From: Kiritimatiellia bacterium
Lineage (GTDB): Bacteria > Verrucomicrobiota > Kiritimatiellia > RFP12 > UBA1067
Reading direction: 5' to 3'
Length of the DNA: 56,991 nucleotides
Assembly: GCA_017450695.1 (NCBI GenBank)
Contig: JAFSTA010000211.1
Coordinates: forward strand, 1-56,991
In this document: positions 1 through 56,991 of the stretch, in pieces
How the letters are laid out: each line of letters opens with the position of its first letter
How positions within the stretch are numbered: the stretch's first letter is position 1
The notes under the pieces: generated by a model
The model's input: the letters and a program-made list of their open reading frames with translations, nothing else
Database searches by the model: none
What the model was told of the DNA's origin: nothing
Position numbers and translations under genes: made by a program

Positions 1-1171
1 CCGCACGCGTCCAATTGGGCGTCGGCAAATCGGGGAAGAGCGTCTTGACGATATTCTTTTCGGTGAGCGAACCCTTCGACGCGAGTCTTTCGATTTCAGG
101 CAGATGCCGCAGGATGCGTCCAATGACGATGTGGGGATTGTGGACGCTCCGCTCGGCCCGGGACATGTCATTGCGCGACAGGGCCTCGTCCTTCGTCTTG
201 GCCAGCGGCAGGGAGAGCTTGTCCAGCACGGCGTAGATTGCGCCGCGCCGCTCGGGCGGCACGTTCGCCACGACGCCGACGAAGTTGTAGCATCGGTCGG
301 TGGCAAAAAAGCGCATCGCCGCGTTGTTCTCTACGCCGAAGAGCTTCTCGGGGTCGGTTCCGGAGAGGTCGTGTGCGCCGTTGACCGCGAGTTCCTCGAA
401 TACGAAGCGTTCGAAGGCAGCTGTGGAGTCCTTGGTCGCGAGTTCTGAATTGATGTTGAGGTCGGTGAACGTGTGCGCGTTGGCGAACGAGTTGCCGTCC
501 GCATTCTTCGTTTCGCGCACCCCCGTGAACCAGTCCTTGAAGGAGTCGATCAGCCGGAGGCCGTTCGCAAAGTTCTCCGCGTTGTCGAGGAAGCGCCCGC
601 CATACTGCAGGAGGCGGTTGGGCTTGGAGTTCGGCTCAGCCACGGCCTTCAGCGCGTCCAGCTCGGACAGGCCGGCGGCCTGGGCGTAGAAGTGCGCGGC
701 GCGCGCAAGCTTCGGGAACTCGGACTTCACGAAGCCCATGTTGAGCGCGATCCGCTCCGTATCCGCCGACTGGAAGGTCGCGAGTTTGACGGCGTCGATC
801 GCGGCCTTGACGGCGAGGATGCGGCGCGCCGTGAGCGGCTTGCCCTTGCCGTAGTCTTCGAGCTTCATGGCGTCCTTCACGCTGTCGGGGATGCGGTTTT
901 CCCCGCCGAACATGTCGGAGACGGCCTTCCTGAACGCGTCGCGGGTGATGTTGTTGGCTTTCTTCAGGCTGCTGAGACGCCCCGCCCCGATGCCGACCCA
1001 GTCGCCGGATCCGGGCCTGATGGTGCGGTTGACGATCCCTCCCAATTCACTCGTATCGACGCGGGCGACCGCCTTTTGCTTGCCTGCCGCGACCGCAGTC
1101 TCGGCGAATTCCACGAACTTCTGGAACTGCGCGTTCTGGAAAAGAATCTGGTTGTTGATTTCGAGTGGCAT
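1..1171 (-). CDS. Large unrecognised protein, C-terminus beyond window edge
   Basis: An uninterrupted minus-strand frame of 390 codons runs off the left edge. The start ATG (1169-1171) has an AGGAG ribosome site 7 nt upstream. The protein begins MPLEINNQILFQN. It has no signal peptide and no obvious membrane segment, so it looks cytoplasmic or non-classically exported. It is rich in helix-forming residues, and I recognise no catalytic motif; a segment near residue 50 (GDWVGIGAGRLSSLKKAN) looks like a conserved family signature. No close neighbour explains its role. I do not recognise the family. Reality of the gene is well supported by frame length, codon use like the rest of the window and the ribosome site; function is unknown. 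Confidence 0.8.
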   Translation of the reverse strand, partial: MPLEINNQILFQNAQFQKFVEFAETAVAAGKQKAVARVDTSELGGIVNRTIRPGSGDWVGIGAGRLSSLKKANNITRDAFRKAVSDMFGGENRIPDSVKDAMKLEDYGKGKPLTARRILAVKAAIDAVKLATFQSADTERIALNMGFVKSEFPKLARAAHFYAQAAGLSELDALKAVAEPNSKPNRLLQYGGRFLDNAENFANGLRLIDSFKDWFTGVRETKNADGNSFANAHTFTDLNINSELATKDSTAAFERFVFEELAVNGAHDLSGTDPEKLFGVENNAAMRFFATDRCYNFVGVVANVPPERRGAIYAVLDKLSLPLAKTKDEALSRNDMSRAERSVHNPHIVIGRILRHLPEIERLASKGSLTEKNIVKTLFPDLPTPNWTRA

Positions 1172-1186
1172 GTGAAATTCTCCTGT

Positions 1187-1399
1187 TTAGAAGTTGAAAG
1201 GTTGAAAAGTTGAGAGTTGAAAGGTTGGCGCAACGTATTCCGGATAGCCGTTTCTGCCGTTGCCACGCTTTGAGGCAGACTTCAACGCCTTTTTGATGTC
1301 CACTATGGTACTCACGTTGGAACAGAACTTAATCCCAACGTCTTTCAGTTTCTGCGCGACTATCCAATCCGTCGTCCTTTCGTTCTTACCTGTTGCCAT
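1187..1399 (-). pseudogene. N-terminal remnant of an N-6 adenine DNA methylase / restriction fusion
   Basis: The first ~56 residues (MATGKNERTTDWIVAQKL, then a KKALKSASKRGNGRNGYPEYVA segment) resemble the start of large N-6 DNA methylase or type I/IIG restriction proteins, which continue past GYPEYVA into an IEDK-type nuclease motif. Here the similarity stops abruptly and the frame runs into a short tract of TTTCAAC-like repeats (about 1190-1230) before the stop. It has its own AGGA-type ribosome site and follows a small ORF by about 30 nt. I infer a 5' fragment of a lost restriction-modification gene. The family call comes from remembered motifs, not from a search. Confidence 0.5.
1192..1228. 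repeat. Short TTGAAAG-type tandem repeat
   Basis: Degenerate head-to-tail units of TTGAAAGG and TTGAGAG lie exactly where the methylase-like frame loses similarity, suggesting that the repeat marks the deletion or insertion junction. Confidence 0.6.
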
Positions 1400-1429
1400 A
1401 AGAGCCTATCCTTTCTGCGCCAATTCAAT

Positions 1430-1579
1430 CTACCTCTCTGCTTCGGCAACACACTTTGCCAGCTGCACCTTTGAAGGGCGTTTTCGCAGATTTGTTCTTG
1501 TGCGACTACGTTCAATCTCATCGGTCAATTCGTCCTTTGCGGGAAGAAACGGCAGGAGTTCCGTAGCCGTTTTCTTCAT
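1430..1579 (-). CDS. Small basic protein, 49 residues, unknown
   Basis: ATG at 1577-1579 is preceded by a strong AGGAGG site (7 nt spacing), and the frame encodes 49 residues starting MKKTATELLPFLPAKDELTD and ending AKCVAEAER. It is charged and probably helical. It lies 30 nt upstream of the truncated methylase remnant in the same direction, an arrangement expected for an accessory gene of a former restriction-modification operon. Function is unknown; the ribosome site is the main evidence that it is or was translated. Confidence 0.5.
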   Translation of the reverse strand: MKKTATELLPFLPAKDELTDEIERSRTRTNLRKRPSKVQLAKCVAEAER

Positions 1580-1616
1580 GGCAGTTCCTCCTGACTAAAG
1601 ACCTGCGGCCTGCGAC

Positions 1617-2096
1617 TTACTTGATTTCGGGATGCTGCACGGCGGTTGGCGTTCCTTTCTGCGAGATGTAGAACATATCGAGGACCACGGTCTTGTCACC
1701 CCGGTTCTCGCCGTGATGAATGGTGCCGACCATCTCCACGACGGCCTCGCCGGCCTTAACGGTCTTTTCCTTGCCGTCCAGTCCAATAATCGTGAGCTCG
1801 CCCTGCTGCAGAATGCCGTAGTTCATGACGGGATGGTGATGCCACCCGAGCTTGCTGCCACGGGGGAACACGTAGCGCTTCACGATGAGTTCCGGCTTAC
1901 CGACAGGATAATTCGGCAGTTCCGCGCCGTCCCAGCTTTGCGCCGTGCGCGCGAGCTCGAAGGTCTTCACCTCCTTTACATCGTCGTATATGGCGAACGG
2001 GGCATCGGCGCGAGGCGATGCGCAACCGGCTACGATGCCAAAGGCAGCCGCGCTCAAGACAGAAAGGAAAACTCGACCAGACTTACTTTTCTTCAT
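1617..2096 (-). CDS. Cupin-domain lipoprotein
   Basis: The start is placed at MKKSKSGRVF because a GGAGGT site lies 6 nt upstream; a longer frame reaching 2168 lacks such support. Residues 1-25 form a lipoprotein signal ending in the lipobox GIVAGC, so the mature protein is lipid-anchored outside the cytoplasmic membrane. The remainder (about 135 residues) is a single cupin barrel: motif 1 contains GWHHHPVMNYGILQQGEL and motif 2 contains GTIHHGENRGD, giving histidines able to bind a metal. Family members are small-molecule dioxygenases, isomerases or sugar binders; the substrate cannot be told from sequence. It stands alone, with decayed genes on the downstream side. Confidence 0.8.
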   Translation of the reverse strand: MKKSKSGRVFLSVLSAAAFGIVAGCASPRADAPFAIYDDVKEVKTFELARTAQSWDGAELPNYPVGKPELIVKRYVFPRGSKLGWHHHPVMNYGILQQGELTIIGLDGKEKTVKAGEAVVEMVGTIHHGENRGDKTVVLDMFYISQKGTPTAVQHPEIK

Positions 2097-2260
2097 GTGA
2101 ACCTCCGTATGGATGATTGAATACAAAGAGGGACACGGCGCGACAGTGATATCGCGCCAGTGACTCATGGACTACCTTTCGCGCTACCGCGCGATACCCA
2201 ATGATGGATGATTTTTCGCGCGCACGTGTGTGGGAGGGGTAAAACGGCACAAAAACCTGA

Positions 2261-2282
2261 CTGACGGCCATTCGGCCGTCAG
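2261..2282 (-). terminator. Perfect 9-bp hairpin, possible terminator or leader stem
   Basis: CTGACGGCC, ATTC loop, GGCCGTCAG. On the minus strand it is followed after 5 nt by TTTTT. The T run is short and no gene is recognised upstream, so it may equally be a structured leader of the cupin gene. Confidence 0.35.
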
Positions 2283-2654
2283 CGCAGAACTTCGTCGCCA
2301 AACTTGATTCGAATACACCCATACGAGACGGTATCGTATATCGAAGGAATTCAGCCCCCTCTTTCGTGGCGTTTGCGGACCAGAGCACCCGACCTGAAAA
2401 AAGCCGCATAACTGCAAAACACTCAAGTGGCTTGAGCAAAGCCAGCCTAGCGAATCCGCAGCGTATGCGCAAGTAGAAAAACAGAAAATATTCGGCTTTC
2501 TCTTGTATGGGCGGTAATTGAGATTATTTGATCAAAGTTAGCCCACCACCCGCATTCACGCGGGAATGTACATGAGGGCGAGGTGCTTCACACCAGCTGA
2601 GAAAATAGGGACGCGCGACACGCGACACGCGACATACATGTGTCGGCCCGCCCT

Positions 2655-2770
2655 GCGGCTTCGCTGCTAAATGGACCTTCGGTCCTAAGTGGGCTACGCC
2701 CTAAATGGCGGCTGGGGCCACCTAAATGACTTAGCCCGTAAGGGCATTTAGGAGCGAAGCGACACTTACC
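2655..2770. repeat. Hairpin-array repeat, copy 1
   Basis: A series of short GC hairpins separated by 5-nt linkers: GGACC-TTC-GGTCC (2673-2685), GGGC-TAC-GCCC (2691-2701), an imperfect GGCGGC/CC stem, and GCCC-GTAA-GGGC (2734-2745). Linkers on the left half are TAAAT or TAAGT and on the right half ATTTA or ACTTA, that is, their reverse complements. Other copies are near 40950, 47687 and 56138. Confidence 0.75.
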
Positions 2771-3040
2771 ACGAAGTGTACTTACCCCGCTTCCCCGATT
2801 TTGTGTCCTGTTTCCCTCTGCGCGGGACAAACTCACCCTCATTCCCGCGCACAATGCGGCCTACCCGCCCCCCCCGCTACCAGCTACCAGCCTCGCATTG
2901 CGCGGCAAAGGGCATTGCCGCCGTCATCATGCACAAAAACGCCATCGTCAATTTTTCATAACAGAACCTCCATTCTTTTGATGAAAGAATTCCACCCCAT
3001 TTCCTACAAACATTCCAACAAATTGATGGAGAACCTATTG

Positions 3041-3253
3041 TTAGGCGAATCTTACAATACTTTCCCTTACATGATTAATGCAAGTGTCTATCTCGTTGAC
3101 CACTTGATAATGCCAGAAACGGATAACATGCCAACCTAATGCTTCCAACAATATGTCCCTATGAATGTCATCCGCCTTACGGCATCCATTTCTGTCAAGA
3201 TGCCAAGCTTGCCCGTCAACTTCAATGCCGATCTTATGGCTTGGTATAGCCAA
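3041..3253 (-). pseudogene. DUF559/Vsr-type endonuclease fragment
   Basis: The frame contains HKIGIEVDGQAWHLD and, further on, HRDILLEALGWHVIRFW, which match the core of the DUF559/MTES_1575-like restriction-endonuclease fold (acidic residue in IEVDG, then the R-D-...-GW-VIRFW element). The only available start is a TTG, and an in-frame stop lies a few codons upstream, so only the C-terminal ~80 residues of a longer protein survive. It lies immediately downstream of a decayed AlbA-like regulator fragment and is most simply read as a remnant. Confidence 0.6.
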
Positions 3254-3277
3254 GACAAGGTAGCGTTCAAGATCCAG

Positions 3278-3565
3278 TCAACTTTCAGCCCCCGTAACAA
3301 TATAGTAGCCGCCAGTCTTCTTGCTACCCCTGAGTTCGATTTATTTCTGCGCAACAAGTGCGGAAATTGCGCGGTCAAGATTTCGAGGTGACACTCCCAA
3401 TCTCGCAACAAGGGCCTTACGATTTGTGCCTGGATTGGCAGCTATGTACAAAATGATTTTTTCTGGCAACGCGCCATTTAACGGGTCATTTAACGGGGCG
3501 TCAACTTTTAACGCGCCATTTAATGCGCAACATTCCTTCCCTACACAATGCTTTTTGCCGCTGTT
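3278..3565 (-). pseudogene. Decayed C-terminal winged-helix part of an AlbA/RecG-like regulator
   Basis: Reading the minus strand in one frame gives PEKIILYIAANPGTNRKALV, then ARLGVSPRNLDRAISALVAQK, an in-frame TAA at 3341-3343, then IELRGSKKTGGYYIV up to a stop at 3278. This is the winged-helix tail (ending in the characteristic G-x-K-K-x-GGYY) of ATP-binding AlbA_2-domain proteins related to the RecG C-terminus. The linker upstream, rich in NGAL/NDPLNGAL, is also typical. The nonsense codon and absence of an N-terminal domain show that it is dead. A matching N-terminal fragment lies 700 bp upstream at 4212-4352. Confidence 0.6.
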
Positions 3566-3598
3566 CGTTCAATCGTTATTCGCGTACCATTAGAGATT

Positions 3599-3868
3599 TC
3601 ATCGAATTTTGGCGGAGGCAAACCCGCCTCCGTAAACGCCTTGCAATTTTTCGGCTTTCAACAGATTGGAACGAACAAACACATCGTCTGGTGAAGTCGC
3701 AACGATGAATTCACCGTCTGTAACATGCCAGTTGTAGGGTAGTCTCGGCATCATGAACGATATGCCCAACTGGTTGGAGAACAGATACTCCTGACTCTGT
3801 TCCGAATACTTCACGCAGTCGGCATAGTATCGACAGAGATTCCGAAATCTAGTCCAAGATTCGGTCAT
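3599..3868 (-). CDS. Orphan ORF, 89 residues, possibly a gene fragment
   Basis: The frame starts MTESWTRFRNLCRYYADCVK and contains NQLGISFMMPRLPYNW; composition is protein-like rather than random. I do not recognise a domain. It sits between decayed AlbA-like and RhuM fragments, and the stretch just downstream continues in another frame as an apparently coding segment (FDEISNGTRITIERT), suggesting a frameshift. It may be the remnant of a larger protein. Confidence 0.35.
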   Translation of the reverse strand: MTESWTRFRNLCRYYADCVKYSEQSQEYLFSNQLGISFMMPRLPYNWHVTDGEFIVATSPDDVFVRSNLLKAEKLQGVYGGGFASAKIR

Positions 3869-3902
3869 GGATTACATGCTTCTCGTTTCATGCCCTACAT
3901 TC

Positions 3903-4202
3903 TCATTGGGATGATTTCTCGTCATCGTTGGCATCGAGATTGTAGAACACCATCTCGCGCAAGACGTCGCGCCCGCCCTCATTCTGAACTTGTTCCATTT
4001 TGGAACAAGTTGAGGCCGCTGTAAGCTCATGGGTCGCGTAGATGTTTTTCAGGTGTTTTGTAATGGCCTGACTTTTCACGCCAAATAAGTCTGCCATTGC
4101 CTTCTGCGTGAGTCAAAGCGTCGTATCGCGCAGAACTGCATTAACACGAATGTCGCCAGTCTCCGTAGAGAAAAGCACTATAGGAAATTCGTTTGCGTTC
4201 AT
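3903..4202 (-). pseudogene. RhuM-family protein, nonsense-mutated and truncated
   Basis: A GGAGG site precedes ATG 4200-4202. The translation MNANEFPIVLFSTETGDIRV... reaches a TGA at codon 30 (4113-4115), exactly where RhuM proteins have Trp in the motif TTLWLTQ, then continues in frame as LTQKAMADLFGVKSQAITKH and the diagnostic FYNLDA before premature termination. RhuM proteins are Fic-associated or stand-alone DNA-binding virulence-island proteins of about 330 residues; only the first ~100 codons remain. TGA is a normal stop in neighbouring genes, so recoding is not supported. Confidence 0.75.
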
Positions 4203-4211
4203 TTCGTCCTC

Positions 4212-4352
4212 CTATCCAATAACATCGACCGCGCCAACGGGGTTTCCTATGGTCAACTTGCGGCCCTGCGCGTTGGCAAAGCCGCAAATCCATTTCAAGT
4301 ACTCATCTTGCCACGACTGCTTGAACTCGAGGTTTTGTGTTTCTCATCTCAT
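4212..4352 (-). pseudogene. N-terminal fragment of AlbA_2-domain protein
   Basis: Minus-strand codons read M-R-stop-ETQNLEFKQSWQDEYLKWIC, then GFANAQGRKLTIG and a stop. E-x-x-x-EFK-x-S-W-x-(D)EYLKWICGFANAQGG is the hallmark start of AlbA_2 (schlafen-like) ATP-binding regulators. The stop at codon 3 and truncation after ~40 residues show decay. The RhuM pseudogene follows after 10 nt, and the C-terminal half of an AlbA-like protein is at 3278-3565. Confidence 0.6.
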
Positions 4353-4412
4353 GTCATACCTCTATCCGAATTATGCCTCGAAGCCTCCCCATGAACCACA
4401 ATCAACCTACTC

Positions 4413-6641
4413 TTATTCATGTGATTCGTTGACACCTCGACTATTGCACATCATCATGTTATAATGATTTTCATGCTTAAGTTCCTTAAATATTCGCGCA
4501 AAAACCTCTTTGTATGTATCAATCGAATCTTCGGTAACTTGATATGCCAAATCATCATCTATTGCATGTGAACCATCGTTCACCCAGAGGAAAAGAGACT
4601 TTACTATAAATGCATCACGACCGGTAAACTTGGATTCTAAATCCTCACGGTTCATGCCACCTAGAATTTTAAAATAGAATTCTAAGATTCTTCGCATTGC
4701 ATTCTGAACACTAACCAAAGATGAATTTTCATCTTGAATCTCTCTCCACAAGAGTTCATACGAGGTTTTAATCGGATTGCCAGTTTCTCGTTTGATGAAT
4801 GAGTTGTTGCTTCGTTTTTTAACAACCCAATATGAAATACCTTTTGTTTTTTCATGCTCACGAGAAAAAGTCAGTTCTTTATGAAAATAAACATTGTGAG
4901 TGAGGACTATAAGTTGTTTAAGTGCTGAGTTATTTGCCTGAACATCCTTCGCGCACTGTCTGACAAGAGAAGCCACGACGAATAAAACATTAGAATCCAG
5001 ACTAGAAACGGGATCGTCTATAACAGCAATTCGATTTTCCTCAACCCGTTCTGAAGACACACCACCTTTTAATAAATGGTAAAAATAGAGGAATGTCACA
5101 AAAGATCGCTCGCCCTCACTTAATGTATCATTGACATCACTTCCATCTGAGCGTTTTAATTTATATGTAGTCTCGGTCGCTGGTGCAAGCTTGAAAGAAT
5201 CAAAGCCAAACGAGGAAAGCATTGAATTGATGGCATCTACTGTCGGTAATATACTTGTTTGCTTTTTCTGCAATTCACGAAGTTCAGCTTCTATAACTCT
5301 TTTCTCATGCTCCTTTGCAATCTTTGCTTGCTCGACGCCAGATTTTGCCTTTTCAGAATTGTCTCTCTTGGCAAAAAGCGTTTCAAGATCCTGCCTGTGT
5401 TCTTCGATAAGAAGATTCCATGTTTCATCAATGATTCTTCGACCATTGGCGGCTTTATCATCAATTAGTCGGTTGTGTTCCTGGATCTTCTTATTCGTAA
5501 CGGAAACAATGTCTTTTAACAGGTTAACATCAGGCATGATGTCTGGCATTTCAACAACCCTGCTAGGCTCTTTCTGCTTCGATTCAATAAGGCGGTTGAC
5601 CAAAACAGTTTTAGTTACCAATCTATCGGCTACCTCTTTAAAGGTAAGCGCGTCAAAATAAGGGTTAACTATAGCTTCTATCGCTTCAATCCATTTAGAC
5701 AAAGAATCTACAGCGGCTTTAATATTATTCGACCATGTTTTCAATTCACTCATGTTGCGAGTGAACGATTCATCGAAATATTTGTCGAGTTTTGAGGCAA
5801 AATCAGGCGGGAGAATTTGCTGGCAGAAAGGGCATTTCCCAGCACTTTTATTCATGTGCGTGTGCCCCTCGCGTACCCAATCACTGATACCTATATCATT
5901 GATTAGTTTTGCAATATCAACATCCCCACTTCCTATTATAACTTGCCTAAATATCTGATTGTCGATGCCGTTTGAAAGTGCGCTAAAATCAAAAATGGGC
6001 AACAAAGAAAACCTTATCGAATCAGAGCCAAATATGGATTTAATTTCAGACACCAAATCCACGCGCGTTCGCACTGATTCTGACCGTTTACCTTTTCTTG
6101 CAGCCCATAAAGAAACGATTTGTTGTTTGAATTTTGCTTTACTGCCCATAAGCCCCTTGAAGACTGCCTTGAAATCAGTATCGTTGGGGGTGCGAATTTT
6201 ATCCCAACAGTAATCTTCTATCGCTCTTTCACTTTCTGCCAATAGGGCAATCTTCCCGCTATCACCATTCAAGTCAGAATCAAGGGAAATGATTTTTTGA
6301 GAGATGTCATCAATTTGTCTTTTCTTTGCGCCAATAGCGTCAACTATGGCTTTGTCTGCGGCGCCCAATGTAAACACGCCTTTTATCTCGCTTGAAGGAG
6401 CAAAGTTCGCATCTACAAAATCTTTATTGTACACAAAGGTAGGCAATGGAATGCCACCATCCCATTCCAATACGCATTTCCCGTGATAGTTCTCCGGCGT
6501 AGCAATAACACGGCTTATCGTTGTTTTCCCAGAACCATTGGAGCCATAGACAAAATTAACATTGCCCAAGTCGCCAAACTCTTGGCATGTTTCACCGAAG
6601 CTAGCAACATTTGAAATTCTGACAGATTTTAACATTGCCAC
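4413..6641 (-). CDS. RloC/PrrC-like AAA ATPase, candidate anticodon nuclease
   Basis: The 742-residue protein is of the AAA_13/RloC type. Walker A is GSNGSGKT (residues 33-40). A CPFC zinc-hook motif (270-273) lies in the predicted coiled-coil region, as in Rad50 and RloC. The ABC signature is LSEGE, Walker B is AVIDDPVSSLD, and the H-switch is VLTHN. The C-terminal ~100 residues hold R650-x3-E654 (in NAMRRILEFYF) and H692 (in WVNDGSHAID), spacing resembling the Arg-Glu-His triad of PrrC/RloC nucleases, which cleave tRNA wobble positions when restriction is blocked by phage. It starts 9 nt after radC in an AT-rich operon headed by a type II restriction-modification pair. ATPase family is secure; nuclease activity is inferred from position and motif. 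Confidence 0.75.
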   Translation of the reverse strand: MAMLKSVRISNVASFGETCQEFGDLGNVNFVYGSNGSGKTTISRVIATPENYHGKCVLEWDGGIPLPTFVYNKDFVDANFAPSSEIKGVFTLGAADKAIVDAIGAKKRQIDDISQKIISLDSDLNGDSGKIALLAESERAIEDYCWDKIRTPNDTDFKAVFKGLMGSKAKFKQQIVSLWAARKGKRSESVRTRVDLVSEIKSIFGSDSIRFSLLPIFDFSALSNGIDNQIFRQVIIGSGDVDIAKLINDIGISDWVREGHTHMNKSAGKCPFCQQILPPDFASKLDKYFDESFTRNMSELKTWSNNIKAAVDSLSKWIEAIEAIVNPYFDALTFKEVADRLVTKTVLVNRLIESKQKEPSRVVEMPDIMPDVNLLKDIVSVTNKKIQEHNRLIDDKAANGRRIIDETWNLLIEEHRQDLETLFAKRDNSEKAKSGVEQAKIAKEHEKRVIEAELRELQKKQTSILPTVDAINSMLSSFGFDSFKLAPATETTYKLKRSDGSDVNDTLSEGERSFVTFLYFYHLLKGGVSSERVEENRIAVIDDPVSSLDSNVLFVVASLVRQCAKDVQANNSALKQLIVLTHNVYFHKELTFSREHEKTKGISYWVVKKRSNNSFIKRETGNPIKTSYELLWREIQDENSSLVSVQNAMRRILEFYFKILGGMNREDLESKFTGRDAFIVKSLFLWVNDGSHAIDDDLAYQVTEDSIDTYKEVFARIFKELKHENHYNMMMCNSRGVNESHE

Positions 6642-6650
6642 TCTCCGACT

Positions 6651-7061
6651 TTACACCGATAAAAACATTTCAGCCAATGACACAACGTCGTCTCTACCAA
6701 TAATTATGTGGTCAATGATGGGAACATTTAAAAGTTCCCCGGCTTCCCGAAGCTGACAAGTAGCATTAACGTCCGCCTTACTTGGCGTGGGGTCGCCCGA
6801 CGGGTGGTTGTGGGCGACGATGATTTCCTCGGCTCGCGCCGCCAACGCTTCGCGGAAAATCGCGCCCGCGTCAATCGCAGTCGTGCCGTCCTCATGCCCG
6901 ACCGATACAAGGATTGGCTTTGCAAGCATCTTGCCGTTCGCGTCAAGAGGAAGAACGAACACACGTTCTTCTTTCTGCACCTTCGGCAACTCCGCCCGAA
7001 TTATCGCGGCAGCGTCGGACGGGGTGGTGATTGATTTCGTTCGCATCTGTTGTAAATTCAT
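6651..7061 (-). CDS. radC: Stand-alone RadC-family JAB/MPN protein
   Basis: At 136 residues it is only the C-terminal JAB domain of RadC, lacking the helix-hairpin-helix N-terminus of full-length (~225 aa) RadC. The metalloprotease-like motif is intact: HNHPSGDPTPSKAD supplies H-x-H and the distal Asp. Stand-alone RadC proteins are typical of mobile and defence regions; their biochemical role is unsettled. The start overlaps the restriction enzyme stop (ATGA-type overlap, 7058-7061), indicating translational coupling, and the RloC-like gene follows 9 nt later. The overlap places it in the defence operon. Confidence 0.85.
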   Translation of the reverse strand: MNLQQMRTKSITTPSDAAAIIRAELPKVQKEERVFVLPLDANGKMLAKPILVSVGHEDGTTAIDAGAIFREALAARAEEIIVAHNHPSGDPTPSKADVNATCQLREAGELLNVPIIDHIIIGRDDVVSLAEMFLSV

Positions 7062-7915
7062 ATAAGCAATCCAGTAGATTTCAGTTTCTGTTCAATATTA
7101 CTCCACGGTTTTTCAAGATGCTTTTTGACATTCGCAATTAAATCCAGAACAACAGCAGGATCAATTTCACGTTGCACACCCCTGCGAGATGTCTTTCTCA
7201 AAATGTATATTTGGTCAATGCGTGAATAGGCGGGATTCACATCCATGCTCACATCGTATGTCTCTGCTACGATTCCAAAAAAAGTGTATGGATTTCCAGC
7301 TTTCAGTTTCTCCGCCGTCGCAACTGAACCTTCAAGCATTGTCTTGTCAATGAATGTCTTGCACTCTATCGCAACGACTGGAAGATTGGCCACCATCGGT
7401 TTGTTTTCATCAAGCGACAAGGCAACCTTTCGGAATATTGCGAAGTCTTGATCCTTCACATTGATGCCAAGTTCTGGGCTTCGTGCGAATGAAGCAAAGT
7501 CCTTCCCGAAGAAATACAGATTTGAATACGCTTTCACCGAACCGATGCTCAACTTGGGAGCCGGAATTTCCTGCCGCTTTAACTCTAGAAAGTCGCGGAA
7601 CACAAGTGCCATGAATTCCTCTAAAACGGACGGTCGAAATTTTGTTTGCGCGGAGTAGACCTTGTTCCCCTCCAACCCTAGGTTGTGCAAAACCCCATAG
7701 TAAGCGTTCAATGCTTTGACTCGTTTCGTCACAACCGGAAGATCGAAGCCCGATACTTGATTTGACTTGTAATAAGCCAGATATGATGGAACAATCTGTT
7801 CGAGGATATCAGGCTTGTCATTCTTGTCAATACGTGTAAGGATGTTGCTTGCATGTACCAAATATGGATGCCTTGCAACTTCGGAACGTAAGAAGTCAAT
7901 GTCGGACTTTTTCAT
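7058..7915 (-). CDS. Type II restriction endonuclease, Bpu10I-like
   Basis: A 285-residue protein directly following a cytosine methyltransferase. A PD-(D/E)xK-type core is visible: KDQDFAIFRK, then VVAIECKTFIDKTMLEGS, with D, E and K spaced as in restriction nucleases. The arrangement D-F-A-I-F...A-I-E-C-K-T-x-I-D-K-T-M-L-E-G resembles my memory of the Bpu10I family (sites related to CCTNAGC). Start ATG 7913-7915 lies 4 nt after the methyltransferase stop. True Bpu10I uses two nuclease subunits and two methyltransferases; here there is one of each. The nuclease assignment is strong, the subfamily moderate. Confidence 0.7.
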   Translation of the reverse strand: MKKSDIDFLRSEVARHPYLVHASNILTRIDKNDKPDILEQIVPSYLAYYKSNQVSGFDLPVVTKRVKALNAYYGVLHNLGLEGNKVYSAQTKFRPSVLEEFMALVFRDFLELKRQEIPAPKLSIGSVKAYSNLYFFGKDFASFARSPELGINVKDQDFAIFRKVALSLDENKPMVANLPVVAIECKTFIDKTMLEGSVATAEKLKAGNPYTFFGIVAETYDVSMDVNPAYSRIDQIYILRKTSRRGVQREIDPAVVLDLIANVKKHLEKPWSNIEQKLKSTGLLI

Positions 7916-7919
7916 GGTT

Positions 7920-9683
7920 TTACTCCTGTTCGGTTGAATGATCTTCGATGTCGGAAATGTGAGAAAAGTAGTCGTCGATCATGGTTGCGACCGCTTTTGC
8001 CAGCAGGGGGGGGACGGCATTCCCTATCTGTTGGTATTGAGAAAGGTTCTTTTCCCAAGACATGGTGGTTCGACGCCCGTAGAAAATGTAATGATCAGGA
8101 AAAGATTGAAGCCGAGCCCCCTCCCTCGCTGTAAAGTTTCGGTCGATATAGGGATGGACGAAGTTACTTTGAAAACTTGCGGGGACAGTTGGCGATGGTT
8201 TGTCGGGAAAGGGCTTCATGTTATTCTGGGAATAGATCTTACCGCTTATGGCTCCAGCATCGCCCCTCTTGCGCTGCATATGTTCCGGCGGGACATCGGC
8301 CGCAGACTGTCCATACTGTATCACATGAAACCTTGCCACAAGCCGCTTGGTATGTCTCATCGCCACATGATTTTTCACATCATGAGAATTAGTGCGGCAC
8401 CACGCTTGATATTGGTTTGTTGGTGATTCAGTATAAGACATAGTCTCTGCCCCCTCACAGGCTTCAATTCGTGGCAAATCGGAAATCGCCTCCCACAAAG
8501 TCACTGGCTTTGATAAAGTTGTAGGCTTGGGTATCAAAAGTTCAGGATCAAACGGATAGTCGTCTCGTATCCCAATAAAGAACACTCGCTGTCGCGATTG
8601 AGGTACGCCGAAATTCGCCGCGTCAAGAAGAATTTGATGGACATTATAACCAATTTGTCGAGCCACCGCCATAATTACAGTCTTTACGGATTCACCTTTT
8701 TTTGTGACGGACGACAAAATGCCGGGAACATTCTCCATCACGAAAAACGCGGGGTGGAACGATCCAACAAATCGCATGTAGTCCATGAACAAACTATTCC
8801 GTGGATCCTTGGGATCCCTTCCGCCTGAAACAGAAAAACCTTGGCATGGAGGCCCGCCAATTATTCCAAAGACATCCTTAATTTCAGAGAATGATTTCGA
8901 AGGATCGGTTATCTGCGTGATATCGCAAGTGACAACCTGTCCGTTACTTCGATTTTTAGAGTATGTTTCAGCCGCCCAAGCATCTTTCTCTATCGCCAAG
9001 ACTGGCTTAAAGCCAGCCATTTCAAATCCAAGGCTCAACCCTCCACAGCCTGCAAAGAGGTCTATTACTCTTTTTGTGCGCCATTGAGGCTCGAGCCTCT
9101 TCAGAAGTAGCTTTCCAGGAAACAATATGTCGAGAAATTTCAACTGAACTGCCGCTTCGCAAACGCGCAACTGCTCTGGGCGGAGTTTGGTTAGTATGGT
9201 TGGAAGCCGCTTTGCGAGATCTGGGTCTTTGCGGTCGGGAGATTCGAGATACGCCTTTAGCTGCTTGCGCACCTTGGGCGCGGTCGCGAAGTCCGCCGTG
9301 CGGATGATGACGCGCTCCGCGTCTTCGGGGATGTCGCCTTTGTGCTGATACTTGAAGTCAGTCTTAAAGAGAAGATACTTGTCGCCGTGCGCCTTGCCAT
9401 TGGCGGGATAGCCATAGTCGCTTATCAACTCTTGCCGCGTCTTGATGCCGACAAACGACACCTTATAGTTCCGCTGCTCCTTCTTCCCCTTGAAAAGCCA
9501 AAGCTCCGTTATCTTCGCCGCGTCTTCCGCACTGATCTTGTCATCATCGGAAATCGGGTAGTTGTACCATCCACGCCACTTCGTCAACTGGTCGCCCTTG
9601 TATGTGCCGACAAGCACAATGCGCTTGGCCTGTATGATTGCTGGCTTTGCAGAATTAGTCTTGCGCTTTGATTTCTTTCCCAT
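7920..9683 (-). CDS. DNA (cytosine-5) methyltransferase with N-terminal extension
   Basis: All diagnostic m5C motifs are present: I (VIDLFAGCGGLSLGFEMAGF), IV with the catalytic Cys (GGPPCQGFSVSGG), VI (FVMENVPGIL), VIII (QSRQRVFFIGIR) and X (QQIGNAVPPLLA). It methylates cytosine to protect against the adjacent endonuclease. Motif I begins only near residue 206; the ~200-residue N-terminal extension (KRIVLVGTYKGDQLTKWRGW...) is not a standard methyltransferase part and may bind DNA or partner proteins. I start at MGKKSKRK because GGAG lies 9 nt upstream; an ATG five codons earlier (9698) is possible. First structural gene after the XRE regulator. Confidence 0.95.
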   Translation of the reverse strand: MGKKSKRKTNSAKPAIIQAKRIVLVGTYKGDQLTKWRGWYNYPISDDDKISAEDAAKITELWLFKGKKEQRNYKVSFVGIKTRQELISDYGYPANGKAHGDKYLLFKTDFKYQHKGDIPEDAERVIIRTADFATAPKVRKQLKAYLESPDRKDPDLAKRLPTILTKLRPEQLRVCEAAVQLKFLDILFPGKLLLKRLEPQWRTKRVIDLFAGCGGLSLGFEMAGFKPVLAIEKDAWAAETYSKNRSNGQVVTCDITQITDPSKSFSEIKDVFGIIGGPPCQGFSVSGGRDPKDPRNSLFMDYMRFVGSFHPAFFVMENVPGILSSVTKKGESVKTVIMAVARQIGYNVHQILLDAANFGVPQSRQRVFFIGIRDDYPFDPELLIPKPTTLSKPVTLWEAISDLPRIEACEGAETMSYTESPTNQYQAWCRTNSHDVKNHVAMRHTKRLVARFHVIQYGQSAADVPPEHMQRKRGDAGAISGKIYSQNNMKPFPDKPSPTVPASFQSNFVHPYIDRNFTAREGARLQSFPDHYIFYGRRTTMSWEKNLSQYQQIGNAVPPLLAKAVATMIDDYFSHISDIEDHSTEQE

Positions 9684-9823
9684 TTTCCTACACTCCATAA
9701 ATTGCCTTTATTCCACTACCTACCAATGTCCAAAGCATTTGTCGCCGACCTTTCTGATTCTCCAATCCGCACTCTTATCCACACTCCAATCCACAGTCCT
9801 AACCGAACTCTCAACCAATCTCT

Positions 9824-10042
9824 TCATTGGATACCCTCCGTATTCTTGTCTGGCACTACTTCCATGATGTCGCCCACATCGCATTTCAACGATGTACAAT
9901 CTATGATGGATGATGCGATGCGTTCGCCCTTGGTCATTTTGGCAAATGTGGCGGCAAACACGCCCGTCATACTATGCAAGTCGGAGCGTGTCATGTCGCG
10001 GTCTATTAGCAACTTCCAGAGTTTCATGTAGCCCAATGCCAT
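9824..10042 (-). CDS. XRE/Cro-type regulator of the restriction operon
   Basis: The 72-residue protein (MALGYMKLWKLLIDRDMTRS...) is a single compact helix-turn-helix of the YozG/HTH_26 type: MKLWKLLIDRDM, then SDLHSMTGVFAATFAKMTKG and a C-terminal DVGDIMEVV. Such proteins often precede restriction-modification genes as controllers. A good promoter lies 37 bp upstream and a TGCA-N5-TGCA palindrome abuts its -35, consistent with autoregulation. No strong ribosome site is seen; MKLWKL (10027) is an alternative start. Confidence 0.75.
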   Translation of the reverse strand: MALGYMKLWKLLIDRDMTRSDLHSMTGVFAATFAKMTKGERIASSIIDCTSLKCDVGDIMEVVPDKNTEGIQ

Positions 10043-10078
10043 GACTAATCGCTTGTCTTCATTTAGAAAACAGCAAAC

Positions 10079-10107
10079 ATTTTACCATATCCACCGCGAG
10101 AAATCAA
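10079..10107 (-). promoter_or_regulatory. Sigma70-type promoter of the XRE gene
   Basis: Minus-strand TTGATT (10102-10107), 17-bp spacer, TAAAAT (10079-10084); start expected near 10072, about 30 nt before the regulator start codon. Confidence 0.6.
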
Positions 10108-10113
10108 TGGTCA

Positions 10114-10126
10114 TGCAAAATATGCA
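10114..10126. promoter_or_regulatory. Candidate operator palindrome
   Basis: TGCA-AAATA-TGCA lies 6 bp upstream of the -35 element of the XRE promoter. Position fits an operator for the adjacent regulator; binding is inferred only. Confidence 0.35.
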
Positions 10127-10573
10127 CAGTGGAGGATTTCCGATTGGCGACCGAGATTCGCGCCCACAACGTTCTCGTCCGGATGTTTCGACACAATCTT
10201 GGCTCTGAGGAACAGGTTAAGAACATATTTCCTTTGTTGACCTTCTCATCGTTGGTCTTGCCGAGACCGTTCCTGAATCGTTCAGTGCCAGTTCGATTTC
10301 CTTGTCTAAATTCCTCTGTTACCTTTCCCAAACAACGGTATTTATCTCTCGCAGAGACGTGGAGATTCGGCAAGTTTGTGGCGGTTTTCCGTGTGGTTTT
10401 CGCTGCACCCATTTGGTGAAGAATCGATCCTTTCTTTTCTCTTCCCAAACTTCGTTCGATTTAGAAAATGTCCCTATTTTCGATCCTATCTCCTTGCGTA
10501 CTCTGCGCCCTCTGCGTGAGAACCCAAACGAGAAATCTAGGGTGAATGTAGAGGAGGGTAAGTTTTCGGCTTC
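10127..10573. other. Intergenic interval, no gene seen
   Basis: Open frames on both strands lack ribosome sites and motifs. Near 10490-10545 there is a fragment of the ~240-bp repeat family (TACTCTGCGCCCTCTGCGTG followed by AGAACCCAAACGAG). Confidence 0.55.
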
Positions 10574-11887
10574 TCAGCGGGCGAGCTGGATCAATCCGAC
10601 GAGGGCTCCCAAGACGTATCCCAGAACCTGAATCGCGCTCAGGTGTTGCGCGGCAAGATCCAGGAGCATTTGATGGAAATGCTCGATCTTCTGCGCGTTG
10701 ATGGCATCCTCCACGCGCTGGTCGAGACGAAGCTTCTCTACCAGAAGAGATTTATTTTCCGCCAGGTATTCAAGCAGTCGCGCTTTTGCTTTGGGCAGCG
10801 CCGTTCCTTCCACCCAGTTCCACAGTTTCTCCGAAGAAACCGCTTCCCCGACGAGCTTCGGCAACGCGCTTCTCAGATACGAGGCAATATAGGTGCGGGC
10901 TTTCTCCTTAAGTTCTCCCGTGAAATTCTCCAGCTTCCGGCCGCCCGCTTCGCTTCGCAGCCATTCGCCGATCTTCTCCCCAATGAGCAGAAGTTTTTCC
11001 CGGAAGCGATTCATGGTCTCTTCCTCGCGCAACCAATCGGAGATCATCTTCTGGATTGTCTGCGGATCGGCGAAAAAGTCCATCACGAAATTGATCACGA
11101 CATCCTTGAGGAAATCGGGGATCGAGAGTTTTGCGGCAAGATGCGCGCGCAGCTTTTCCCGTATGCCCTGAACCAGTTCCGGCGCGTTGGCATCGATCGC
11201 CTCGACTACTTTTCCGGCGATCCAGTCACGTGTTTCGGGATCGTTCAAACGAGGCGCCAGCGTCTCATTCCAGAAATGCTGAATCTGTGCCGGTGTGACG
11301 AGACTCTCCAGAATCTCCCCCATCGACTTCTCAATCTGCGGAACAACCAACCGAACAATATCCGCTTCGTGCGCGTGTAGCAGCTCCTGTAACGATTCCC
11401 GGCATTTGACCGCGACATCGGGTCGAGCCAGAAAGTGCTGGGCCTCCGCTTCGAATTCGGCAATCAGCGCATCGGGAGACAGCAACTCCGTCCCGACTTT
11501 CTTTCCGATCTGGCTTGCGATCTTTGCCTTGTTACGCGGAAGGAGTCCCTGCGGCCAGAGGAAAAACCAACCATGCTGCTCGTAGGGACGGAACAACATC
11601 AGGATCGCAAGCCAGTTCGTCACATAACCGATCGCCGCCGCTGTGAGGACAGGCAGTATCCATCGGGCGAAAGGTGCCGGAAAGCGTTCCGCCAGATGGA
11701 TACCGAACGAGGACAAGATCGCTTCCGCAATAACGTAGAGAAATGTGATAAAACTGAGCGGCAACAACACGATTTCGGCAAGCGCGAAGAGGCGCGTTGC
11801 CGTACCTTTTTCGGGATCACGCAATGTCGCCCAGCGCAATCCGAATCCCGATGTCGGGCTTCCTTGTTTCCCCTTCCCTTTGTCCAT
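10574..11887 (-). CDS. DUF445 family membrane protein
   Basis: At 437 residues it fits DUF445 (YheB/YjiN-like) proteins. Two hydrophobic segments near the N-terminus (about 30-55 and 70-95) precede the signature GYVTNWLAILMLFRP; a long helical region rich in charged residues follows, and a final hydrophobic stretch (VLGYVLGALVGLIQLA) ends the protein. It is an inner-membrane protein of unknown function. An AAAGGAGAG site supports the ATG at 11885-11887. It stands alone between repeats; the upstream DNA is a GGTGGTT tract. Its stop codon lies inside a TCTCAGC motif that also occurs in the hairpin-array repeats. Confidence 0.85.
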   Translation of the reverse strand: MDKGKGKQGSPTSGFGLRWATLRDPEKGTATRLFALAEIVLLPLSFITFLYVIAEAILSSFGIHLAERFPAPFARWILPVLTAAAIGYVTNWLAILMLFRPYEQHGWFFLWPQGLLPRNKAKIASQIGKKVGTELLSPDALIAEFEAEAQHFLARPDVAVKCRESLQELLHAHEADIVRLVVPQIEKSMGEILESLVTPAQIQHFWNETLAPRLNDPETRDWIAGKVVEAIDANAPELVQGIREKLRAHLAAKLSIPDFLKDVVINFVMDFFADPQTIQKMISDWLREEETMNRFREKLLLIGEKIGEWLRSEAGGRKLENFTGELKEKARTYIASYLRSALPKLVGEAVSSEKLWNWVEGTALPKAKARLLEYLAENKSLLVEKLRLDQRVEDAINAQKIEHFHQMLLDLAAQHLSAIQVLGYVLGALVGLIQLAR

Positions 11888-11910
11888 GCGCTCTCCTTTC
11901 TATACGATTA

Positions 11911-11992
11911 GGTGGTTAAGTGGTTTGGTGGTTGGGTGGTTGGGTAGTTGGGTGGTTTGGTGGTTGGGTGGTTTGGTGGTTGGGTGGTGCAA
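11911..11992. repeat. GGTGGTTGGGT-type minisatellite tract
   Basis: Degenerate 8-10 bp units of GGTGGTTGGGTGGTT; reverse-complement equivalents occur at 27529-27645, 34938-34983, 42424-42452 and, briefly, 31077-31096. Between it and 12142 is a partial copy of the ~240-bp repeat family (CACGGAATTCACGGA words). Confidence 0.8.
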
Positions 11993-12142
11993 GCAACTTA
12001 CCTTCATGTACATTCCCACATACTGCGCGAGCGGTGAACGATTGCCTTTCAACCACGGAATTCACGGAGGTTCGTGCGTGGCCGGGAATGGCTATTCCGT
12101 GCGTTCCGTGTCTTCCGCGGTTTCCTTGAAATAACTCCTAGA

Positions 12143-14533
12143 CTACTCATACGTGAACTGCGCCGTGACGGTGCAGTCGCGGTCGGTCTTCAGTCGCGCC
12201 CAATAACCAGGGAGATCGCCGAGATCAATCTCGCGCGTTCCGGATTCCAGACGGTAGCTCTCGTACTCGCGCCAGACACCCTCGCCCGTGATATCGAGTT
12301 CGAGCGTCACACGCACGGGCGCATTCCCGGTAGCGGAAAGCGTCAACCGTTTCCGGTCAAACCCCGCCAGCAGATAGGGATCGCTCGGTTCATTCGCGCG
12401 AACGCTCGTATTCTTCCACGGTCCGCCGATTCCACGCGGTTTCCCGAACGCCCACAAGTCATCGATCGCCCCCAGCCAAACCGCCGTCTTGGCGTCATCG
12501 GAAACGACGATGTGTTCCGGATTCTCTTTCGCACTCGACGGATCGATTCCCGTAATCAGCAGCATCCCGCTCCAGGAACAGTAATCGTCAATCGCCGCGC
12601 CATGCGTGGCAACCGCACGAACCTTCGAGTAGCCCCCCGCATTCTCGGCGGGCAGCTCGTAAAACGTTCCTGCCAAATTGAGGAGGTCTCGTTCTGTGGA
12701 AACTTCGCGGCAGACGCGATGGACGCTCTTGTCGTCCCCCATCGAAATCGGGAAACGCCACCGCTTGCCGTGGTCATCCGTAACCACCACCGAAGCCGCG
12801 TCCCTCACGACCCCCTTCCCGTTCATCGGGTAACTATCTTGCGCATACCGACAAGCCTTCGCATCCTGCCTGTTCACCAGTTTCAGTTCCGGCGTCAGCT
12901 CGTAAAAATCAGTCTTCGTTCCGAGCGCTGCGGTACGGAGATTCGCGCCGCGGCTGTACACGATTCCCTTCCAGCTTGTCGCGACATCCCGCGCGATTCC
13001 ACGGAACTTCACGTCGGGTTCAATCCCGCGCGTGTCGGGATTCGCATACTGGAAAAACGCATAGACGGAGGAAGCGTCGGCGAGCGGTACCAGACGGCAC
13101 CAGACCGCTTTGGAATCCGCGGGAAGACGGCAGACGGTGACACGCCCCGGCTCCGCCTGGACGGCATCACCGTTACGCGTCCACGTGCCGCCAGACAACG
13201 GACTCCGACCGTCATTGAACTCGACCGCAACCGAAATCGGACGGTCGCCCGTGAGGAACAACGTGCGTTTCTGATACCCGGCGAAGAGATAGGGATCGCT
13301 GGCGACGCCGTTCGTCACGGCATCGCGTGACCAGACCGCACCGCGACCGATCACGGGGCCGAGCCTGTCGAGCTGTTCGGGCTTGACGAACCAGAGGTTG
13401 GAGTTCGACTGCCCCGGGCCTTTGATCGTGCCTTTCGCCTGACGCTTGTTCAAGAATTCCGACTTCGCGCTGTCGTCGCATCCCATCACGATGCGATCCC
13501 CCCAACGGCAGAAATCGCCGATCACCTTCAGGTAATTGGAGCGTGGACGGATTCCTCCCGTATCCGAAGCCGTAAAGGTCTTCGGGAAATGCCAGAAGGT
13601 TCCGTGCATCGTCATCAGGAACGTGGATTCGCCGATGTCGCGGATGCGCGGCCACTCGGTGTTCCAGCCGTGCGCACCATCGTAAGAATGGCTTCCCTTC
13701 GGCAGACGGAACCGATACCACCTGCCGCCGTCGAGGCACATGAGGATCAAGGATCGGTAATCCCAGCCGATCGACCAGAGCGGATCTTTCTTCGGATCGG
13801 GATTCCCGTAGATGCCGCCGGGGCCCGTCACCTCGGTAAACTGGTTACGCAGGACGATTTCCCAGTCCTTCCCGTTCCATTGCGCCAACACGCCGGAGGT
13901 GATGGTGGGATCGCGGAGCGCAAGCGAGTTTCGTTCGCCGTTGTTCGCGTACACCACGAGTCCCTGTGAAGAGTAGGCACCCTTGCCGTGGTATCCAGGC
14001 AAGAGGTCTCCCGCCAGTTCCTTCTGCCGGTTTCCGTCCTGATAAAGCTCGCGAACAGCCAGCGTGTGGACATCCACCTCGTAGAACCCTTCCTCCATCG
14101 TGGCGTAGTAAATTTTGTTCGCGGGATCGGTCAGATGGCGCATATTCGCGGTCAAACGACCAAACATCCGCGACGGCGGAATGACGCGGACATTGCGTTT
14201 CGCATCGATCACATACGGACCGATGAACAGTTGCTGGGATTCGCGATGGATCATTCGATTCGCGGGTGTCCCGCCAACACTCTCGGCATGAACCCGTTGC
14301 TCGAACTCCGGCGTGATCTCATACAGCTTGTCGCTGGAACCATTCGGCGCGTGGGGCGCGTAGGTGACGGTCCAGAGACGATCCTGCCACGGAACGACCG
14401 CGCCTGTACCGCACTCCCCTTCATTGTTAAACATCGCCAGATTCGGGTAAATCCCGCTTATGCAACGTGGCGTCGCCGCATTCGCGATTGTGCAAACCGC
14501 ACTGGTCAAAAACCATCCGATCAGCTGTTTCAT
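12143..14533 (-). CDS. Secreted two-repeat protein of unknown function
   Basis: About 796 residues starting MKQLIGWFLTSAVCTIANA, a classical signal peptide; an AAGGA site lies 6 nt before this ATG (an ATG two codons earlier is possible). The protein is rich in Trp, Gly and Asp and predicted mostly beta. It has an internal duplication: the segment SDPYLFAGYQKRTLF near residue 430 recurs as SDPYLLAGFDRKRLT near residue 735, each followed by a beta-rich ~60-residue tail, and each half carries Y-E-(I/L)-TPE words. Propeller-like repeats precede each tail. I do not recognise a catalytic site. It follows a clan-A glycosidase after 20 nt in the same direction, so a role in polysaccharide use is plausible. 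Confidence 0.75.
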   Translation of the reverse strand: MKQLIGWFLTSAVCTIANAATPRCISGIYPNLAMFNNEGECGTGAVVPWQDRLWTVTYAPHAPNGSSDKLYEITPEFEQRVHAESVGGTPANRMIHRESQQLFIGPYVIDAKRNVRVIPPSRMFGRLTANMRHLTDPANKIYYATMEEGFYEVDVHTLAVRELYQDGNRQKELAGDLLPGYHGKGAYSSQGLVVYANNGERNSLALRDPTITSGVLAQWNGKDWEIVLRNQFTEVTGPGGIYGNPDPKKDPLWSIGWDYRSLILMCLDGGRWYRFRLPKGSHSYDGAHGWNTEWPRIRDIGESTFLMTMHGTFWHFPKTFTASDTGGIRPRSNYLKVIGDFCRWGDRIVMGCDDSAKSEFLNKRQAKGTIKGPGQSNSNLWFVKPEQLDRLGPVIGRGAVWSRDAVTNGVASDPYLFAGYQKRTLFLTGDRPISVAVEFNDGRSPLSGGTWTRNGDAVQAEPGRVTVCRLPADSKAVWCRLVPLADASSVYAFFQYANPDTRGIEPDVKFRGIARDVATSWKGIVYSRGANLRTAALGTKTDFYELTPELKLVNRQDAKACRYAQDSYPMNGKGVVRDAASVVVTDDHGKRWRFPISMGDDKSVHRVCREVSTERDLLNLAGTFYELPAENAGGYSKVRAVATHGAAIDDYCSWSGMLLITGIDPSSAKENPEHIVVSDDAKTAVWLGAIDDLWAFGKPRGIGGPWKNTSVRANEPSDPYLLAGFDRKRLTLSATGNAPVRVTLELDITGEGVWREYESYRLESGTREIDLGDLPGYWARLKTDRDCTVTAQFTYE

Positions 14534-14553
14534 TCTCATTCCTTCCCCTTCCC

Positions 14554-17277
14554 CTACTCCGCGACAATTTCATACAAGAAGGTCGCGTCCGAGGTGTCGG
14601 CAGCAATATCCGCAACAAACACAAGTTCTCCCGCTTCCACCTTCGCGGAAACGGCGTGACGACGCGCGCCTCCCGTGGTCAACGCATAGACGCGGTACGA
14701 TTCGGGACGGGCGAGCGCAAGGCGAACCAACGCCTTCCCCGATTTCATCAGGTGTGGCGTTCCGCCCCACGCCAGCAAAATCTTGCGATCCTCATCGGCA
14801 TACTTGATCCCCTCGTTCTGCACATCCGTCAGATGCGTCAGCAAGAGACGGCGCGAATCACGGATCGGCTTTGTATCGAGCGAACTCACCCAAACTGTCG
14901 CCGCCGTCTCGCCCAAATCCGCCGTGAGCGCATCCGCACGAATGACGCCGCCTTCCGAAAATCCGCCGCTAGTACGCGGAGTCTGCAGGAAGAAGGTGCC
15001 GCGTTGAGAATCCAGACGCACTCTCCCGTCGCCAGCCGTAAGCGGCATCTGCTCCGTCACCCCAATCCGTTGCCGCATCTCTCCGGGGCTTCTCCGGTAG
15101 GCGGCGGGGAAGGCATCCGACCATTCCGCGCCGGGCCACGGGTTATCGGTGACGACCGTACCCATCTTCGCGAACCAACTGAGCCAAGGCCAGTCGGTCT
15201 TGTTCAAAGGCGAATAGGAGAAATCGCCCGCAAGTTTCTTTTCCGGCAGGGTAATCGCATACGTGCGCTTCAACTGCGGCAAATCCCCGCGAAGGAAGAG
15301 GCAGATGGACGCGCGTTCAGCCGCCAGCGAGAGCGGATCGCCCGCCATGTCGAAGTATCCCATCGCGGCCTTTTCGGGATGACGGATGGAGGACTCGCTG
15401 TGGCTCCAGGCGAAGCGCCAGACGCCACCCCAATTCTGCAACGAGGCGATCGTGCCCAGCACGATTCCGCCCACTCCGCGAAAACGCCCCGGTCCTGAAT
15501 AATTGTACTCCGTGATCGTGAACGGTTTATCCAACAACCTGCGGAACGCCACCTGCTGCGCCCCCATCTGGGTACCGCTGATCGGATTTTGGTTCGGGCA
15601 GGAACTCGGCAAACGCCACGGGTTCTCCAGAAAATGCGGATGATCGACATAAAAGTGGTCATCGACGAAATCATAGCAGCGGGAGCGCGGCAGCTGGTAA
15701 CAGACCGGATTCATCCAGCTGCTCATGTTCGTCATCAGCGCCTTGCACTTCATCTCCTTCCGGAGGAACTCGCGCATACGCGTCGCGAACTTCGTCTCGA
15801 CCTCCTGCAGGAAAATCGAGTAGGCGCCACTCTGGCGGTCCCGATTCCACAGGTTCGAAGGGATCGTTTCAGGAATGTCGCGGAAAGCGGGATCCTCGGT
15901 TTTCTTTGCCGCCAACCATTTCTTCCATGCCTCCTCCCAAGCGGGAAGACGAATCCAGTCGCCGAAATTCCCCGGATTCCCCTCGTTGACCAGCGCTAAC
16001 CACGCGAGGGCGGGTTCTTCCGCGTAGGTTCGTCCCGTGTAGGGATTCTTGTGGGCAAGGAGTTGACGGCTGAACTGCAGCAGATTCTGGAAAGCACCCT
16101 CGTGAACCAGCACGAGCGCCTTGTACTCGTCCATCTGCACAATCCCGTCCTTGTCCATGCCGATCGAGCGGTACGGGACTTGACGCGAAACGAAGAGATC
16201 GGTCGTGATGTAAATTCCCTCCTCGATGCAGGCCGCGAGAATCCCGTCCAGTCGATCCATCGCATATGCGCTCAACGTCGTGCCGTCCGTTTTCCCGTTG
16301 TCCGTCAACGCGCCATCATAGTGGTGAATACGCAACGCGTTGTAACCGATCCTCGCCAGCCGTTTCGCGAAACGCTTCGCCAGCTCCCGGTCAATCAGGT
16401 TTGCGGAGAAACAGATGTTGACGCCATAGAACCGCTGGGGAATGCCCGGTTTCCGCTCAAACTCGAAATTCTCCCCTTTGGCGATCACCCGACCGTATTT
16501 CCCGGCGGGCGCGTCGATCCCGCTGATGCGACTGAAGTCCAACGCCGATCCGTCCTCGATGTCGGGAGAGATCGTCACGGGAATCCATTCCTTGCCACGG
16601 TGAAGCACGATCGGCGCGGAGACGGAGAATTGATCCAGCGACGGCACCCCCAGCGTGAAATCCAACTTGTATTCCGCGCCCTTCTGCACCGTCCCGTCCT
16701 GCATCAGGTAAATCCGGACCGAGAAATCCTCCGTATTCCATTCCCGGTTGTCCTGCACCATCAGGCCCGTCGGCGCTGCGAAACGCACCGTCAACGTATC
16801 GCCGCCCTGATTGTTCCGCACGGTCAACGAAGAGACCTTTGCGGAAAAAAGGTGGGTGTTCCCGTACTTCGCGGGCAGGTTCCGGGAAGGACCACCGTCC
16901 AACGCGATGGAACCGCCGCCGAATTTCTCGCACGGAAGTGAGATCGTGAGGCAAAGGGTATGCAGCTTGATTTCCTTCTCCACGCGAAACGCGTAGCCAC
17001 ACCGCACCTCGTTCCCCTCACGGGAAAACCGGGCGCTTCCGCGCAAATCTTTCTTCGGACCAATCGTAAAGTGGTATGCACCATCCGCCTCAGCCGCATA
17101 ACCCCCCTGCGAATCGTAGTACTTCCAGTTCGGGGAGACATACATCCCAGGGGAGAAAAGCACATTCTGCTGACGCAGACGCAACCTGCCGCCATTCTCA
17201 CCCGATACTTTTTCCGCAAGCACGGGTCCCGCCACAATCGAGACGAACAACGCAAGAACCAACGCAAAACGTTTCAT
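14554..17277 (-). CDS. Secreted cellulase-like (clan GH-A) glycoside hydrolase
   Basis: The start is placed at MKRFALVLALFVSIVAGPVLA (signal peptide; AGGA 9 nt upstream), giving about 907 residues. The N-terminal ~270 residues are a beta-sandwich-like region. A TIM barrel follows, beginning RFYGVNICFSANLID. The clan-A acid/base is the Glu of LALVNEGNPGNF and the likely nucleophile is the Glu of FTITEYNYSGPG on a later strand. The C-terminal ~150 residues look like a beta-sandwich. Family GH5-like is probable; the substrate is unknown. The protein would act outside the cytoplasm. It is probably co-transcribed with the downstream two-repeat secreted protein (20-nt gap). Confidence 0.8.
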   Translation of the reverse strand: MKRFALVLALFVSIVAGPVLAEKVSGENGGRLRLRQQNVLFSPGMYVSPNWKYYDSQGGYAAEADGAYHFTIGPKKDLRGSARFSREGNEVRCGYAFRVEKEIKLHTLCLTISLPCEKFGGGSIALDGGPSRNLPAKYGNTHLFSAKVSSLTVRNNQGGDTLTVRFAAPTGLMVQDNREWNTEDFSVRIYLMQDGTVQKGAEYKLDFTLGVPSLDQFSVSAPIVLHRGKEWIPVTISPDIEDGSALDFSRISGIDAPAGKYGRVIAKGENFEFERKPGIPQRFYGVNICFSANLIDRELAKRFAKRLARIGYNALRIHHYDGALTDNGKTDGTTLSAYAMDRLDGILAACIEEGIYITTDLFVSRQVPYRSIGMDKDGIVQMDEYKALVLVHEGAFQNLLQFSRQLLAHKNPYTGRTYAEEPALAWLALVNEGNPGNFGDWIRLPAWEEAWKKWLAAKKTEDPAFRDIPETIPSNLWNRDRQSGAYSIFLQEVETKFATRMREFLRKEMKCKALMTNMSSWMNPVCYQLPRSRCYDFVDDHFYVDHPHFLENPWRLPSSCPNQNPISGTQMGAQQVAFRRLLDKPFTITEYNYSGPGRFRGVGGIVLGTIASLQNWGGVWRFAWSHSESSIRHPEKAAMGYFDMAGDPLSLAAERASICLFLRGDLPQLKRTYAITLPEKKLAGDFSYSPLNKTDWPWLSWFAKMGTVVTDNPWPGAEWSDAFPAAYRRSPGEMRQRIGVTEQMPLTAGDGRVRLDSQRGTFFLQTPRTSGGFSEGGVIRADALTADLGETAATVWVSSLDTKPIRDSRRLLLTHLTDVQNEGIKYADEDRKILLAWGGTPHLMKSGKALVRLALARPESYRVYALTTGGARRHAVSAKVEAGELVFVADIAADTSDATFLYEIVAE

Positions 17278-17331
17278 AAGCAGTATCCTTCCTTTGCCAA
17301 TCATTTTCCCATAAAACCCGCATTCGTTCAA

Positions 17332-17888
17332 TACCGAAATCTGGCTGAAACCTAAGCCTTTCCTTTATATTCAATGGCAGGTGATTGGGTGGATCAGTGG
17401 TTTTGGCTTAAGCCAAACAGAACACAACGAGGCAAGGGCTTTTCCACGCGCAGGGATTGGGAAACAACACAGACAACTTTGAAACAACCTGAATTGGGAC
17501 GGCTCGCAACCGGGAGCGAGTTGTGCTTCGTTGTCCAAGTTGTTGTCCTTGCAAGCCTCCTCCCCTGCGCACGCGGCCGCGGATTATTCGGGGAAGCGAC
17601 ACGCTCGCTTGCGGGGCAACAGGACAGAATGAAGCGGCAGGAGTGCCGCTTCCCCGAACGTCTCGCTCACAACATAGAACTCGGAACTTAGGCAGGCGTG
17701 TTCATCATCGCGGACGCGACGAAACGCGTCCCTCCCCATTCGGGCAACGAGGACGTTGCCCCTCCCGTTCTCTGCGTCCTCTGCGACTCCGCGTGAGGCA
17801 TTCGATCGAGGTTTTGGCCTACCACGCGTAACCTGCCAACTTCTCGATTCGTTTCCGGTTCTGTTCCGCTGTTTGAGGCAAGATACGG
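17332..17888. other. Intergenic interval with repeat fragments
   Basis: No supported gene. Contains a GCGACGAAACGCGTCCCTCCC-like word near 17713 shared with other intergenic spots and a TCTGCGTCCTCTGCGACTCC fragment of the ~240-bp repeat family near 17770. Confidence 0.55.
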
Positions 17889-17918
17889 TTGCGGCATGAG
17901 ACCGCAATATGGTAAACT
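17889..17918 (+). promoter_or_regulatory. Probable promoter of the Asp-box protein gene
   Basis: TTGCGG (17889-17894), 18-bp spacer, TAAACT (17913-17918), 44 bp before the start codon. Confidence 0.45.
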
Positions 17919-17961
17919 TGGCTCGTTGTCTGACATACCAGTTTCACGAAAGGAACAAAAG

Positions 17962-19215
17962 ATGCGGATTTTGACAGTAGGCACGTGTCTGTTCGTTGGC
18001 ATGATGGCGTTTGCGGACGATTGGACAGAGGAGAAGGTGCGTACCCTTGAGCGGCGTGCGTTGGAGGCGGTCGCGGACTTGGCACTTGTACCTCCGCCGC
18101 TCAACGTGAACCCCGGTCCGGAGTACGGCGCGGCACGGGAGGTGTGGGCGATGAATAACGGCGCCGCTCTCACGCCGAAGGGACGCCTCTGGACCAGCTG
18201 GATCGGCGGCGGAGATTCGCCGGATGCCTACACAGTCTGCGCCTTCTCCGACGACAAAGGTGAAACGTGGAATCCGCCTGCTCTCGTGGTGGACGGCCAT
18301 GATCCGAAGCGTATTCCGTTCCCGCGCAGCAACATCATCGCAAACCTCTGGACTGATCCGGCCGGAAAGTTGCACCTCTTCGTAAGTCAGTCGATCTGGC
18401 ATAACGACGGGCGCATGGGCGTTTGGGAAACCGTTTGCACCGCCCCTGATCACGAGAAGCCTCTCTGGTCCCCCATCCGCCGCCTCTGCGACGGCGCGGC
18501 CCTGAACAAACCGATCGTTCTGCGAAACGGCACCTGGCTTCTGCCGGTGGAGATTGCCCGAACATGGGGTCCGTGGTCGGGACTCTTCGGCACGAGCAAC
18601 AAAGACGGCGGCACGTTTGCCCTTGCCTCGACGGACGGCGGCAAGACGTGGACGCGGCGAGGCTCCGTGACTGTACCCGATAGCGACTGGCCTGAACCTC
18701 TCTTTCTGGAGTTGAAGGACGGGAGGATCCGTACATACATGCGTTCCCGAAAAGGTTTGCTTGTGGCGGAGTCACGCGATGAGGGAAACACGTGGGGCGA
18801 GGCGGTGAAACCCGTTGGTATGGATCAGCCCGCCGCACGTTGCCAAGTACGTGCGCTCTCCTCCGGGAACTGGATCTTCGTGAAGCATCTCTCCCCGCCA
18901 GACTCCTTCAATGGCAACAAGCGCATCGGTCAGATCGCCTACCTCTCACGCGACGAGGGGAAGACATGGGAAGGTGGTCTCGTACTGGATGATCGCAAGT
19001 CTGTCACTTACCCCGATGTGGAACAGGGACCGGATGGCACGATCTATGTCACGCACGACTTCGAGCGCGGACGAGAGGCGGAGATCATCCTCCACAAGTT
19101 CACCGAGGCGGATATCCTCGCCAAGCGTTTCCAGTCGCCTCAATCGCGGCAGGGTATCGTCGTGATGAAGGCGATGGGTACGAAGCATAACCAGATGAAG
19201 AAGTTGAAAAAATGA
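17962..19215 (+). CDS. Secreted sialidase-like Asp-box beta-propeller
   Basis: The start at MRILTVGTCLFVGMMAFA is supported by AAGGA 7 nt upstream and by a signal peptide; the longer frame from 17896 is not. Four Asp-boxes mark propeller blades: SDDKGETW, STDGGKTW, SRDEGNTW and SRDEGKTW. Overall length (417 aa) matches BNR-repeat exo-sialidase family proteins. An Arg in the segment FPRSNI could correspond to the catalytic triad Arg region, but the canonical FRIP motif is not evident, so sialic acid specificity is uncertain. It acts outside the cytoplasm. The next gene, 435 bp downstream, is a Tat-exported metallophosphoesterase. Confidence 0.8.
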   Translation: MRILTVGTCLFVGMMAFADDWTEEKVRTLERRALEAVADLALVPPPLNVNPGPEYGAAREVWAMNNGAALTPKGRLWTSWIGGGDSPDAYTVCAFSDDKGETWNPPALVVDGHDPKRIPFPRSNIIANLWTDPAGKLHLFVSQSIWHNDGRMGVWETVCTAPDHEKPLWSPIRRLCDGAALNKPIVLRNGTWLLPVEIARTWGPWSGLFGTSNKDGGTFALASTDGGKTWTRRGSVTVPDSDWPEPLFLELKDGRIRTYMRSRKGLLVAESRDEGNTWGEAVKPVGMDQPAARCQVRALSSGNWIFVKHLSPPDSFNGNKRIGQIAYLSRDEGKTWEGGLVLDDRKSVTYPDVEQGPDGTIYVTHDFERGREAEIILHKFTEADILAKRFQSPQSRQGIVVMKAMGTKHNQMKKLKK

Positions 19216-19250
19216 GAAAGACCTTGATTCAAAAATCCAGATTGAACCAA

Positions 19251-19510
19251 GATTCCCCGTTTGGGATCTCACGTAGAGACGAGGGCGCAGAGTCCGCGGA
19301 GAAAGTGTCCAATACAGCGGTTTTTCGAGACACACTATGGAACTGGAGAACGGGGAGGGCATTTACCCAAATGGGAATCGGCGCAATCGGATGGAGAATC
19401 CATTTTCCGTCATTCGTTTTCCGACAAGCAAGATGCAGGACAAGAAGCATTGACTCAACAACTCATCCCGTGGGTTCCGTGTATCCCGTGGTTGTCCAAC
19501 AGAGGAATTC
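19251..19510 (-). repeat. ~240-260 bp repeat with imperfect terminal inverted repeats
   Basis: Left end GATTCCCCGTTTGGG and right end CCAACAGAGGAATTC are near reverse complements. Internally it holds CTCTGCG and CCGTGTATCCCGTGG words. Same family as 21145-21380, 39248-39481 and 55651-55889; this copy is in the reverse orientation to the last two. Confidence 0.65.
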
Positions 19511-19650
19511 TGGTTGAAAGTCTCTTGCGGAGAGTGCAACGCGGCAACAGAGAAGCTGAGCGAAGAAGGAAGAGACAGGGAATACGGGATGTGACAGGCG
19601 ATCGTCCCAGGCAGAGGATTTGTTTCATGATCTCAACAGAGGAGTCTAGT

Positions 19651-21108
19651 ATGGTTCAAGGAAGAATGACAAGGCGAGGTTTCGTCGGCAGGACGCTGAC
19701 GGCGGTCAGTGGTATTGCGATGTCAGATGCGTTTGCTCTCCATGAGGGTGTCCATGCGCGTCTGATCTTCGGTGTGGTGAGCGACGTGCATATTGGCGGC
19801 AAGCCAGATGCAGTTGAACAATTGGAGAAAGTGCTGCGCTGGTTCGCGGAAAAGAATGTCGATGCCGTGTTGTCTCCGGGCGATATCGCGCATTCTGGGT
19901 TGATAAGCGACTTGGAGAAGTTTGCCAACGCTTGGCACCAGGTGTTTCCGAACGGACGCGGGGCAGACGGACGCAAGGTGGAATTGATGATTTCCACCGG
20001 TAACCACGATGTCGATGCCTGGGGCGGTCGGTGGAAGAACTTCACCGAAGAACAACTTCGTGCGCAGTGTTTCAACTACAAGGACAATCCAGAGAAAACG
20101 TGGCAACGTCTTTTCGGGCAGAAATGGGAACTGATCTGGCGTCGCGAAGTGAAAGGATACACCTTCATCGGCTCCCAGTGGTCGAGCCTCAAGCCTCCGA
20201 TCGAAGCGTACATGAAGAAGAACGCGGCAACGTTCGATCCGGTCAAACCGTTCTTCTACTGCCAGCACGAACATCCGAAGGGGACGTGTCACGGCGCATA
20301 CTCCATGGGCGATGACCGAGGTGAATCCGTGCGGGCACTGACACCGTTCGCGAACGCGGTGGCAATCACGGGACACTCCCATTGTGCGATTTCGGATGAG
20401 CGTGCTGTCTGGCAAGGGGCATTCACCTCCATCGGCGCGGGATGCATGCATGAGGGGGCGGGTGGGTTCACCTACGACAATGTCTCCGCATTCTGGCATC
20501 CGAGCGGCAAGAAGAACCTGATGGCGTCGCTAGCCGATCCGCAAAACTGGGGTGGTGACGCAAAAGGCGGATGTTGTGAACTGGTAGAGGTGTATGACGA
20601 CCACCTCGTCGTACAGAGGCAATCTGTCATCTTCGCTCGTCCGATCGGCCCGGCGTGGGTCGTGCCGCTTCCAGCGCAGAAGAATGGTCCATTTGAGTTT
20701 GCAAGACGGTCAGCGCAACGGAAAACACAGGGTGCGGTTCCGGAATTTGCAGCAGATGCGAAGATTTCGGCGACGTTCTGTCCGAAGGGACATGCCCTTG
20801 AAAATACGGCACACAAGGGCGAACCCTGCATCTACGTAACCTTCCCACATGCGGAGAGCGTGAAAGGAAGCCGGGTGTTCGACTATGTCGTAGAGGCTTG
20901 CGCAGACGGAGGAAAGCCAGTCACACGCAAGCTCATCGCGGCAGGATTTTCCTATCCTGAAGAGTACGCCAAACTGCCGGGGGAGTGTCTCTTTTCGGCA
21001 ACGGAACTCCCGCCAGACAAAGCAATCCAATTCACCGTTACGCCGCGCGATTGCTTTGGCCTTTCCGGGAAATCTCTCGTGGCGAAGTTCGAAGAACTGG
21101 TCAACTGA
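19651..21108 (+). CDS. Tat-exported calcineurin-like metallophosphoesterase
   Basis: The start ATG 19651 has GAGGAG 6 nt upstream; the open frame extends further left only through repeat DNA. The N-terminus MVQGRMTRRGFVGRTLTAV is a twin-arginine signal. The full set of metallophosphoesterase motifs follows: GVVSDVHIGG (D-x-H), LSPGDIAHSG (GD), STGNHDVDAW (GNHD), a distal His in FYCQHEHP and TGHSHC (GHSH). These bind two metal ions. The C-terminal ~150 residues form a separate beta-rich domain. Substrate unknown. Export already folded with metal is consistent with Tat use. Confidence 0.85.
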   Translation: MVQGRMTRRGFVGRTLTAVSGIAMSDAFALHEGVHARLIFGVVSDVHIGGKPDAVEQLEKVLRWFAEKNVDAVLSPGDIAHSGLISDLEKFANAWHQVFPNGRGADGRKVELMISTGNHDVDAWGGRWKNFTEEQLRAQCFNYKDNPEKTWQRLFGQKWELIWRREVKGYTFIGSQWSSLKPPIEAYMKKNAATFDPVKPFFYCQHEHPKGTCHGAYSMGDDRGESVRALTPFANAVAITGHSHCAISDERAVWQGAFTSIGAGCMHEGAGGFTYDNVSAFWHPSGKKNLMASLADPQNWGGDAKGGCCELVEVYDDHLVVQRQSVIFARPIGPAWVVPLPAQKNGPFEFARRSAQRKTQGAVPEFAADAKISATFCPKGHALENTAHKGEPCIYVTFPHAESVKGSRVFDYVVEACADGGKPVTRKLIAAGFSYPEEYAKLPGECLFSATELPPDKAIQFTVTPRDCFGLSGKSLVAKFEELVN

Positions 21109-21144
21109 GAAAAGCGAACTGAACCCGAATTCCGCTGTTGCACA

Positions 21145-21380
21145 GATTCCTCGTTTGAGGTCTCACGCAGAGCCGCTGAGGTCGCAGAGTACGCAGAGAA
21201 CGTGTCGAAAACAGTGACTTTCGCCCACAAAATGTACAACGTTACAACAGAAAAGCGATTCACCCAAATGTTGAAAGTCCGTAAAATTCCAACGCGACAG
21301 GATGAACCACGGAACTCACGGAATCGCCGTTCTACGGAACTGATGATTTTCCGTGTATTCCGTGTGTTCCGTGGTTTCTA
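21145..21380 (-). repeat. ~240 bp repeat family, second reverse-oriented copy
   Basis: Starts GATTCCTCGTTTGAGGTCTC, contains CTGAGGTCGCAGAGTACGCAG and ends in CCGTGTGTTCCGTGGTTTC. The distal terminal repeat is missing or diverged. Confidence 0.6.
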
Positions 21381-21451
21381 AAAATAGTCAAACAGAAAAA
21401 TTTAGGTTTAACTTTTTAACCATGTAACCTTCCCCGTTTCCCCGCCGCTTC

Positions 21452-22837
21452 TCAGCTGGCACGAAGCGCCTTGATTTCGTGGAGGAACACGGGGATGGAG
21501 GCCAGGCAGCAGAGCGTGTCGGAGAGCGGGAGAGCAAGCCAGATTGCCAGCGTGTGGTTGTCCAGCAGGTACGGGAGGAACCAGACGCAGGGAAGAAGGC
21601 AGATACCCTGACGAAGCAGGGAGAGCAGGATTGCGACACGCGGCTTCCCGATGGACTGGTAGAAGGTGGTGCAGATCACGTTCAGGCCGATCAACCACAA
21701 CATGCAGCTGCCGACACGCATATCGTGCGCCGCCGTCTGCAAAAGCAGTTGGTCGCCCGCATTGACAAAGCAACGCGCCAGCGGATAGCTTGCAAAAACC
21801 TGCACAGCCCACGCAAGAAAGCAACCTACCGTGGTCGCCTTCAGCCCGACGAGAAATGCCTCGCGGACGCGCGGCAAATTGCGTGCGCCCCAGTTGTACC
21901 CGATGATCGGACCGATCCCCTGCTGGACTCCCATCATCGGCATGAAGCACATCATGCCGACCGTCTGAAAGATGCCGAACGAAGCGATGCTGATCGTGGC
22001 GCGTTCGCCGTCAACCGCCCACTTCGCGAAGGCGTAGTTCATGGAGAAGTTGATCACAGATCCGGTGAACTGTTGCAGGAAGGGGGCGAGACCGATGCCG
22101 AACGCCCTTGCCGCCAGCGCAGGATAAAACCAGATGCGGCGTATGCGGAGCCGAACGACCGACTGCTGACGCAGATAATAGAGCAAAGCCCAGAGGCACG
22201 AGCAGGTCATCGCGATGTTGGTCGCCCACGCCGCACCGGCCACGCCCCAGTGAAAGACGAAGATGAAAACCGGATCCAAAACCAGGTTGATGCCGAACCC
22301 GACAATCATGCACGTCATGGACTGGCGCGGCGACCCCTCCGACCGGATACAATTCGCGAGGCCGAACGCCAAATGCGAAAAGAGCTGGAAGAAGAGAACG
22401 ATCCGCAAATACTGCTTGGCGTAGGTGATCGCCTGGGGAGAAACACTGGCGCCGCCCGTCCAGCGCAACACGGGATCAAGGAAAAGGAAGAACAGAGGGG
22501 GAAGCACCAGACCGATCGCGATTTTCAGCGCGACGCATTGCCCCAAGACCTTCTCCGCCGCAACGCGGTCGTTCTCGCCCAGCTTGATCGAAAGCAATGC
22601 ACCCGACCCAACGCCGATCCAGATGCCGAACGCGGCGAAAAGCATCATCACGGGAAAGGTAAGCGCAAGCCCCGCAATGGCGTCCATACCGCATCCCTGC
22701 CCGATATAAAACCGGTCGATTACATTGTACAATGCGCTCAAGGTCATGGAGACCAGAGCCGGCCAAGAAAACTGCGCCAGCAAGCCCCACATATTCGCAT
22801 GTGAGAGTCTTTCTATTCTCTCTTCTTTGTCAGACAT
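21452..22837 (-). CDS. MATE family efflux transporter
   Basis: At 461 residues with about 12 hydrophobic helices it fits the MATE/DinF-NorM family: the N-terminal WPALVSMTLSALYNVIDRFY element and the internal IIGYNWGARN element are characteristic and are repeated in the two halves. Family members export drugs or metabolites by Na+ or H+ antiport. It is the last gene of a leftward cluster after iorA (168-nt gap). The stop codon lies in a CTCAGCTGGC word shared with hairpin-array repeats, suggesting that a repeat abuts or supplied the last codons. Confidence 0.9.
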   Translation of the reverse strand: MSDKEERIERLSHANMWGLLAQFSWPALVSMTLSALYNVIDRFYIGQGCGMDAIAGLALTFPVMMLFAAFGIWIGVGSGALLSIKLGENDRVAAEKVLGQCVALKIAIGLVLPPLFFLFLDPVLRWTGGASVSPQAITYAKQYLRIVLFFQLFSHLAFGLANCIRSEGSPRQSMTCMIVGFGINLVLDPVFIFVFHWGVAGAAWATNIAMTCSCLWALLYYLRQQSVVRLRIRRIWFYPALAARAFGIGLAPFLQQFTGSVINFSMNYAFAKWAVDGERATISIASFGIFQTVGMMCFMPMMGVQQGIGPIIGYNWGARNLPRVREAFLVGLKATTVGCFLAWAVQVFASYPLARCFVNAGDQLLLQTAAHDMRVGSCMLWLIGLNVICTTFYQSIGKPRVAILLSLLRQGICLLPCVWFLPYLLDNHTLAIWLALPLSDTLCCLASIPVFLHEIKALRAS

Positions 22838-23005
22838 CTTCTTCGATTCACTTTACCTTGTGAACACGTTACGGAAGATTTCCTGTCGTCCTGTTCGCGT
22901 CAAGCTCGACCACACCGGTTCGATTGCGTCGATTGCAATCGATTGCCAACGAAAGTCTCCAAACGCGAAACCCGCGCATCTGCTGCCGCTTCACCGTTCC
23001 CGTCT

Positions 23006-24808
23006 TCAGCCTTTTTTCGAGATCGCGCCGAATTTGCAGAGCTGGCTGCAAATGTCGCATCCCGAACACTGCGCGGGATCGATGCGGGACTGGTAGCGCT
23101 TGCCGGGAACAACCTCGGCGGCTCGTTCGATCGCCGGGCATCCCAGCGTGAAGCACGCGCCGCACGCCTTGCACTTCTGCGGATCGACCGTGTAGGTATT
23201 GGCTCCCATCAGCTTCGCTGCGACACGGCAGGGACCGCCCGCTACGACCAGGGCTGGCTCCCCGCAGTCCAACGCTTCTTTCAGGACAGACTCCAGTTCC
23301 GCGAGATTGTACGCGCTGACCTTCGCGACATGACGGTACCCCATCGCCTTGGCGACTTCACAGATGTCCGTGACGGGCGCGGGATCACCGCAGAGATTCT
23401 TTCCGGAAGCGGGATTGTCCTGATGCCCCGTCATCGCCGTGATACGATTGTCCAGCACAACCGTCGTGATGTGTCCGCCGTTGTACATGACATTGAGGAT
23501 GCCCGTCATGCCGGAGTGGAAGAACGTGCTGTCGCCGATGACGGCGCAGAGCCGACCGGTCTTCCCTTCCGCCTTCTGCCGTTCGGGCAACTTCGCCTTT
23601 TCCATACCGAACGCATTACCGACACAGGCCCCCATGCAGATGGTGGTGTCCATCGCGTTGAGCGGAGGAAAAGCGCCCAGCGTGTAACAACCGATGTCAC
23701 CCGTAACCGTCGCGCCGAGCTTATGCAGGATGTAGAAAACGCTGCGGTGAGAGCAACCGGGGCAAAGAACGGGAGGACGCGTCGGCAATCCTTGATCACA
23801 ATGGGGCGCGGCCACGGGCGTGACATCGCCCAACAACTCCGCACGCAACGCGGAGAGCCGCATCGGGTTCAGCTCCAGCATATTCAGTTCGGTCTTGTGC
23901 TCGACAACCTGAATTCCTGTGGCGCGGACCTGCTCTTCCAGGAAGGGATCCAGTTCCTCGACCACCAGCACGCGCTCGACAGATTGCGCGAAGCGGGTGA
24001 CGAGCGCGGTCGGAAGCGGATTGGTGAATCCGAGCTTCAGGACAGCGAATTCGGGGAAAACTTCCTTGACATACTGGTACGCGACGGCAGAGGTGATGAT
24101 GCCGAGACGCTTGTCCCCATCCTCGATCCGGTTGAAGCGGCTTTCATTCGCCGCTGCGCGCAACTGCTCGGTGCGAACCTGCGCGTCCAGGCGCTGCTTG
24201 CGGGCGAACATCGGAACGGGAATCGTGTGCGAGATGTCCTTGACATACGGTTTCATTTCCTGGTTTCCCGGACCGAAATCGTCGCCGACATCCACCAGCG
24301 TGGAAGTGTGCGAGGTACGGGTGGTGAGGCGGATGATCGCGGGAGCGTGGTATTTCTCCGAGACCTCGAACGCCTCCTGCACCATATCGAACGCCTCCTG
24401 GGAGTCGGCGGGTTCGAAGAGCGGAACACGGGCGAACTTCGCGAGATTACGGTTGTCCTGCTCGTTCTGCGAAGAGTGCATCCCGGGATCGTCGGCGGAG
24501 ATGATGACAAGACCGCCGTTCGTGCCGACGTACGTGTAGGTCATGAACGGATCCATCGCCACATTCAGGCCGACGTGCTTCATCGCCGTCAAGGCGCGCG
24601 CACCGGCGATCGAGGCGCCGACCACGACCTCCATCGCGCACTTCTCGTTCACCGCCCACTCGCAGTTGATCGAATCCTTGAAGCGACGGATGTTCTCCAT
24701 GATTTCCGTGCTAGGCGTTCCAGGGTAGGCGGAGGCGACACGACAGCCAGCCTTGCACGCGCCCCAAGCGATTGCCTCATTGGCAGACAACAGAATTTTC
24801 CGACTCAT
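23006..24808 (-). CDS. iorA: Indolepyruvate:ferredoxin oxidoreductase, alpha subunit
   Basis: The 600-residue protein has the thiamine-diphosphate enzyme architecture: an N-terminal PYR-like domain (AGCRVASAYPGTPSTEI), a central region, a TPP-binding domain (GDIGCYTLGAFPPL and GDSTFFHSGM), and two C-terminal 4Fe-4S sites (CKACGACFTLGCP and CSGCDICSQLCKFGAI). It oxidatively decarboxylates aryl pyruvates to aryl-CoA with reduction of ferredoxin in anaerobes. AAGGAG lies 9 nt before the start, and ftsW ends 6 nt upstream. The beta subunit gene iorB, normally adjacent, is not in this window. Confidence 0.92.
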   Translation of the reverse strand: MSRKILLSANEAIAWGACKAGCRVASAYPGTPSTEIMENIRRFKDSINCEWAVNEKCAMEVVVGASIAGARALTAMKHVGLNVAMDPFMTYTYVGTNGGLVIISADDPGMHSSQNEQDNRNLAKFARVPLFEPADSQEAFDMVQEAFEVSEKYHAPAIIRLTTRTSHTSTLVDVGDDFGPGNQEMKPYVKDISHTIPVPMFARKQRLDAQVRTEQLRAAANESRFNRIEDGDKRLGIITSAVAYQYVKEVFPEFAVLKLGFTNPLPTALVTRFAQSVERVLVVEELDPFLEEQVRATGIQVVEHKTELNMLELNPMRLSALRAELLGDVTPVAAPHCDQGLPTRPPVLCPGCSHRSVFYILHKLGATVTGDIGCYTLGAFPPLNAMDTTICMGACVGNAFGMEKAKLPERQKAEGKTGRLCAVIGDSTFFHSGMTGILNVMYNGGHITTVVLDNRITAMTGHQDNPASGKNLCGDPAPVTDICEVAKAMGYRHVAKVSAYNLAELESVLKEALDCGEPALVVAGGPCRVAAKLMGANTYTVDPQKCKACGACFTLGCPAIERAAEVVPGKRYQSRIDPAQCSGCDICSQLCKFGAISKKG

Positions 24809-24814
24809 CTTTGA

Positions 24815-26368
24815 TTACTCCTTCTCATCCACGGTAATGTTTGGAATCCGGTTCACGATGTTCTTGATCGGGCTGGGCTTGTCGTTGTAACCGTCAACCT
24901 GCCGACCGACATTGACCAGCGTACCGATCGCGAACATGGCAACCACGAGATTCGTGCCGCCGTAACTGAAGAACGGAAGCGCCAATCCCTTGGTCGGGAA
25001 AAGCCCCGTCACGACACCGATGTTGAAAATCCCCTGATACACCAGCAGGAAAGTCATGCCGAACGAGAGGAAGCGCCCCAGATTGTCCGGCGCATACCAG
25101 GAGATCAAAAGTCCGCAAATCAGGATCACCGTGAACATGGCGACCACGAGAATCGAGAAGAGAAAGCCGAACTCTTCAGCGCCGGTGGAAAAGATGAAAT
25201 CGGTATGCGGTTCCGGCAGATACATTTTCTTCTGCAGTCCGTGAAGGAAACCGGCCCCCCAGAATGCGCCTTTTGAAATCGCGATCTGAGACTGTTCCTT
25301 CTGGTATGCGGCGGGATCTTCGACCTGGAATCCGGCGAAGATGGTATAGGGCGGCAACCGGAAGACTTCCTCATCTTCCAGCATCTTGGTGTAGATCACG
25401 CAACGCCCCGTCTTGTTTGTCCCGAAGAGCTGGAAGGACGGCACATCCGCCATGCGCTGGAACCCCATCTCATCCAATTTCGCGAGATGGGAATCCTCGT
25501 CCAGTTCGAAAGCGATTACGTCAGCCATTCCACCTTTTTTGATTGCGATCCGCTTTGGCGCTTTCATAAACGTCCGCAGGAAAGACTTTCCCAGCAAATA
25601 CTCGGGCGGATCGAGGAATTTCTCATCCCGGTTACTGAACACGCGGTTGTCCTTCGCGATCTTCGCGGAGACGTAATTCATCCGGTTCATGTCAACCGTC
25701 GCGACATCGGACTTCCCCAACCAGGCGTGGATGCGGCGCATCCGGTTTTCATTGTGCGACATGTGAAAGGCGACGGCGGCAACCAACAACACACCGACGG
25801 GAATCAAATAACGGATCCGCGTCCCCGCAACAAACATCAAAATCCCGCCAGCCAATCCAATGACCATGGTCGCGCCATAATCGGGTTCGAGCACCAGCAA
25901 GACCAGCGGGATGAAAAGCATGGTACCCGGGAAAACCAATCCCTGCCAAAAGCGCTGGACACGGTTTCCGAGATGGCTGAGGTAGGAAGACATGACAACC
26001 ACGATCATGATCTTGCATAGCTCGCTCGGCTGCAGACTGATTTTGCCGAGCGAGAGCCAACGGCAGGACCCGTTGATCTCCTGGCCGAGGAACCACGGCA
26101 AGACCAGGATGAGAAGCCCCACAACCCCGCCGTAAAAGGCAAACGAGAGCCACGGGATCCGCTGCCAGTTGTGATAGTTGAAACGGGCGACAAACACGGC
26201 GACAAAGAATGCGAAGACAAGCCAGACAAGTTGGTTCTTGACGAAGTAGTAAGGATCCGGCGTCTTCATCATCAGGCCCTTGTCTGCACTGGCGGAGGCC
26301 AACAAGACGACGCCCAGTCCCACCATCAGAAGGACCACGCCTACAAGAGTCATGACCGTTTTTCGCAT
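24815..26368 (-). CDS. ftsW: FtsW/RodA/SpoVE peptidoglycan polymerase with large insertion
   Basis: SEDS-family membrane glycosyltransferase that polymerises lipid II. The hallmark regions are present: NGSCRWLSLGKISLQPSELC, LEPDYGATMV, YLPEPHTDFIFS and LPFFSYGGTNLVV. At 517 residues it is well above the usual 370-420. The excess is one block of ~120 residues (about 220-345) between RRIHAWLGKSD and QSQIAISKGAFWGAGF, in the large extracytoplasmic loop; the block is hydrophilic and contains LGKSFLRTFMKAPKRIAIKK. FtsW rather than RodA is inferred from linkage to murD. Starts 10 nt after the GH20-like gene. Confidence 0.85.
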   Translation of the reverse strand: MRKTVMTLVGVVLLMVGLGVVLLASASADKGLMMKTPDPYYFVKNQLVWLVFAFFVAVFVARFNYHNWQRIPWLSFAFYGGVVGLLILVLPWFLGQEINGSCRWLSLGKISLQPSELCKIMIVVVMSSYLSHLGNRVQRFWQGLVFPGTMLFIPLVLLVLEPDYGATMVIGLAGGILMFVAGTRIRYLIPVGVLLVAAVAFHMSHNENRMRRIHAWLGKSDVATVDMNRMNYVSAKIAKDNRVFSNRDEKFLDPPEYLLGKSFLRTFMKAPKRIAIKKGGMADVIAFELDEDSHLAKLDEMGFQRMADVPSFQLFGTNKTGRCVIYTKMLEDEEVFRLPPYTIFAGFQVEDPAAYQKEQSQIAISKGAFWGAGFLHGLQKKMYLPEPHTDFIFSTGAEEFGFLFSILVVAMFTVILICGLLISWYAPDNLGRFLSFGMTFLLVYQGIFNIGVVTGLFPTKGLALPFFSYGGTNLVVAMFAIGTLVNVGRQVDGYNDKPSPIKNIVNRIPNITVDEKE

Positions 26369-26378
26369 ATCACCTTTC

Positions 26379-27446
26379 CTAACGTGCCGATTCCATCGCG
26401 TCGGCGAGCTGATCTATACCCGCGCAGTTCAACTGGAAAGCCCCCGTGTTCTTGCAGTCAGCCCAGGACGCCATCAAGAATCCCTTGAGCCGTTCCGGTG
26501 CAACGTTGGCGCGGCAAAACTTCACCAGTTCAGCCGCGCAGTCGCTGTTCTCGGTGCGGCCGGATTCCTTCAGTTTCGGAGACACCCAGTTTGTCGGAAG
26601 CGCCACCATGTCAAAGCCCGCCTTACTCAACTCGATGAAAATTTTGAGGCGCGGCTGATAACAGGGTTTCATCTTCTCAATGACATACCCCTGCACATCC
26701 TCATTGTAGTAGCCTGGACACTGGAGTACGCTCTTCGGGCACTTCGTCATGAACTCCGGATGCTCCCATCCGTAGTCGCTGAACATCCACGGACGAACGC
26801 CCTGTTTCTCGACGGCGGCGATGAACTGATAGAGCGAGTGCCACCAAAGTTCATTCTGCCGACAGTTGACGACCACGTTCCTTCGTTGCCACTCCATCTG
26901 TTCCTCATCAAATCCGATGTGCAGGAAACGGGGAGTCTCGAAAATTTCGCACACATCGCGGATCACGTCGAAACACACGCGGTAATACGGCTCCGTCGCC
27001 ACCATGCGGTGGTACTGCTTGAGCCACTGGTCATGCGTGGCAGAGAAGTTCAATTTCGGGATCGGTTCCAATCCCATGCTTCTGAGCCGACGAACTTCGG
27101 CACGCATCCGATCGGCGCTCCAGCTTCCCTTCACGGCCAACTCTGGATGGCTTGGATACACAACGAACTCGCCCAAATCCATCACCACCATGTTGAACTT
27201 CCGTTTCTTCGCATGGTCGATGGTGCGGTTCCAAATCTCTTCCGAAAAATAGATTTCGTCGCGCGTGTACCGTTTTCCCGCGATCTTCGGTTCTCCCGGC
27301 GCGAGCCATTCGCCCCACATATTCATGCCCATGTGCAAAAGCACAGCGCGAATCTCATCCGTATTTCCTGCGAATGCCGACGCGGCATCCAGCGCAGATG
27401 AAACCGCAAATGCCGCTCCTGCCGAAATAAATTCTTTTCTGGTCAT
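26379..27446 (-). CDS. Exported GH20-like TIM-barrel protein
   Basis: The start is placed at MTRKEFISAGAAFAVSSALD, an export signal (Tat-like but with RK rather than RR); a longer frame to 27530 enters repeat-like DNA. No strong ribosome site is seen. The ~355-residue mature protein resembles the catalytic barrel of beta-N-acetylhexosaminidases: FLHIGFDEEQ matches the GH20 H-x-G-x-D-E strand with adjacent Asp-Glu. Trp-rich segments (WMFSDYGWEHPE, LMASWADCKN) fit sugar binding. The N-terminal non-catalytic GH20 domain is absent. Enzymatic activity is likely but the family is an inference. Confidence 0.65.
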   Translation of the reverse strand: MTRKEFISAGAAFAVSSALDAASAFAGNTDEIRAVLLHMGMNMWGEWLAPGEPKIAGKRYTRDEIYFSEEIWNRTIDHAKKRKFNMVVMDLGEFVVYPSHPELAVKGSWSADRMRAEVRRLRSMGLEPIPKLNFSATHDQWLKQYHRMVATEPYYRVCFDVIRDVCEIFETPRFLHIGFDEEQMEWQRRNVVVNCRQNELWWHSLYQFIAAVEKQGVRPWMFSDYGWEHPEFMTKCPKSVLQCPGYYNEDVQGYVIEKMKPCYQPRLKIFIELSKAGFDMVALPTNWVSPKLKESGRTENSDCAAELVKFCRANVAPERLKGFLMASWADCKNTGAFQLNCAGIDQLADAMESAR

Positions 27447-27528
27447 GTTGATTCTCAATTCCAAGTCAGCTTTCCGCCCGCGCTCCGCACGGGAATGTAA
27501 CTGAGAATAAGTTCCGAATCTTTCAACC

Positions 27529-27645
27529 ACCTAACAACCAAACCACTTAAACACCCAACTACCCAACCCCCTAACCACCTAACCACCCAACTACCCAACT
27601 ACCCAACTACCCAACCACCCAACTACCTAACCACCCAACCTTGAA
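27529..27645. repeat. AACCACCCAACTACCC minisatellite tract
   Basis: About 115 bp of degenerate 8-9 bp units (CAACTACCC, TAACCACC). Same family as 11911-11992, in reverse-complement orientation. Confidence 0.85.
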
Positions 27646-27673
27646 CTCATAGGCAAGAGGTACGGAGAAGAAA

Positions 27674-27707
27674 GGCACTGAATGCGACTCGCGCCTCATT
27701 CAGTGCC
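27674..27707 (-). terminator. Rho-independent terminator after the LysM gene
   Basis: Perfect 11-bp stem GGCACTGAATG / CATTCAGTGCC with a 12-nt loop, followed on the minus strand by TTTCTTCT. It lies 26 bp beyond the LysM stop codon. Confidence 0.75.
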
Positions 27708-27732
27708 CACTTGAACAGACATCCGTCGCTTG

Positions 27733-28854
27733 TTACTGCGGGGCAGGCAACTTCAGTTCCATACCCGGAGTCAGTTCATTCCCCGTCAGGCCGTTGAGGG
27801 CCTTCAGGTCGCTCGGGCTGACGCCCCAGCGGATCGCGACGGCGTACACATCTTCGCCTTCCTTCACCTTGTAGGTCTGCACGTTCGAGGGAGTCGGCAC
27901 CGTTTCTTTCGGCGGCTGAGTGGGCTGCGGCACCGGAGGCGTCACCACCTGGGCCGGTTCCTTCGGCTGTTCAGGCGCGGGCTGGACCGACTGCGTCGTC
28001 ACCGTATCGTTCGAAGCGGGCGCAGCCGGTGTGTTCGCCGTGGCCGTTTTCTTCGCTTCCGCCTTCTTGGTGGCAGGCGGAGTCGTGTTCGCCGACTTCG
28101 TGATCGCAACCTGCTTCACGTCCTTCTTCGCGCCCTGCGCGTTCGCGGCGGGGGCGGACTTGCCGGCGGCCGTCGGGATCTGAAGCTTCTGACCGACGAC
28201 AATCTTGTCGCCCTTCAGTTTCGGATTCGCGGCGCGGAGAGCGGCCAGCTTCACGCCATGCTTCTGGGCGATCGTCGAAAGGGCGTCTCCCTTCTTCACG
28301 ACATACGTAGTCGTCGTACCGGTGTAGGCAACGGCGGCAGTCTTGGTAGCCGTAGTCTTCGGCGCGGTCGTCTTGGCGGCGGTCGCGTTGGCCTTCGGCT
28401 GGGCAGGGGCGCTCTTCACTGTGGAGGGGACACTCTTGGCGGAAGACACATCCACCACGCCGGGGAGCTGGATGGTTTGTCCCACGCGGAGCTTGTTGGG
28501 CTGCAGGCCCGGATTCACCGCCAGCACGTCCTGCCAACGCAGTCCGTGACGGTATGCGATCGCGGAAATCGTGTCGCCCGACTTCACCGTGTACGGGGTC
28601 GTACCGGTCAGGCTCTGGATGTCGATCGACTGCACATCGACCTTCGCGGGCGCCGCAGGACGGGCAGACTGCTTCGCGGCGGGCGCGGCTTTCGGCTGCG
28701 GATCTGAAATATCCTGCACCTCGATCGGAGGCTGCTCTTCAATTGCGGGAGTCGCGGAACCATCCGTTCCACCCGTTGTCGTGCATCCCTGGATAAACAG
28801 GAATGCGGCGACCAAATTCGCTCCCATGGTCACATTCATCAACAAACGCTTCAT
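27733..28854 (-). CDS. Lipoprotein with three LysM domains
   Basis: 373 residues; AAGGAG 7 nt before the start. The signal ends in a lipobox (FLFIQGC), so it is membrane-anchored. Three LysM modules follow: YTVKSGDTISAIAYRHGL, YVVKKGDALSTIAQKHGV and YKVKEGEDVYAVAIRWGV, each ending in a G-(Q/M)-x-(I/L)-x-(L/I)-P element, linked by Ala/Pro/Thr/Lys-rich spacers. LysM binds the GlcNAc-MurNAc backbone, so the protein probably tethers envelope to peptidoglycan. No hydrolase domain is present. The gene lies 18 nt after murD in the same direction and ends at a terminator. Confidence 0.9.
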   Translation of the reverse strand: MKRLLMNVTMGANLVAAFLFIQGCTTTGGTDGSATPAIEEQPPIEVQDISDPQPKAAPAAKQSARPAAPAKVDVQSIDIQSLTGTTPYTVKSGDTISAIAYRHGLRWQDVLAVNPGLQPNKLRVGQTIQLPGVVDVSSAKSVPSTVKSAPAQPKANATAAKTTAPKTTATKTAAVAYTGTTTTYVVKKGDALSTIAQKHGVKLAALRAANPKLKGDKIVVGQKLQIPTAAGKSAPAANAQGAKKDVKQVAITKSANTTPPATKKAEAKKTATANTPAAPASNDTVTTQSVQPAPEQPKEPAQVVTPPVPQPTQPPKETVPTPSNVQTYKVKEGEDVYAVAIRWGVSPSDLKALNGLTGNELTPGMELKLPAPQ

Positions 28855-28872
28855 CGTTTCTCTCCTTGTGTC

Positions 28873-30294
28873 TTATTCCCCGTCCTTCAGGAAAGAAACG
28901 CCCGCCGGATGCGTAACCGCACGCACAACCTTCACGAAACGTTCTCCCCTTTCCCGATAGCCGGTAAATTGGTCAAAGCTCGCAGTGCCCGGCGAAAGAA
29001 GGATCGTATCGCCCGCAGAAGCCTCCGCAACCGCCCTCTCGACGGCCGTTTCCATGCACCCGCAATCCTCACAGGGCACCACGGAAGACCAGGCTTCCCC
29101 CATTCGCTTAGCACAACAGCCGATAAGATACACTTTTTTCACGAAGTTTTCCAGCATTTCTTTTGCACAATTTACATCCGGTTCTTTTAACTGCCCGCCG
29201 GCAATCAAAATGATTTGTTTTCCACCGTTTTTTTGTGCCTCTTTTCTCGCCGAAACCATGCGGATCGCCGCCATCATCGCGGTCAGACTGGTCGCCTTCG
29301 AATCATCCACGAAATCCACACCTGCCCCGCTCCTCCCGATCCACTGCATCCGATGGGGCAACGGCTGGAAGCTTTGCAACCCGTTCGCGATCTGTTCGTC
29401 CGTCAATCCGAGGTGTGCCAGCACGGCAACTGCCGCACTCGCGGAAACGCCAAACACGGGATTGTCAAACCAACTTCCAGCCGCCGAAATCTCACGACGG
29501 TTTCCCTGCGGGTCAGTCAGGACGATTCGCCCCGTTTCGTATCCAGCGCGACCTTCCCCCGGCGCACACGTTTCCGTACCGCTTCCGAACCGCCATGTCT
29601 CCACACCCTGCGGCACGGCGCCGCCGTCCGCCAATCCTTCCGGCAACAACGCAATCGCACCGGGGCGCATCGCCGCGAACATCCGCAGCTTCAAATCGCG
29701 GTACGCTTCCATCGTGTGGTGGCGGTTGAGATGATCCGCCTGCACGTTGAGCAGGATCGCGGCGTCAGGCGCGAACGTTTTCGTGTGTTCCATCTGGAAC
29801 GAGCTGACCTCGACCACCGCGCATTGAACAGGCTTCTCCGCCAGGCAGAGCGTACAGAGCGGAATGCCGTAATTCCCGGCGGGTGACGCGCGGACGCCTG
29901 CCGCGTTCAGCGTGTCGGAGAGGAACTTGACAATCGAGGTCTTCCCCTTGCTTCCCGTCACGGCCAGGCTCGCGCCCTTCCAAAATCGCGCACCTAATTC
30001 CAACTCGGAGATCAGTTCCCTGCCCTCTTTCGCGCAAGCCGTAATCCACGGATGCTCGAGAGGGAACGCGGGACTCGTCACAACCAGATCCGCCTCCGCG
30101 AGCGGCAACACGTCACCTGTCCCGAATCGGAACTCGACACCTTGACCGCGCAATTCCCGAATCGATTCCGTTGCCTTTTCGACGCCTTGGTCGAAAACGG
30201 TCACGTGCGCGCCCTCCCGATTCAACAGCGCGGCGGCAGCTTCGCCGCTCACGCCCGTTCCCAATACAAAAGCCCGTTTCCCTGTCACTGTCAT
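28873..30294 (-). CDS. murD: UDP-N-acetylmuramoylalanine--D-glutamate ligase
   Basis: Cytoplasmic Mur ligase that adds D-Glu to UDP-MurNAc-L-Ala. The start MTVTGKRAFVLGTGVSG is chosen because GGGGGG lies just upstream; a longer frame reaches 30336. Domain order: Rossmann N-domain (VLGTGVSGEAAAALL), central ATPase with P-loop GSKGKTS (a Lys variant of the usual GTNGKS/T), NVQADHLNRH, and the C-domain element DDSKATSLTAMMAAI. Length 473 residues is normal. Linked to a LysM lipoprotein and, further downstream, ftsW, recalling a dcw cluster. Confidence 0.93.
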   Translation of the reverse strand: MTVTGKRAFVLGTGVSGEAAAALLNREGAHVTVFDQGVEKATESIRELRGQGVEFRFGTGDVLPLAEADLVVTSPAFPLEHPWITACAKEGRELISELELGARFWKGASLAVTGSKGKTSIVKFLSDTLNAAGVRASPAGNYGIPLCTLCLAEKPVQCAVVEVSSFQMEHTKTFAPDAAILLNVQADHLNRHHTMEAYRDLKLRMFAAMRPGAIALLPEGLADGGAVPQGVETWRFGSGTETCAPGEGRAGYETGRIVLTDPQGNRREISAAGSWFDNPVFGVSASAAVAVLAHLGLTDEQIANGLQSFQPLPHRMQWIGRSGAGVDFVDDSKATSLTAMMAAIRMVSARKEAQKNGGKQIILIAGGQLKEPDVNCAKEMLENFVKKVYLIGCCAKRMGEAWSSVVPCEDCGCMETAVERAVAEASAGDTILLSPGTASFDQFTGYRERGERFVKVVRAVTHPAGVSFLKDGE

Positions 30295-30355
30295 ACGCCC
30301 CCCTTGCGTCATTCCGCATCCATCACGTTTCTTCACGCGCGGTATTCCCGCTCCC

Positions 30356-31054
30356 CTACTCCACCGTCTCCGTTTCGATGCCCGGAATCTCGTTCAGCCG
30401 CGCGAGGATCGACGCGGGCGTAACCGTGCGTACCGGTGCGGCAAGCGCAACCGTCACGTTCAACCCGCTCTTTCCATGACGCGCCACCAGATACGAGTTG
30501 AGCGTCACGCCGCGCATCCCCGTCAACGCGGAAACGGCGGCGGCAACCGCCTTCTTGTCTTCCGCCCACATCGTCACCTGCAGCTCGTGGCGAACGGAAC
30601 CGATGCGCCGTTCGACCAGCATGAACAATTCCAACCCCGCGATGGTCACGAGCGTCGCAATCGCTGCAACCGCGAACAAGCCGCCGCCCACCGCAATCCC
30701 GATCGCGGCGGTCGTCCAAATCGTGGCGGCGGTCGTCAACCCCACCACAAACCGTTTGTGCAGCACAATCGTCCCCGCGCCGAGGAAACCGATTCCCGTG
30801 ACAATCTGCGAAGCGATGCGGCTGATATCGGCACGCACGGGAAACTGGTCGCCGTTCTGCTGCAACAGCGAGGCGAGCGCGTCGCTCACGCCGAACTGGG
30901 AGACGAGCATGAAGAGCGCAGATCCCAGCGCGACGAGGAAATGCGTCTTCAACCCCGCTTCCTTCGCACGGTACTCACGCTCCAGTCCGATCAAACCGCC
31001 TAACAGGGCAGCGACGAGCAAACGAACACTCAACATCCACGAGACTGAATCCAT
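30356..31054 (-). CDS. MgtC/SapB family membrane protein
   Basis: 232 residues. The N-terminal ~130 residues form four to five membrane helices with the family signature RLLVAALLGGLIGLEREYRA and GIGFLGAGTIV; the C-terminal ~80 residues are a soluble ACT-like domain, as in full-length MgtC. Family members influence Mg2+ homeostasis and ATP synthase activity; biochemical function is debated. It precedes murD by 61 nt in the same orientation. No strong ribosome site: GGGGAGAATATG precedes the start. Confidence 0.9.
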   Translation of the reverse strand: MDSVSWMLSVRLLVAALLGGLIGLEREYRAKEAGLKTHFLVALGSALFMLVSQFGVSDALASLLQQNGDQFPVRADISRIASQIVTGIGFLGAGTIVLHKRFVVGLTTAATIWTTAAIGIAVGGGLFAVAAIATLVTIAGLELFMLVERRIGSVRHELQVTMWAEDKKAVAAAVSALTGMRGVTLNSYLVARHGKSGLNVTVALAAPVRTVTPASILARLNEIPGIETETVE

Positions 31055-31222
31055 ATTCTCCCCTTTGAAGTAAGTTAGGTGGTTGGGTGGTTAGCCCGTC
31101 GCCCGGGAGGGACGCGCCCCGTCGCGTCCACAACGCTTGTCAGACCTCCCCGCCTTTCAGCTTCTCAGCCTCTCAGCTTACCCGGTCTCCCCGTCTTACC
31201 CAGCCTAACACGATCCGCAGAC

Positions 31223-31256
31223 AAAAAAGCCCCAGTTCCCGCAAGGGAAACCGGGG
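31223..31256 (-). terminator. Rho-independent terminator after tatA
   Basis: On the minus strand CCCCGGTTTCCC-TTGC-GGGAACTGGGG (one bulge) is followed by CTTTTTT. It closes the rpoZ-smpB-tatA operon about 20 bp after the tatA stop. Confidence 0.85.
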
Positions 31257-31276
31257 AGGCGCGAACGGCGAAACGC

Positions 31277-31528
31277 CTACGCCTGTTTCTCGGCAGACTT
31301 GGCAGCCTCGGTGTTCTGGTCAACCTGCGCGGAGGGAATTTCCTTCTTCACCTCGTCCATCAGGTTCTTGACAACCTCACTGCCCTGCTTGTCTCCCTCT
31401 TCCTTACCCTTCTTGAACTCTCCGATGCTCTTTCCCAAAGAATGGGCCAGCTCGGGCAATTTCTTGCCGCCGAAAAGAATCAAGATGATCAACAGTACGA
31501 TCAAAATCTGCCAGTGTCCAGCTATCAT
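31277..31528 (-). CDS. tatA: Twin-arginine translocase subunit TatA/E
   Basis: 83 residues: one N-terminal membrane helix (HWQILIVLLIILILFGG), the conserved FGGKKLPELAHSLGK hinge and amphipathic helix, and a charged tail (GEFKKGKEEGDKQ). This pore-forming component exports folded proteins, and Tat signals such as that of the phosphoesterase at 19651 fit its presence. GGAGG lies 8 nt upstream; it follows smpB by 30 nt and ends at a terminator. tatB and tatC are not in the window. Confidence 0.93.
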   Translation of the reverse strand: MIAGHWQILIVLLIILILFGGKKLPELAHSLGKSIGEFKKGKEEGDKQGSEVVKNLMDEVKKEIPSAQVDQNTEAAKSAEKQA

Positions 31529-31558
31529 GGTCTTATTCCTCCAATCAGTTTCTAGTTC

Positions 31559-32038
31559 CTAACCCTGCCGCATCGCGCGGCGAGCCTCCAGATCCGCATC
31601 ACGCCGTTTCACCGTCTCGCGCTTGTCCTGCTGCTGCTTGCCCCGGCAGACGCCGATCTCGACTTTCACAAGTCCTTTCGCGGTCAAGTATAGCCGAAGC
31701 GGAATCAATGTCAATCCCTTTTGCTCCTGAAACGTCTGCAGCTTGCGAATTTCCTTCTTGTGCATCAACAGACGCCGCGTGCGCAGGGAATCGTGATTGA
31801 AACGGTTGCCGAATGCATAGGGCGGGATTCGAACGGCATGGGCGAACAGCTGCCCGTCCTTCACCTCCGCGTAGGAGCCGACCAGCCCCGCCTCCCCGTT
31901 GCGGACCACCTTGACCTCCGTTCCGACCAGCTCGATACCGGCCTCGTGGCGTTCCAGGACAAAATAGTCATGCGTGGCGCGGCGGTTGACCGCAAGGTTT
32001 CCCCCCAGCCGATCCTTTTTGTCCTTGTTTCCGCTCAA
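31559..32038 (-). CDS. smpB: SsrA-binding protein SmpB
   Basis: 159 residues with the SmpB fold: NRRATHDYFVLERHEAGIEL, GTEVKVVRNGEAGLVGSYAE, HKKEIRKLQ, LIPLRLYLTAKGLVKVEIGVCRGK (shown in parts) and the basic tail DKRETVKRRDADLEARRAMR that mimics mRNA in the ribosome. It delivers tmRNA for trans-translation. Its start overlaps the rpoZ stop by 4 nt (32035-32038), implying coupling. Confidence 0.95.
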   Translation of the reverse strand: MSGNKDKKDRLGGNLAVNRRATHDYFVLERHEAGIELVGTEVKVVRNGEAGLVGSYAEVKDGQLFAHAVRIPPYAFGNRFNHDSLRTRRLLMHKKEIRKLQTFQEQKGLTLIPLRLYLTAKGLVKVEIGVCRGKQQQDKRETVKRRDADLEARRAMRQG

Positions 32039-32316
32039 CGGCTAGGCCCCAATCCCTTCAACGCACCGGGCTGCGACCAACGCGTGTGCGCGGCCTCCGC
32101 CTTGGCGATTTCCGTGAAATCGACTTCCGAGGCCAGCTTGCCCTCCGCGATCTCGCGCAGCGCGATATCCGCTTTGTCCTCGTCGTAAGACAACGGTTTC
32201 ACATACGGACGTTCGCCCGGCATGTTCAACTGGCGGACACGCTTGGAAATCACATTGACGAGCACGGGAATGCTCGGAATCCGAACCTTTGCTTTTTCAA
32301 TCAGCTCTACGTTCAC
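32035..32316 (-). CDS. rpoZ: RNA polymerase omega subunit
   Basis: 93 residues from a GTG start at 32314-32316, chosen because AGGAGGT lies 6 nt upstream and a strong promoter lies 31 bp before; the longer open frame to 32580 would start upstream of that promoter. Contains VISKRVRQLN, then KPLSYDEDKADIALREIAEGK, the omega-specific conserved region. Omega supports assembly of the beta-prime subunit. It is first in the rpoZ-smpB-tatA operon. Confidence 0.85.
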   Translation of the reverse strand: MNVELIEKAKVRIPSIPVLVNVISKRVRQLNMPGERPYVKPLSYDEDKADIALREIAEGKLASEVDFTEIAKAEAAHTRWSQPGALKGLGPSR

Positions 32317-32346
32317 GAAAGACCTCCTGTGTAAAAAGGAACAAAC

Positions 32347-32376
32347 AGTATAGCGGATTTCCCCCCAGAGAGTCAA
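32347..32376 (-). promoter_or_regulatory. Promoter of rpoZ-smpB-tatA
   Basis: Minus-strand TTGACT (32371-32376), 18-bp spacer, TATACT (32347-32352). Confidence 0.8.
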
Positions 32377-32542
32377 CACCCCTTTCAGAATTTTTTTGGT
32401 GGGTGGTAGCGTGTGGCTGGTCGCTGGTGGCTGGCTTGTCGCATATCGCGTTCCTTTCGCGGCGCGTACCCTGTGTTGCGGCTTGTATGCCGCACAGCCG
32501 AACACGGCTCCCCCCCATACGGCCCCCCCAAAAAAATCACCC

Positions 32543-32571
32543 TTGCAGGAACGGATGGAGAAGAGTAAAAT
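32543..32571 (+). promoter_or_regulatory. Promoter of the rhaT-like gene
   Basis: TTGCAG (32543-32548), 17-bp spacer, TAAAAT (32566-32571), with the ribosome site starting only 10 bp later, so the leader is very short. Confidence 0.6.
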
Positions 32572-32595
32572 GACAGGCAAAAGGAGTTTATGATC

Positions 32596-33711
32596 ATGGA
32601 TACTACGAATCCTGCGATGGGTATGTTTTTGTTTGCGATGGGTGGTTTGGCGGGCGCGTGCTTTGCCCTACCCTTTAAGAAGGTGAAGGTGTGGGCGTAT
32701 GAAAGCTACTGGCTGATCTACGCACTCTTCGGCTTGATCCTGTTCCCGTGGGCGCTGGCGCTCGCGACGGTCCCGAACCTGGGCGAGGTGTTACGGAATG
32801 CGCCGGGCAGTGTCTTGGGACGCTGTTTCGGGTTTGGCGCGTTGTGGGGTCTCGGCGGATTGACCTGGGGGTTGATGATCCGTTACCTCGGAATCGGTCT
32901 CGGTCTCGCGATCGGATGCGGTCTCTGCTCCGCGACGGGTACGCTGATTCCGCCGATTGTCACGGGCAAGGCTGCCTCCCTGGTGGCGACGCCGGGTGCG
33001 CGGATTGTACTGGCTGGCGTCATCGGTTCCCTGCTCGGCATCGTGTTCGTCGGACTTGCCGGTAAATCCAAAGAGGGAGAGCTTTCCGAGGAGGAGAAAA
33101 AGAAGGCCGTCGCCGATTTCGATTTTAAGAAAGGCATGTTGGTCGCGCTCTTCTCGGGCATCGCCAGCGCGGGTATGAACTTCGGCCTCCAGAGCGGTGA
33201 GATCCTGGAAAAGGCGGCCGTGACGGGTGGAACGGACGGCAAGTGGCAGGGGATGCCGGTGTTGATCGTTGTGCTGCTCGGCGGTTTCGTGGTGAACCTG
33301 ATCTGGTGTCTCGTCCAGAACGCGAAGAACAAGACGGGCAAGGACTACGTCACGGGCGGCGCGGGTATCATCGCGGGGAACCTCCTCTTCGCCGGACTCG
33401 CCGGCGTGATCTGGGCCTGCCAGTTCGTCTGCCAGAAGGTCGGCGAACCCAACATGGGCGAAATGAAGTACATCGGCTTCGCGGTCGTCATGGGATCAAC
33501 GATCCTCTTCAGTACGATCATCGGCATCTTCCTCGGCGAATGGAAAGGCGTCGGGAAACGGACTCGCGGTTTGCTCGCGTTGGGTATCCTGATCCTGCTC
33601 GCCTCGTTCGGCACCGTCTCCTACGGCAACAAGATCCAGGAGAACGAAAAGGCGCAAGCCTCCGCGCAGCCGCAACCGACGGCAGTCGAAACTGCCGCCC
33701 CGGTGAAATAG
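32596..33711 (+). CDS. rhaT: RhaT-type L-rhamnose/H+ symporter
   Basis: About 371 residues, ten predicted membrane helices in the drug/metabolite-transporter fold. Characteristic segments: GGLAGACFALPFKKVKVWAYESYW near the start (given in family order), GRCFGFGALWGLGGLTWGL and GLAIGCGLCSATGTLIPPI. RhaT imports L-rhamnose with protons. AGGAG lies 9 nt before ATG 32596; ATG 32590 is only 3 nt from it and less likely. A secreted GH106-type rhamnosidase is 11 kb downstream, consistent with rhamnose use. Some family members carry other sugars, so substrate is probable rather than certain. Confidence 0.85.
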   Translation: MDTTNPAMGMFLFAMGGLAGACFALPFKKVKVWAYESYWLIYALFGLILFPWALALATVPNLGEVLRNAPGSVLGRCFGFGALWGLGGLTWGLMIRYLGIGLGLAIGCGLCSATGTLIPPIVTGKAASLVATPGARIVLAGVIGSLLGIVFVGLAGKSKEGELSEEEKKKAVADFDFKKGMLVALFSGIASAGMNFGLQSGEILEKAAVTGGTDGKWQGMPVLIVVLLGGFVVNLIWCLVQNAKNKTGKDYVTGGAGIIAGNLLFAGLAGVIWACQFVCQKVGEPNMGEMKYIGFAVVMGSTILFSTIIGIFLGEWKGVGKRTRGLLALGILILLASFGTVSYGNKIQENEKAQASAQPQPTAVETAAPVK

Positions 33712-33914
33712 CAACGGGAAAGAGTCGAATTCCACGATTCTTGCCTATAGGTTGGCAGGCAAGGCATGTTCTGCTTTGCGGGCGCGACAGAAGGTGTCCC
33801 TCCCGTTCTTCGTGTGAGGCCATCCTCTCCTATCCCTATCTTTCCTTATCCCTATCCCATCCTCTCCTCGCTTCTCCGCTGGCGCGTAGCTCGTAGCACC
33901 GCTACAAAAGAAGC

Positions 33915-33944
33915 TTGTAGTTTGTGTGCGAAGAACGATATACT
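33915..33944 (+). promoter_or_regulatory. Promoter of the HAD hydrolase gene
   Basis: TTGTAG (33915-33920), 18-bp spacer, TATACT (33939-33944), 58 bp before the start. Confidence 0.6.
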
Positions 33945-34001
33945 GGTTTTTGCCGCTGAGATGCGGCATTCCCTTCGTGGGTAATCAAGGAGTCTGTGAG
34001 A

Positions 34002-34922
34002 ATGGGTGTTGTGGATTTGAGAGACGAAATCACGCGGTTGCCGAAGCGGCACGACACGTTTGTCGGGATCGATTCGGACGGATGTGTGTTCGACACGATG
34101 AATGAAAAACAGAAGGTGCATTTCCATCCGCTGATTATCCGGCACTGGCATCTGGAGGAAATCGCGGATGCGGTTCGCGCCTGCGCGGTCTTTTCCAACC
34201 TTACCTCGCGCTTTCGCGGCTCGAATCGTTTTCCCGCCCTGCTCCGCACGTTCGAACTGCTGGCCGATTACCCCGGCGTGAAGGAATCGGGGGTCGAGCT
34301 GCCTCGGCTGGACTCGTTGCGGTCGTATGTTCACTCCGGCCTTCCGCTGGGTAACCCGTCCCTACGCGACGAGGTTGAGCGCACGCATGATCCCGACCTC
34401 ACCTCGCTACTGGCGTGGAGCTTGCAGGTGAATGAGAGCATCGACACCAAGATGCGCCCCGTACCGCCATTCCGTAACGCGCTGCGCGCGTTCTCGCTGA
34501 TCCGCATGGGAAGCGATTCGATGGTGGTCTCCCAGACGCCTGTCGCGGCGCTCCAGCGCGAATGGAAATTTCACCGCATCGAGTCTTGCGTCGATTGGAT
34601 CGCCGGACAGGAGCACGGGACCAAGGCGGAACAGTTGCGTCTGGCTGCCGCCGGGAAGTATCCGATGGATCGCGTGTTGATGATCGGCGACGGCGTGGGC
34701 GATCTGCAGGCGGCCCGCGAAGCGGGATCGCACTTCTTCCCGATTCTCCCTTCGGAGGAAGAGGAGTCGTGGACGCGGTTCTGCGACGAGGCTTACCCGC
34801 GTTTCCTGAACGGCGAATACGGCTCGGAATACGAGTCCGCACTGGTGACCGATTTCGAAAACCGTCTGCCTACAATTCCGCCGTGGAAATCGGGCCAGGA
34901 ACAGCAGAGGAATCCAGAATGA
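34002..34922 (+). CDS. HAD-superfamily hydrolase
   Basis: 306 residues from ATG 34002 (AAGGAG 9 nt upstream). Motif I with the nucleophile is FVGIDSDGCVFDT (D-x-D-G); the C-terminal motif IV is VLMIGDGVGDLQAAREAG, with GDGxxD for Mg2+ binding. A large helical cap lies between. Family members are phosphatases of sugars, nucleotides or other small phosphates; substrate unknown. Its last codons contain a relic ribosome site and start that match the following gene, suggesting that the two genes once overlapped. Confidence 0.8.
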   Translation: MGVVDLRDEITRLPKRHDTFVGIDSDGCVFDTMNEKQKVHFHPLIIRHWHLEEIADAVRACAVFSNLTSRFRGSNRFPALLRTFELLADYPGVKESGVELPRLDSLRSYVHSGLPLGNPSLRDEVERTHDPDLTSLLAWSLQVNESIDTKMRPVPPFRNALRAFSLIRMGSDSMVVSQTPVAALQREWKFHRIESCVDWIAGQEHGTKAEQLRLAAAGKYPMDRVLMIGDGVGDLQAAREAGSHFFPILPSEEEESWTRFCDEAYPRFLNGEYGSEYESALVTDFENRLPTIPPWKSGQEQQRNPE

Positions 34923-35010
34923 AATTCAGCTTTCCCCAACCACTCCACCACCCAACCACCTAACCACCTAAACCACCCAACCCAACAGAGGATTCCAGGA
35001 TGAAATTCAG
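34905..35010 (+). repeat. 25-bp direct repeats flanking an AACCACC tract
   Basis: 34905-34929 and 34986-35010 match at 23 of 25 positions and both read ribosome site plus ATGAAATTCAG. Between them lies a CCACCCAACCACCTAACCACC tract. The second copy is the real start of the DUF6259-like gene; the first overlaps the HAD stop. Confidence 0.85.
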
Positions 35011-37084
35011 AATTGGTTTTCTAGCGACAGTCTGGACGATCTCCGCGTGGGGCATCACGCTGGAGAATGAGTCGATGCGGATTTGCTTCGCGGACGAGAA
35101 TGCGGGGTTCGCCTGTACGGGAATCGTGAATCTCGCGGCGAACGGAACTCGTTTCATTTCGAAGAGTTCGGACCTGCCCGGTTTTTGGCGGTTGCAGTTT
35201 GCCGACATTACGGCGGAGGGAAAGGCTGTCGCCTGGCTGAACAACCGTTCTCCCGCGCGGGTACGTCGCGTCGAGTCAACCGGCGAGACCACGGTGTTCA
35301 GTTGGGAAGGGATGGATTTGCCCGGAGAAGCGGGCGTGGTCGATGTCCGTGCCACTGTCGTGATGTCGCCGGGTGACGGCGAGAGCCTGTGGACGATCTC
35401 GGTGCGGAACCGGAGCAAGCGGCGCGCGCTCTACCGCACGATTTATCCCCTGTTGACCCAAGTGGTTCCCGACGGGGAGGGCGACGTGCTGGTTCCGCAT
35501 TCCAATCTGGGCGCTCGCCTGGAACGGAAACGGAGCGGAGCGCAGAAACGTTCTTTCGCGTACATGGGATACCAGCCGATGGTCACGGCATTCCATTTGG
35601 GTGAGGCTGGCCTGTACGTGGCGGCGCATGATCCGGAGTCGCGGATCAAAAACCTGGAGCTGGCGGGAGACCAGACGGTCTGCTTTTCCACGCTGGTGGA
35701 AAACGCTGGCGTGGTCGGCAAGGCGGCCGACGGCCCGAAGTTTCCGGTGGCGGTTGCCGCCTATCGCGGGGACTGGTGGCAAGCCGCGCGGCGCTACCGC
35801 TCGTGGGCACTGCGCCAATTCTGGACGGCGAAGGGACCGATTGTCGCCCGCACGGACTACCCGAAGACGATGGCGGAGACGCCGCTGTGGATCAACATCC
35901 ACGGCTATCCGCCCGCCGTTTCCAACCTGATGACGGAAGCCAAGCGCGTGTTCCCGGAAATCCGTACCGGTCTGCACTGGCATCTGTGGCAACATTCGGG
36001 ACATGACGTGAACTATCCCGAATATTTCCCGGAGCAGCCGGGAACGAAAGAGACGCTGGCGTACTGCAACGGAATCGGACAACTCGTCATGCCTTACATC
36101 AACGGACGGCTTTTTGACTCGCTCCTCCAGGGATTCGCCTACGCGGAACCTTTCGCTTGCCTGACAGAGAACGGAACACCCTACGTGGAGCGCTATGGGA
36201 ACAAACGCCCGCTGGTGCCGATGTGCCCCTTTACCAAGGAGTGGTCCCGCACGGTGAACGACCTCGCGGAACGGATCGGCGGGGAACTGGGCGCGAAAGC
36301 TCTGTTCATCGACCAGATCGGTGCGGCAGCGCCCCGTCCCTGCTTCAACCCCGCGCACGGACATCCCCTCGGGGGCGGCAGCTACTGGGCGGAGGGATAC
36401 CAGCGGATTTTGCGTCAGGTACACGACGCCTACGCGGCACGTGGCGCGTGCGTGACTACGGAAGGGTCCGGCGAGACGTGGATGAATGTGGTGGACGGCT
36501 ATCTCGTTGTCACGCTACGCACGGGCGAGGATGTCCCCTTCTATCCTGCCGTCTATTCGGGATATACGACCTACTTCTGTTCGCCTCAAAATCTGACGGA
36601 CGCGGATGACGTTTTTTTCGCGATGCAGGCGCGCGAGTTCCTGTGGGGATGCGAACTGGGGTGGTACGACGTGTCGATCGTAAATCCGAAACATGTCGTG
36701 AAGCAACGCATGGTGAACCGTCTCTGCCGGGCGCGGATGGAGTTGAAGGAGTTTTTGGCGTATGGCACACTGCTGGACGAGCTACGCGTTCCCGCCCCGT
36801 TGCCGGAACTTTCGTTCCTTTGGACGGGACGCTGGCACGCGAAAGACCAGCATGTGCGACTCCCCGCCGTGATCGGAGCCTGGTGGCAATCTGCGCAGGA
36901 CGAGAAGCGTGCGCTTCTGGCGGTCAACCTCTCCGCCGAACCGCAACGCATTCGAATCGCCCTGCCCGATGGGCAGTACCGTCTCCGTACGCTGGATGGC
37001 GAGGCTGAGGCGGCTTGGAAACAGACGGGAAAAGAAGGCGAATGGGTGTTGCCGTCCGGCGCCATCTGCGTCCTGACGGAATGA
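35000..37084 (+). CDS. Secreted DUF6259-like glycosyl hydrolase
   Basis: 694 residues; MKFRIGFLATVWTISAWG is the signal peptide and an AGAGGA site lies upstream. The N-terminal ~250 residues are a beta-sandwich like the supersandwich of GH31/GH97/GH101-type enzymes. The barrel follows: YRSWALRQFWTAKGPI, TPLWINIHGYPPA, TGLHWHLWQHSGHD, and the strand ALFIDQIGAAAPRPCF, whose Asp is a likely catalytic residue. The C-terminus is a small beta domain. DUF6259 is my best recollection of the family; substrate unknown. A GH97 gene follows after 21 nt, probably in one operon. Confidence 0.7.
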   Translation: MKFRIGFLATVWTISAWGITLENESMRICFADENAGFACTGIVNLAANGTRFISKSSDLPGFWRLQFADITAEGKAVAWLNNRSPARVRRVESTGETTVFSWEGMDLPGEAGVVDVRATVVMSPGDGESLWTISVRNRSKRRALYRTIYPLLTQVVPDGEGDVLVPHSNLGARLERKRSGAQKRSFAYMGYQPMVTAFHLGEAGLYVAAHDPESRIKNLELAGDQTVCFSTLVENAGVVGKAADGPKFPVAVAAYRGDWWQAARRYRSWALRQFWTAKGPIVARTDYPKTMAETPLWINIHGYPPAVSNLMTEAKRVFPEIRTGLHWHLWQHSGHDVNYPEYFPEQPGTKETLAYCNGIGQLVMPYINGRLFDSLLQGFAYAEPFACLTENGTPYVERYGNKRPLVPMCPFTKEWSRTVNDLAERIGGELGAKALFIDQIGAAAPRPCFNPAHGHPLGGGSYWAEGYQRILRQVHDAYAARGACVTTEGSGETWMNVVDGYLVVTLRTGEDVPFYPAVYSGYTTYFCSPQNLTDADDVFFAMQAREFLWGCELGWYDVSIVNPKHVVKQRMVNRLCRARMELKEFLAYGTLLDELRVPAPLPELSFLWTGRWHAKDQHVRLPAVIGAWWQSAQDEKRALLAVNLSAEPQRIRIALPDGQYRLRTLDGEAEAAWKQTGKEGEWVLPSGAICVLTE

Positions 37085-37105
37085 AACGATAGAAAGGAAA
37101 TTGCG

Positions 37106-39118
37106 ATGAAACGAAATACGAGAAACCGGTACGGATGGTCTCTTCGAGGCTGTGGCAGGATTCCATCGATTGCTGTCGGTTGTCTTTTGTTGGCGAGTCT
37201 GTCGGCATCTGCGGAAACTTATGCGTTGCAGTCGCCCGACGGGCGCAATGTGATTCGTTTGTCAACCGACGTGGACGGTCTTGCGGTAGAGGTGCTGCGC
37301 GACGGCAAGAGCCGCCTATCTCCGGCGCGTATCGGATTGACGCTGGAGGGAAAGGGCGAACTGGGCGCTTCGCCTCGCCCGATTGACTCGAAACGAGGAA
37401 CACGCGATGCCCTGATCCAGACCCCGATTTACAAAAAGTCACGGATCGCGGACAACGGAAACGAGCTGGTTGTACGATTCGAGGGCGGTTGGCGCGTGGA
37501 ACTGCATGCGCGAAACGACGGCGTGGCCTATCGCTTCGCGACGGAGTATGAGGGACAGGTGAAGGTGTTGGACGAGCGCGCACCGTTGGTCTTTCCCGAC
37601 ACAAACCTGACCGCGTATGTCGGTTACAATTACGGCAGCTACAAGGGAGACCTGCATCAAAACAGCTGGGAGTCGATCTACCAGAAAATGCCAGTTTCGC
37701 AGATCGCCAAAAGGCGCGAGAGATTGGTTTACTTGCCGCTTCTACTGGAGTACGCGGACGGGACGCACCTCTGCGTCACGGAATCGGATCTGCTGGACTA
37801 TCCGGGATGGAACCTCTGGCGCGACGCGGACGCGGAGGATCGCCTCGACTCTTGCTTTGCGCGTTTTCCCGTGGCGGAAACCTGTGTGCGCGAGCGTGTG
37901 AATTTCCGCGTGACGGAGCGGAAGCCTTGGCTGGTGGAGACGGCGGGTACACGGACGTATCCGTGGCGAGTCTTCCTGCTGGCGGACAGCGCCGCGAAGT
38001 TGGTCGAGGCGGATGCCGTGTACGCGCTCGCCACATCAAGCCGCATCGGGGATGCCGCCTGGGTGAAGCCGGGAAAGGTTTCGTGGGAATGGTGGAACGC
38101 CTGCAATCTTTCGCATGTGCCGTTCAAAGCCGGGATCAACGACGCCACCTATCGGCACTTCATTGACTTCGCCAGCGAGAACCGGATCGAGTACATCATT
38201 CTGGACGGCGGCTGGCAAAATCCCGACGTCCACCTCCCCGAACTGGTCGCCTACGGCAAGGAACGGAATGTCGGTCTGATCCTTTGGTTCAGCTGGGCCG
38301 ATATGCTCGGACGGGAAGAAGAATCCTGCGCACAGTATGCCAAGATTGGCGCGAAAGGGTTCAAGATCGATTTCATCGACCGCGACGACGCGCTCGCCGT
38401 GAATTTCATCACGCGCATGGCGAAGGCAGCCGCAACACACCATTTGGTGCTGGATTACCACGGTATGTTCAAGCCGACCGGCTTGAGCCGCACGTATCCC
38501 AACATCCTGAACTACGAGGGCGTACATGGATTGGAATGCGTCAAATGGGAGAACAAGACAGACTTCCCCGCCAACGATTGCCTGCTCGTATTCACGCGCA
38601 TGGTCGCCGGCCCGATGGACTACACGCCCGGCGCCATGCTGAACGCAAACAAGGAATCCTTCCGGGCGCTTCGTCGTCGCCCGATGTCGCAAGGCACACG
38701 CTGTCACCAGATGGCGCTCTATACCCTCTTCGAGGCGCCGCTTCAGATGCTCTGCGATTCCCCCGTGTTCTATCGCCGCGAACGCGAATGCACCGAGTTC
38801 ATCGCCCGCGTCCCGACGGTCTGGGATGAGACCGTCGCCTTATCGGGAACGCCCGGTATCCACGCCGCCATCGCCCGGCGCAAGGGAGACGCCTGGTACA
38901 TCGGGGTGATCGGCAACTGGGACGCGCAGAACCTCACGCTGGACACCTCCTTCCTCGGAGGCGGCAGCTGGAAGGCCGAGGTCTTTTCCGATGGCGCCAA
39001 TGCCGTGCGCGAAGCGACCGACTACATTCGTACAGAACGCGAAATCGAATCCGGCAAACCGTTGGTGGTGACCCTGCAACCAGGTGGCGGCTGGACCGCC
39101 CGCCTCACTCGCCGTTAG
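37106..39118 (+). CDS. GH97 family glycosidase
   Basis: 670 residues with a signal sequence (GCLLLASLSASAE) and AAGGA 8 nt before the start. The N-terminal beta-sandwich begins YALQSPDGRNVIRL, typical of SusB-like GH97 enzymes. The barrel contains YIILDGGWQNPDV, FKIDFIDRDDALAVNF (Asp near residue 420, equivalent to the nucleophile of retaining GH97 alpha-galactosidases) and LVLDYHGMFKPTGLSRTYPN. A Ca2+-linked Glu is in NYEGVHGLE. Presence of Asp in KIDF suggests a retaining enzyme. Acts in periplasm or outside. Confidence 0.9.
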   Translation: MKRNTRNRYGWSLRGCGRIPSIAVGCLLLASLSASAETYALQSPDGRNVIRLSTDVDGLAVEVLRDGKSRLSPARIGLTLEGKGELGASPRPIDSKRGTRDALIQTPIYKKSRIADNGNELVVRFEGGWRVELHARNDGVAYRFATEYEGQVKVLDERAPLVFPDTNLTAYVGYNYGSYKGDLHQNSWESIYQKMPVSQIAKRRERLVYLPLLLEYADGTHLCVTESDLLDYPGWNLWRDADAEDRLDSCFARFPVAETCVRERVNFRVTERKPWLVETAGTRTYPWRVFLLADSAAKLVEADAVYALATSSRIGDAAWVKPGKVSWEWWNACNLSHVPFKAGINDATYRHFIDFASENRIEYIILDGGWQNPDVHLPELVAYGKERNVGLILWFSWADMLGREEESCAQYAKIGAKGFKIDFIDRDDALAVNFITRMAKAAATHHLVLDYHGMFKPTGLSRTYPNILNYEGVHGLECVKWENKTDFPANDCLLVFTRMVAGPMDYTPGAMLNANKESFRALRRRPMSQGTRCHQMALYTLFEAPLQMLCDSPVFYRRERECTEFIARVPTVWDETVALSGTPGIHAAIARRKGDAWYIGVIGNWDAQNLTLDTSFLGGGSWKAEVFSDGANAVREATDYIRTEREIESGKPLVVTLQPGGGWTARLTRR

Positions 39119-39247
39119 CGCACGGTTAGACAGCCGACCGCGTTCACGCTTGGGAAATGAGGATAAGTTTGTCTCACGCAGATGCGCGGAGCCACGGAGG
39201 GAGGGGCGCGCCCCGTCGCGACCACAATGCCGAACACGCTGACCCGA
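39119..39247. other. Intergenic repeat fragments
   Basis: CCGCGTTCACGCTTGGGAAA with ATGAGGATAA near 39136-39170 and a GGGAGGGGCGCGCCCCGTCG word near 39200 both recur in other intergenic regions. Confidence 0.5.
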
Positions 39248-39481
39248 AATTCCTCTGTTGGACACCTTGAGAACCACGGAACATACGGAATACACGGAAA
39301 ATCAGTTGTTTCTTGGAACGATGATTCCGTGAATTCCGTGGTGAATCGTGACGCGTTGATATTTTTCGGACTTTCACCATTTGGGTGAATCCATTTTCTG
39401 TGTGTGCGGAGATTGAAAAGCCTCTTTCTCTGCGTACTCTGCGGCCTCAGCGGCTCTGCGTGAGACCCCAAACGAGGAATC
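39248..39481 (+). repeat. ~240 bp repeat with terminal inverted repeats, forward copy
   Basis: Starts ATTCCTCTGTTGGACAC, ends CCCCAAACGAGGAATC; ends are imperfect inverted repeats. Contains CACGGAA words and CTCTGCGTACTCTGCGGCCT. Confidence 0.7.
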
Positions 39482-39512
39482 ACGGTTGAACTTTCTAGGC
39501 AAGCCCAAAAGC

Positions 39513-40304
39513 TTACAGCGTGAAACAAACCAGCAAGCCGACAATCAGGCAGTACACGCCGAAAAGCCAGAACCTGCCGCCACGCAGCAAGCGCACAAGC
39601 AAGGAGAGGGCAATGTACCCGACAATCGCGGAGATTGCCATCGCGACCGCGAGCATCCACACCGGATAGGTTTCGGAAAGCGCTTCCCCCGATGATCCGC
39701 CGGTGTGTCCCAGCAGTGTCAGCAACGCCCCGCCCGCCAAAAGCGGGAGGCACATCAGGAAAGAGAACTCGGCGGAATGATCGGGCGAGACACCCGACAT
39801 GCGAGCGGCGGCAATCGTCATTCCCGAACGGCTCACGCCGGGAAGAATCGCAATCGCCTGCGCAATCCCGACCAGCACGGCACGTCCCGCGTTCAGATGC
39901 CCCTGCCCGCGCGGAATCCACCGCAAGAGCGTCAAAACCACCCCCGTGAAGATCAGGAAACCACCGACCGAACGCGCATTCTCGTAAAAAGCGTCGATCT
40001 TGTCCTTGCAGAGAAAATAAAAAAAGACGGCGGGTATCGCGGAAAGGGCGATATACAACACCTGCAGGACCGCCGCACGATCCCATCGGAAGAACCCGCA
40101 CAACAACTGCCAGATTGTCTTGCGGTAGTACGCGACAATCGAAACCATCGTACCGACGTGCAGGACAACCTCCAAGCTTTCCCCCGGTGCGTGAACGTCC
40201 AGAAGGTGCTTGCAGATGACCAAGTGCCCGGAACTGCTGATCGGCAGGAATTCCGAAATTCCCTGTAAAACAGCCAAAAGGATTAAATTACAAAGCGCAT
40301 TCAT
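39513..40304 (-). CDS. uppP: Undecaprenyl-diphosphatase
   Basis: 263 residues from MNALCNLILLAVLQGISEF; GGGGGA lies upstream of this ATG, while the longer frame from 40328 does not have one. Family motifs are intact: GISEFLPISSSGHL near the N-terminus and GVSRSGMTIAAARMSG in the middle, with about eight membrane helices. UppP (BacA) recycles undecaprenyl pyrophosphate to the monophosphate carrier for peptidoglycan synthesis and can confer bacitracin resistance. It lies downstream of the tRNA-Asp pair but is separated from it by a terminator. Confidence 0.95.
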   Translation of the reverse strand: MNALCNLILLAVLQGISEFLPISSSGHLVICKHLLDVHAPGESLEVVLHVGTMVSIVAYYRKTIWQLLCGFFRWDRAAVLQVLYIALSAIPAVFFYFLCKDKIDAFYENARSVGGFLIFTGVVLTLLRWIPRGQGHLNAGRAVLVGIAQAIAILPGVSRSGMTIAAARMSGVSPDHSAEFSFLMCLPLLAGGALLTLLGHTGGSSGEALSETYPVWMLAVAMAISAIVGYIALSLLVRLLRGGRFWLFGVYCLIVGLLVCFTL

Positions 40305-40345
40305 CCGGTCCCCCTTCCCCATCATCAACAGAAGTCTGTCGATAC

Positions 40346-40370
40346 AAAAAAGCCGCCTTCACAGGCGGCC
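40346..40370 (-). terminator. Terminator of the tRNA-Asp operon
   Basis: Minus strand GCCGCC-TGTGAA-GGCGGC followed by TTTTTT, immediately after the second tRNA-Asp gene. Confidence 0.85.
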
Positions 40371-40375
40371 GCAAA

Positions 40376-40452
40376 TGGCGGGGTGGATGGGAGTCGAACC
40401 CACGACCGCCGGATCGACAGTCCGGTGCTCTAACCAATTGAGCTACCACCCC
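40376..40452 (-). tRNA. tRNA-Asp (GTC), second copy
   Basis: 77 nt including an encoded CCA. Acceptor GGGGTGG/CCACCCC, D-stem GCTC/GAGC, anticodon stem CCGGA/TCCGG with loop CTGTCGA (anticodon GTC), T-arm GTGGG-TTCGACT-CCCAT. Identical to the gene 17 nt upstream. Confidence 0.97.
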
Positions 40453-40469
40453 TTTTTGCAAAATCAAAG

Positions 40470-40546
40470 TGGCGGGGTGGATGGGAGTCGAACCCACGAC
40501 CGCCGGATCGACAGTCCGGTGCTCTAACCAATTGAGCTACCACCCC
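40470..40546 (-). tRNA. tRNA-Asp (GTC), first copy
   Basis: Same 77-nt cloverleaf with encoded CCA and GTC anticodon. The 17-nt spacer to the next copy is AT-rich. Transcribed from the promoter at 40565-40593. Confidence 0.97.
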
Positions 40547-40564
40547 GCGCAAAAAGTGAAAGTA

Positions 40565-40593
40565 AGAATAGCAAATCTAAACCACGTTTGCAA
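40565..40593 (-). promoter_or_regulatory. Promoter of the tRNA-Asp pair
   Basis: Minus-strand TTGCAA (40588-40593), 17-bp spacer, TATTCT (40565-40570), 18 bp before the first tRNA. Confidence 0.75.
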
Positions 40594-40650
40594 GCGCAAA
40601 TTTCAAAAAATTTCAAACAAAAGACCGGCAAAAATTTTTAAAAATCCTAC

Positions 40651-40679
40651 TTGCATCTACATCTCGGTTTTGCTATAAT
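40651..40679 (+). promoter_or_regulatory. Promoter of tRNA-Ala
   Basis: TTGCAT (40651-40656), 17-bp spacer, consensus TATAAT (40674-40679), 23 bp before the tRNA. Confidence 0.8.
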
Positions 40680-40702
40680 GGTTGGCGTTTTCCAACACGG
40701 AT

Positions 40703-40778
40703 GGGGCGGTAGCTCAGTTGGTAGAGCATTACGTTCGCAACGTAGGGGTCAGGGGTCCGAATCCCCTTCGCTCCACCA
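40703..40778 (+). tRNA. tRNA-Ala (CGC)
   Basis: 76 nt with encoded CCA. Acceptor GGGGCGG/TCGCTCC contains the alanine-identity G3-U70 pair; anticodon stem TTACG/CGTAG with loop TTCGCAA gives anticodon CGC. Divergent from the tRNA-Asp pair. Confidence 0.92.
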
Positions 40779-40919
40779 TCCTTTTCATGCGCAGATCTTG
40801 AACAAAAGAGAGTTGCGCATTTTTCATTTTGTCGGGTAAGCGTGCCAAGCAGGTAAGCCAGACTTTCCGGATATACCGGACAAGCGACATGCGACACACA
40901 GGAACACGAGAAAGGAGAC

Positions 40920-41075
40920 GAGTCCCTGTGCAGCTTCCCCGCTAAGTCAACTTAGGGGTGCCAGCCCCATTTCGACCGCAGGGCCACTTAGGCGGCGCTA
41001 CCGACACTTATCTGCCGCCCAGTTTCTCAGCTAACGCGTAGCGCCGCTATGCGTCCCGCGTTTGCGCGGACGTCG
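40920..41075. repeat. Hairpin-array repeat, copy 2 (partly decayed)
   Basis: Contains GGGGT-GCCA-GCCCC (40955-40968), degenerate second and third hairpins with the ACTTA linkers, a TCTCAGCTAACGCGTAGCGCC word and CCGCG-TTTG-CGCGG near 41057. A GCGACATGCGACAC tract precedes it. From 41075 to 41300 no gene is supported. Confidence 0.65.
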
Positions 41076-41301
41076 GATCCAGTCAAGCCGCTCCCCAGCG
41101 GTCAGTATGTTTCCCCCCGGCCGTCCGCGGTCGGCTTGTCGCTTCGGAAAAGGTGAAGCTACTCGCTGCCGCCGTAAAGACGCGGGAACACCCCACCCGT
41201 GAGGTGAAAGTAGCCGGGATTGAATCGGCACTCGCGGGCGGGGCAAATTGTCTTTCGTGTCTCATGCGCTTTCACTCGCATCGGGGGTATTACAGCATCT
41301 T

Positions 41302-41502
41302 TCAGCGGAGAGGGGGAATCCCCGCCAGCCGGAATATCGAATGCAGCGTACCCTGTCGAATCGGGCGGTTGCCGTGGTGTGGCACGGGAACGGAATGTCC
41401 GGAATCGTCAGTCCACTTGAAATGGCTTCCGTTGGAACTGGCAAGACGGAATCCGTGCGCCTTGAGTATGCGTTCCACCTCTTGCGCGGTCATCGGCTTC
41501 AT
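41302..41502 (-). CDS. hicA: HicA-type mRNA interferase toxin
   Basis: 66 residues, typical for HicA: AQEVERILKAHGFRLASSNG, then SHFKW carrying the catalytic His, and VPVPHHGNRPIRQGTLHSIF with the conserved basic/His-rich strand and the C-terminal AGI. It has a dsRBD-like fold and cleaves mRNA. Its start overlaps the antitoxin stop by 4 nt (41499-41502), so the two are translationally coupled with antitoxin first. Confidence 0.92.
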   Translation of the reverse strand: MKPMTAQEVERILKAHGFRLASSNGSHFKWTDDSGHSVPVPHHGNRPIRQGTLHSIFRLAGIPPLR

Positions 41503-41858
41503 TGCGCAACCTTCTCGCCCTCATCAAAGAGCATGAGGTCTGTCACCTCAATCAGATACTTGCGGAGTTCCGGCAAGGTCTCGGCTTCGGTAAAGCAGTT
41601 GTCATGCCCGCGCACGGTCGCACAATATCCGCCGTCGGGGTCGGGTGTCACGTCCGCCGTGAAGGTCTGCCCGTGGGTTGTGAAGTCCATCGTCTGCGGG
41701 GCGTTGCGCAGGTCGGGCAAGCCGCGAACGGCGACAATAAACGCCAGCACCCCGTTCAAGTCCATATTGTAGCGGCGCAACTTGCGCTCCGCCCGTTGGG
41801 CAAGGTCAAGGTCAAGGGTGGCAGTCCTCGCAGGTCTAATCCGCTCTTTTCGTCTCAT
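41499..41858 (-). CDS. hicB: HicB-type antitoxin with RelB-like N-terminus
   Basis: 119 residues, AAGGA 8 nt upstream. The C-terminal ~60 residues are the HicB partial RNase-H fold: FTADVTPDPDGGYCATVRGH followed by NCFTEAETLPELRKYLIEV. The N-terminal ~50 residues (ATLDLDLAQRAERKLRRYNM, then a hydrophobic helix and VRGLPD) resemble the ribbon-helix-helix of RelB/DinJ antitoxins. Usual HicB proteins carry their DNA-binding domain at the C-terminus, so this is an inverted arrangement. It neutralises HicA and probably represses its own promoter. Confidence 0.85.
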   Translation of the reverse strand: MRRKERIRPARTATLDLDLAQRAERKLRRYNMDLNGVLAFIVAVRGLPDLRNAPQTMDFTTHGQTFTADVTPDPDGGYCATVRGHDNCFTEAETLPELRKYLIEVTDLMLFDEGEKVAQ

Positions 41859-41901
41859 GGTTCAATCCTTTCTTGTGTCGCTTTCACTCGCAACGCCGAA
41901 T

Positions 41902-41930
41902 ACCATATCACAATGCGCCGATTATGGCAA
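41902..41930 (-). promoter_or_regulatory. Promoter of hicBA
   Basis: Minus-strand TTGCCA (41925-41930), 17-bp spacer, TATGGT (41902-41907). Overlapping CGCCGA words around it could be operator half-sites. Confidence 0.55.
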
Positions 41931-42118
41931 CATGCTTCTCGGCGTATTCGTAATCGGTCAGCGATAGTGGTATATCTACCTGCGGCGCTAAACACGGAAA
42001 TTGGGAGACGCCGCGGTGACACGGAGATGGTATTGAAGGTGTGTTCTCGTAAATGCTTCATCAAACTCCTTGTCCCCGTGAAATCTCCGTGTTGCCCCGG
42101 CAGGCCCTGGGCGCATCC

Positions 42119-42315
42119 CCGTAATTCAACAAGAGCCCGTGGTGCTCAAACACGGAATTTTTCGTGTCACAGTCTCGCGCAGAGTCCGCAAAGTCCGCGA
42201 AGTCGTCGATGATTTCCTCCTTTGCGAACGTGGCGGACTTTGCGTGAGGTAGAATTTTCACGTTTCGGTATCGCAGTCATCTACATGGATCACGGTGAAA
42301 AATGCAGATGCGCCC
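42119..42315 (+). repeat. ~198-bp dispersed repeat, copy 1
   Basis: Begins CCGTAATTCAACAAGAGCC, ends GATCACGGTGAAAAATGCAG then ATGCGCCC. About 85% identical by eye to 55288-55484. Contains complementary arms (GCGCAGAGTCCGCAAAGTCC and GGCGGACTTTGCGTGAGG) able to form a long hairpin. Confidence 0.85.
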
Positions 42316-42470
42316 GCAGCCCCTTCGTACTGACCGATTACGCATATTCTTCGTGCTGGTAACTGGTGGCTGGTAGTCTAGGGGTTCTAGAGCTTCTAGT
42401 CATTCTAGGCGGTGCTCGGTACCCCCAACCACCCAACCTCCTAACCACCAATCCCCCCGCCACTCACGGC

Positions 42471-42499
42471 TTGCCCATGAGGCAATCAGGTGTTATACT
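42471..42499 (+). promoter_or_regulatory. Promoter of the GH43-like gene
   Basis: TTGCCC (42471-42476), 17-bp spacer, TATACT (42494-42499), 39 bp before the start. An AACCACCC tract (42424-42452) lies just upstream. Confidence 0.7.
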
Positions 42500-42538
42500 G
42501 ATAACCGTTTTCCGCGAGTATGCGGGAGAGGAGGAAAG

Positions 42539-43576
42539 ATGAAAAAACTGATTTCGGTTTTCGTTTTAGGTTTGGTTTCGTTCGGCTTCGCCGACAATTC
42601 GGCTGTTCCCTGCAAAAACATTACGTTCAAGCCGCTGCAATCGCTCATGCGGTACGGCGACACCACGCGACGCGGACAAGACCGTCCGTTCGCGAAAGAC
42701 CCGACCGTAATCCGTCATCAGGGACGTTACCTGATGTACTACTCCGTGTGGAGCTATGACAAGGAACATCTTCCGGCAAACCTCTCCCCGAAAGCGTTGA
42801 TCCACTGGGCTGGCGCGATTGCCGAAAGCAAAGATCTCGTAAACTGGAAACGCGTTTGCGACATCGAACTGAACGACACGAACATTGTCAGCGGCGGCGT
42901 CGCGCCCTGCGTGAAAAAATTCGACGGGAAAATCCATATGTTCTCCCAGGGACGCAAGGCCGGGAATGGAAAACAGGAAAACGTAATTTGGCATGCGACG
43001 AGTGAGGACGGCATCCATTTCGTGACGGACCGCGCGAGTCCCGCTTTTGTACCGAACAACGCCTGGTCGCTGTATCGCGCCATCGACGCGGAGGTGTACC
43101 GCGTGGGCGACCGCATGATCCTCATGTACGCCACGCGGGAACGTCCCACGGGAAAGATCCAGCAGCTCGGCATGGCCTGGGCACCGTACGGTTCATCCTA
43201 TTCCGCCGGGGATTGGAAGGAAATGTCCATCGAAAAACCTTTCTTCAAACCGGATCTTCCGTGGGAGATGAGCTGCATTGAGGCTCCTACCGTCATTTAC
43301 CGAAAAGGTATCTGGTACATGTTCTATGCGGGGGCCTACAACCACGAACGTCAGCAGATCGGCGTGGCGTGGTCCAAGGACGGCGTCTCCTACACCCGTT
43401 GGCGCGACACGCCCGTGTTGCCGCACGGTGCGGAAGGTTCGTGGAACGCATGGGAATCGGGACATCCCGGAATCTTCCAAGACGAGGACGGGAAGGTTTA
43501 TCTCTTCTATCAGGGGAAAGCGACCCTGAAGGGCGATTACCAGCTCTCCTGCCTAGAGGTTTGCTTCGAAGATTGA
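42539..43576 (+). CDS. Secreted GH43/GH117-like five-bladed propeller glycosidase
   Basis: 345 residues with signal peptide MKKLISVFVLGLVSFGFAD and a strong GAGGAGG ribosome site. Repeated blade motifs show the GH43-type fold: FAKDPTVIRHQGRYLMYYSV (Asp of the first blade is a general-base candidate), GAIAESKDLVNW, IEAPTVIYRKGIWYMFYAGA (Glu near the acid position) and GHPGIFQDEDGKVYLFYQG. Likely acts on arabinose-, xylose- or galactose-containing glycans outside the cytoplasm; substrate not assignable. Followed by a DUF1232 gene 25 nt later and the GH106 gene. Confidence 0.8.
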   Translation: MKKLISVFVLGLVSFGFADNSAVPCKNITFKPLQSLMRYGDTTRRGQDRPFAKDPTVIRHQGRYLMYYSVWSYDKEHLPANLSPKALIHWAGAIAESKDLVNWKRVCDIELNDTNIVSGGVAPCVKKFDGKIHMFSQGRKAGNGKQENVIWHATSEDGIHFVTDRASPAFVPNNAWSLYRAIDAEVYRVGDRMILMYATRERPTGKIQQLGMAWAPYGSSYSAGDWKEMSIEKPFFKPDLPWEMSCIEAPTVIYRKGIWYMFYAGAYNHERQQIGVAWSKDGVSYTRWRDTPVLPHGAEGSWNAWESGHPGIFQDEDGKVYLFYQGKATLKGDYQLSCLEVCFED

Positions 43577-43601
43577 TTAGGGAGTGAGCGAGGAGGCAAC
43601 G

Positions 43602-44000
43602 ATGGCGAAGTTCTCCGAGAAGAAAGTCGAAGAAGAGGTTTGGGAATACGCCGGAAAGGTGAACGAAGACAAGGTCGTGGAAATGACCTCCAAGCAGGAA
43701 GAGACCACGCTCTTGTTCCAAAACATCCGTGCGTTGAAGAAGTATTTCAAGGATGCCTGCGATATCTTCTGCCTGCTGCGCGACCGTGTGAACGGCCTCT
43801 ACACGAAGACGCCTTGGAAGACCGTCGCGGCGATGACAGGCGCCCTGCTCTACGTGCTGTCCCCGCTCGACCTGATTCCCGATTTCATTCCCCTCATCGG
43901 TTATCTCGACGACGCGGCCGTCTTTGCCTTCGTCCTCCGCTTCGCGGAACCGGACTTGACGGAATACCGGAACTGGCGGAAGAACCGCCGAGGAGAGTAA
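43602..44000 (+). CDS. DUF1232 (YkvA-like) membrane protein
   Basis: 132 residues from MAKFSEKKVEEEVWEYAGK; GAGGAGG lies 7 nt upstream of this ATG, favouring it over ATG/GTG codons at 43584. The C-terminal half carries the DUF1232 signature ALLYVLSPLDLIPDFIPLIG then YLDDAAVFAFVL, two short hydrophobic helices. The N-terminal half is charged and helical. Function of the family is unknown. It lies between two secreted glycosidase genes in the same direction but may be independent of them. Confidence 0.85.
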   Translation: MAKFSEKKVEEEVWEYAGKVNEDKVVEMTSKQEETTLLFQNIRALKKYFKDACDIFCLLRDRVNGLYTKTPWKTVAAMTGALLYVLSPLDLIPDFIPLIGYLDDAAVFAFVLRFAEPDLTEYRNWRKNRRGE

Positions 44001-44091
44001 GGCGGCTCGTAAGCTTTTTCGCCCTGCGTGATCCAAGAGATTTCGCGGGGAGCATGTTGGCTGATTCTGATGTTGAGAAAGGTGATGTCCG

Positions 44092-47000
44092 ATGAACAGC
44101 GTTTGTAATGACTTTTGGCTTGTTGTCGCGGCTGTCGCGTCATGCGTGACCTTCGGTGTCTGCGGGGAGGATCGCACCTTCTCGCATCCGATGCCGGAGG
44201 AAACGGGGGAGCGGCCGACGAACCCGACACGCGAGGAGTTGGTGCGGGATTTCACGAATCCGTTCGGCAAGGTACCAACCGCTGTGTACTGGTATTGGAT
44301 GGCCGGGCATATCTCCAGCGAGGGCGTACGGAAAGACTTGGAGGCGATGCATCGGGCGGGGATCGACTACGCCTACATCGGTGACATCGGCGGCGGCGGC
44401 AACAAGCCTGGTCCCGTTCGCACCTTCTCTCCCGAATGGGAGAAGGCGTTCGCGACAGCGTTCGAGACCGCGAGCCGTCTGGGAATGCAAATCGGGATTT
44501 TCAACTCTCCCGGCTGGAGCCAGTCGGGTGGTCCGTGGGTCAAGCCCGAACAGGCGATGCGCCGCTTCGTCGCCAGTTCCGTCATCGTCGAGGGACCGCA
44601 AGAGGGCGTGGCTTTACCCGCGCCGAAATACGAATGCGCCCCGGCGGAGGATTGCCGCGACTGGCTTGTCATCGCCTTTCCCGTTCCCGGTGGGTACACG
44701 GATCGGCTTGTGGTACGTGATGAGAAAGACTCGCTTCTCCAGACCGAGGGAAAGCCGCTCGTGGCCGAGCTTACCTCCCCTACTCCATTCACCGCGCAAG
44801 CCGCCGAGCTGGCTTTTTGCGACGGAGCGATTGCGGGAAAGGTGAAGATAGAGGCAGAGGATGATGGTGGCGCGTGGCGGCAGCTTTGCGAAATGCCATT
44901 CGGCCGCGCCAATTCCTCCAACGGGGTCGGTTTTTCTCCGCACGCCCCGATTCTGGCGTCATTCGCCCCCGTGACGTCACGCCACTTCCGCGTGACGGTG
45001 ACCCCAAGCGAAAAGCGGTACCGGTCGCGTTTCTCCTCGATCTCATTGTGCGGATCACCGCTACTCGCGCGGGCTTACGAGAAGACGCTTGCCAAGATGT
45101 TCGAGACTCCGCTTCCGATGTGGAAGGATTACCAATGGCCGCGTGAGCCGGAGAACATACCGGGAACAGCACTCGATCCCGCAACGGCAGTCGTATTGCG
45201 CGACAAGTTGCGCAAGGACGGGACTCTCGACTGGCGGGTTCCTGCCGGGAAGTGGATCATCTACCGCCTAGCGTCCGCACCCACCGGCACGAAGAACGGT
45301 CCTGCGAATCCAGAGGCGACGGGATACGAGGTGGACAAGATGCACAAGGCGCACGTAGCCGCTCATTTCAACGCCTACATCGGACGTCTCCTCTCGCAAA
45401 CCAAGCCGGAACACCGCAAGGCGATCCGTTACACGGTCCTAGACAGCTATGAGATGGGCGGTCAGAACTACACGGATGATTTCGCCAATCGTTTTCAGGC
45501 CTCTTTCGGCTACGATCCGGTCCCATTCCTGCCCGCCGTCTTCGGAATGGCGGTCGGCAGCCGCACCGACTCCGACAGATTTCTCTGGGACCTTCGTCGA
45601 TTTATCGCGGATGAGGTCGCTTATTCGTATGTGGGCGGTCTGCGCGCGGCAAGCAATGCGCACGGAATGAAGACATGGCTGGAATGTTATGGACACTGGG
45701 GTTTCCCCGGCGAGTTCCTGCAGTATGGCGGCCAGTCTGATCGAATTGGTGGCGAGTTTTGGAGTGAGGGCAGTCTTGGCAACATCGAGAATCGCGCCGC
45801 GTCGAGTTGCGGTCACATTTACGGCAAACGCCTGATCTGGGCCGAGTCGAATACCTGCGGAGGTCGTCCGTACGGCCGGTCGCCGGCCGATCTGAAGCAG
45901 AGGACTGATCGTTTCTTCACGGAGGGAATCAATGCCACGCTCCTGCACCTCTATATCCACCAGGCTTACGAACGCCAGCCGGGCATCACGGCTTGGTTCG
46001 GCAATGAATTCAACCGCCACAACACCTGGTTCCGTCAGATGGACATCTTCACGGGATATCTGAAGCGCGCGAACTACCTCTTGCAACAGGGATTGAATGT
46101 CGCGGACATTGCCTACTTCATTGGGGAAGACACGCCCAAGATGACGGGCGTGGCTGATCCCGCGCCGCCTTCCGGTCGCCAGTTCGACTACATCAACGGT
46201 GAAGTGTTGCGGGAAACCGCCTTTGTCGATGCGAAGGGGCGTCTCGCGTTACCGCACGGCACCCACTACGAGGTACTGGTGCTTCCGAAGCTCGAAACGA
46301 TGCGACCGGGACTCTTGCGCCGGATCGAGGAACTGGTTCATGACGGCGCGTTCGTTCTCGGTCCGAAACCGACACGCTCGCCGAGTCAGTCCGGACAACC
46401 CCTGGCGGATCAGACGGTCAAAACGATTGCCGACAGGCTGTGGGGTGAAGTCGATGGTAAGAAGACCCTCTTCAGGCAAGTGGGCAAAGGGACAATCGCT
46501 TGGGGACTCACGTTGGATCGTGCGCTGGCCATGCGCGGTTCCGCTCCGGACTGTCTGTTCAAGGATGGCGTTCCCCTTCTGTACGCCCACCGCACGATGC
46601 CCAACGCGGAGATTTACTTTCTTTCCAACCAGTCCGGGAAACCGATCTCCGAGACGGTTCAATTCCGCGCAGGAGGACGGATCCCGGAACTTTGGCGTGC
46701 GACGACGGCGGAGATTGTGAATGCACCGGATTGGCGGATGGAATCCAAGGAAACCACAACTGTTCGCGTGGAACTGGCGCCACTGGAAAGCGTGTTTGTG
46801 GTATTCTCGCGTTCCGCAGGTTCTCTTCACGAACAGAAGAGGACGGTACCTGCGGAAACATTGCCTCTAATATGCGCCTGGACACTTTCCTTCCTCTCCG
46901 ATTCCGTACACCGTGGTCCGGCACAGCCGATCTCCATTCCGGAACTTTTCGACCTCTCGAAGAGTGAGGATCCCGCGATCAAGTACTACTCCGGCACGGT

Positions 47001-47349
47001 GGTGTACAAGACCGTCTTCCACACCGCGAAACCCGCCGATGGCAAACAGATGAAGCTGGGGTTCGGCAAGGTCAGCGAAATCGCGCGTGTCAAAGTGAAC
47101 GGGCGCGACGCCGGTGGAATCTGGACGCCGCCGTACAGTGTCCCCATAACCGATCTTCTTCGGGACGGCGAGAACACGCTGGAGGTCGAGGTCTGTACAA
47201 GTTGGGTGAACAGACTTGTCGGGGACGCGTCCCTTCCAGAGGGGAGCCGCCCGACTTGGATGTCCACCGGAGGCTACAAACCCGACCACCCACTCCGTCC
47301 CGCCGGTCTCCTTGGTCCGGTCACCCTCACCGTAGATGGCAGCTTCTAG
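44092..47349 (+). CDS. Secreted GH106-type alpha-L-rhamnosidase
   Basis: 1085 residues with a signal peptide (LVVAAVASCVTFGVCG). AAGGTG lies 7 nt before the start. GH106 hallmarks: TAVYWYWMAGHISSEGVRKD near residue 60, PGWSQSGGPWVKPEQAMRRF, an internal beta-rich insert, YTVLDSYEMGGQNYTDDF, TWLECYGHWGFPGEFLQYGG and GEFWSEGSLGNIENRAASSC, followed by a C-terminal galactose-binding-like domain (VKVNGRDAGGIWTPPY). It releases rhamnose from plant or microbial glycans outside the cell, fitting the rhaT-like importer at 32596. Family call from motifs and size. Confidence 0.85.
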   Translation: MNSVCNDFWLVVAAVASCVTFGVCGEDRTFSHPMPEETGERPTNPTREELVRDFTNPFGKVPTAVYWYWMAGHISSEGVRKDLEAMHRAGIDYAYIGDIGGGGNKPGPVRTFSPEWEKAFATAFETASRLGMQIGIFNSPGWSQSGGPWVKPEQAMRRFVASSVIVEGPQEGVALPAPKYECAPAEDCRDWLVIAFPVPGGYTDRLVVRDEKDSLLQTEGKPLVAELTSPTPFTAQAAELAFCDGAIAGKVKIEAEDDGGAWRQLCEMPFGRANSSNGVGFSPHAPILASFAPVTSRHFRVTVTPSEKRYRSRFSSISLCGSPLLARAYEKTLAKMFETPLPMWKDYQWPREPENIPGTALDPATAVVLRDKLRKDGTLDWRVPAGKWIIYRLASAPTGTKNGPANPEATGYEVDKMHKAHVAAHFNAYIGRLLSQTKPEHRKAIRYTVLDSYEMGGQNYTDDFANRFQASFGYDPVPFLPAVFGMAVGSRTDSDRFLWDLRRFIADEVAYSYVGGLRAASNAHGMKTWLECYGHWGFPGEFLQYGGQSDRIGGEFWSEGSLGNIENRAASSCGHIYGKRLIWAESNTCGGRPYGRSPADLKQRTDRFFTEGINATLLHLYIHQAYERQPGITAWFGNEFNRHNTWFRQMDIFTGYLKRANYLLQQGLNVADIAYFIGEDTPKMTGVADPAPPSGRQFDYINGEVLRETAFVDAKGRLALPHGTHYEVLVLPKLETMRPGLLRRIEELVHDGAFVLGPKPTRSPSQSGQPLADQTVKTIADRLWGEVDGKKTLFRQVGKGTIAWGLTLDRALAMRGSAPDCLFKDGVPLLYAHRTMPNAEIYFLSNQSGKPISETVQFRAGGRIPELWRATTAEIVNAPDWRMESKETTTVRVELAPLESVFVVFSRSAGSLHEQKRTVPAETLPLICAWTLSFLSDSVHRGPAQPISIPELFDLSKSEDPAIKYYSGTVVYKTVFHTAKPADGKQMKLGFGKVSEIARVKVNGRDAGGIWTPPYSVPITDLLRDGENTLEVEVCTSWVNRLVGDASLPEGSRPTWMSTGGYKPDHPLRPAGLLGPVTLTVDGSF

Positions 47350-47405
47350 CCCCCGCTCACGCGTTGCGCGAGTGATTCTATACAGATAACTTCTCCGATT
47401 GTTCA

Positions 47406-47447
47406 CAATTGGCACAATTGTCATCATTGCCACAAATACAAATTGAA
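47406..47447 (+). repeat. 42-bp dispersed repeat, copy 1
   Basis: Begins CAATTGGCACAATTGTCATC and ends CACAAATACAAATTGAA; 41 of 42 bases match 55605-55646. Confidence 0.9.
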
Positions 47448-47686
47448 ATGGCATTGTGATTTGCGACATGGTTGGCATTTGTGAGCATTTGAGATTTGTG
47501 AACAGTGAAGTTACAGACGAGCTTCTAAGCTAGCCGGATAAGCTGGATAAGCCGGATACGCATTGCGGTCGCGACGGGGCACGCCCCTCCCGTGTGAGGC
47601 AAAAGACAAACGACACGCGACAGGGGACATGCGGGACATGAGACACGAGACAAAACCCGGCATTGCTTCGCGGCAAATTCAACTTA

Positions 47687-47811
47687 GGGACGCCAGTCCC
47701 ATTTAGGCCCGCAGGACCACTTAGGCGGCACATCCGCCACTTCTCAGCCTCTCAACTTCCCCGCTTTTCAGCTGGCACGTAGTGCCTCTGTGCGTCCCGC
47801 GCTTACGCGGG
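47687..47811. repeat. Hairpin-array repeat, copy 3
   Basis: GGGAC-GCCA-GTCCC (47687-47700), ATTTA, GGCCC-GCA-GGACC (47706-47718, one mismatch), ACTTA, GGCGG-CACAT-CCGCC (47724-47738), then GGCAC-GTA-GTGCC (47774-47786) and CCCGCG-CTTA-CGCGGG (47796-47811). Confidence 0.85.
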
Positions 47812-47818
47812 CGGCGGG

Positions 47819-50074
47819 CTAACTTTTAGGCAAGGATTCAGGACCTGCGGGATCTGCCGACCTGCCTGGCGGCTCAAGTGCCGGATTGAGGCGTTGCTGG
47901 AGGGTGGTGCGGCGTTCGCGCACCTGGTTTGCCTTGATGGCGATGGCGACGGCTTTGGAGCTGCCGACCACGATGCAGAGGCGCTTGCCTCGCGTGATCG
48001 CGGTGTAGAGCAGATTACGCTGAAGCAATTTGAAATGCTGCGTATGAATCAGCACAATGACGGCGGGATACTCGCTGCCCTGCGACTTGTGGATCGAACA
48101 AGCGTAGGCCAAGATCAGCTCGTCCAGCTCGTTCTGCTGATAGACAACCGGACGTCCGTCGAAGAGAACGACCAGCATGCGTTCCGCCTCATCCACCTTC
48201 TGAATCGTGCCGACATCGCCGTTGAAGACTTCCTTGTCGTAATTGTTGCGCAGCTGCATGACGCGGTCGCGTTCGCGGAAGTGCGTCATCCCGCGCACAA
48301 GTGACGGGCCTGTCGGATTGATGGTCGCCTGAATAACCGCATTGAGGTTCTCGTACCCCAACAGGTTCTTCCTCATCGGCGTCAGCACCTGCACCTCGGT
48401 CAGGGGATCGAAGTGGAATTTGTACGGAATCCGCTCTGTCATCAACTTGACCGCGCGTTCGAGGATTTTCTCCGGCTCACCCGTCTCGATGAAGTAGAAA
48501 TCGCTCTCGCCCTGTTTCGTCTCAAAGCGTTCCCCGTTGTTCACATGGTGCGCGTTGCGGACGATCAACCCGCTGTTGTCCTGGCGGAAGATGGTATTCA
48601 GCCGGCAGTACGGAATCACCTCGGAAGAGATCAAGTCGCGCAGGACATTACCGGGGCCGACGCTCGGCAACTGGTCAATGTCCCCTACCAGAATCAACGT
48701 GACCGTATCCTTCAACGCCTGCAGGAACTGGTCGGTCAGGCGGATGTCCATCATGGAGGTTTCATCCAGAATAAAGCAGTCGCCCTCCATCGGATTCTCC
48801 GCGTTGAAGGTGAATTTCCCCTCCTGCGGATTGTACTTCAACAGGCGGTGGAGGGTTTGCGCGGGCATACCGGTCGCCTCGCTCATCCGTTTGGCCGCGC
48901 GTCCCGTGGGTGCGGCGAGCATCACCTTCAGCCTCCGCGCCGAGAAAATCTCGGTCAGCGCACGAACGATGGTGGTCTTGCCGACGCCGGGCCCGCCGGT
49001 GATGATCGACACCTTCGACCGAAGCGCATTGGCCAACGCCTGATACTGGGAGGGCGCCAGCTTGATGTGCATCTGGTTTTCCGCCCACGCGATCGCCGCG
49101 TCAGTTTTGATCGGCGGATAATTGACCGGCGTATCCTGAAGGCGTTTCAGTTTCTCCGCCACGCGCTTTTCCGACTGGTAGAGGTCACGCAGGTAAATCC
49201 GCTCTCCTTCCTTGACGATGGTGCCGACCTGGATCTGGCTGGAGAGCGCAGCAGTCAGAATCTCGACGGAGATTCCCAAGAGTTCCTGCGCGTGCAGAAT
49301 TAGGTCCGCGTCGATCGAAAAGCAGTGGCCGCCCTCCTCCGCTTCGGATTGCAACGTGTAGAGAATCCCCGCGCGAGCCCGAATCTCGCTATCGCGGGGA
49401 ATCCCGACGGAGAGTGCGATTGCGTCCGCAGTCTTGAATCCGATTCCCCAGACATCGGAGCTGAGGCGATACGGATTGTTTTTGACGACCGCGATGGAAT
49501 CCGCGCCGTATCTCCGGTAAATGCGGGATGCCTTCGCCGTTCCGATCTTGTGTGACTGGAGGAAGATCATGATCTCGCGAATGCCGGCCTGTTCCGTCCA
49601 CGACTCCTTGATCATGCGACGGCGCATTTCCCCGATTCCCTCGACCTCGCGCAATCTCCCGGATTGCTTGTCGATCACCTCCAGCGTCCGCTCGCCGAAT
49701 CGCGCGACGATCCGTTCCGCGTATTTCGGTCCGATCCCCTTGATCATACCACTCGCCAAGTACCGTTTGATGCCCTCGGTGGAAGTCGGCGTGATGCAGG
49801 TAATGGCGGTTGCCTGAAATTGAAGTCCGTGCTGCGGATGCCGTATCCACGTCCCCTCCGCGTGTAACTCCTCCCCTTCCCAAATCGTGGCGCAGGAACC
49901 GACAACCGTATATTTCTCGGCGTTGAGACGGGATTTCTTGTTGGGGATTGTTAGCGTGCAAACCGTGTAGCCCGTTTCGTCGTTGTGGTAAACGACCGAT
50001 TCGACCGTTCCGGAAATGCTTTGCTGATCCGGATCGGGAGGAGAAGATTTGGGCTGGCTAGAGCGAAACGGCAT
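47819..50074 (-). CDS. recD2: RecD2-type DNA helicase
   Basis: 751 residues, GGAGG 9 nt before the start. N-terminal OB-like region (ISGTVESVVYHNDETGYTVC), helix-hairpin-helix part (IKGIGPKYAERIV), then the SF1B helicase core: Walker A GGPGVGKTTIVRAL, DETSMMD (motif II), GDIDQLPSVGPGNVL (motif III), and the C-terminal YACSIHKSQGSEYPAVIV and LYTAITRGKRLCIVV. RecD2 is a 5'-3' helicase found in bacteria without RecBC and works in repair of stalled forks. The upstream RidA/chorismatase-like gene overlaps its start by 17 nt. Confidence 0.95.
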   Translation of the reverse strand: MPFRSSQPKSSPPDPDQQSISGTVESVVYHNDETGYTVCTLTIPNKKSRLNAEKYTVVGSCATIWEGEELHAEGTWIRHPQHGLQFQATAITCITPTSTEGIKRYLASGMIKGIGPKYAERIVARFGERTLEVIDKQSGRLREVEGIGEMRRRMIKESWTEQAGIREIMIFLQSHKIGTAKASRIYRRYGADSIAVVKNNPYRLSSDVWGIGFKTADAIALSVGIPRDSEIRARAGILYTLQSEAEEGGHCFSIDADLILHAQELLGISVEILTAALSSQIQVGTIVKEGERIYLRDLYQSEKRVAEKLKRLQDTPVNYPPIKTDAAIAWAENQMHIKLAPSQYQALANALRSKVSIITGGPGVGKTTIVRALTEIFSARRLKVMLAAPTGRAAKRMSEATGMPAQTLHRLLKYNPQEGKFTFNAENPMEGDCFILDETSMMDIRLTDQFLQALKDTVTLILVGDIDQLPSVGPGNVLRDLISSEVIPYCRLNTIFRQDNSGLIVRNAHHVNNGERFETKQGESDFYFIETGEPEKILERAVKLMTERIPYKFHFDPLTEVQVLTPMRKNLLGYENLNAVIQATINPTGPSLVRGMTHFRERDRVMQLRNNYDKEVFNGDVGTIQKVDEAERMLVVLFDGRPVVYQQNELDELILAYACSIHKSQGSEYPAVIVLIHTQHFKLLQRNLLYTAITRGKRLCIVVGSSKAVAIAIKANQVRERRTTLQQRLNPALEPPGRSADPAGPESLPKS

Positions 50075-51113
50075 GACCGCTTTCCTCCGTTTCTTTCACC
50101 GCGTCCAGCTCCAGCTCCACCAAGAAGTTGTCGCGGCAGACATCCGCCACAACGACGGAGATGGGCAGACTGGAGGGGAGATGGTTGTGCGACCATCTCT
50201 CCCAAACGGGGAGATACTCCGGGCGTTTCAGGTAGAGGATGCCGCGCGCCGTGTCGGTCCAGTCCATCTGCCGAGAGTGGAGGATCGCCTCTACCGCCCG
50301 CATCGTCGCATCCGTTTGACGCTCGATGTCACCGACAAACGCGGTTTCTCCAGACGGTTCCAGGCTCGCCGTTCCCGAAACCAGTACGGTGCGATACGAG
50401 GGATTGACCAATTCCACCGCGCGGCTGAATGAGGAGCCGTACTGCAGCGCGGGGCATTGCAAGGGGGAGGGCAATGCCTTGCAGGTCACCACATCGGGCC
50501 GCTTACTGCGCACCGCCAGCGCACCGGCGGTAAGCGCGGTGCCGAAGTAATTGGAGGAACCGATTCCCGTGCTGGCGGGAACCACTCCGTCATAGACATG
50601 GCGGGAACGGAAAAATGCGTCGCGGACCTGATTGAACTCGCCATACCACTCCAACAGGCGATCGAGGTAAAACCATGTCCTTGCGACATGGGAGAACGAC
50701 ATCCCGATCTGGAGAAGGGCTGCTTCCAGCCGCTCGAATACGGAAAAGGTCTGTCCCTTGCGCGTACGCGTCGCATCGCCGGGTAACACCCCGGAGAGCC
50801 ACGCATAGTCGGCGTCAGCATCGGCATACCGATATCCAACGCACACGCCGTCCAGCAAAATCGGCTCGACATCCTCCGAACCATCCACCATCAATCGCTG
50901 ACGGATCGGCGGGAACTCCCCGTTTCCGCCGCACAGCCAGAATTGCGGCGAGGTTCCCGGTTGAGGCTCCGGATTCAACGCCGCAAGCTGTTCGCGACTC
51001 CCCCAGCAGAACTGGGCAATGACCGAAGACCTCTCGCCGAGATCCTTCGTCGAAGCGGTCAGCAAATCCGCTTCGCATCCCCTTCCGACTCCCGCATTCC
51101 GAAAGCAACGCAC
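50058..51113 (-). CDS. RidA/chorismatase-like protein
   Basis: 351 residues from a GTG at 51111-51113 (GGGG 8 nt upstream). The C-terminal part resembles RidA/YjgF trimers and the related chorismatases (FkbO/Hyg5 type): RTWFYLDRLLEWYGEFNQVR, VPASTGIGSSNYFGTALTAG, SSFSRAVEL and VSGTASLEPSGETAFVGDIE, followed by TMRAVEAIL. The N-terminal ~120 residues form the extra pseudo-domain found in chorismatases. Either enamine/imine deaminase or chorismate-related hydrolysis is possible. Its end overlaps recD2, and it lies 17 nt after the cytochrome gene, so it may be co-transcribed. Confidence 0.65.
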   Translation of the reverse strand: MRCFRNAGVGRGCEADLLTASTKDLGERSSVIAQFCWGSREQLAALNPEPQPGTSPQFWLCGGNGEFPPIRQRLMVDGSEDVEPILLDGVCVGYRYADADADYAWLSGVLPGDATRTRKGQTFSVFERLEAALLQIGMSFSHVARTWFYLDRLLEWYGEFNQVRDAFFRSRHVYDGVVPASTGIGSSNYFGTALTAGALAVRSKRPDVVTCKALPSPLQCPALQYGSSFSRAVELVNPSYRTVLVSGTASLEPSGETAFVGDIERQTDATMRAVEAILHSRQMDWTDTARGILYLKRPEYLPVWERWSHNHLPSSLPISVVVADVCRDNFLVELELDAVKETEESGHAVSL

Positions 51114-51129
51114 CGCAACACCCCTTTGC

Positions 51130-52974
51130 TTACAGAGACTTCACATACTCCGCCAGATCCTTGACTTCTTCCGGCGTGAGTTTCTGTGTCATTCCATGCG
51201 TATCCTGCGGATTGTCGCGGGTCAACATCTCCTCAATCGTACGGGAACGCCCGTCGTACAGGTAGGGCGCGGTACGCCAGCATTCCGCCAGTCCCGTCGT
51301 ATCGAACCGGCGTCCCTTCTCGTTGCCGGTTCCCAGTCCCGTATCGTGCAACTGCTTGTCGGTAAACAGGGCCTCTCCCTTCGGCCCCTTTGCGTCAGGT
51401 GAATGGCACATCGCGCAACCAGCCTTGCCGTTGAAGATCGCACGGCCGCGCTCGGCGGCGGCAGAGAGTTTCCCATCCACCAAGAACGGACTCGGAACGG
51501 GACGCAGGGACTCCACATACGCATCCAGACAGAGTCCATCCTCTTCGGGACGCATGACGAACTGGATGTGAACGTAACCGGCGCGGTTGCACGCCTGCAT
51601 CGTCGGACGGATACCCGTCACCATCGTCGGCGGCGTGAACTGGCAGTAGATCAGACTCTTCGACTGTTTCGGATTCCCGATGCCGTCGTTGAGCAAATCC
51701 CAGTTCAGCGAATCGCTACGCCCGTCCGGGTGGCAACTCGCGCAGCTCTGCCACTGCTGGAAGCACATCGCGCCGTCATTCCACAGCATCTCCCCTCTCC
51801 GGACCCGATCCTTCGAGAGATCGACCTTCGGGCCGAGCTGGAATTCCTTCGCCTGCGGAATCCCCTCGTTCAAATCCAGACGGGAAACGAAATCCGCGAA
51901 ATAGACCGCCGAATAAACCGATTTGCCGACCATCGCGATCCCGCGAGGCCCGTCGCCGGGCAAGCGGTAGCGGCGACGAATGTTGACGAGGAAGGAAAGG
52001 TCATTCGGCACATCCGTCGCGGCGTGGGTGACTTCGGTCACGCGCTCGTTGCGCGCGGCCTTCGTCAACCTGTCAATCAAGGCCGGCAAATCGATGACGC
52101 TCACTTCGCGCGTGCCCGCATGGTTTACCGCCAGCAGCTTACTGTCGGCAGAGACGGTCACGCCCCACGGATTCGCCGCGCCGAGATCCACGTCGTCCAG
52201 CAAGACCGTGTTCACGTAGTCGCCGGTTTCACCGTTCAAAACGGAGAGTCCCGCCGTATTCATCCAGCCGCGTTCCAGCTGCGTCGTCGGCAACTGATAA
52301 CGGCCGAAGGTGTGCGTCACGAAAACGAACTTGCCATCGGGCGAGGAGGCGATTCCGCGCACGCCGGTCGAACCGTTTGGAAGCAGGACCGTCCGCACGG
52401 CTTTCGTCGCCGTGTCGATCACGGAGACAGCCGCCGCAACCACGGCGTTTGTCGCCGGGCAGTCGGGAAGGTGGTTAGCCGCAAAGAGAAACCTGCCGCC
52501 CGCGCCGAGCGCCAAACCAACGGGTTCACGAGAGGCGCGGCAGGTCCCCTGCACCGCCAATGTCGCGACATCCAAAGCCGCCACGGAATTGTCGAACCGG
52601 TTTGCGACCCACAGGGTCTTCCCGTCCGTACTCACCAGCGGGGACATCGGCTGATGCCCCTGCTTCACCGCCGCCACGCGTTTCCCGTCGCGCTGGAAAC
52701 GGAAAATGCGTCCGTTCCCAGTCGCGTCGGAAGCCGTGATGTAAACGTCCCCGTTGGAACGGTTGACCGTCACGCCCGACGGCTGGCACCCGTCGAGTTC
52801 CATGCGGGAGAGGACTGCGCCCGTGACGGCATCGACGGCAAACACGCACGCGCCCGACGCCCCCGTCACATACAGCGCCTTCCCGTCCGGGCTAGCCGCA
52901 ATCTGTTCCGGTCCGATATATGCGGAAGCGACTGCCGCCGCGCACAGAACGATGCCAAACACGATCTTCTTCAT
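51130..52974 (-). CDS. Exported YVTN-propeller protein fused to a dihaem cytochrome c peroxidase-like domain
   Basis: 614 residues from MKKIVFGIVLCAAAVASA (signal peptide; GAGG 8 nt upstream; longer frame to 53034 unsupported). Residues ~20-360 form a YVTN-type beta-propeller with repeated SPDGK(A/F)(L/V) blades. The C-terminal ~230 residues have two haem c sites, CASCHPDGR near residue 410 and CAMCHSPDA near 519, as in the MauG/CcpA group. The final helix (KLTPEEVKDLAEYVKSL) is typical of cytochrome c. It would act in the periplasm as a redox enzyme or electron acceptor; cytochrome maturation genes are not in the window. Confidence 0.85.
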   Translation of the reverse strand: MKKIVFGIVLCAAAVASAYIGPEQIAASPDGKALYVTGASGACVFAVDAVTGAVLSRMELDGCQPSGVTVNRSNGDVYITASDATGNGRIFRFQRDGKRVAAVKQGHQPMSPLVSTDGKTLWVANRFDNSVAALDVATLAVQGTCRASREPVGLALGAGGRFLFAANHLPDCPATNAVVAAAVSVIDTATKAVRTVLLPNGSTGVRGIASSPDGKFVFVTHTFGRYQLPTTQLERGWMNTAGLSVLNGETGDYVNTVLLDDVDLGAANPWGVTVSADSKLLAVNHAGTREVSVIDLPALIDRLTKAARNERVTEVTHAATDVPNDLSFLVNIRRRYRLPGDGPRGIAMVGKSVYSAVYFADFVSRLDLNEGIPQAKEFQLGPKVDLSKDRVRRGEMLWNDGAMCFQQWQSCASCHPDGRSDSLNWDLLNDGIGNPKQSKSLIYCQFTPPTMVTGIRPTMQACNRAGYVHIQFVMRPEEDGLCLDAYVESLRPVPSPFLVDGKLSAAAERGRAIFNGKAGCAMCHSPDAKGPKGEALFTDKQLHDTGLGTGNEKGRRFDTTGLAECWRTAPYLYDGRSRTIEEMLTRDNPQDTHGMTQKLTPEEVKDLAEYVKSL

Positions 52975-53020
52975 TTCACATCCTCTCCGATGACATAGAA
53001 AACGCTCGTACAAACGCGGG

Positions 53021-54031
53021 TTAGGCACCCGCACGAATAATCAGGGCCAAACCGACCAAGAAAATCACGAACATCGCGAAGTTCAAGACATTCGCCGCCT
53101 TGGGCGAGCCACGGAATTCTTTCCAGATCAAGATGCCCCAAAGTGCGGAGACCAGCGTCGCCCCCTGTCCCAAACCGTAGGAAATCGCAGGCCCCGCCTT
53201 CCCGGCGGCGACCAAGTTGATCCCGTTACCAAGCCCCCAGATCAAACCGCCCAGAACACCGACCAGGTGAATCGGGAAGTTGCCCTTGAAATACTCTTTC
53301 TCCGTGATCGGCTCGCCCGCGACCGGATGGCGCATCGCGATCGCGTTGAAGACGAACGTGCTGAGGAAGATACCGCAGGCGAAGACGAAGAACGCGCTGT
53401 ACGGCGTCATCATACCGGCATCCGGCGCAGCCTTCGTGAAATCCATGTCCATCGCGGCGGCGATGAAACGATAGAAGAACGCCATGAGGATACCGCACAC
53501 CACGGAGAGGACGATCCCCTTCACGGGAACCGCCTTTTGATTGCCCGCCTCCTTCAACTTGTAGGCGTAGGCGTTGCAGAGGATCGCCACGACGATCAAA
53601 CCGACGCCGAGGAACAGCAGCACCGGATCCCCCTTCCGTTCGCCGATGTAGTTCACGATCACGCCCAGCACCAGCGCAAGGCCGATACCGACCGGGAAGG
53701 CAACCGACATTCCCGCGATGGAGATCGCCGCCGCCAGCAGGATATTCGCCGCGTTGAAGACCACGCCACCGATCAGGGCGCTACCGATATTCGACATCGA
53801 CGCCTGCTTCAGGTTCGCCAGGAATCCCCACGCCTGCGACTCGCCGCAGCTGCCGAACGTCAACCCGGAAATCACGGAGAAGAGCAGCACGCCGATTACG
53901 TAGTCCCAGTAGAACAGCTCATACCGCCAAGTCTTGCCCGCCAGCTTCTGGGTGTTTCCCCACGAACCCCAGCAGAACATCGTCACCACGCAAAAGATAA
54001 CCGCCAACGTGTAATCCGTAACAAAATACAT
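53021..54031 (-). CDS. GRP-type (GlcU/RbsU-like) sugar permease
   Basis: 336 residues, about ten membrane helices, drug/metabolite-transporter superfamily. Segments MYFVTDYTLAVIFCVVTMFC and WGSWGNTQKLAGKTWRYELF, GGVVFNAANILLAAAISIAG and GGLIWGLGNGINLVAAGKAG are characteristic of glucose/ribose uptake permeases of the GRP family. AAGGAAGG precedes the start. The ribokinase gene ends 56 nt upstream in the same direction, so ribose or a related pentose is the likely substrate. Confidence 0.8.
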   Translation of the reverse strand: MYFVTDYTLAVIFCVVTMFCWGSWGNTQKLAGKTWRYELFYWDYVIGVLLFSVISGLTFGSCGESQAWGFLANLKQASMSNIGSALIGGVVFNAANILLAAAISIAGMSVAFPVGIGLALVLGVIVNYIGERKGDPVLLFLGVGLIVVAILCNAYAYKLKEAGNQKAVPVKGIVLSVVCGILMAFFYRFIAAAMDMDFTKAAPDAGMMTPYSAFFVFACGIFLSTFVFNAIAMRHPVAGEPITEKEYFKGNFPIHLVGVLGGLIWGLGNGINLVAAGKAGPAISYGLGQGATLVSALWGILIWKEFRGSPKAANVLNFAMFVIFLVGLALIIRAGA

Positions 54032-54087
54032 ACCAACCTTCCTTTCTCGTCCTCACTGCGCCCCGCCAAACAGACGGGGCGTGATCC

Positions 54088-54981
54088 CTACTTCACTTCC
54101 TTCCGGTACGGCGCGGAGGCCTGCGCCCCCATGCGCGTCACGGAAATCGCCGCCGCCTTCGTCGCGAACACAACCGCATCCGCCAATGCCGCGCCCTCGC
54201 TGAGCGCGACCGCCAGCGCCCCGTTGTACACGTCGCCGGCCGCCGTCGTATCGGCCGCCTTGACCTTCTTGGCGGGAACGATCACGCCCGCCTTGCCGTC
54301 AAACACATAGGAACCTGCCGCCCCCATCGTGATGATCACTTGCTGGACACCCTTGCGGCGAAGCGCCTTGGCGGCCTTCTCCGCCGACGCCTCGTCTGTC
54401 ACGGCCACCCCCGTCAACAGTTCCGCCTCCGTCTCGTTCGGGGTGATCAGGCTGACGCCTTTATAGACCGCCGCCGGGAGCTTCGCAGCCGGAGCGGGAT
54501 TCAGGATGAACGGAATGCCGTTCTTCTGCGCGTAGGCCGCCACCGCCGCGATTGTCGAAATCGGCGTCTCCAGCTGCGCCAGCAGGATCGACGGCTTGCC
54601 GAGCTTCCTGACGGCGCGGTCGAAATCCGCCTTCGCCAACTTCGCGTTCGCGCCGGAGGCCACGCTGATGCAGTTCTCGCCCTCCGCATCGACCATGATC
54701 AACGCCACGCCCGACGCTTCCTTCTTGTCCGTCGTCACACCCGATGCGTCAATCCCCTCGCGCTCCAGCAAGCGGTAGGTCTCCTGACCGAACAGGTCGT
54801 CGCCCACCTTGGCGACGAACGCGACCTTCCCGCCGAGGCGAGCTGCCGCCACCGCCTGGTTCGCGCCCTTCCCGCCGGGATTCATCAAGAACTTCCCGCC
54901 GAGAATCGTCTCGCCCGGAACAGGAATCCGAGGAGATTTCACTACCATATCCGTGTTCGTACTGCCGACTACCAGAATCAT
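54088..54981 (-). CDS. rbsK: Ribokinase
   Basis: 297 residues, PfkB family. N-terminal GSTNTDMVVKSPRIPVPGET and NPGGKGANQAVAAARLGG are ribokinase signatures; the C-terminal catalytic segment is DTTAAGDVYNGALA with the base Asp in AAGD (the usual TFNGAL is VYNGAL here). It phosphorylates ribose to ribose 5-phosphate. AAGGAG lies 9 nt upstream. First of a two-gene unit with the sugar permease; a promoter is predicted 240 bp upstream. Confidence 0.92.
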   Translation of the reverse strand: MILVVGSTNTDMVVKSPRIPVPGETILGGKFLMNPGGKGANQAVAAARLGGKVAFVAKVGDDLFGQETYRLLEREGIDASGVTTDKKEASGVALIMVDAEGENCISVASGANAKLAKADFDRAVRKLGKPSILLAQLETPISTIAAVAAYAQKNGIPFILNPAPAAKLPAAVYKGVSLITPNETEAELLTGVAVTDEASAEKAAKALRRKGVQQVIITMGAAGSYVFDGKAGVIVPAKKVKAADTTAAGDVYNGALAVALSEGAALADAVVFATKAAAISVTRMGAQASAPYRKEVK

Positions 54982-55221
54982 TTCTTAGGTCTCCTTACCA
55001 TGAGTTGATCAATCACCCTGCCGACATCCGGTTTCGGCATCTTCTCCTACACCCGGAGATGACTCCCGTCCAGAAACGGCAACCAAACATCCTCGCCCTT
55101 CGTACCGACCATCCCGCAACGCCCGCGTTCGGCTACGAAAAAAGCTCTCATCCTGCCATCCGTCCCATGCAACCCCCATCGCATAGCCAACGCGAACCAT
55201 GCTTTTCTGTTCACGCAAAAC
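54982..55221 (-). other. Long leader of the ribokinase unit
   Basis: About 235 nt between the predicted start of transcription and rbsK. Two overlapping frames (to 55009 and 55047) are open but have no strong ribosome site or motif, so I do not call a gene. Confidence 0.4.
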
Positions 55222-55250
55222 AGTATAGCAGACTTCAACCAGACTTGCAA
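55222..55250 (-). promoter_or_regulatory. Promoter upstream of rbsK
   Basis: Minus-strand TTGCAA (55245-55250), 17-bp spacer, TATACT (55222-55227). Confidence 0.7.
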
Positions 55251-55287
55251 CAGAGGTTTTCGGTCGAGAACAGGGCGGGGCGTATCT

Positions 55288-55484
55288 CCGTAATTCAACA
55301 AGAGCCTGTGGTGCTCAAACGCGGATATTTTCGTGTCATAGCCTCACGCAAAGTTCGCAAAGTCCGCGAAGTTGCCGATTATTCCCTACCTTTGTGAACG
55401 TGGCGGACTTTGCGTGAGGTAGAATCTTCACGTTTCGGTATCGCAGTCATCTACATGGATCACGGTGAAAATGTAGATACGCCC
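55288..55484 (+). repeat. ~198-bp dispersed repeat, copy 2
   Basis: Matches 42119-42315 in the same orientation. A 17-bp stem (CCTCACGCAAAGTTCGC at 55342-55358 with GCGGACTTTGCGTGAGG at 55403-55419, one G-T pair) is preserved. Confidence 0.85.
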
Positions 55485-55604
55485 AACAGCGCGATGCACC
55501 ACGCCGCTACGCGACGGTTTTGAGTTCTTGCCTATCAGCGAGTCCGCCGCCCGCGCTCGCACGAGAATGGGAATGAGGATAACAGTGTGATTTTTCACAA
55601 ATCT

Positions 55605-55646
55605 CAATTGGCACAATTGTCAGCATTGCCACAAATACAAATTGAA
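55605..55646 (+). repeat. 42-bp dispersed repeat, copy 2
   Basis: One mismatch to 47406-47447. It abuts the ~240-bp repeat that begins at 55651. Confidence 0.9.
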
Positions 55647-55650
55647 CATA

Positions 55651-55889
55651 GATTCCTCTGTTGGACAATTGAAAAGGCACGGAACACACGGAAAATCATC
55701 GGTTTCTTGGAACGGCGATTCCGTGGTGAATCATGGCGCGTTGGATTTTTGCGGACCTTCCCCAGTTGGGTGAATTCGTTTTCTGTCGTAACGCGGTACG
55801 TTTGTGGGCGAACAGTCTCTTTTTCCCGACACTTTCCCCGCGTACTCTGCGAACGCAGCGGCTCTGCGTGAGAACCCAAACAAGGAATC
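55651..55889 (+). repeat. ~240 bp repeat with terminal inverted repeats, best copy
   Basis: Left end GATTCCTCTGTTGG, right end CCAAACAAGGAATC: 14-bp imperfect inverted repeats. Interior has CGGAACACACGGAAAATCAT and CGCGTACTCTGCGAACGCAG. No open frame long enough for a transposase. Confidence 0.75.
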
Positions 55890-56137
55890 TAAAATGAAGT
55901 GGCTTTGTGGTTTGTAACATGGGGGCATTTTTGAACATTGGGAATTGATGCACAAGGAAGAGATAGATAAACGCATTAGGCCGGATAGGCAATGCGGACG
56001 CGACGGGGCGCGTCCCTCCCGTTTTTGCGTGAGGAAGTGAAACGGTGATATGCGACATGCGAGACGACACTCCGCATCTCCGGCAGGCGCGTGTCGCCCA
56101 TCGCTTGCCGCGTGTTCCCGCTCCCCGCCTCTCAGCT
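55890..56137. other. Intergenic repeat words, no gene
   Basis: Includes GCGGACGCGACGGGGCGCGT and CCCTCCCG near 55993 and a GATATGCGACATGCGAGACG tract near 56046, both shared with other intergenic regions. Confidence 0.5.
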
Positions 56138-56230
56138 GGCGCATAGCGCCCCCGCCGCTTCGCGGCTACGTCAACTTAGGGGCACCAGCCCCATTTAGGC
56201 CCGCAGGGCCACTTAGGCGGCGCAGCCGCC
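56138..56230. repeat. Hairpin-array repeat, copy 4 (most intact)
   Basis: GGCGC-ATA-GCGCC (56138-56150), then GGGGC-ACCA-GCCCC (56179-56192), ATTTA, GGCCC-GCA-GGGCC (56198-56210), ACTTA, GGCGGC-GCA-GCCGCC (56216-56230), ACTTA. All stems are perfect. Confidence 0.9.
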
Positions 56231-56265
56231 ACTTATCCGCCTCTCCGCTTTCTCAAAGAACGCGC

Positions 56266-56294
56266 TTGTCAGACTGGAGGATTTTCGCAATAAT
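56266..56294 (+). promoter_or_regulatory. Possible promoter of the right-edge membrane gene
   Basis: TTGTCA (56266-56271), 17-bp spacer, AATAAT (56289-56294). The -10 is imperfect. Confidence 0.35.
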
Positions 56295-56344
56295 ACATTC
56301 GTTGTTGCAACTGGTTCTATTCATGTCCTCACGGAGGAGAATCC

Positions 56345-56991
56345 ATGTGTGAAGAAATGATTCCGCCCGTACAGGATACGGGGGGGGATGCGTACGAGGC
56401 CGCGTTTCAAAATCAAGACGGGGTTTCGGTCACGCCGGGTAAACCGTTGTTGTTTGTCAATCGGTTTTTCCATTGGGTTTTCGATCGCCTGACCGCCCTC
56501 AACTGCGGGAAGAGGATTATCGAATCCGCGCCGAACGCCACGATCTACATCGGCGTCGCCTGTTACGGGCTTGCCCTTTTCTGCCTGACTTTCGGGATTG
56601 TCCAAGCAATCCACTTCCGTGCCATTATCTTCCTCTGGACCGGGCTCGGACTGGCGGCAGCCAGCCTCGTTGCCCCGTTCTTCGCCGAGAAACTGATTGG
56701 CGGCACCTACCTGACGCTCCGCAACTTCACGACGAAACTGCCGTCCATGAATTTCTTGCACAGCCTGGCCGCCCTCTTCCTGATTCTCTCCGTGGTTGAG
56801 CTGTTAGCCGGTTTCGCGGTTGGCGGAATGATGTCGATCTTGATCGGGGCTGGTGTTTCCGTCCTTTGCGGCATCATCGCCATTCTCGTGCTTTCGCCCG
56901 AAGCGCTCTCGATTACGATCGAACCGGCGAAAACCTCCCCCGCCGAAGAACTGATCGCCGTTCTCACCTGCTTCCTGAAAGCCGTCATTTC
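56345..56991 (+). CDS. Membrane protein, C-terminus beyond window edge
   Basis: ATG 56345 has GGAGGA 6 nt upstream, and the frame stays open for 215 codons to the edge. After a polar start (MCEEMIPPVQDTGGDAYEAA) there are at least four hydrophobic segments: ATIYIGVACYGLALFCLTFG, IIFLWTGLGLAAASLVA, LHSLAALFLILSVVELLAG and MMSILIGAGVSVLCGIIAIL. No family is recognised. A soluble C-terminal domain may follow outside the window. Confidence 0.8.
   Translation, partial: MCEEMIPPVQDTGGDAYEAAFQNQDGVSVTPGKPLLFVNRFFHWVFDRLTALNCGKRIIESAPNATIYIGVACYGLALFCLTFGIVQAIHFRAIIFLWTGLGLAAASLVAPFFAEKLIGGTYLTLRNFTTKLPSMNFLHSLAALFLILSVVELLAGFAVGGMMSILIGAGVSVLCGIIAILVLSPEALSITIEPAKTSPAEELIAVLTCFLKAVI

Follow-up and report, generated by a model that had tools for sequence, protein, structure and literature searches.

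Tandem arrays of variable mini-hairpins joined by a five-nucleotide linker in Kiritimatiellia: a probable DNA-level repeat family, found in frame within genes of a sister genus

Hairpin arrays of the window

The stretch of DNA analysed here (hereafter the window) comprises 56,991 nucleotides of a Kiritimatiellia bacterium contig (JAFSTA010000211.1, assembly GCA_017450695.1). As claimed in a preliminary description made from the sequence alone, it contains four copies of a common plan of short hairpins joined by the linker AYTTA, at positions 2655, 40950, 47682 and 56138. Among its genes, one on the minus strand (4413-6641) encodes a 742-aa protein with a Pfam AAA_13 match along its entire length (E 1.6e-162).

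The copy at 56138 is headed by a CAGCT-headed hairpin, GGCGC-ATA-GCGCC (56138..56150, plus strand), belonging to a separate dispersed hairpin family with 41 pattern matches in the sampled part of the genome (0.885 Mb, see below). It is followed by a left hairpin of opposite polarity, GCCGC-TTC-GCGGC, and a head-to-head junction, CTACGT-CA-ACTTAG (together 56154..56178, no strand assigned). The array proper reads ACTTA-hairpin-ATTTA-hairpin-ACTTA-hairpin-ACTTA on the plus strand, and is composed of hairpin A, GGGGC-ACCA-GCCCC (56179..56192), the linker ATTTA (56193..56197), hairpin B, GGCCC-GCA-GGGCC (56198..56210), the linker ACTTA (56211..56215), hairpin C, GGCGGC-GCA-GCCGCC (56216..56230), and a terminal ACTTA (56231..56235), the loops of B and C both being of the c(GNA)g kind. 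The linkers were read from the sequence, and the hairpins from sequence and fold. As single-stranded DNA, the segment 56138-56235 folds into exactly five hairpins with all linkers unpaired (-30.2 kcal/mol, z -3.98, equalled by 0 of 200 shuffles).

Copies 2 and 3 display the same A-B-C triplet, which defines the arrays that we call type I. Copy 2 (40950..41010, plus strand) reads ACTTA-GGGGTGCCAGCCCC-ATTTC-GACCGCAGGGCC-ACTTA-GGCGGCGCTACCGAC-ACTTA and is partially decayed, and copy 3 (47682..47743, plus strand) reads ACTTA-GGGACGCCAGTCCC-ATTTA-GGCCCGCAGGACC-ACTTA-GGCGGCACATCCGCC-ACTTC. The stem pairs GGGGC/GCCCC, GGGAC/GTCCC, GGCGC/GCGCC, GGCAC/GTGCC and GGGGT/GCCCC, from which compensatory change between copies had been proposed, all exist, but the GGCGC/GGCAC pair belongs to the neighbouring CAGCT-headed hairpin, outside the AYTTA array, and the sole GGGAC/GTCCC double change of helix A is that of copy 3.

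Copy 1 (2655..2784, no strand assigned) is a bipolar array of a second type, type II, in which the left half has the opposite polarity and the two halves meet head to head (for example as CTAAGT-CA-ACTTAG). Read directly from the sequence, its left half carries TAAAT/TAAGT linkers and hairpins at 2655-2667, 2673-2685, 2691-2701 and 2707-2722, the junction TAAAT-G-ACTTA occupies 2723-2733, and the right half carries ACTTA/ATTTA linkers and hairpins at 2734-2745, 2751-2763 and 2769-2779 (single-stranded DNA fold z -4.67, equalled by 0 of 200 shuffles). The left-half linkers are thus reverse complements, as had been noticed. The same holds for the loops, which are TTC/TAC in the left half and GTA/GAA in the right half, loop polarity flipping along with linker polarity in type II arrays. 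Mutual pairing of the two halves of copy 1 is also possible.

A GCGACAC/GCGACAT tract adjoins copy 1 (2614..2645, plus strand). The association of such a tract with every copy holds for all four copies of the window but does not extend to the genome sample, where at least three GCGACAC words within 200 nt upstream were found at 6 of 36 type I arrays, still an enrichment over the 0.35% of random positions.

Anatomy and distribution of the array family

The genome to which the window belongs (5.03 Mb in 287 contigs) was used in full for pattern counts, while all other copy statistics derive from a 0.885 Mb sample of it, enriched for contigs with matches. Genome-wide, the pattern TTAGGN{6,30}CCAYTTA yielded 423 matches against 32 for the reversed control, and the stricter CCAYTTAGN{6,18}CCAYTTA 225 against 1, far more than chance would give. 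Hairpins running end to end were found in 161 of the 282 sampled segments between consecutive linkers, compared to 17 of 168 for a control linker, and 144 of these 161 modules lie outside predicted ORFs. The loop is closed by C-G in 148 of them, the commonest loops being GCA (43), GAA (22), GTA (21), GCCA (17), GCAA (8) and GTCA (7). The preceding linker is ACTTA in 115 cases, ATTTA in 41 and ACGTA in 5, TTAG hence being the predominant tag. As many as 74 distinct hairpin sequences occur among the 161, which share only the linker, the foot and the closing pair with its loop. The unit can be described as AYTTA plus a hairpin mostly of 11-16 nt that has a G-C foot and ends in a GNA or GNNA loop closed by C-G, the stem between them being paired but free in sequence. 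Units are repeated in variable number, giving arrays of 41-225 bp.

The same closing pair was found in all 42 hairpins of G001, a genome of the same genus whose stems are different from those of the window's genome, and in all 73 hairpins of named gut MAGs. An unbiased scan of every hairpin also gave an excess of G..A loops, a signal diluted by other hairpin families. GNA and GNNA loops are known to form extraordinarily stable DNA mini-hairpins (PMC4686876).

Several further features accompany the arrays. A block of ~95 bp of a type II array is present in two tandem copies (locus L085, ~6100-6420, contig C90 of the window's genome). A second array class, in which GCC..GGC hairpins are separated by the linker GATTTAA(A) and accompanied by runs of CCATTTAA, often abuts AYTTA arrays in both the window's genome and G001 (contig C42, 31678-31758; C50, 243; C66, 59328, all of the former; loci L075, 3330-3500, and L137, 6500-6700). 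The genomes compared are draft assemblies, and many contigs end within an array, next to one or at the corresponding site between genes (contigs C7, C27 and C2 of the window's genome; C205, C337 and C294 of G001); the assemblies of these species probably break at arrays, with copy numbers underestimated as a result.

The arrays have a patchy distribution, being restricted to a small number of genomes within a single order of Kiritimatiellae. Within the family, ACTTAGN{3,6}GNAGN{3,5}CAYTTA is carried by 8 of 115 genomes (147 matches in the window's genome, 106 in G001, 50 in G264, 59 in G297, 34 in G298, 46 in G233, 6 in G291 and 2 in G249), with zero matches in two further species from the genus of the window. 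A slightly stricter pattern, screened in 388 genomes across the phylum, was found only in the window's genome, G233 and G015 (one match). One variant scanned in 84,980 species was confined to MAGs bearing the names Kiritimatiellae, Lentisphaerae (RUG572) or Verrucomicrobia (UBA3624), of which several came from goat gut. On this basis the bacterium of the window is probably an uncultured member of the Kiritimatiellae living in the gut. A pattern specific for type I had 0 matches in a collection of genome contigs, in which records of the window's genome may be absent. The 17 pattern matches in viral contigs, devoid of this hairpin plan, were taken as chance or protein repeats.

In-frame arrays of a sister genus

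In the window's genus the units measure 14-21 nt and the arrays are intergenic, whereas in a sister genus (g19) the unit is of 18 nt, a 13-nt hairpin plus the linker. Of 26 deduplicated sister-genus arrays flanked on each side by 300 bp or more, 24 were found in frame within long ORFs, the frame staying open over 80 codons or more in both directions, the exceptions being an array of 20-nt units without an open frame and one short array; some of the in-frame cases are paralogs (HZS_alpha/FGE proteins), and independent insertions are therefore fewer than 24. By the same test, in-frame arrays numbered 0 of 32 and 0 of 6 in the window's genus (0 of 38 in total) and 0 of 2 in g6. The sister-genus 13-nt units are perfectly paired in 150 of 161 cases, and their stems fall into nine recurrent classes.

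According to Pfam, the host proteins include HZS_alpha plus FGE-sulfatase proteins, an FGGY sugar kinase, a PFL-like glycyl radical enzyme and a PLP decarboxylase, and one host is a carboxynorspermidine decarboxylase. The encoded peptides read LSAASQLSGPSGLS... in the left half and ...LSREATLRGEAPL in the right half of the arrays, with the pattern LSxxSxLS / TLRGEAPL. The kinase array falls within the FGGY_C match, at a site where orthologs from six species (69-82% identity) have no insert but a short variable linker; the two aligned stretches are separated by 21 residues in the solved xylulokinase 5vm1 and by 86 in the array-bearing kinase. A DNA alignment of the filled FGGY kinases of G233 and G297 revealed a difference of one 18-nt unit plus point changes, and one kinase translation has a stop upstream of the kinase domain. 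The decarboxylase array covers residues ~371-424, between aligned stretches that only five residues separate in the solved homolog 9eaf. The array-bearing decarboxylase (locus L229, ORF 566-2071) carries a second, unrelated palindromic in-frame insert at residues ~193-239, GGSQFTATDDSDAINCVPP, which resembles one in a protein of contig C150 of the window's genome, GGPQFIAADNDADTPDAMNCVPP.

These in-frame arrays might be explained as protein-level elements, i.e. flexible inserts rich in Ser, Pro, Ala and Gly that were selected as such, the hairpins being a by-product. Their almost exclusive location in frame in the sister genus, the low complexity of peptides such as LSAASQLSGPSGLS and the nature of the kinase site, a loop whose length also varies among insert-free orthologs, are all in agreement with this scenario. 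Against it, differences between stems alter the amino acids (GPSG, APTA, AASQ) while pairing is kept, arrays are read in both orientations, and similar hairpins lie between genes in the window's genus. We regard this explanation as very unlikely. A protein-level or RNA-level use of individual arrays is possible.

Maintenance of pairing and relation to known repeats

Pairing of 13-nt units exceeds that of shuffled sequences in the sister genus (98.5% vs 64.9%), in G001 (86.1% vs 53.8%) and in the window's genome (84.8% vs 59.2%). Compensation within aligned arrays of the window type is modest. In a hand-made register, 6 cells were changed on both sides against 39 uncompensated; in a MAFFT alignment there were 6 compensated cells, whereas shuffled alignments had 1.4 on average and reached 6 in 1 of 500 cases, while pairing cells amount to 91.5% against 90.5% in shuffles. 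Strict covariation on the A-B-C arrays is thus weak, and helix B alone clearly exceeds the shuffled values (p 0.005, compared to 0.03 for A and 0.65 for C). Since pairing is kept between units and species but only weakly compensated within one array position, the variety of stems arises mostly between whole intact units, and copies decay afterwards. Of the two causes put forward initially, selection on pairing is poorly supported in the window's own arrays, where uncompensated stem changes outnumber compensated ones by about 6:1 and GT mismatches are about as frequent as AC ones. The other cause, copying in a way that preserves pairing, is supported, stems varying by module and species while pairing, linkers, the closing C-G and the GNA/GNNA loops persist.

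A structured RNA (regulatory leaders, terminators or mRNA stabilisers) with its pairing under selection might account for pairing despite stem variation and for the compensation in helix B, and the RNA fold of 56138-56235 gives the identical five hairpins. RNA under selection should favour G-U over A-C mismatches. Among stems with one mismatch, GT and TG (15) are about as frequent as AC and CA (13). Arrays of the window's genome exhibit no gene-orientation bias (17 on the same and 14 on the opposite strand; 15 between divergent and 14 between convergent genes), tetraloops are mostly GNYA (GCCA, GTCA and GCTA, 26) with GNRA as a minority (GCAA and GTAA, 12), and a search of the window against Rfam 15 produced no match above the gathering score except three tRNAs. 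On these grounds, none of them decisive singly, we infer that the arrays are DNA-level repeats rather than transcript structures, and together with the excess of uncompensated changes they make the RNA explanation improbable. Two DNA-level alternatives were considered. Hairpins with compensatory changes have been documented to arise and to be maintained by template switching (PMC8794818), and one-arm mutations copied to the other arm by such quasi-palindrome correction would let stems drift in pairs without selection; however, uncompensated changes dominate the window-type arrays and the few recurrent stem classes of the sister genus fit whole-unit copying better, rendering this scenario unlikely. 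The other one is a strict REP/BIME system, where the TTAG or GTAG preceding the hairpins would act as the tag of a REP whose hairpins are cut and spread as single-stranded DNA by a Y1 transposase (RAYT/TnpA_REP). Linker variants do yield ACGTAG besides ACTTAG, halves meet as CTAAGT-CA-ACTTAG like the HH dimers of GTAG repeats, the PVC group is known to harbour such repeats (PMC3733652), and Y1_Tnp genes are present in all six array-bearing genomes examined. Nevertheless, AYTTAG hairpins lie near only 1 of the 19 Y1_Tnp loci of array-bearing genomes, the two Y1_Tnp genes of the window's genome carry other REPs (GTAG-GACGGCG at C137, GGGAG-tagged hairpins at C150), Y1_Tnp also occurs in many relatives without arrays, and substitutions in GTAG abolish the activity of E. 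coli TnpA_REP, other groups being laxer (PMC8266576). A system of this kind therefore appears rather unlikely.

We favour instead, with a probability of about 0.6, a dispersed family of small DNA repeats, organized in tandem and often bipolar arrays of linker plus hairpin, which multiplies at the DNA level through the copying of units as single-stranded hairpins. The very stable c(GNA)g and c(GNNA)g hairpins would form when a strand folds during replication or recombination, and whole units of linker plus hairpin may then be duplicated, lost or exchanged by slippage, template switching or conversion between arrays. Every copied unit would thus bring along a perfect stem, which would drift later. 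Arrays would be tolerated between genes, or within genes only if the unit length keeps one stop-free frame. Change by units is supported by the kinase arrays of G233 and G297, which are one unit apart, and by the block duplicated in tandem at C90. Neither an insertion accompanied by target duplication nor a clean empty site could be established for any of the window copies (the fourth array lies at a synteny break, homology with G001 stopping at the array and the other side being different); at two other loci, the window's genome and G001 both harbour arrays, which are different. No dispersal enzyme was identified at the Y1_Tnp loci of the array-bearing genomes examined. The constancy of the C-G closing pair and of the GNA loops between genera could be a legacy of unit copying and not a functional requirement. 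More tentatively, the arrays may represent a self-propagating class of repeats defined by physical fold and not by sequence, in which units are copied because a c(GNA)g or c(GNNA)g mini-hairpin forms in single-stranded DNA and any stem is able to spread, one lineage having perhaps fixed an 18-nt unit, stop-free in one frame per strand, and thereby colonised enzyme loops.

The proposal that the arrays belong to no named family stood as far as Rfam is concerned, but the class has relatives in design: they resemble REP/BIME and Rickettsia palindromic elements (RPE) and are members of neither, their array design and in-frame branch being unusual. With the REP/BIME/REPIN elements of the GTAG and CGTC superfamilies (PMC3733652, PMC8266576) they share short G+C-rich hairpins in high copy number between genes, a 5' tag, head-to-head pairs and mosaics, and a patchy distribution. 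In contrast to REPs, they form rows of hairpins on a 5-nt linker, have stems that are not conserved within a genome, are not linked to the RAYT genes found, and lie in frame within genes in the sister genus. As in REPs, the palindromes are high-copy and mostly extragenic in the window's genome, the extragenic part failing in the sister genus. Most REP families keep GTAG at one end in >90% of members (PMC3733652), whereas here (Y)TTAG is far commoner than GTAG and the 74 hairpin sequences among 161 have no family consensus motif; nor do the repeats flank a cognate Y1 transposase gene, the single locus among 19 apart. RPEs are single elements of 105-146 bp with terminal inverted repeats and one long stem-loop, inserted in frame in unrelated proteins or intergenic (Ogata et al. 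2000; review, PMC2229807). The sister-genus arrays are likewise inserted in frame in unrelated conserved proteins, but the mini-hairpin design, 41-225 bp with variable unit number and stems, sets them apart from RPEs as described, the comparison being one of design. PARCELs (PMC2996958) are also tandem palindromic coding repeats of patchy distribution, though with a 25-residue amphipathic repeat in ORFs without known function, as opposed to a 6-residue period in known enzymes plus an intergenic form. The coding palindromes of Nematomorpha mitochondria (PMC6649704) are perfect inverted repeats in protein-coding genes as well, but long (up to 284 bp), single and of animal mitochondria, and the mini-hairpin d(GCGAAGC) obeys the same loop rule on G-C stem pairs as an in vitro motif, not a genomic repeat family (PMC4686876). 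Our literature search, thin on subscription journals, found no paper on palindromic repeats in Kiritimatiellae.

With linker, loop and pairing conserved and the stem free, it becomes directly testable how palindromic repeats retain their symmetry, and sister genera with arrays between genes in one and in frame in the other constitute a natural experiment on the entry of repeat DNA into proteins. The arrays also disturb the assemblies and gene calls of their uncultured gut bacterial hosts.

Other palindromic families coexist with the arrays in the window's genome. The Y1_Tnp (RAYT-like) gene of contig C137 (locus L050, 6779-7627) contains several REP copies, CGTAGC-GACGGCG-CCCT-CGCCGTC, within its own coding sequence; this GTAG-GACGGCG repeat was counted 36 times in the 0.885 Mb sample, including 6 copies at the C137 gene. 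A third dispersed hairpin family, GGGAG-headed, has copies within the second Y1_Tnp gene (C150) and in its surroundings, in the window at 31104, 971 (minus strand) and 39225 (minus strand), and at loci L212, L172 and L056 (8012-8400), and likewise displays paired stem variants (GGACGCG/CGCGTCC, GGTCGCG/CGCGACC, GGCCGCAA/TTGCGGCC and GGGCAACG/CGTTGCCC).
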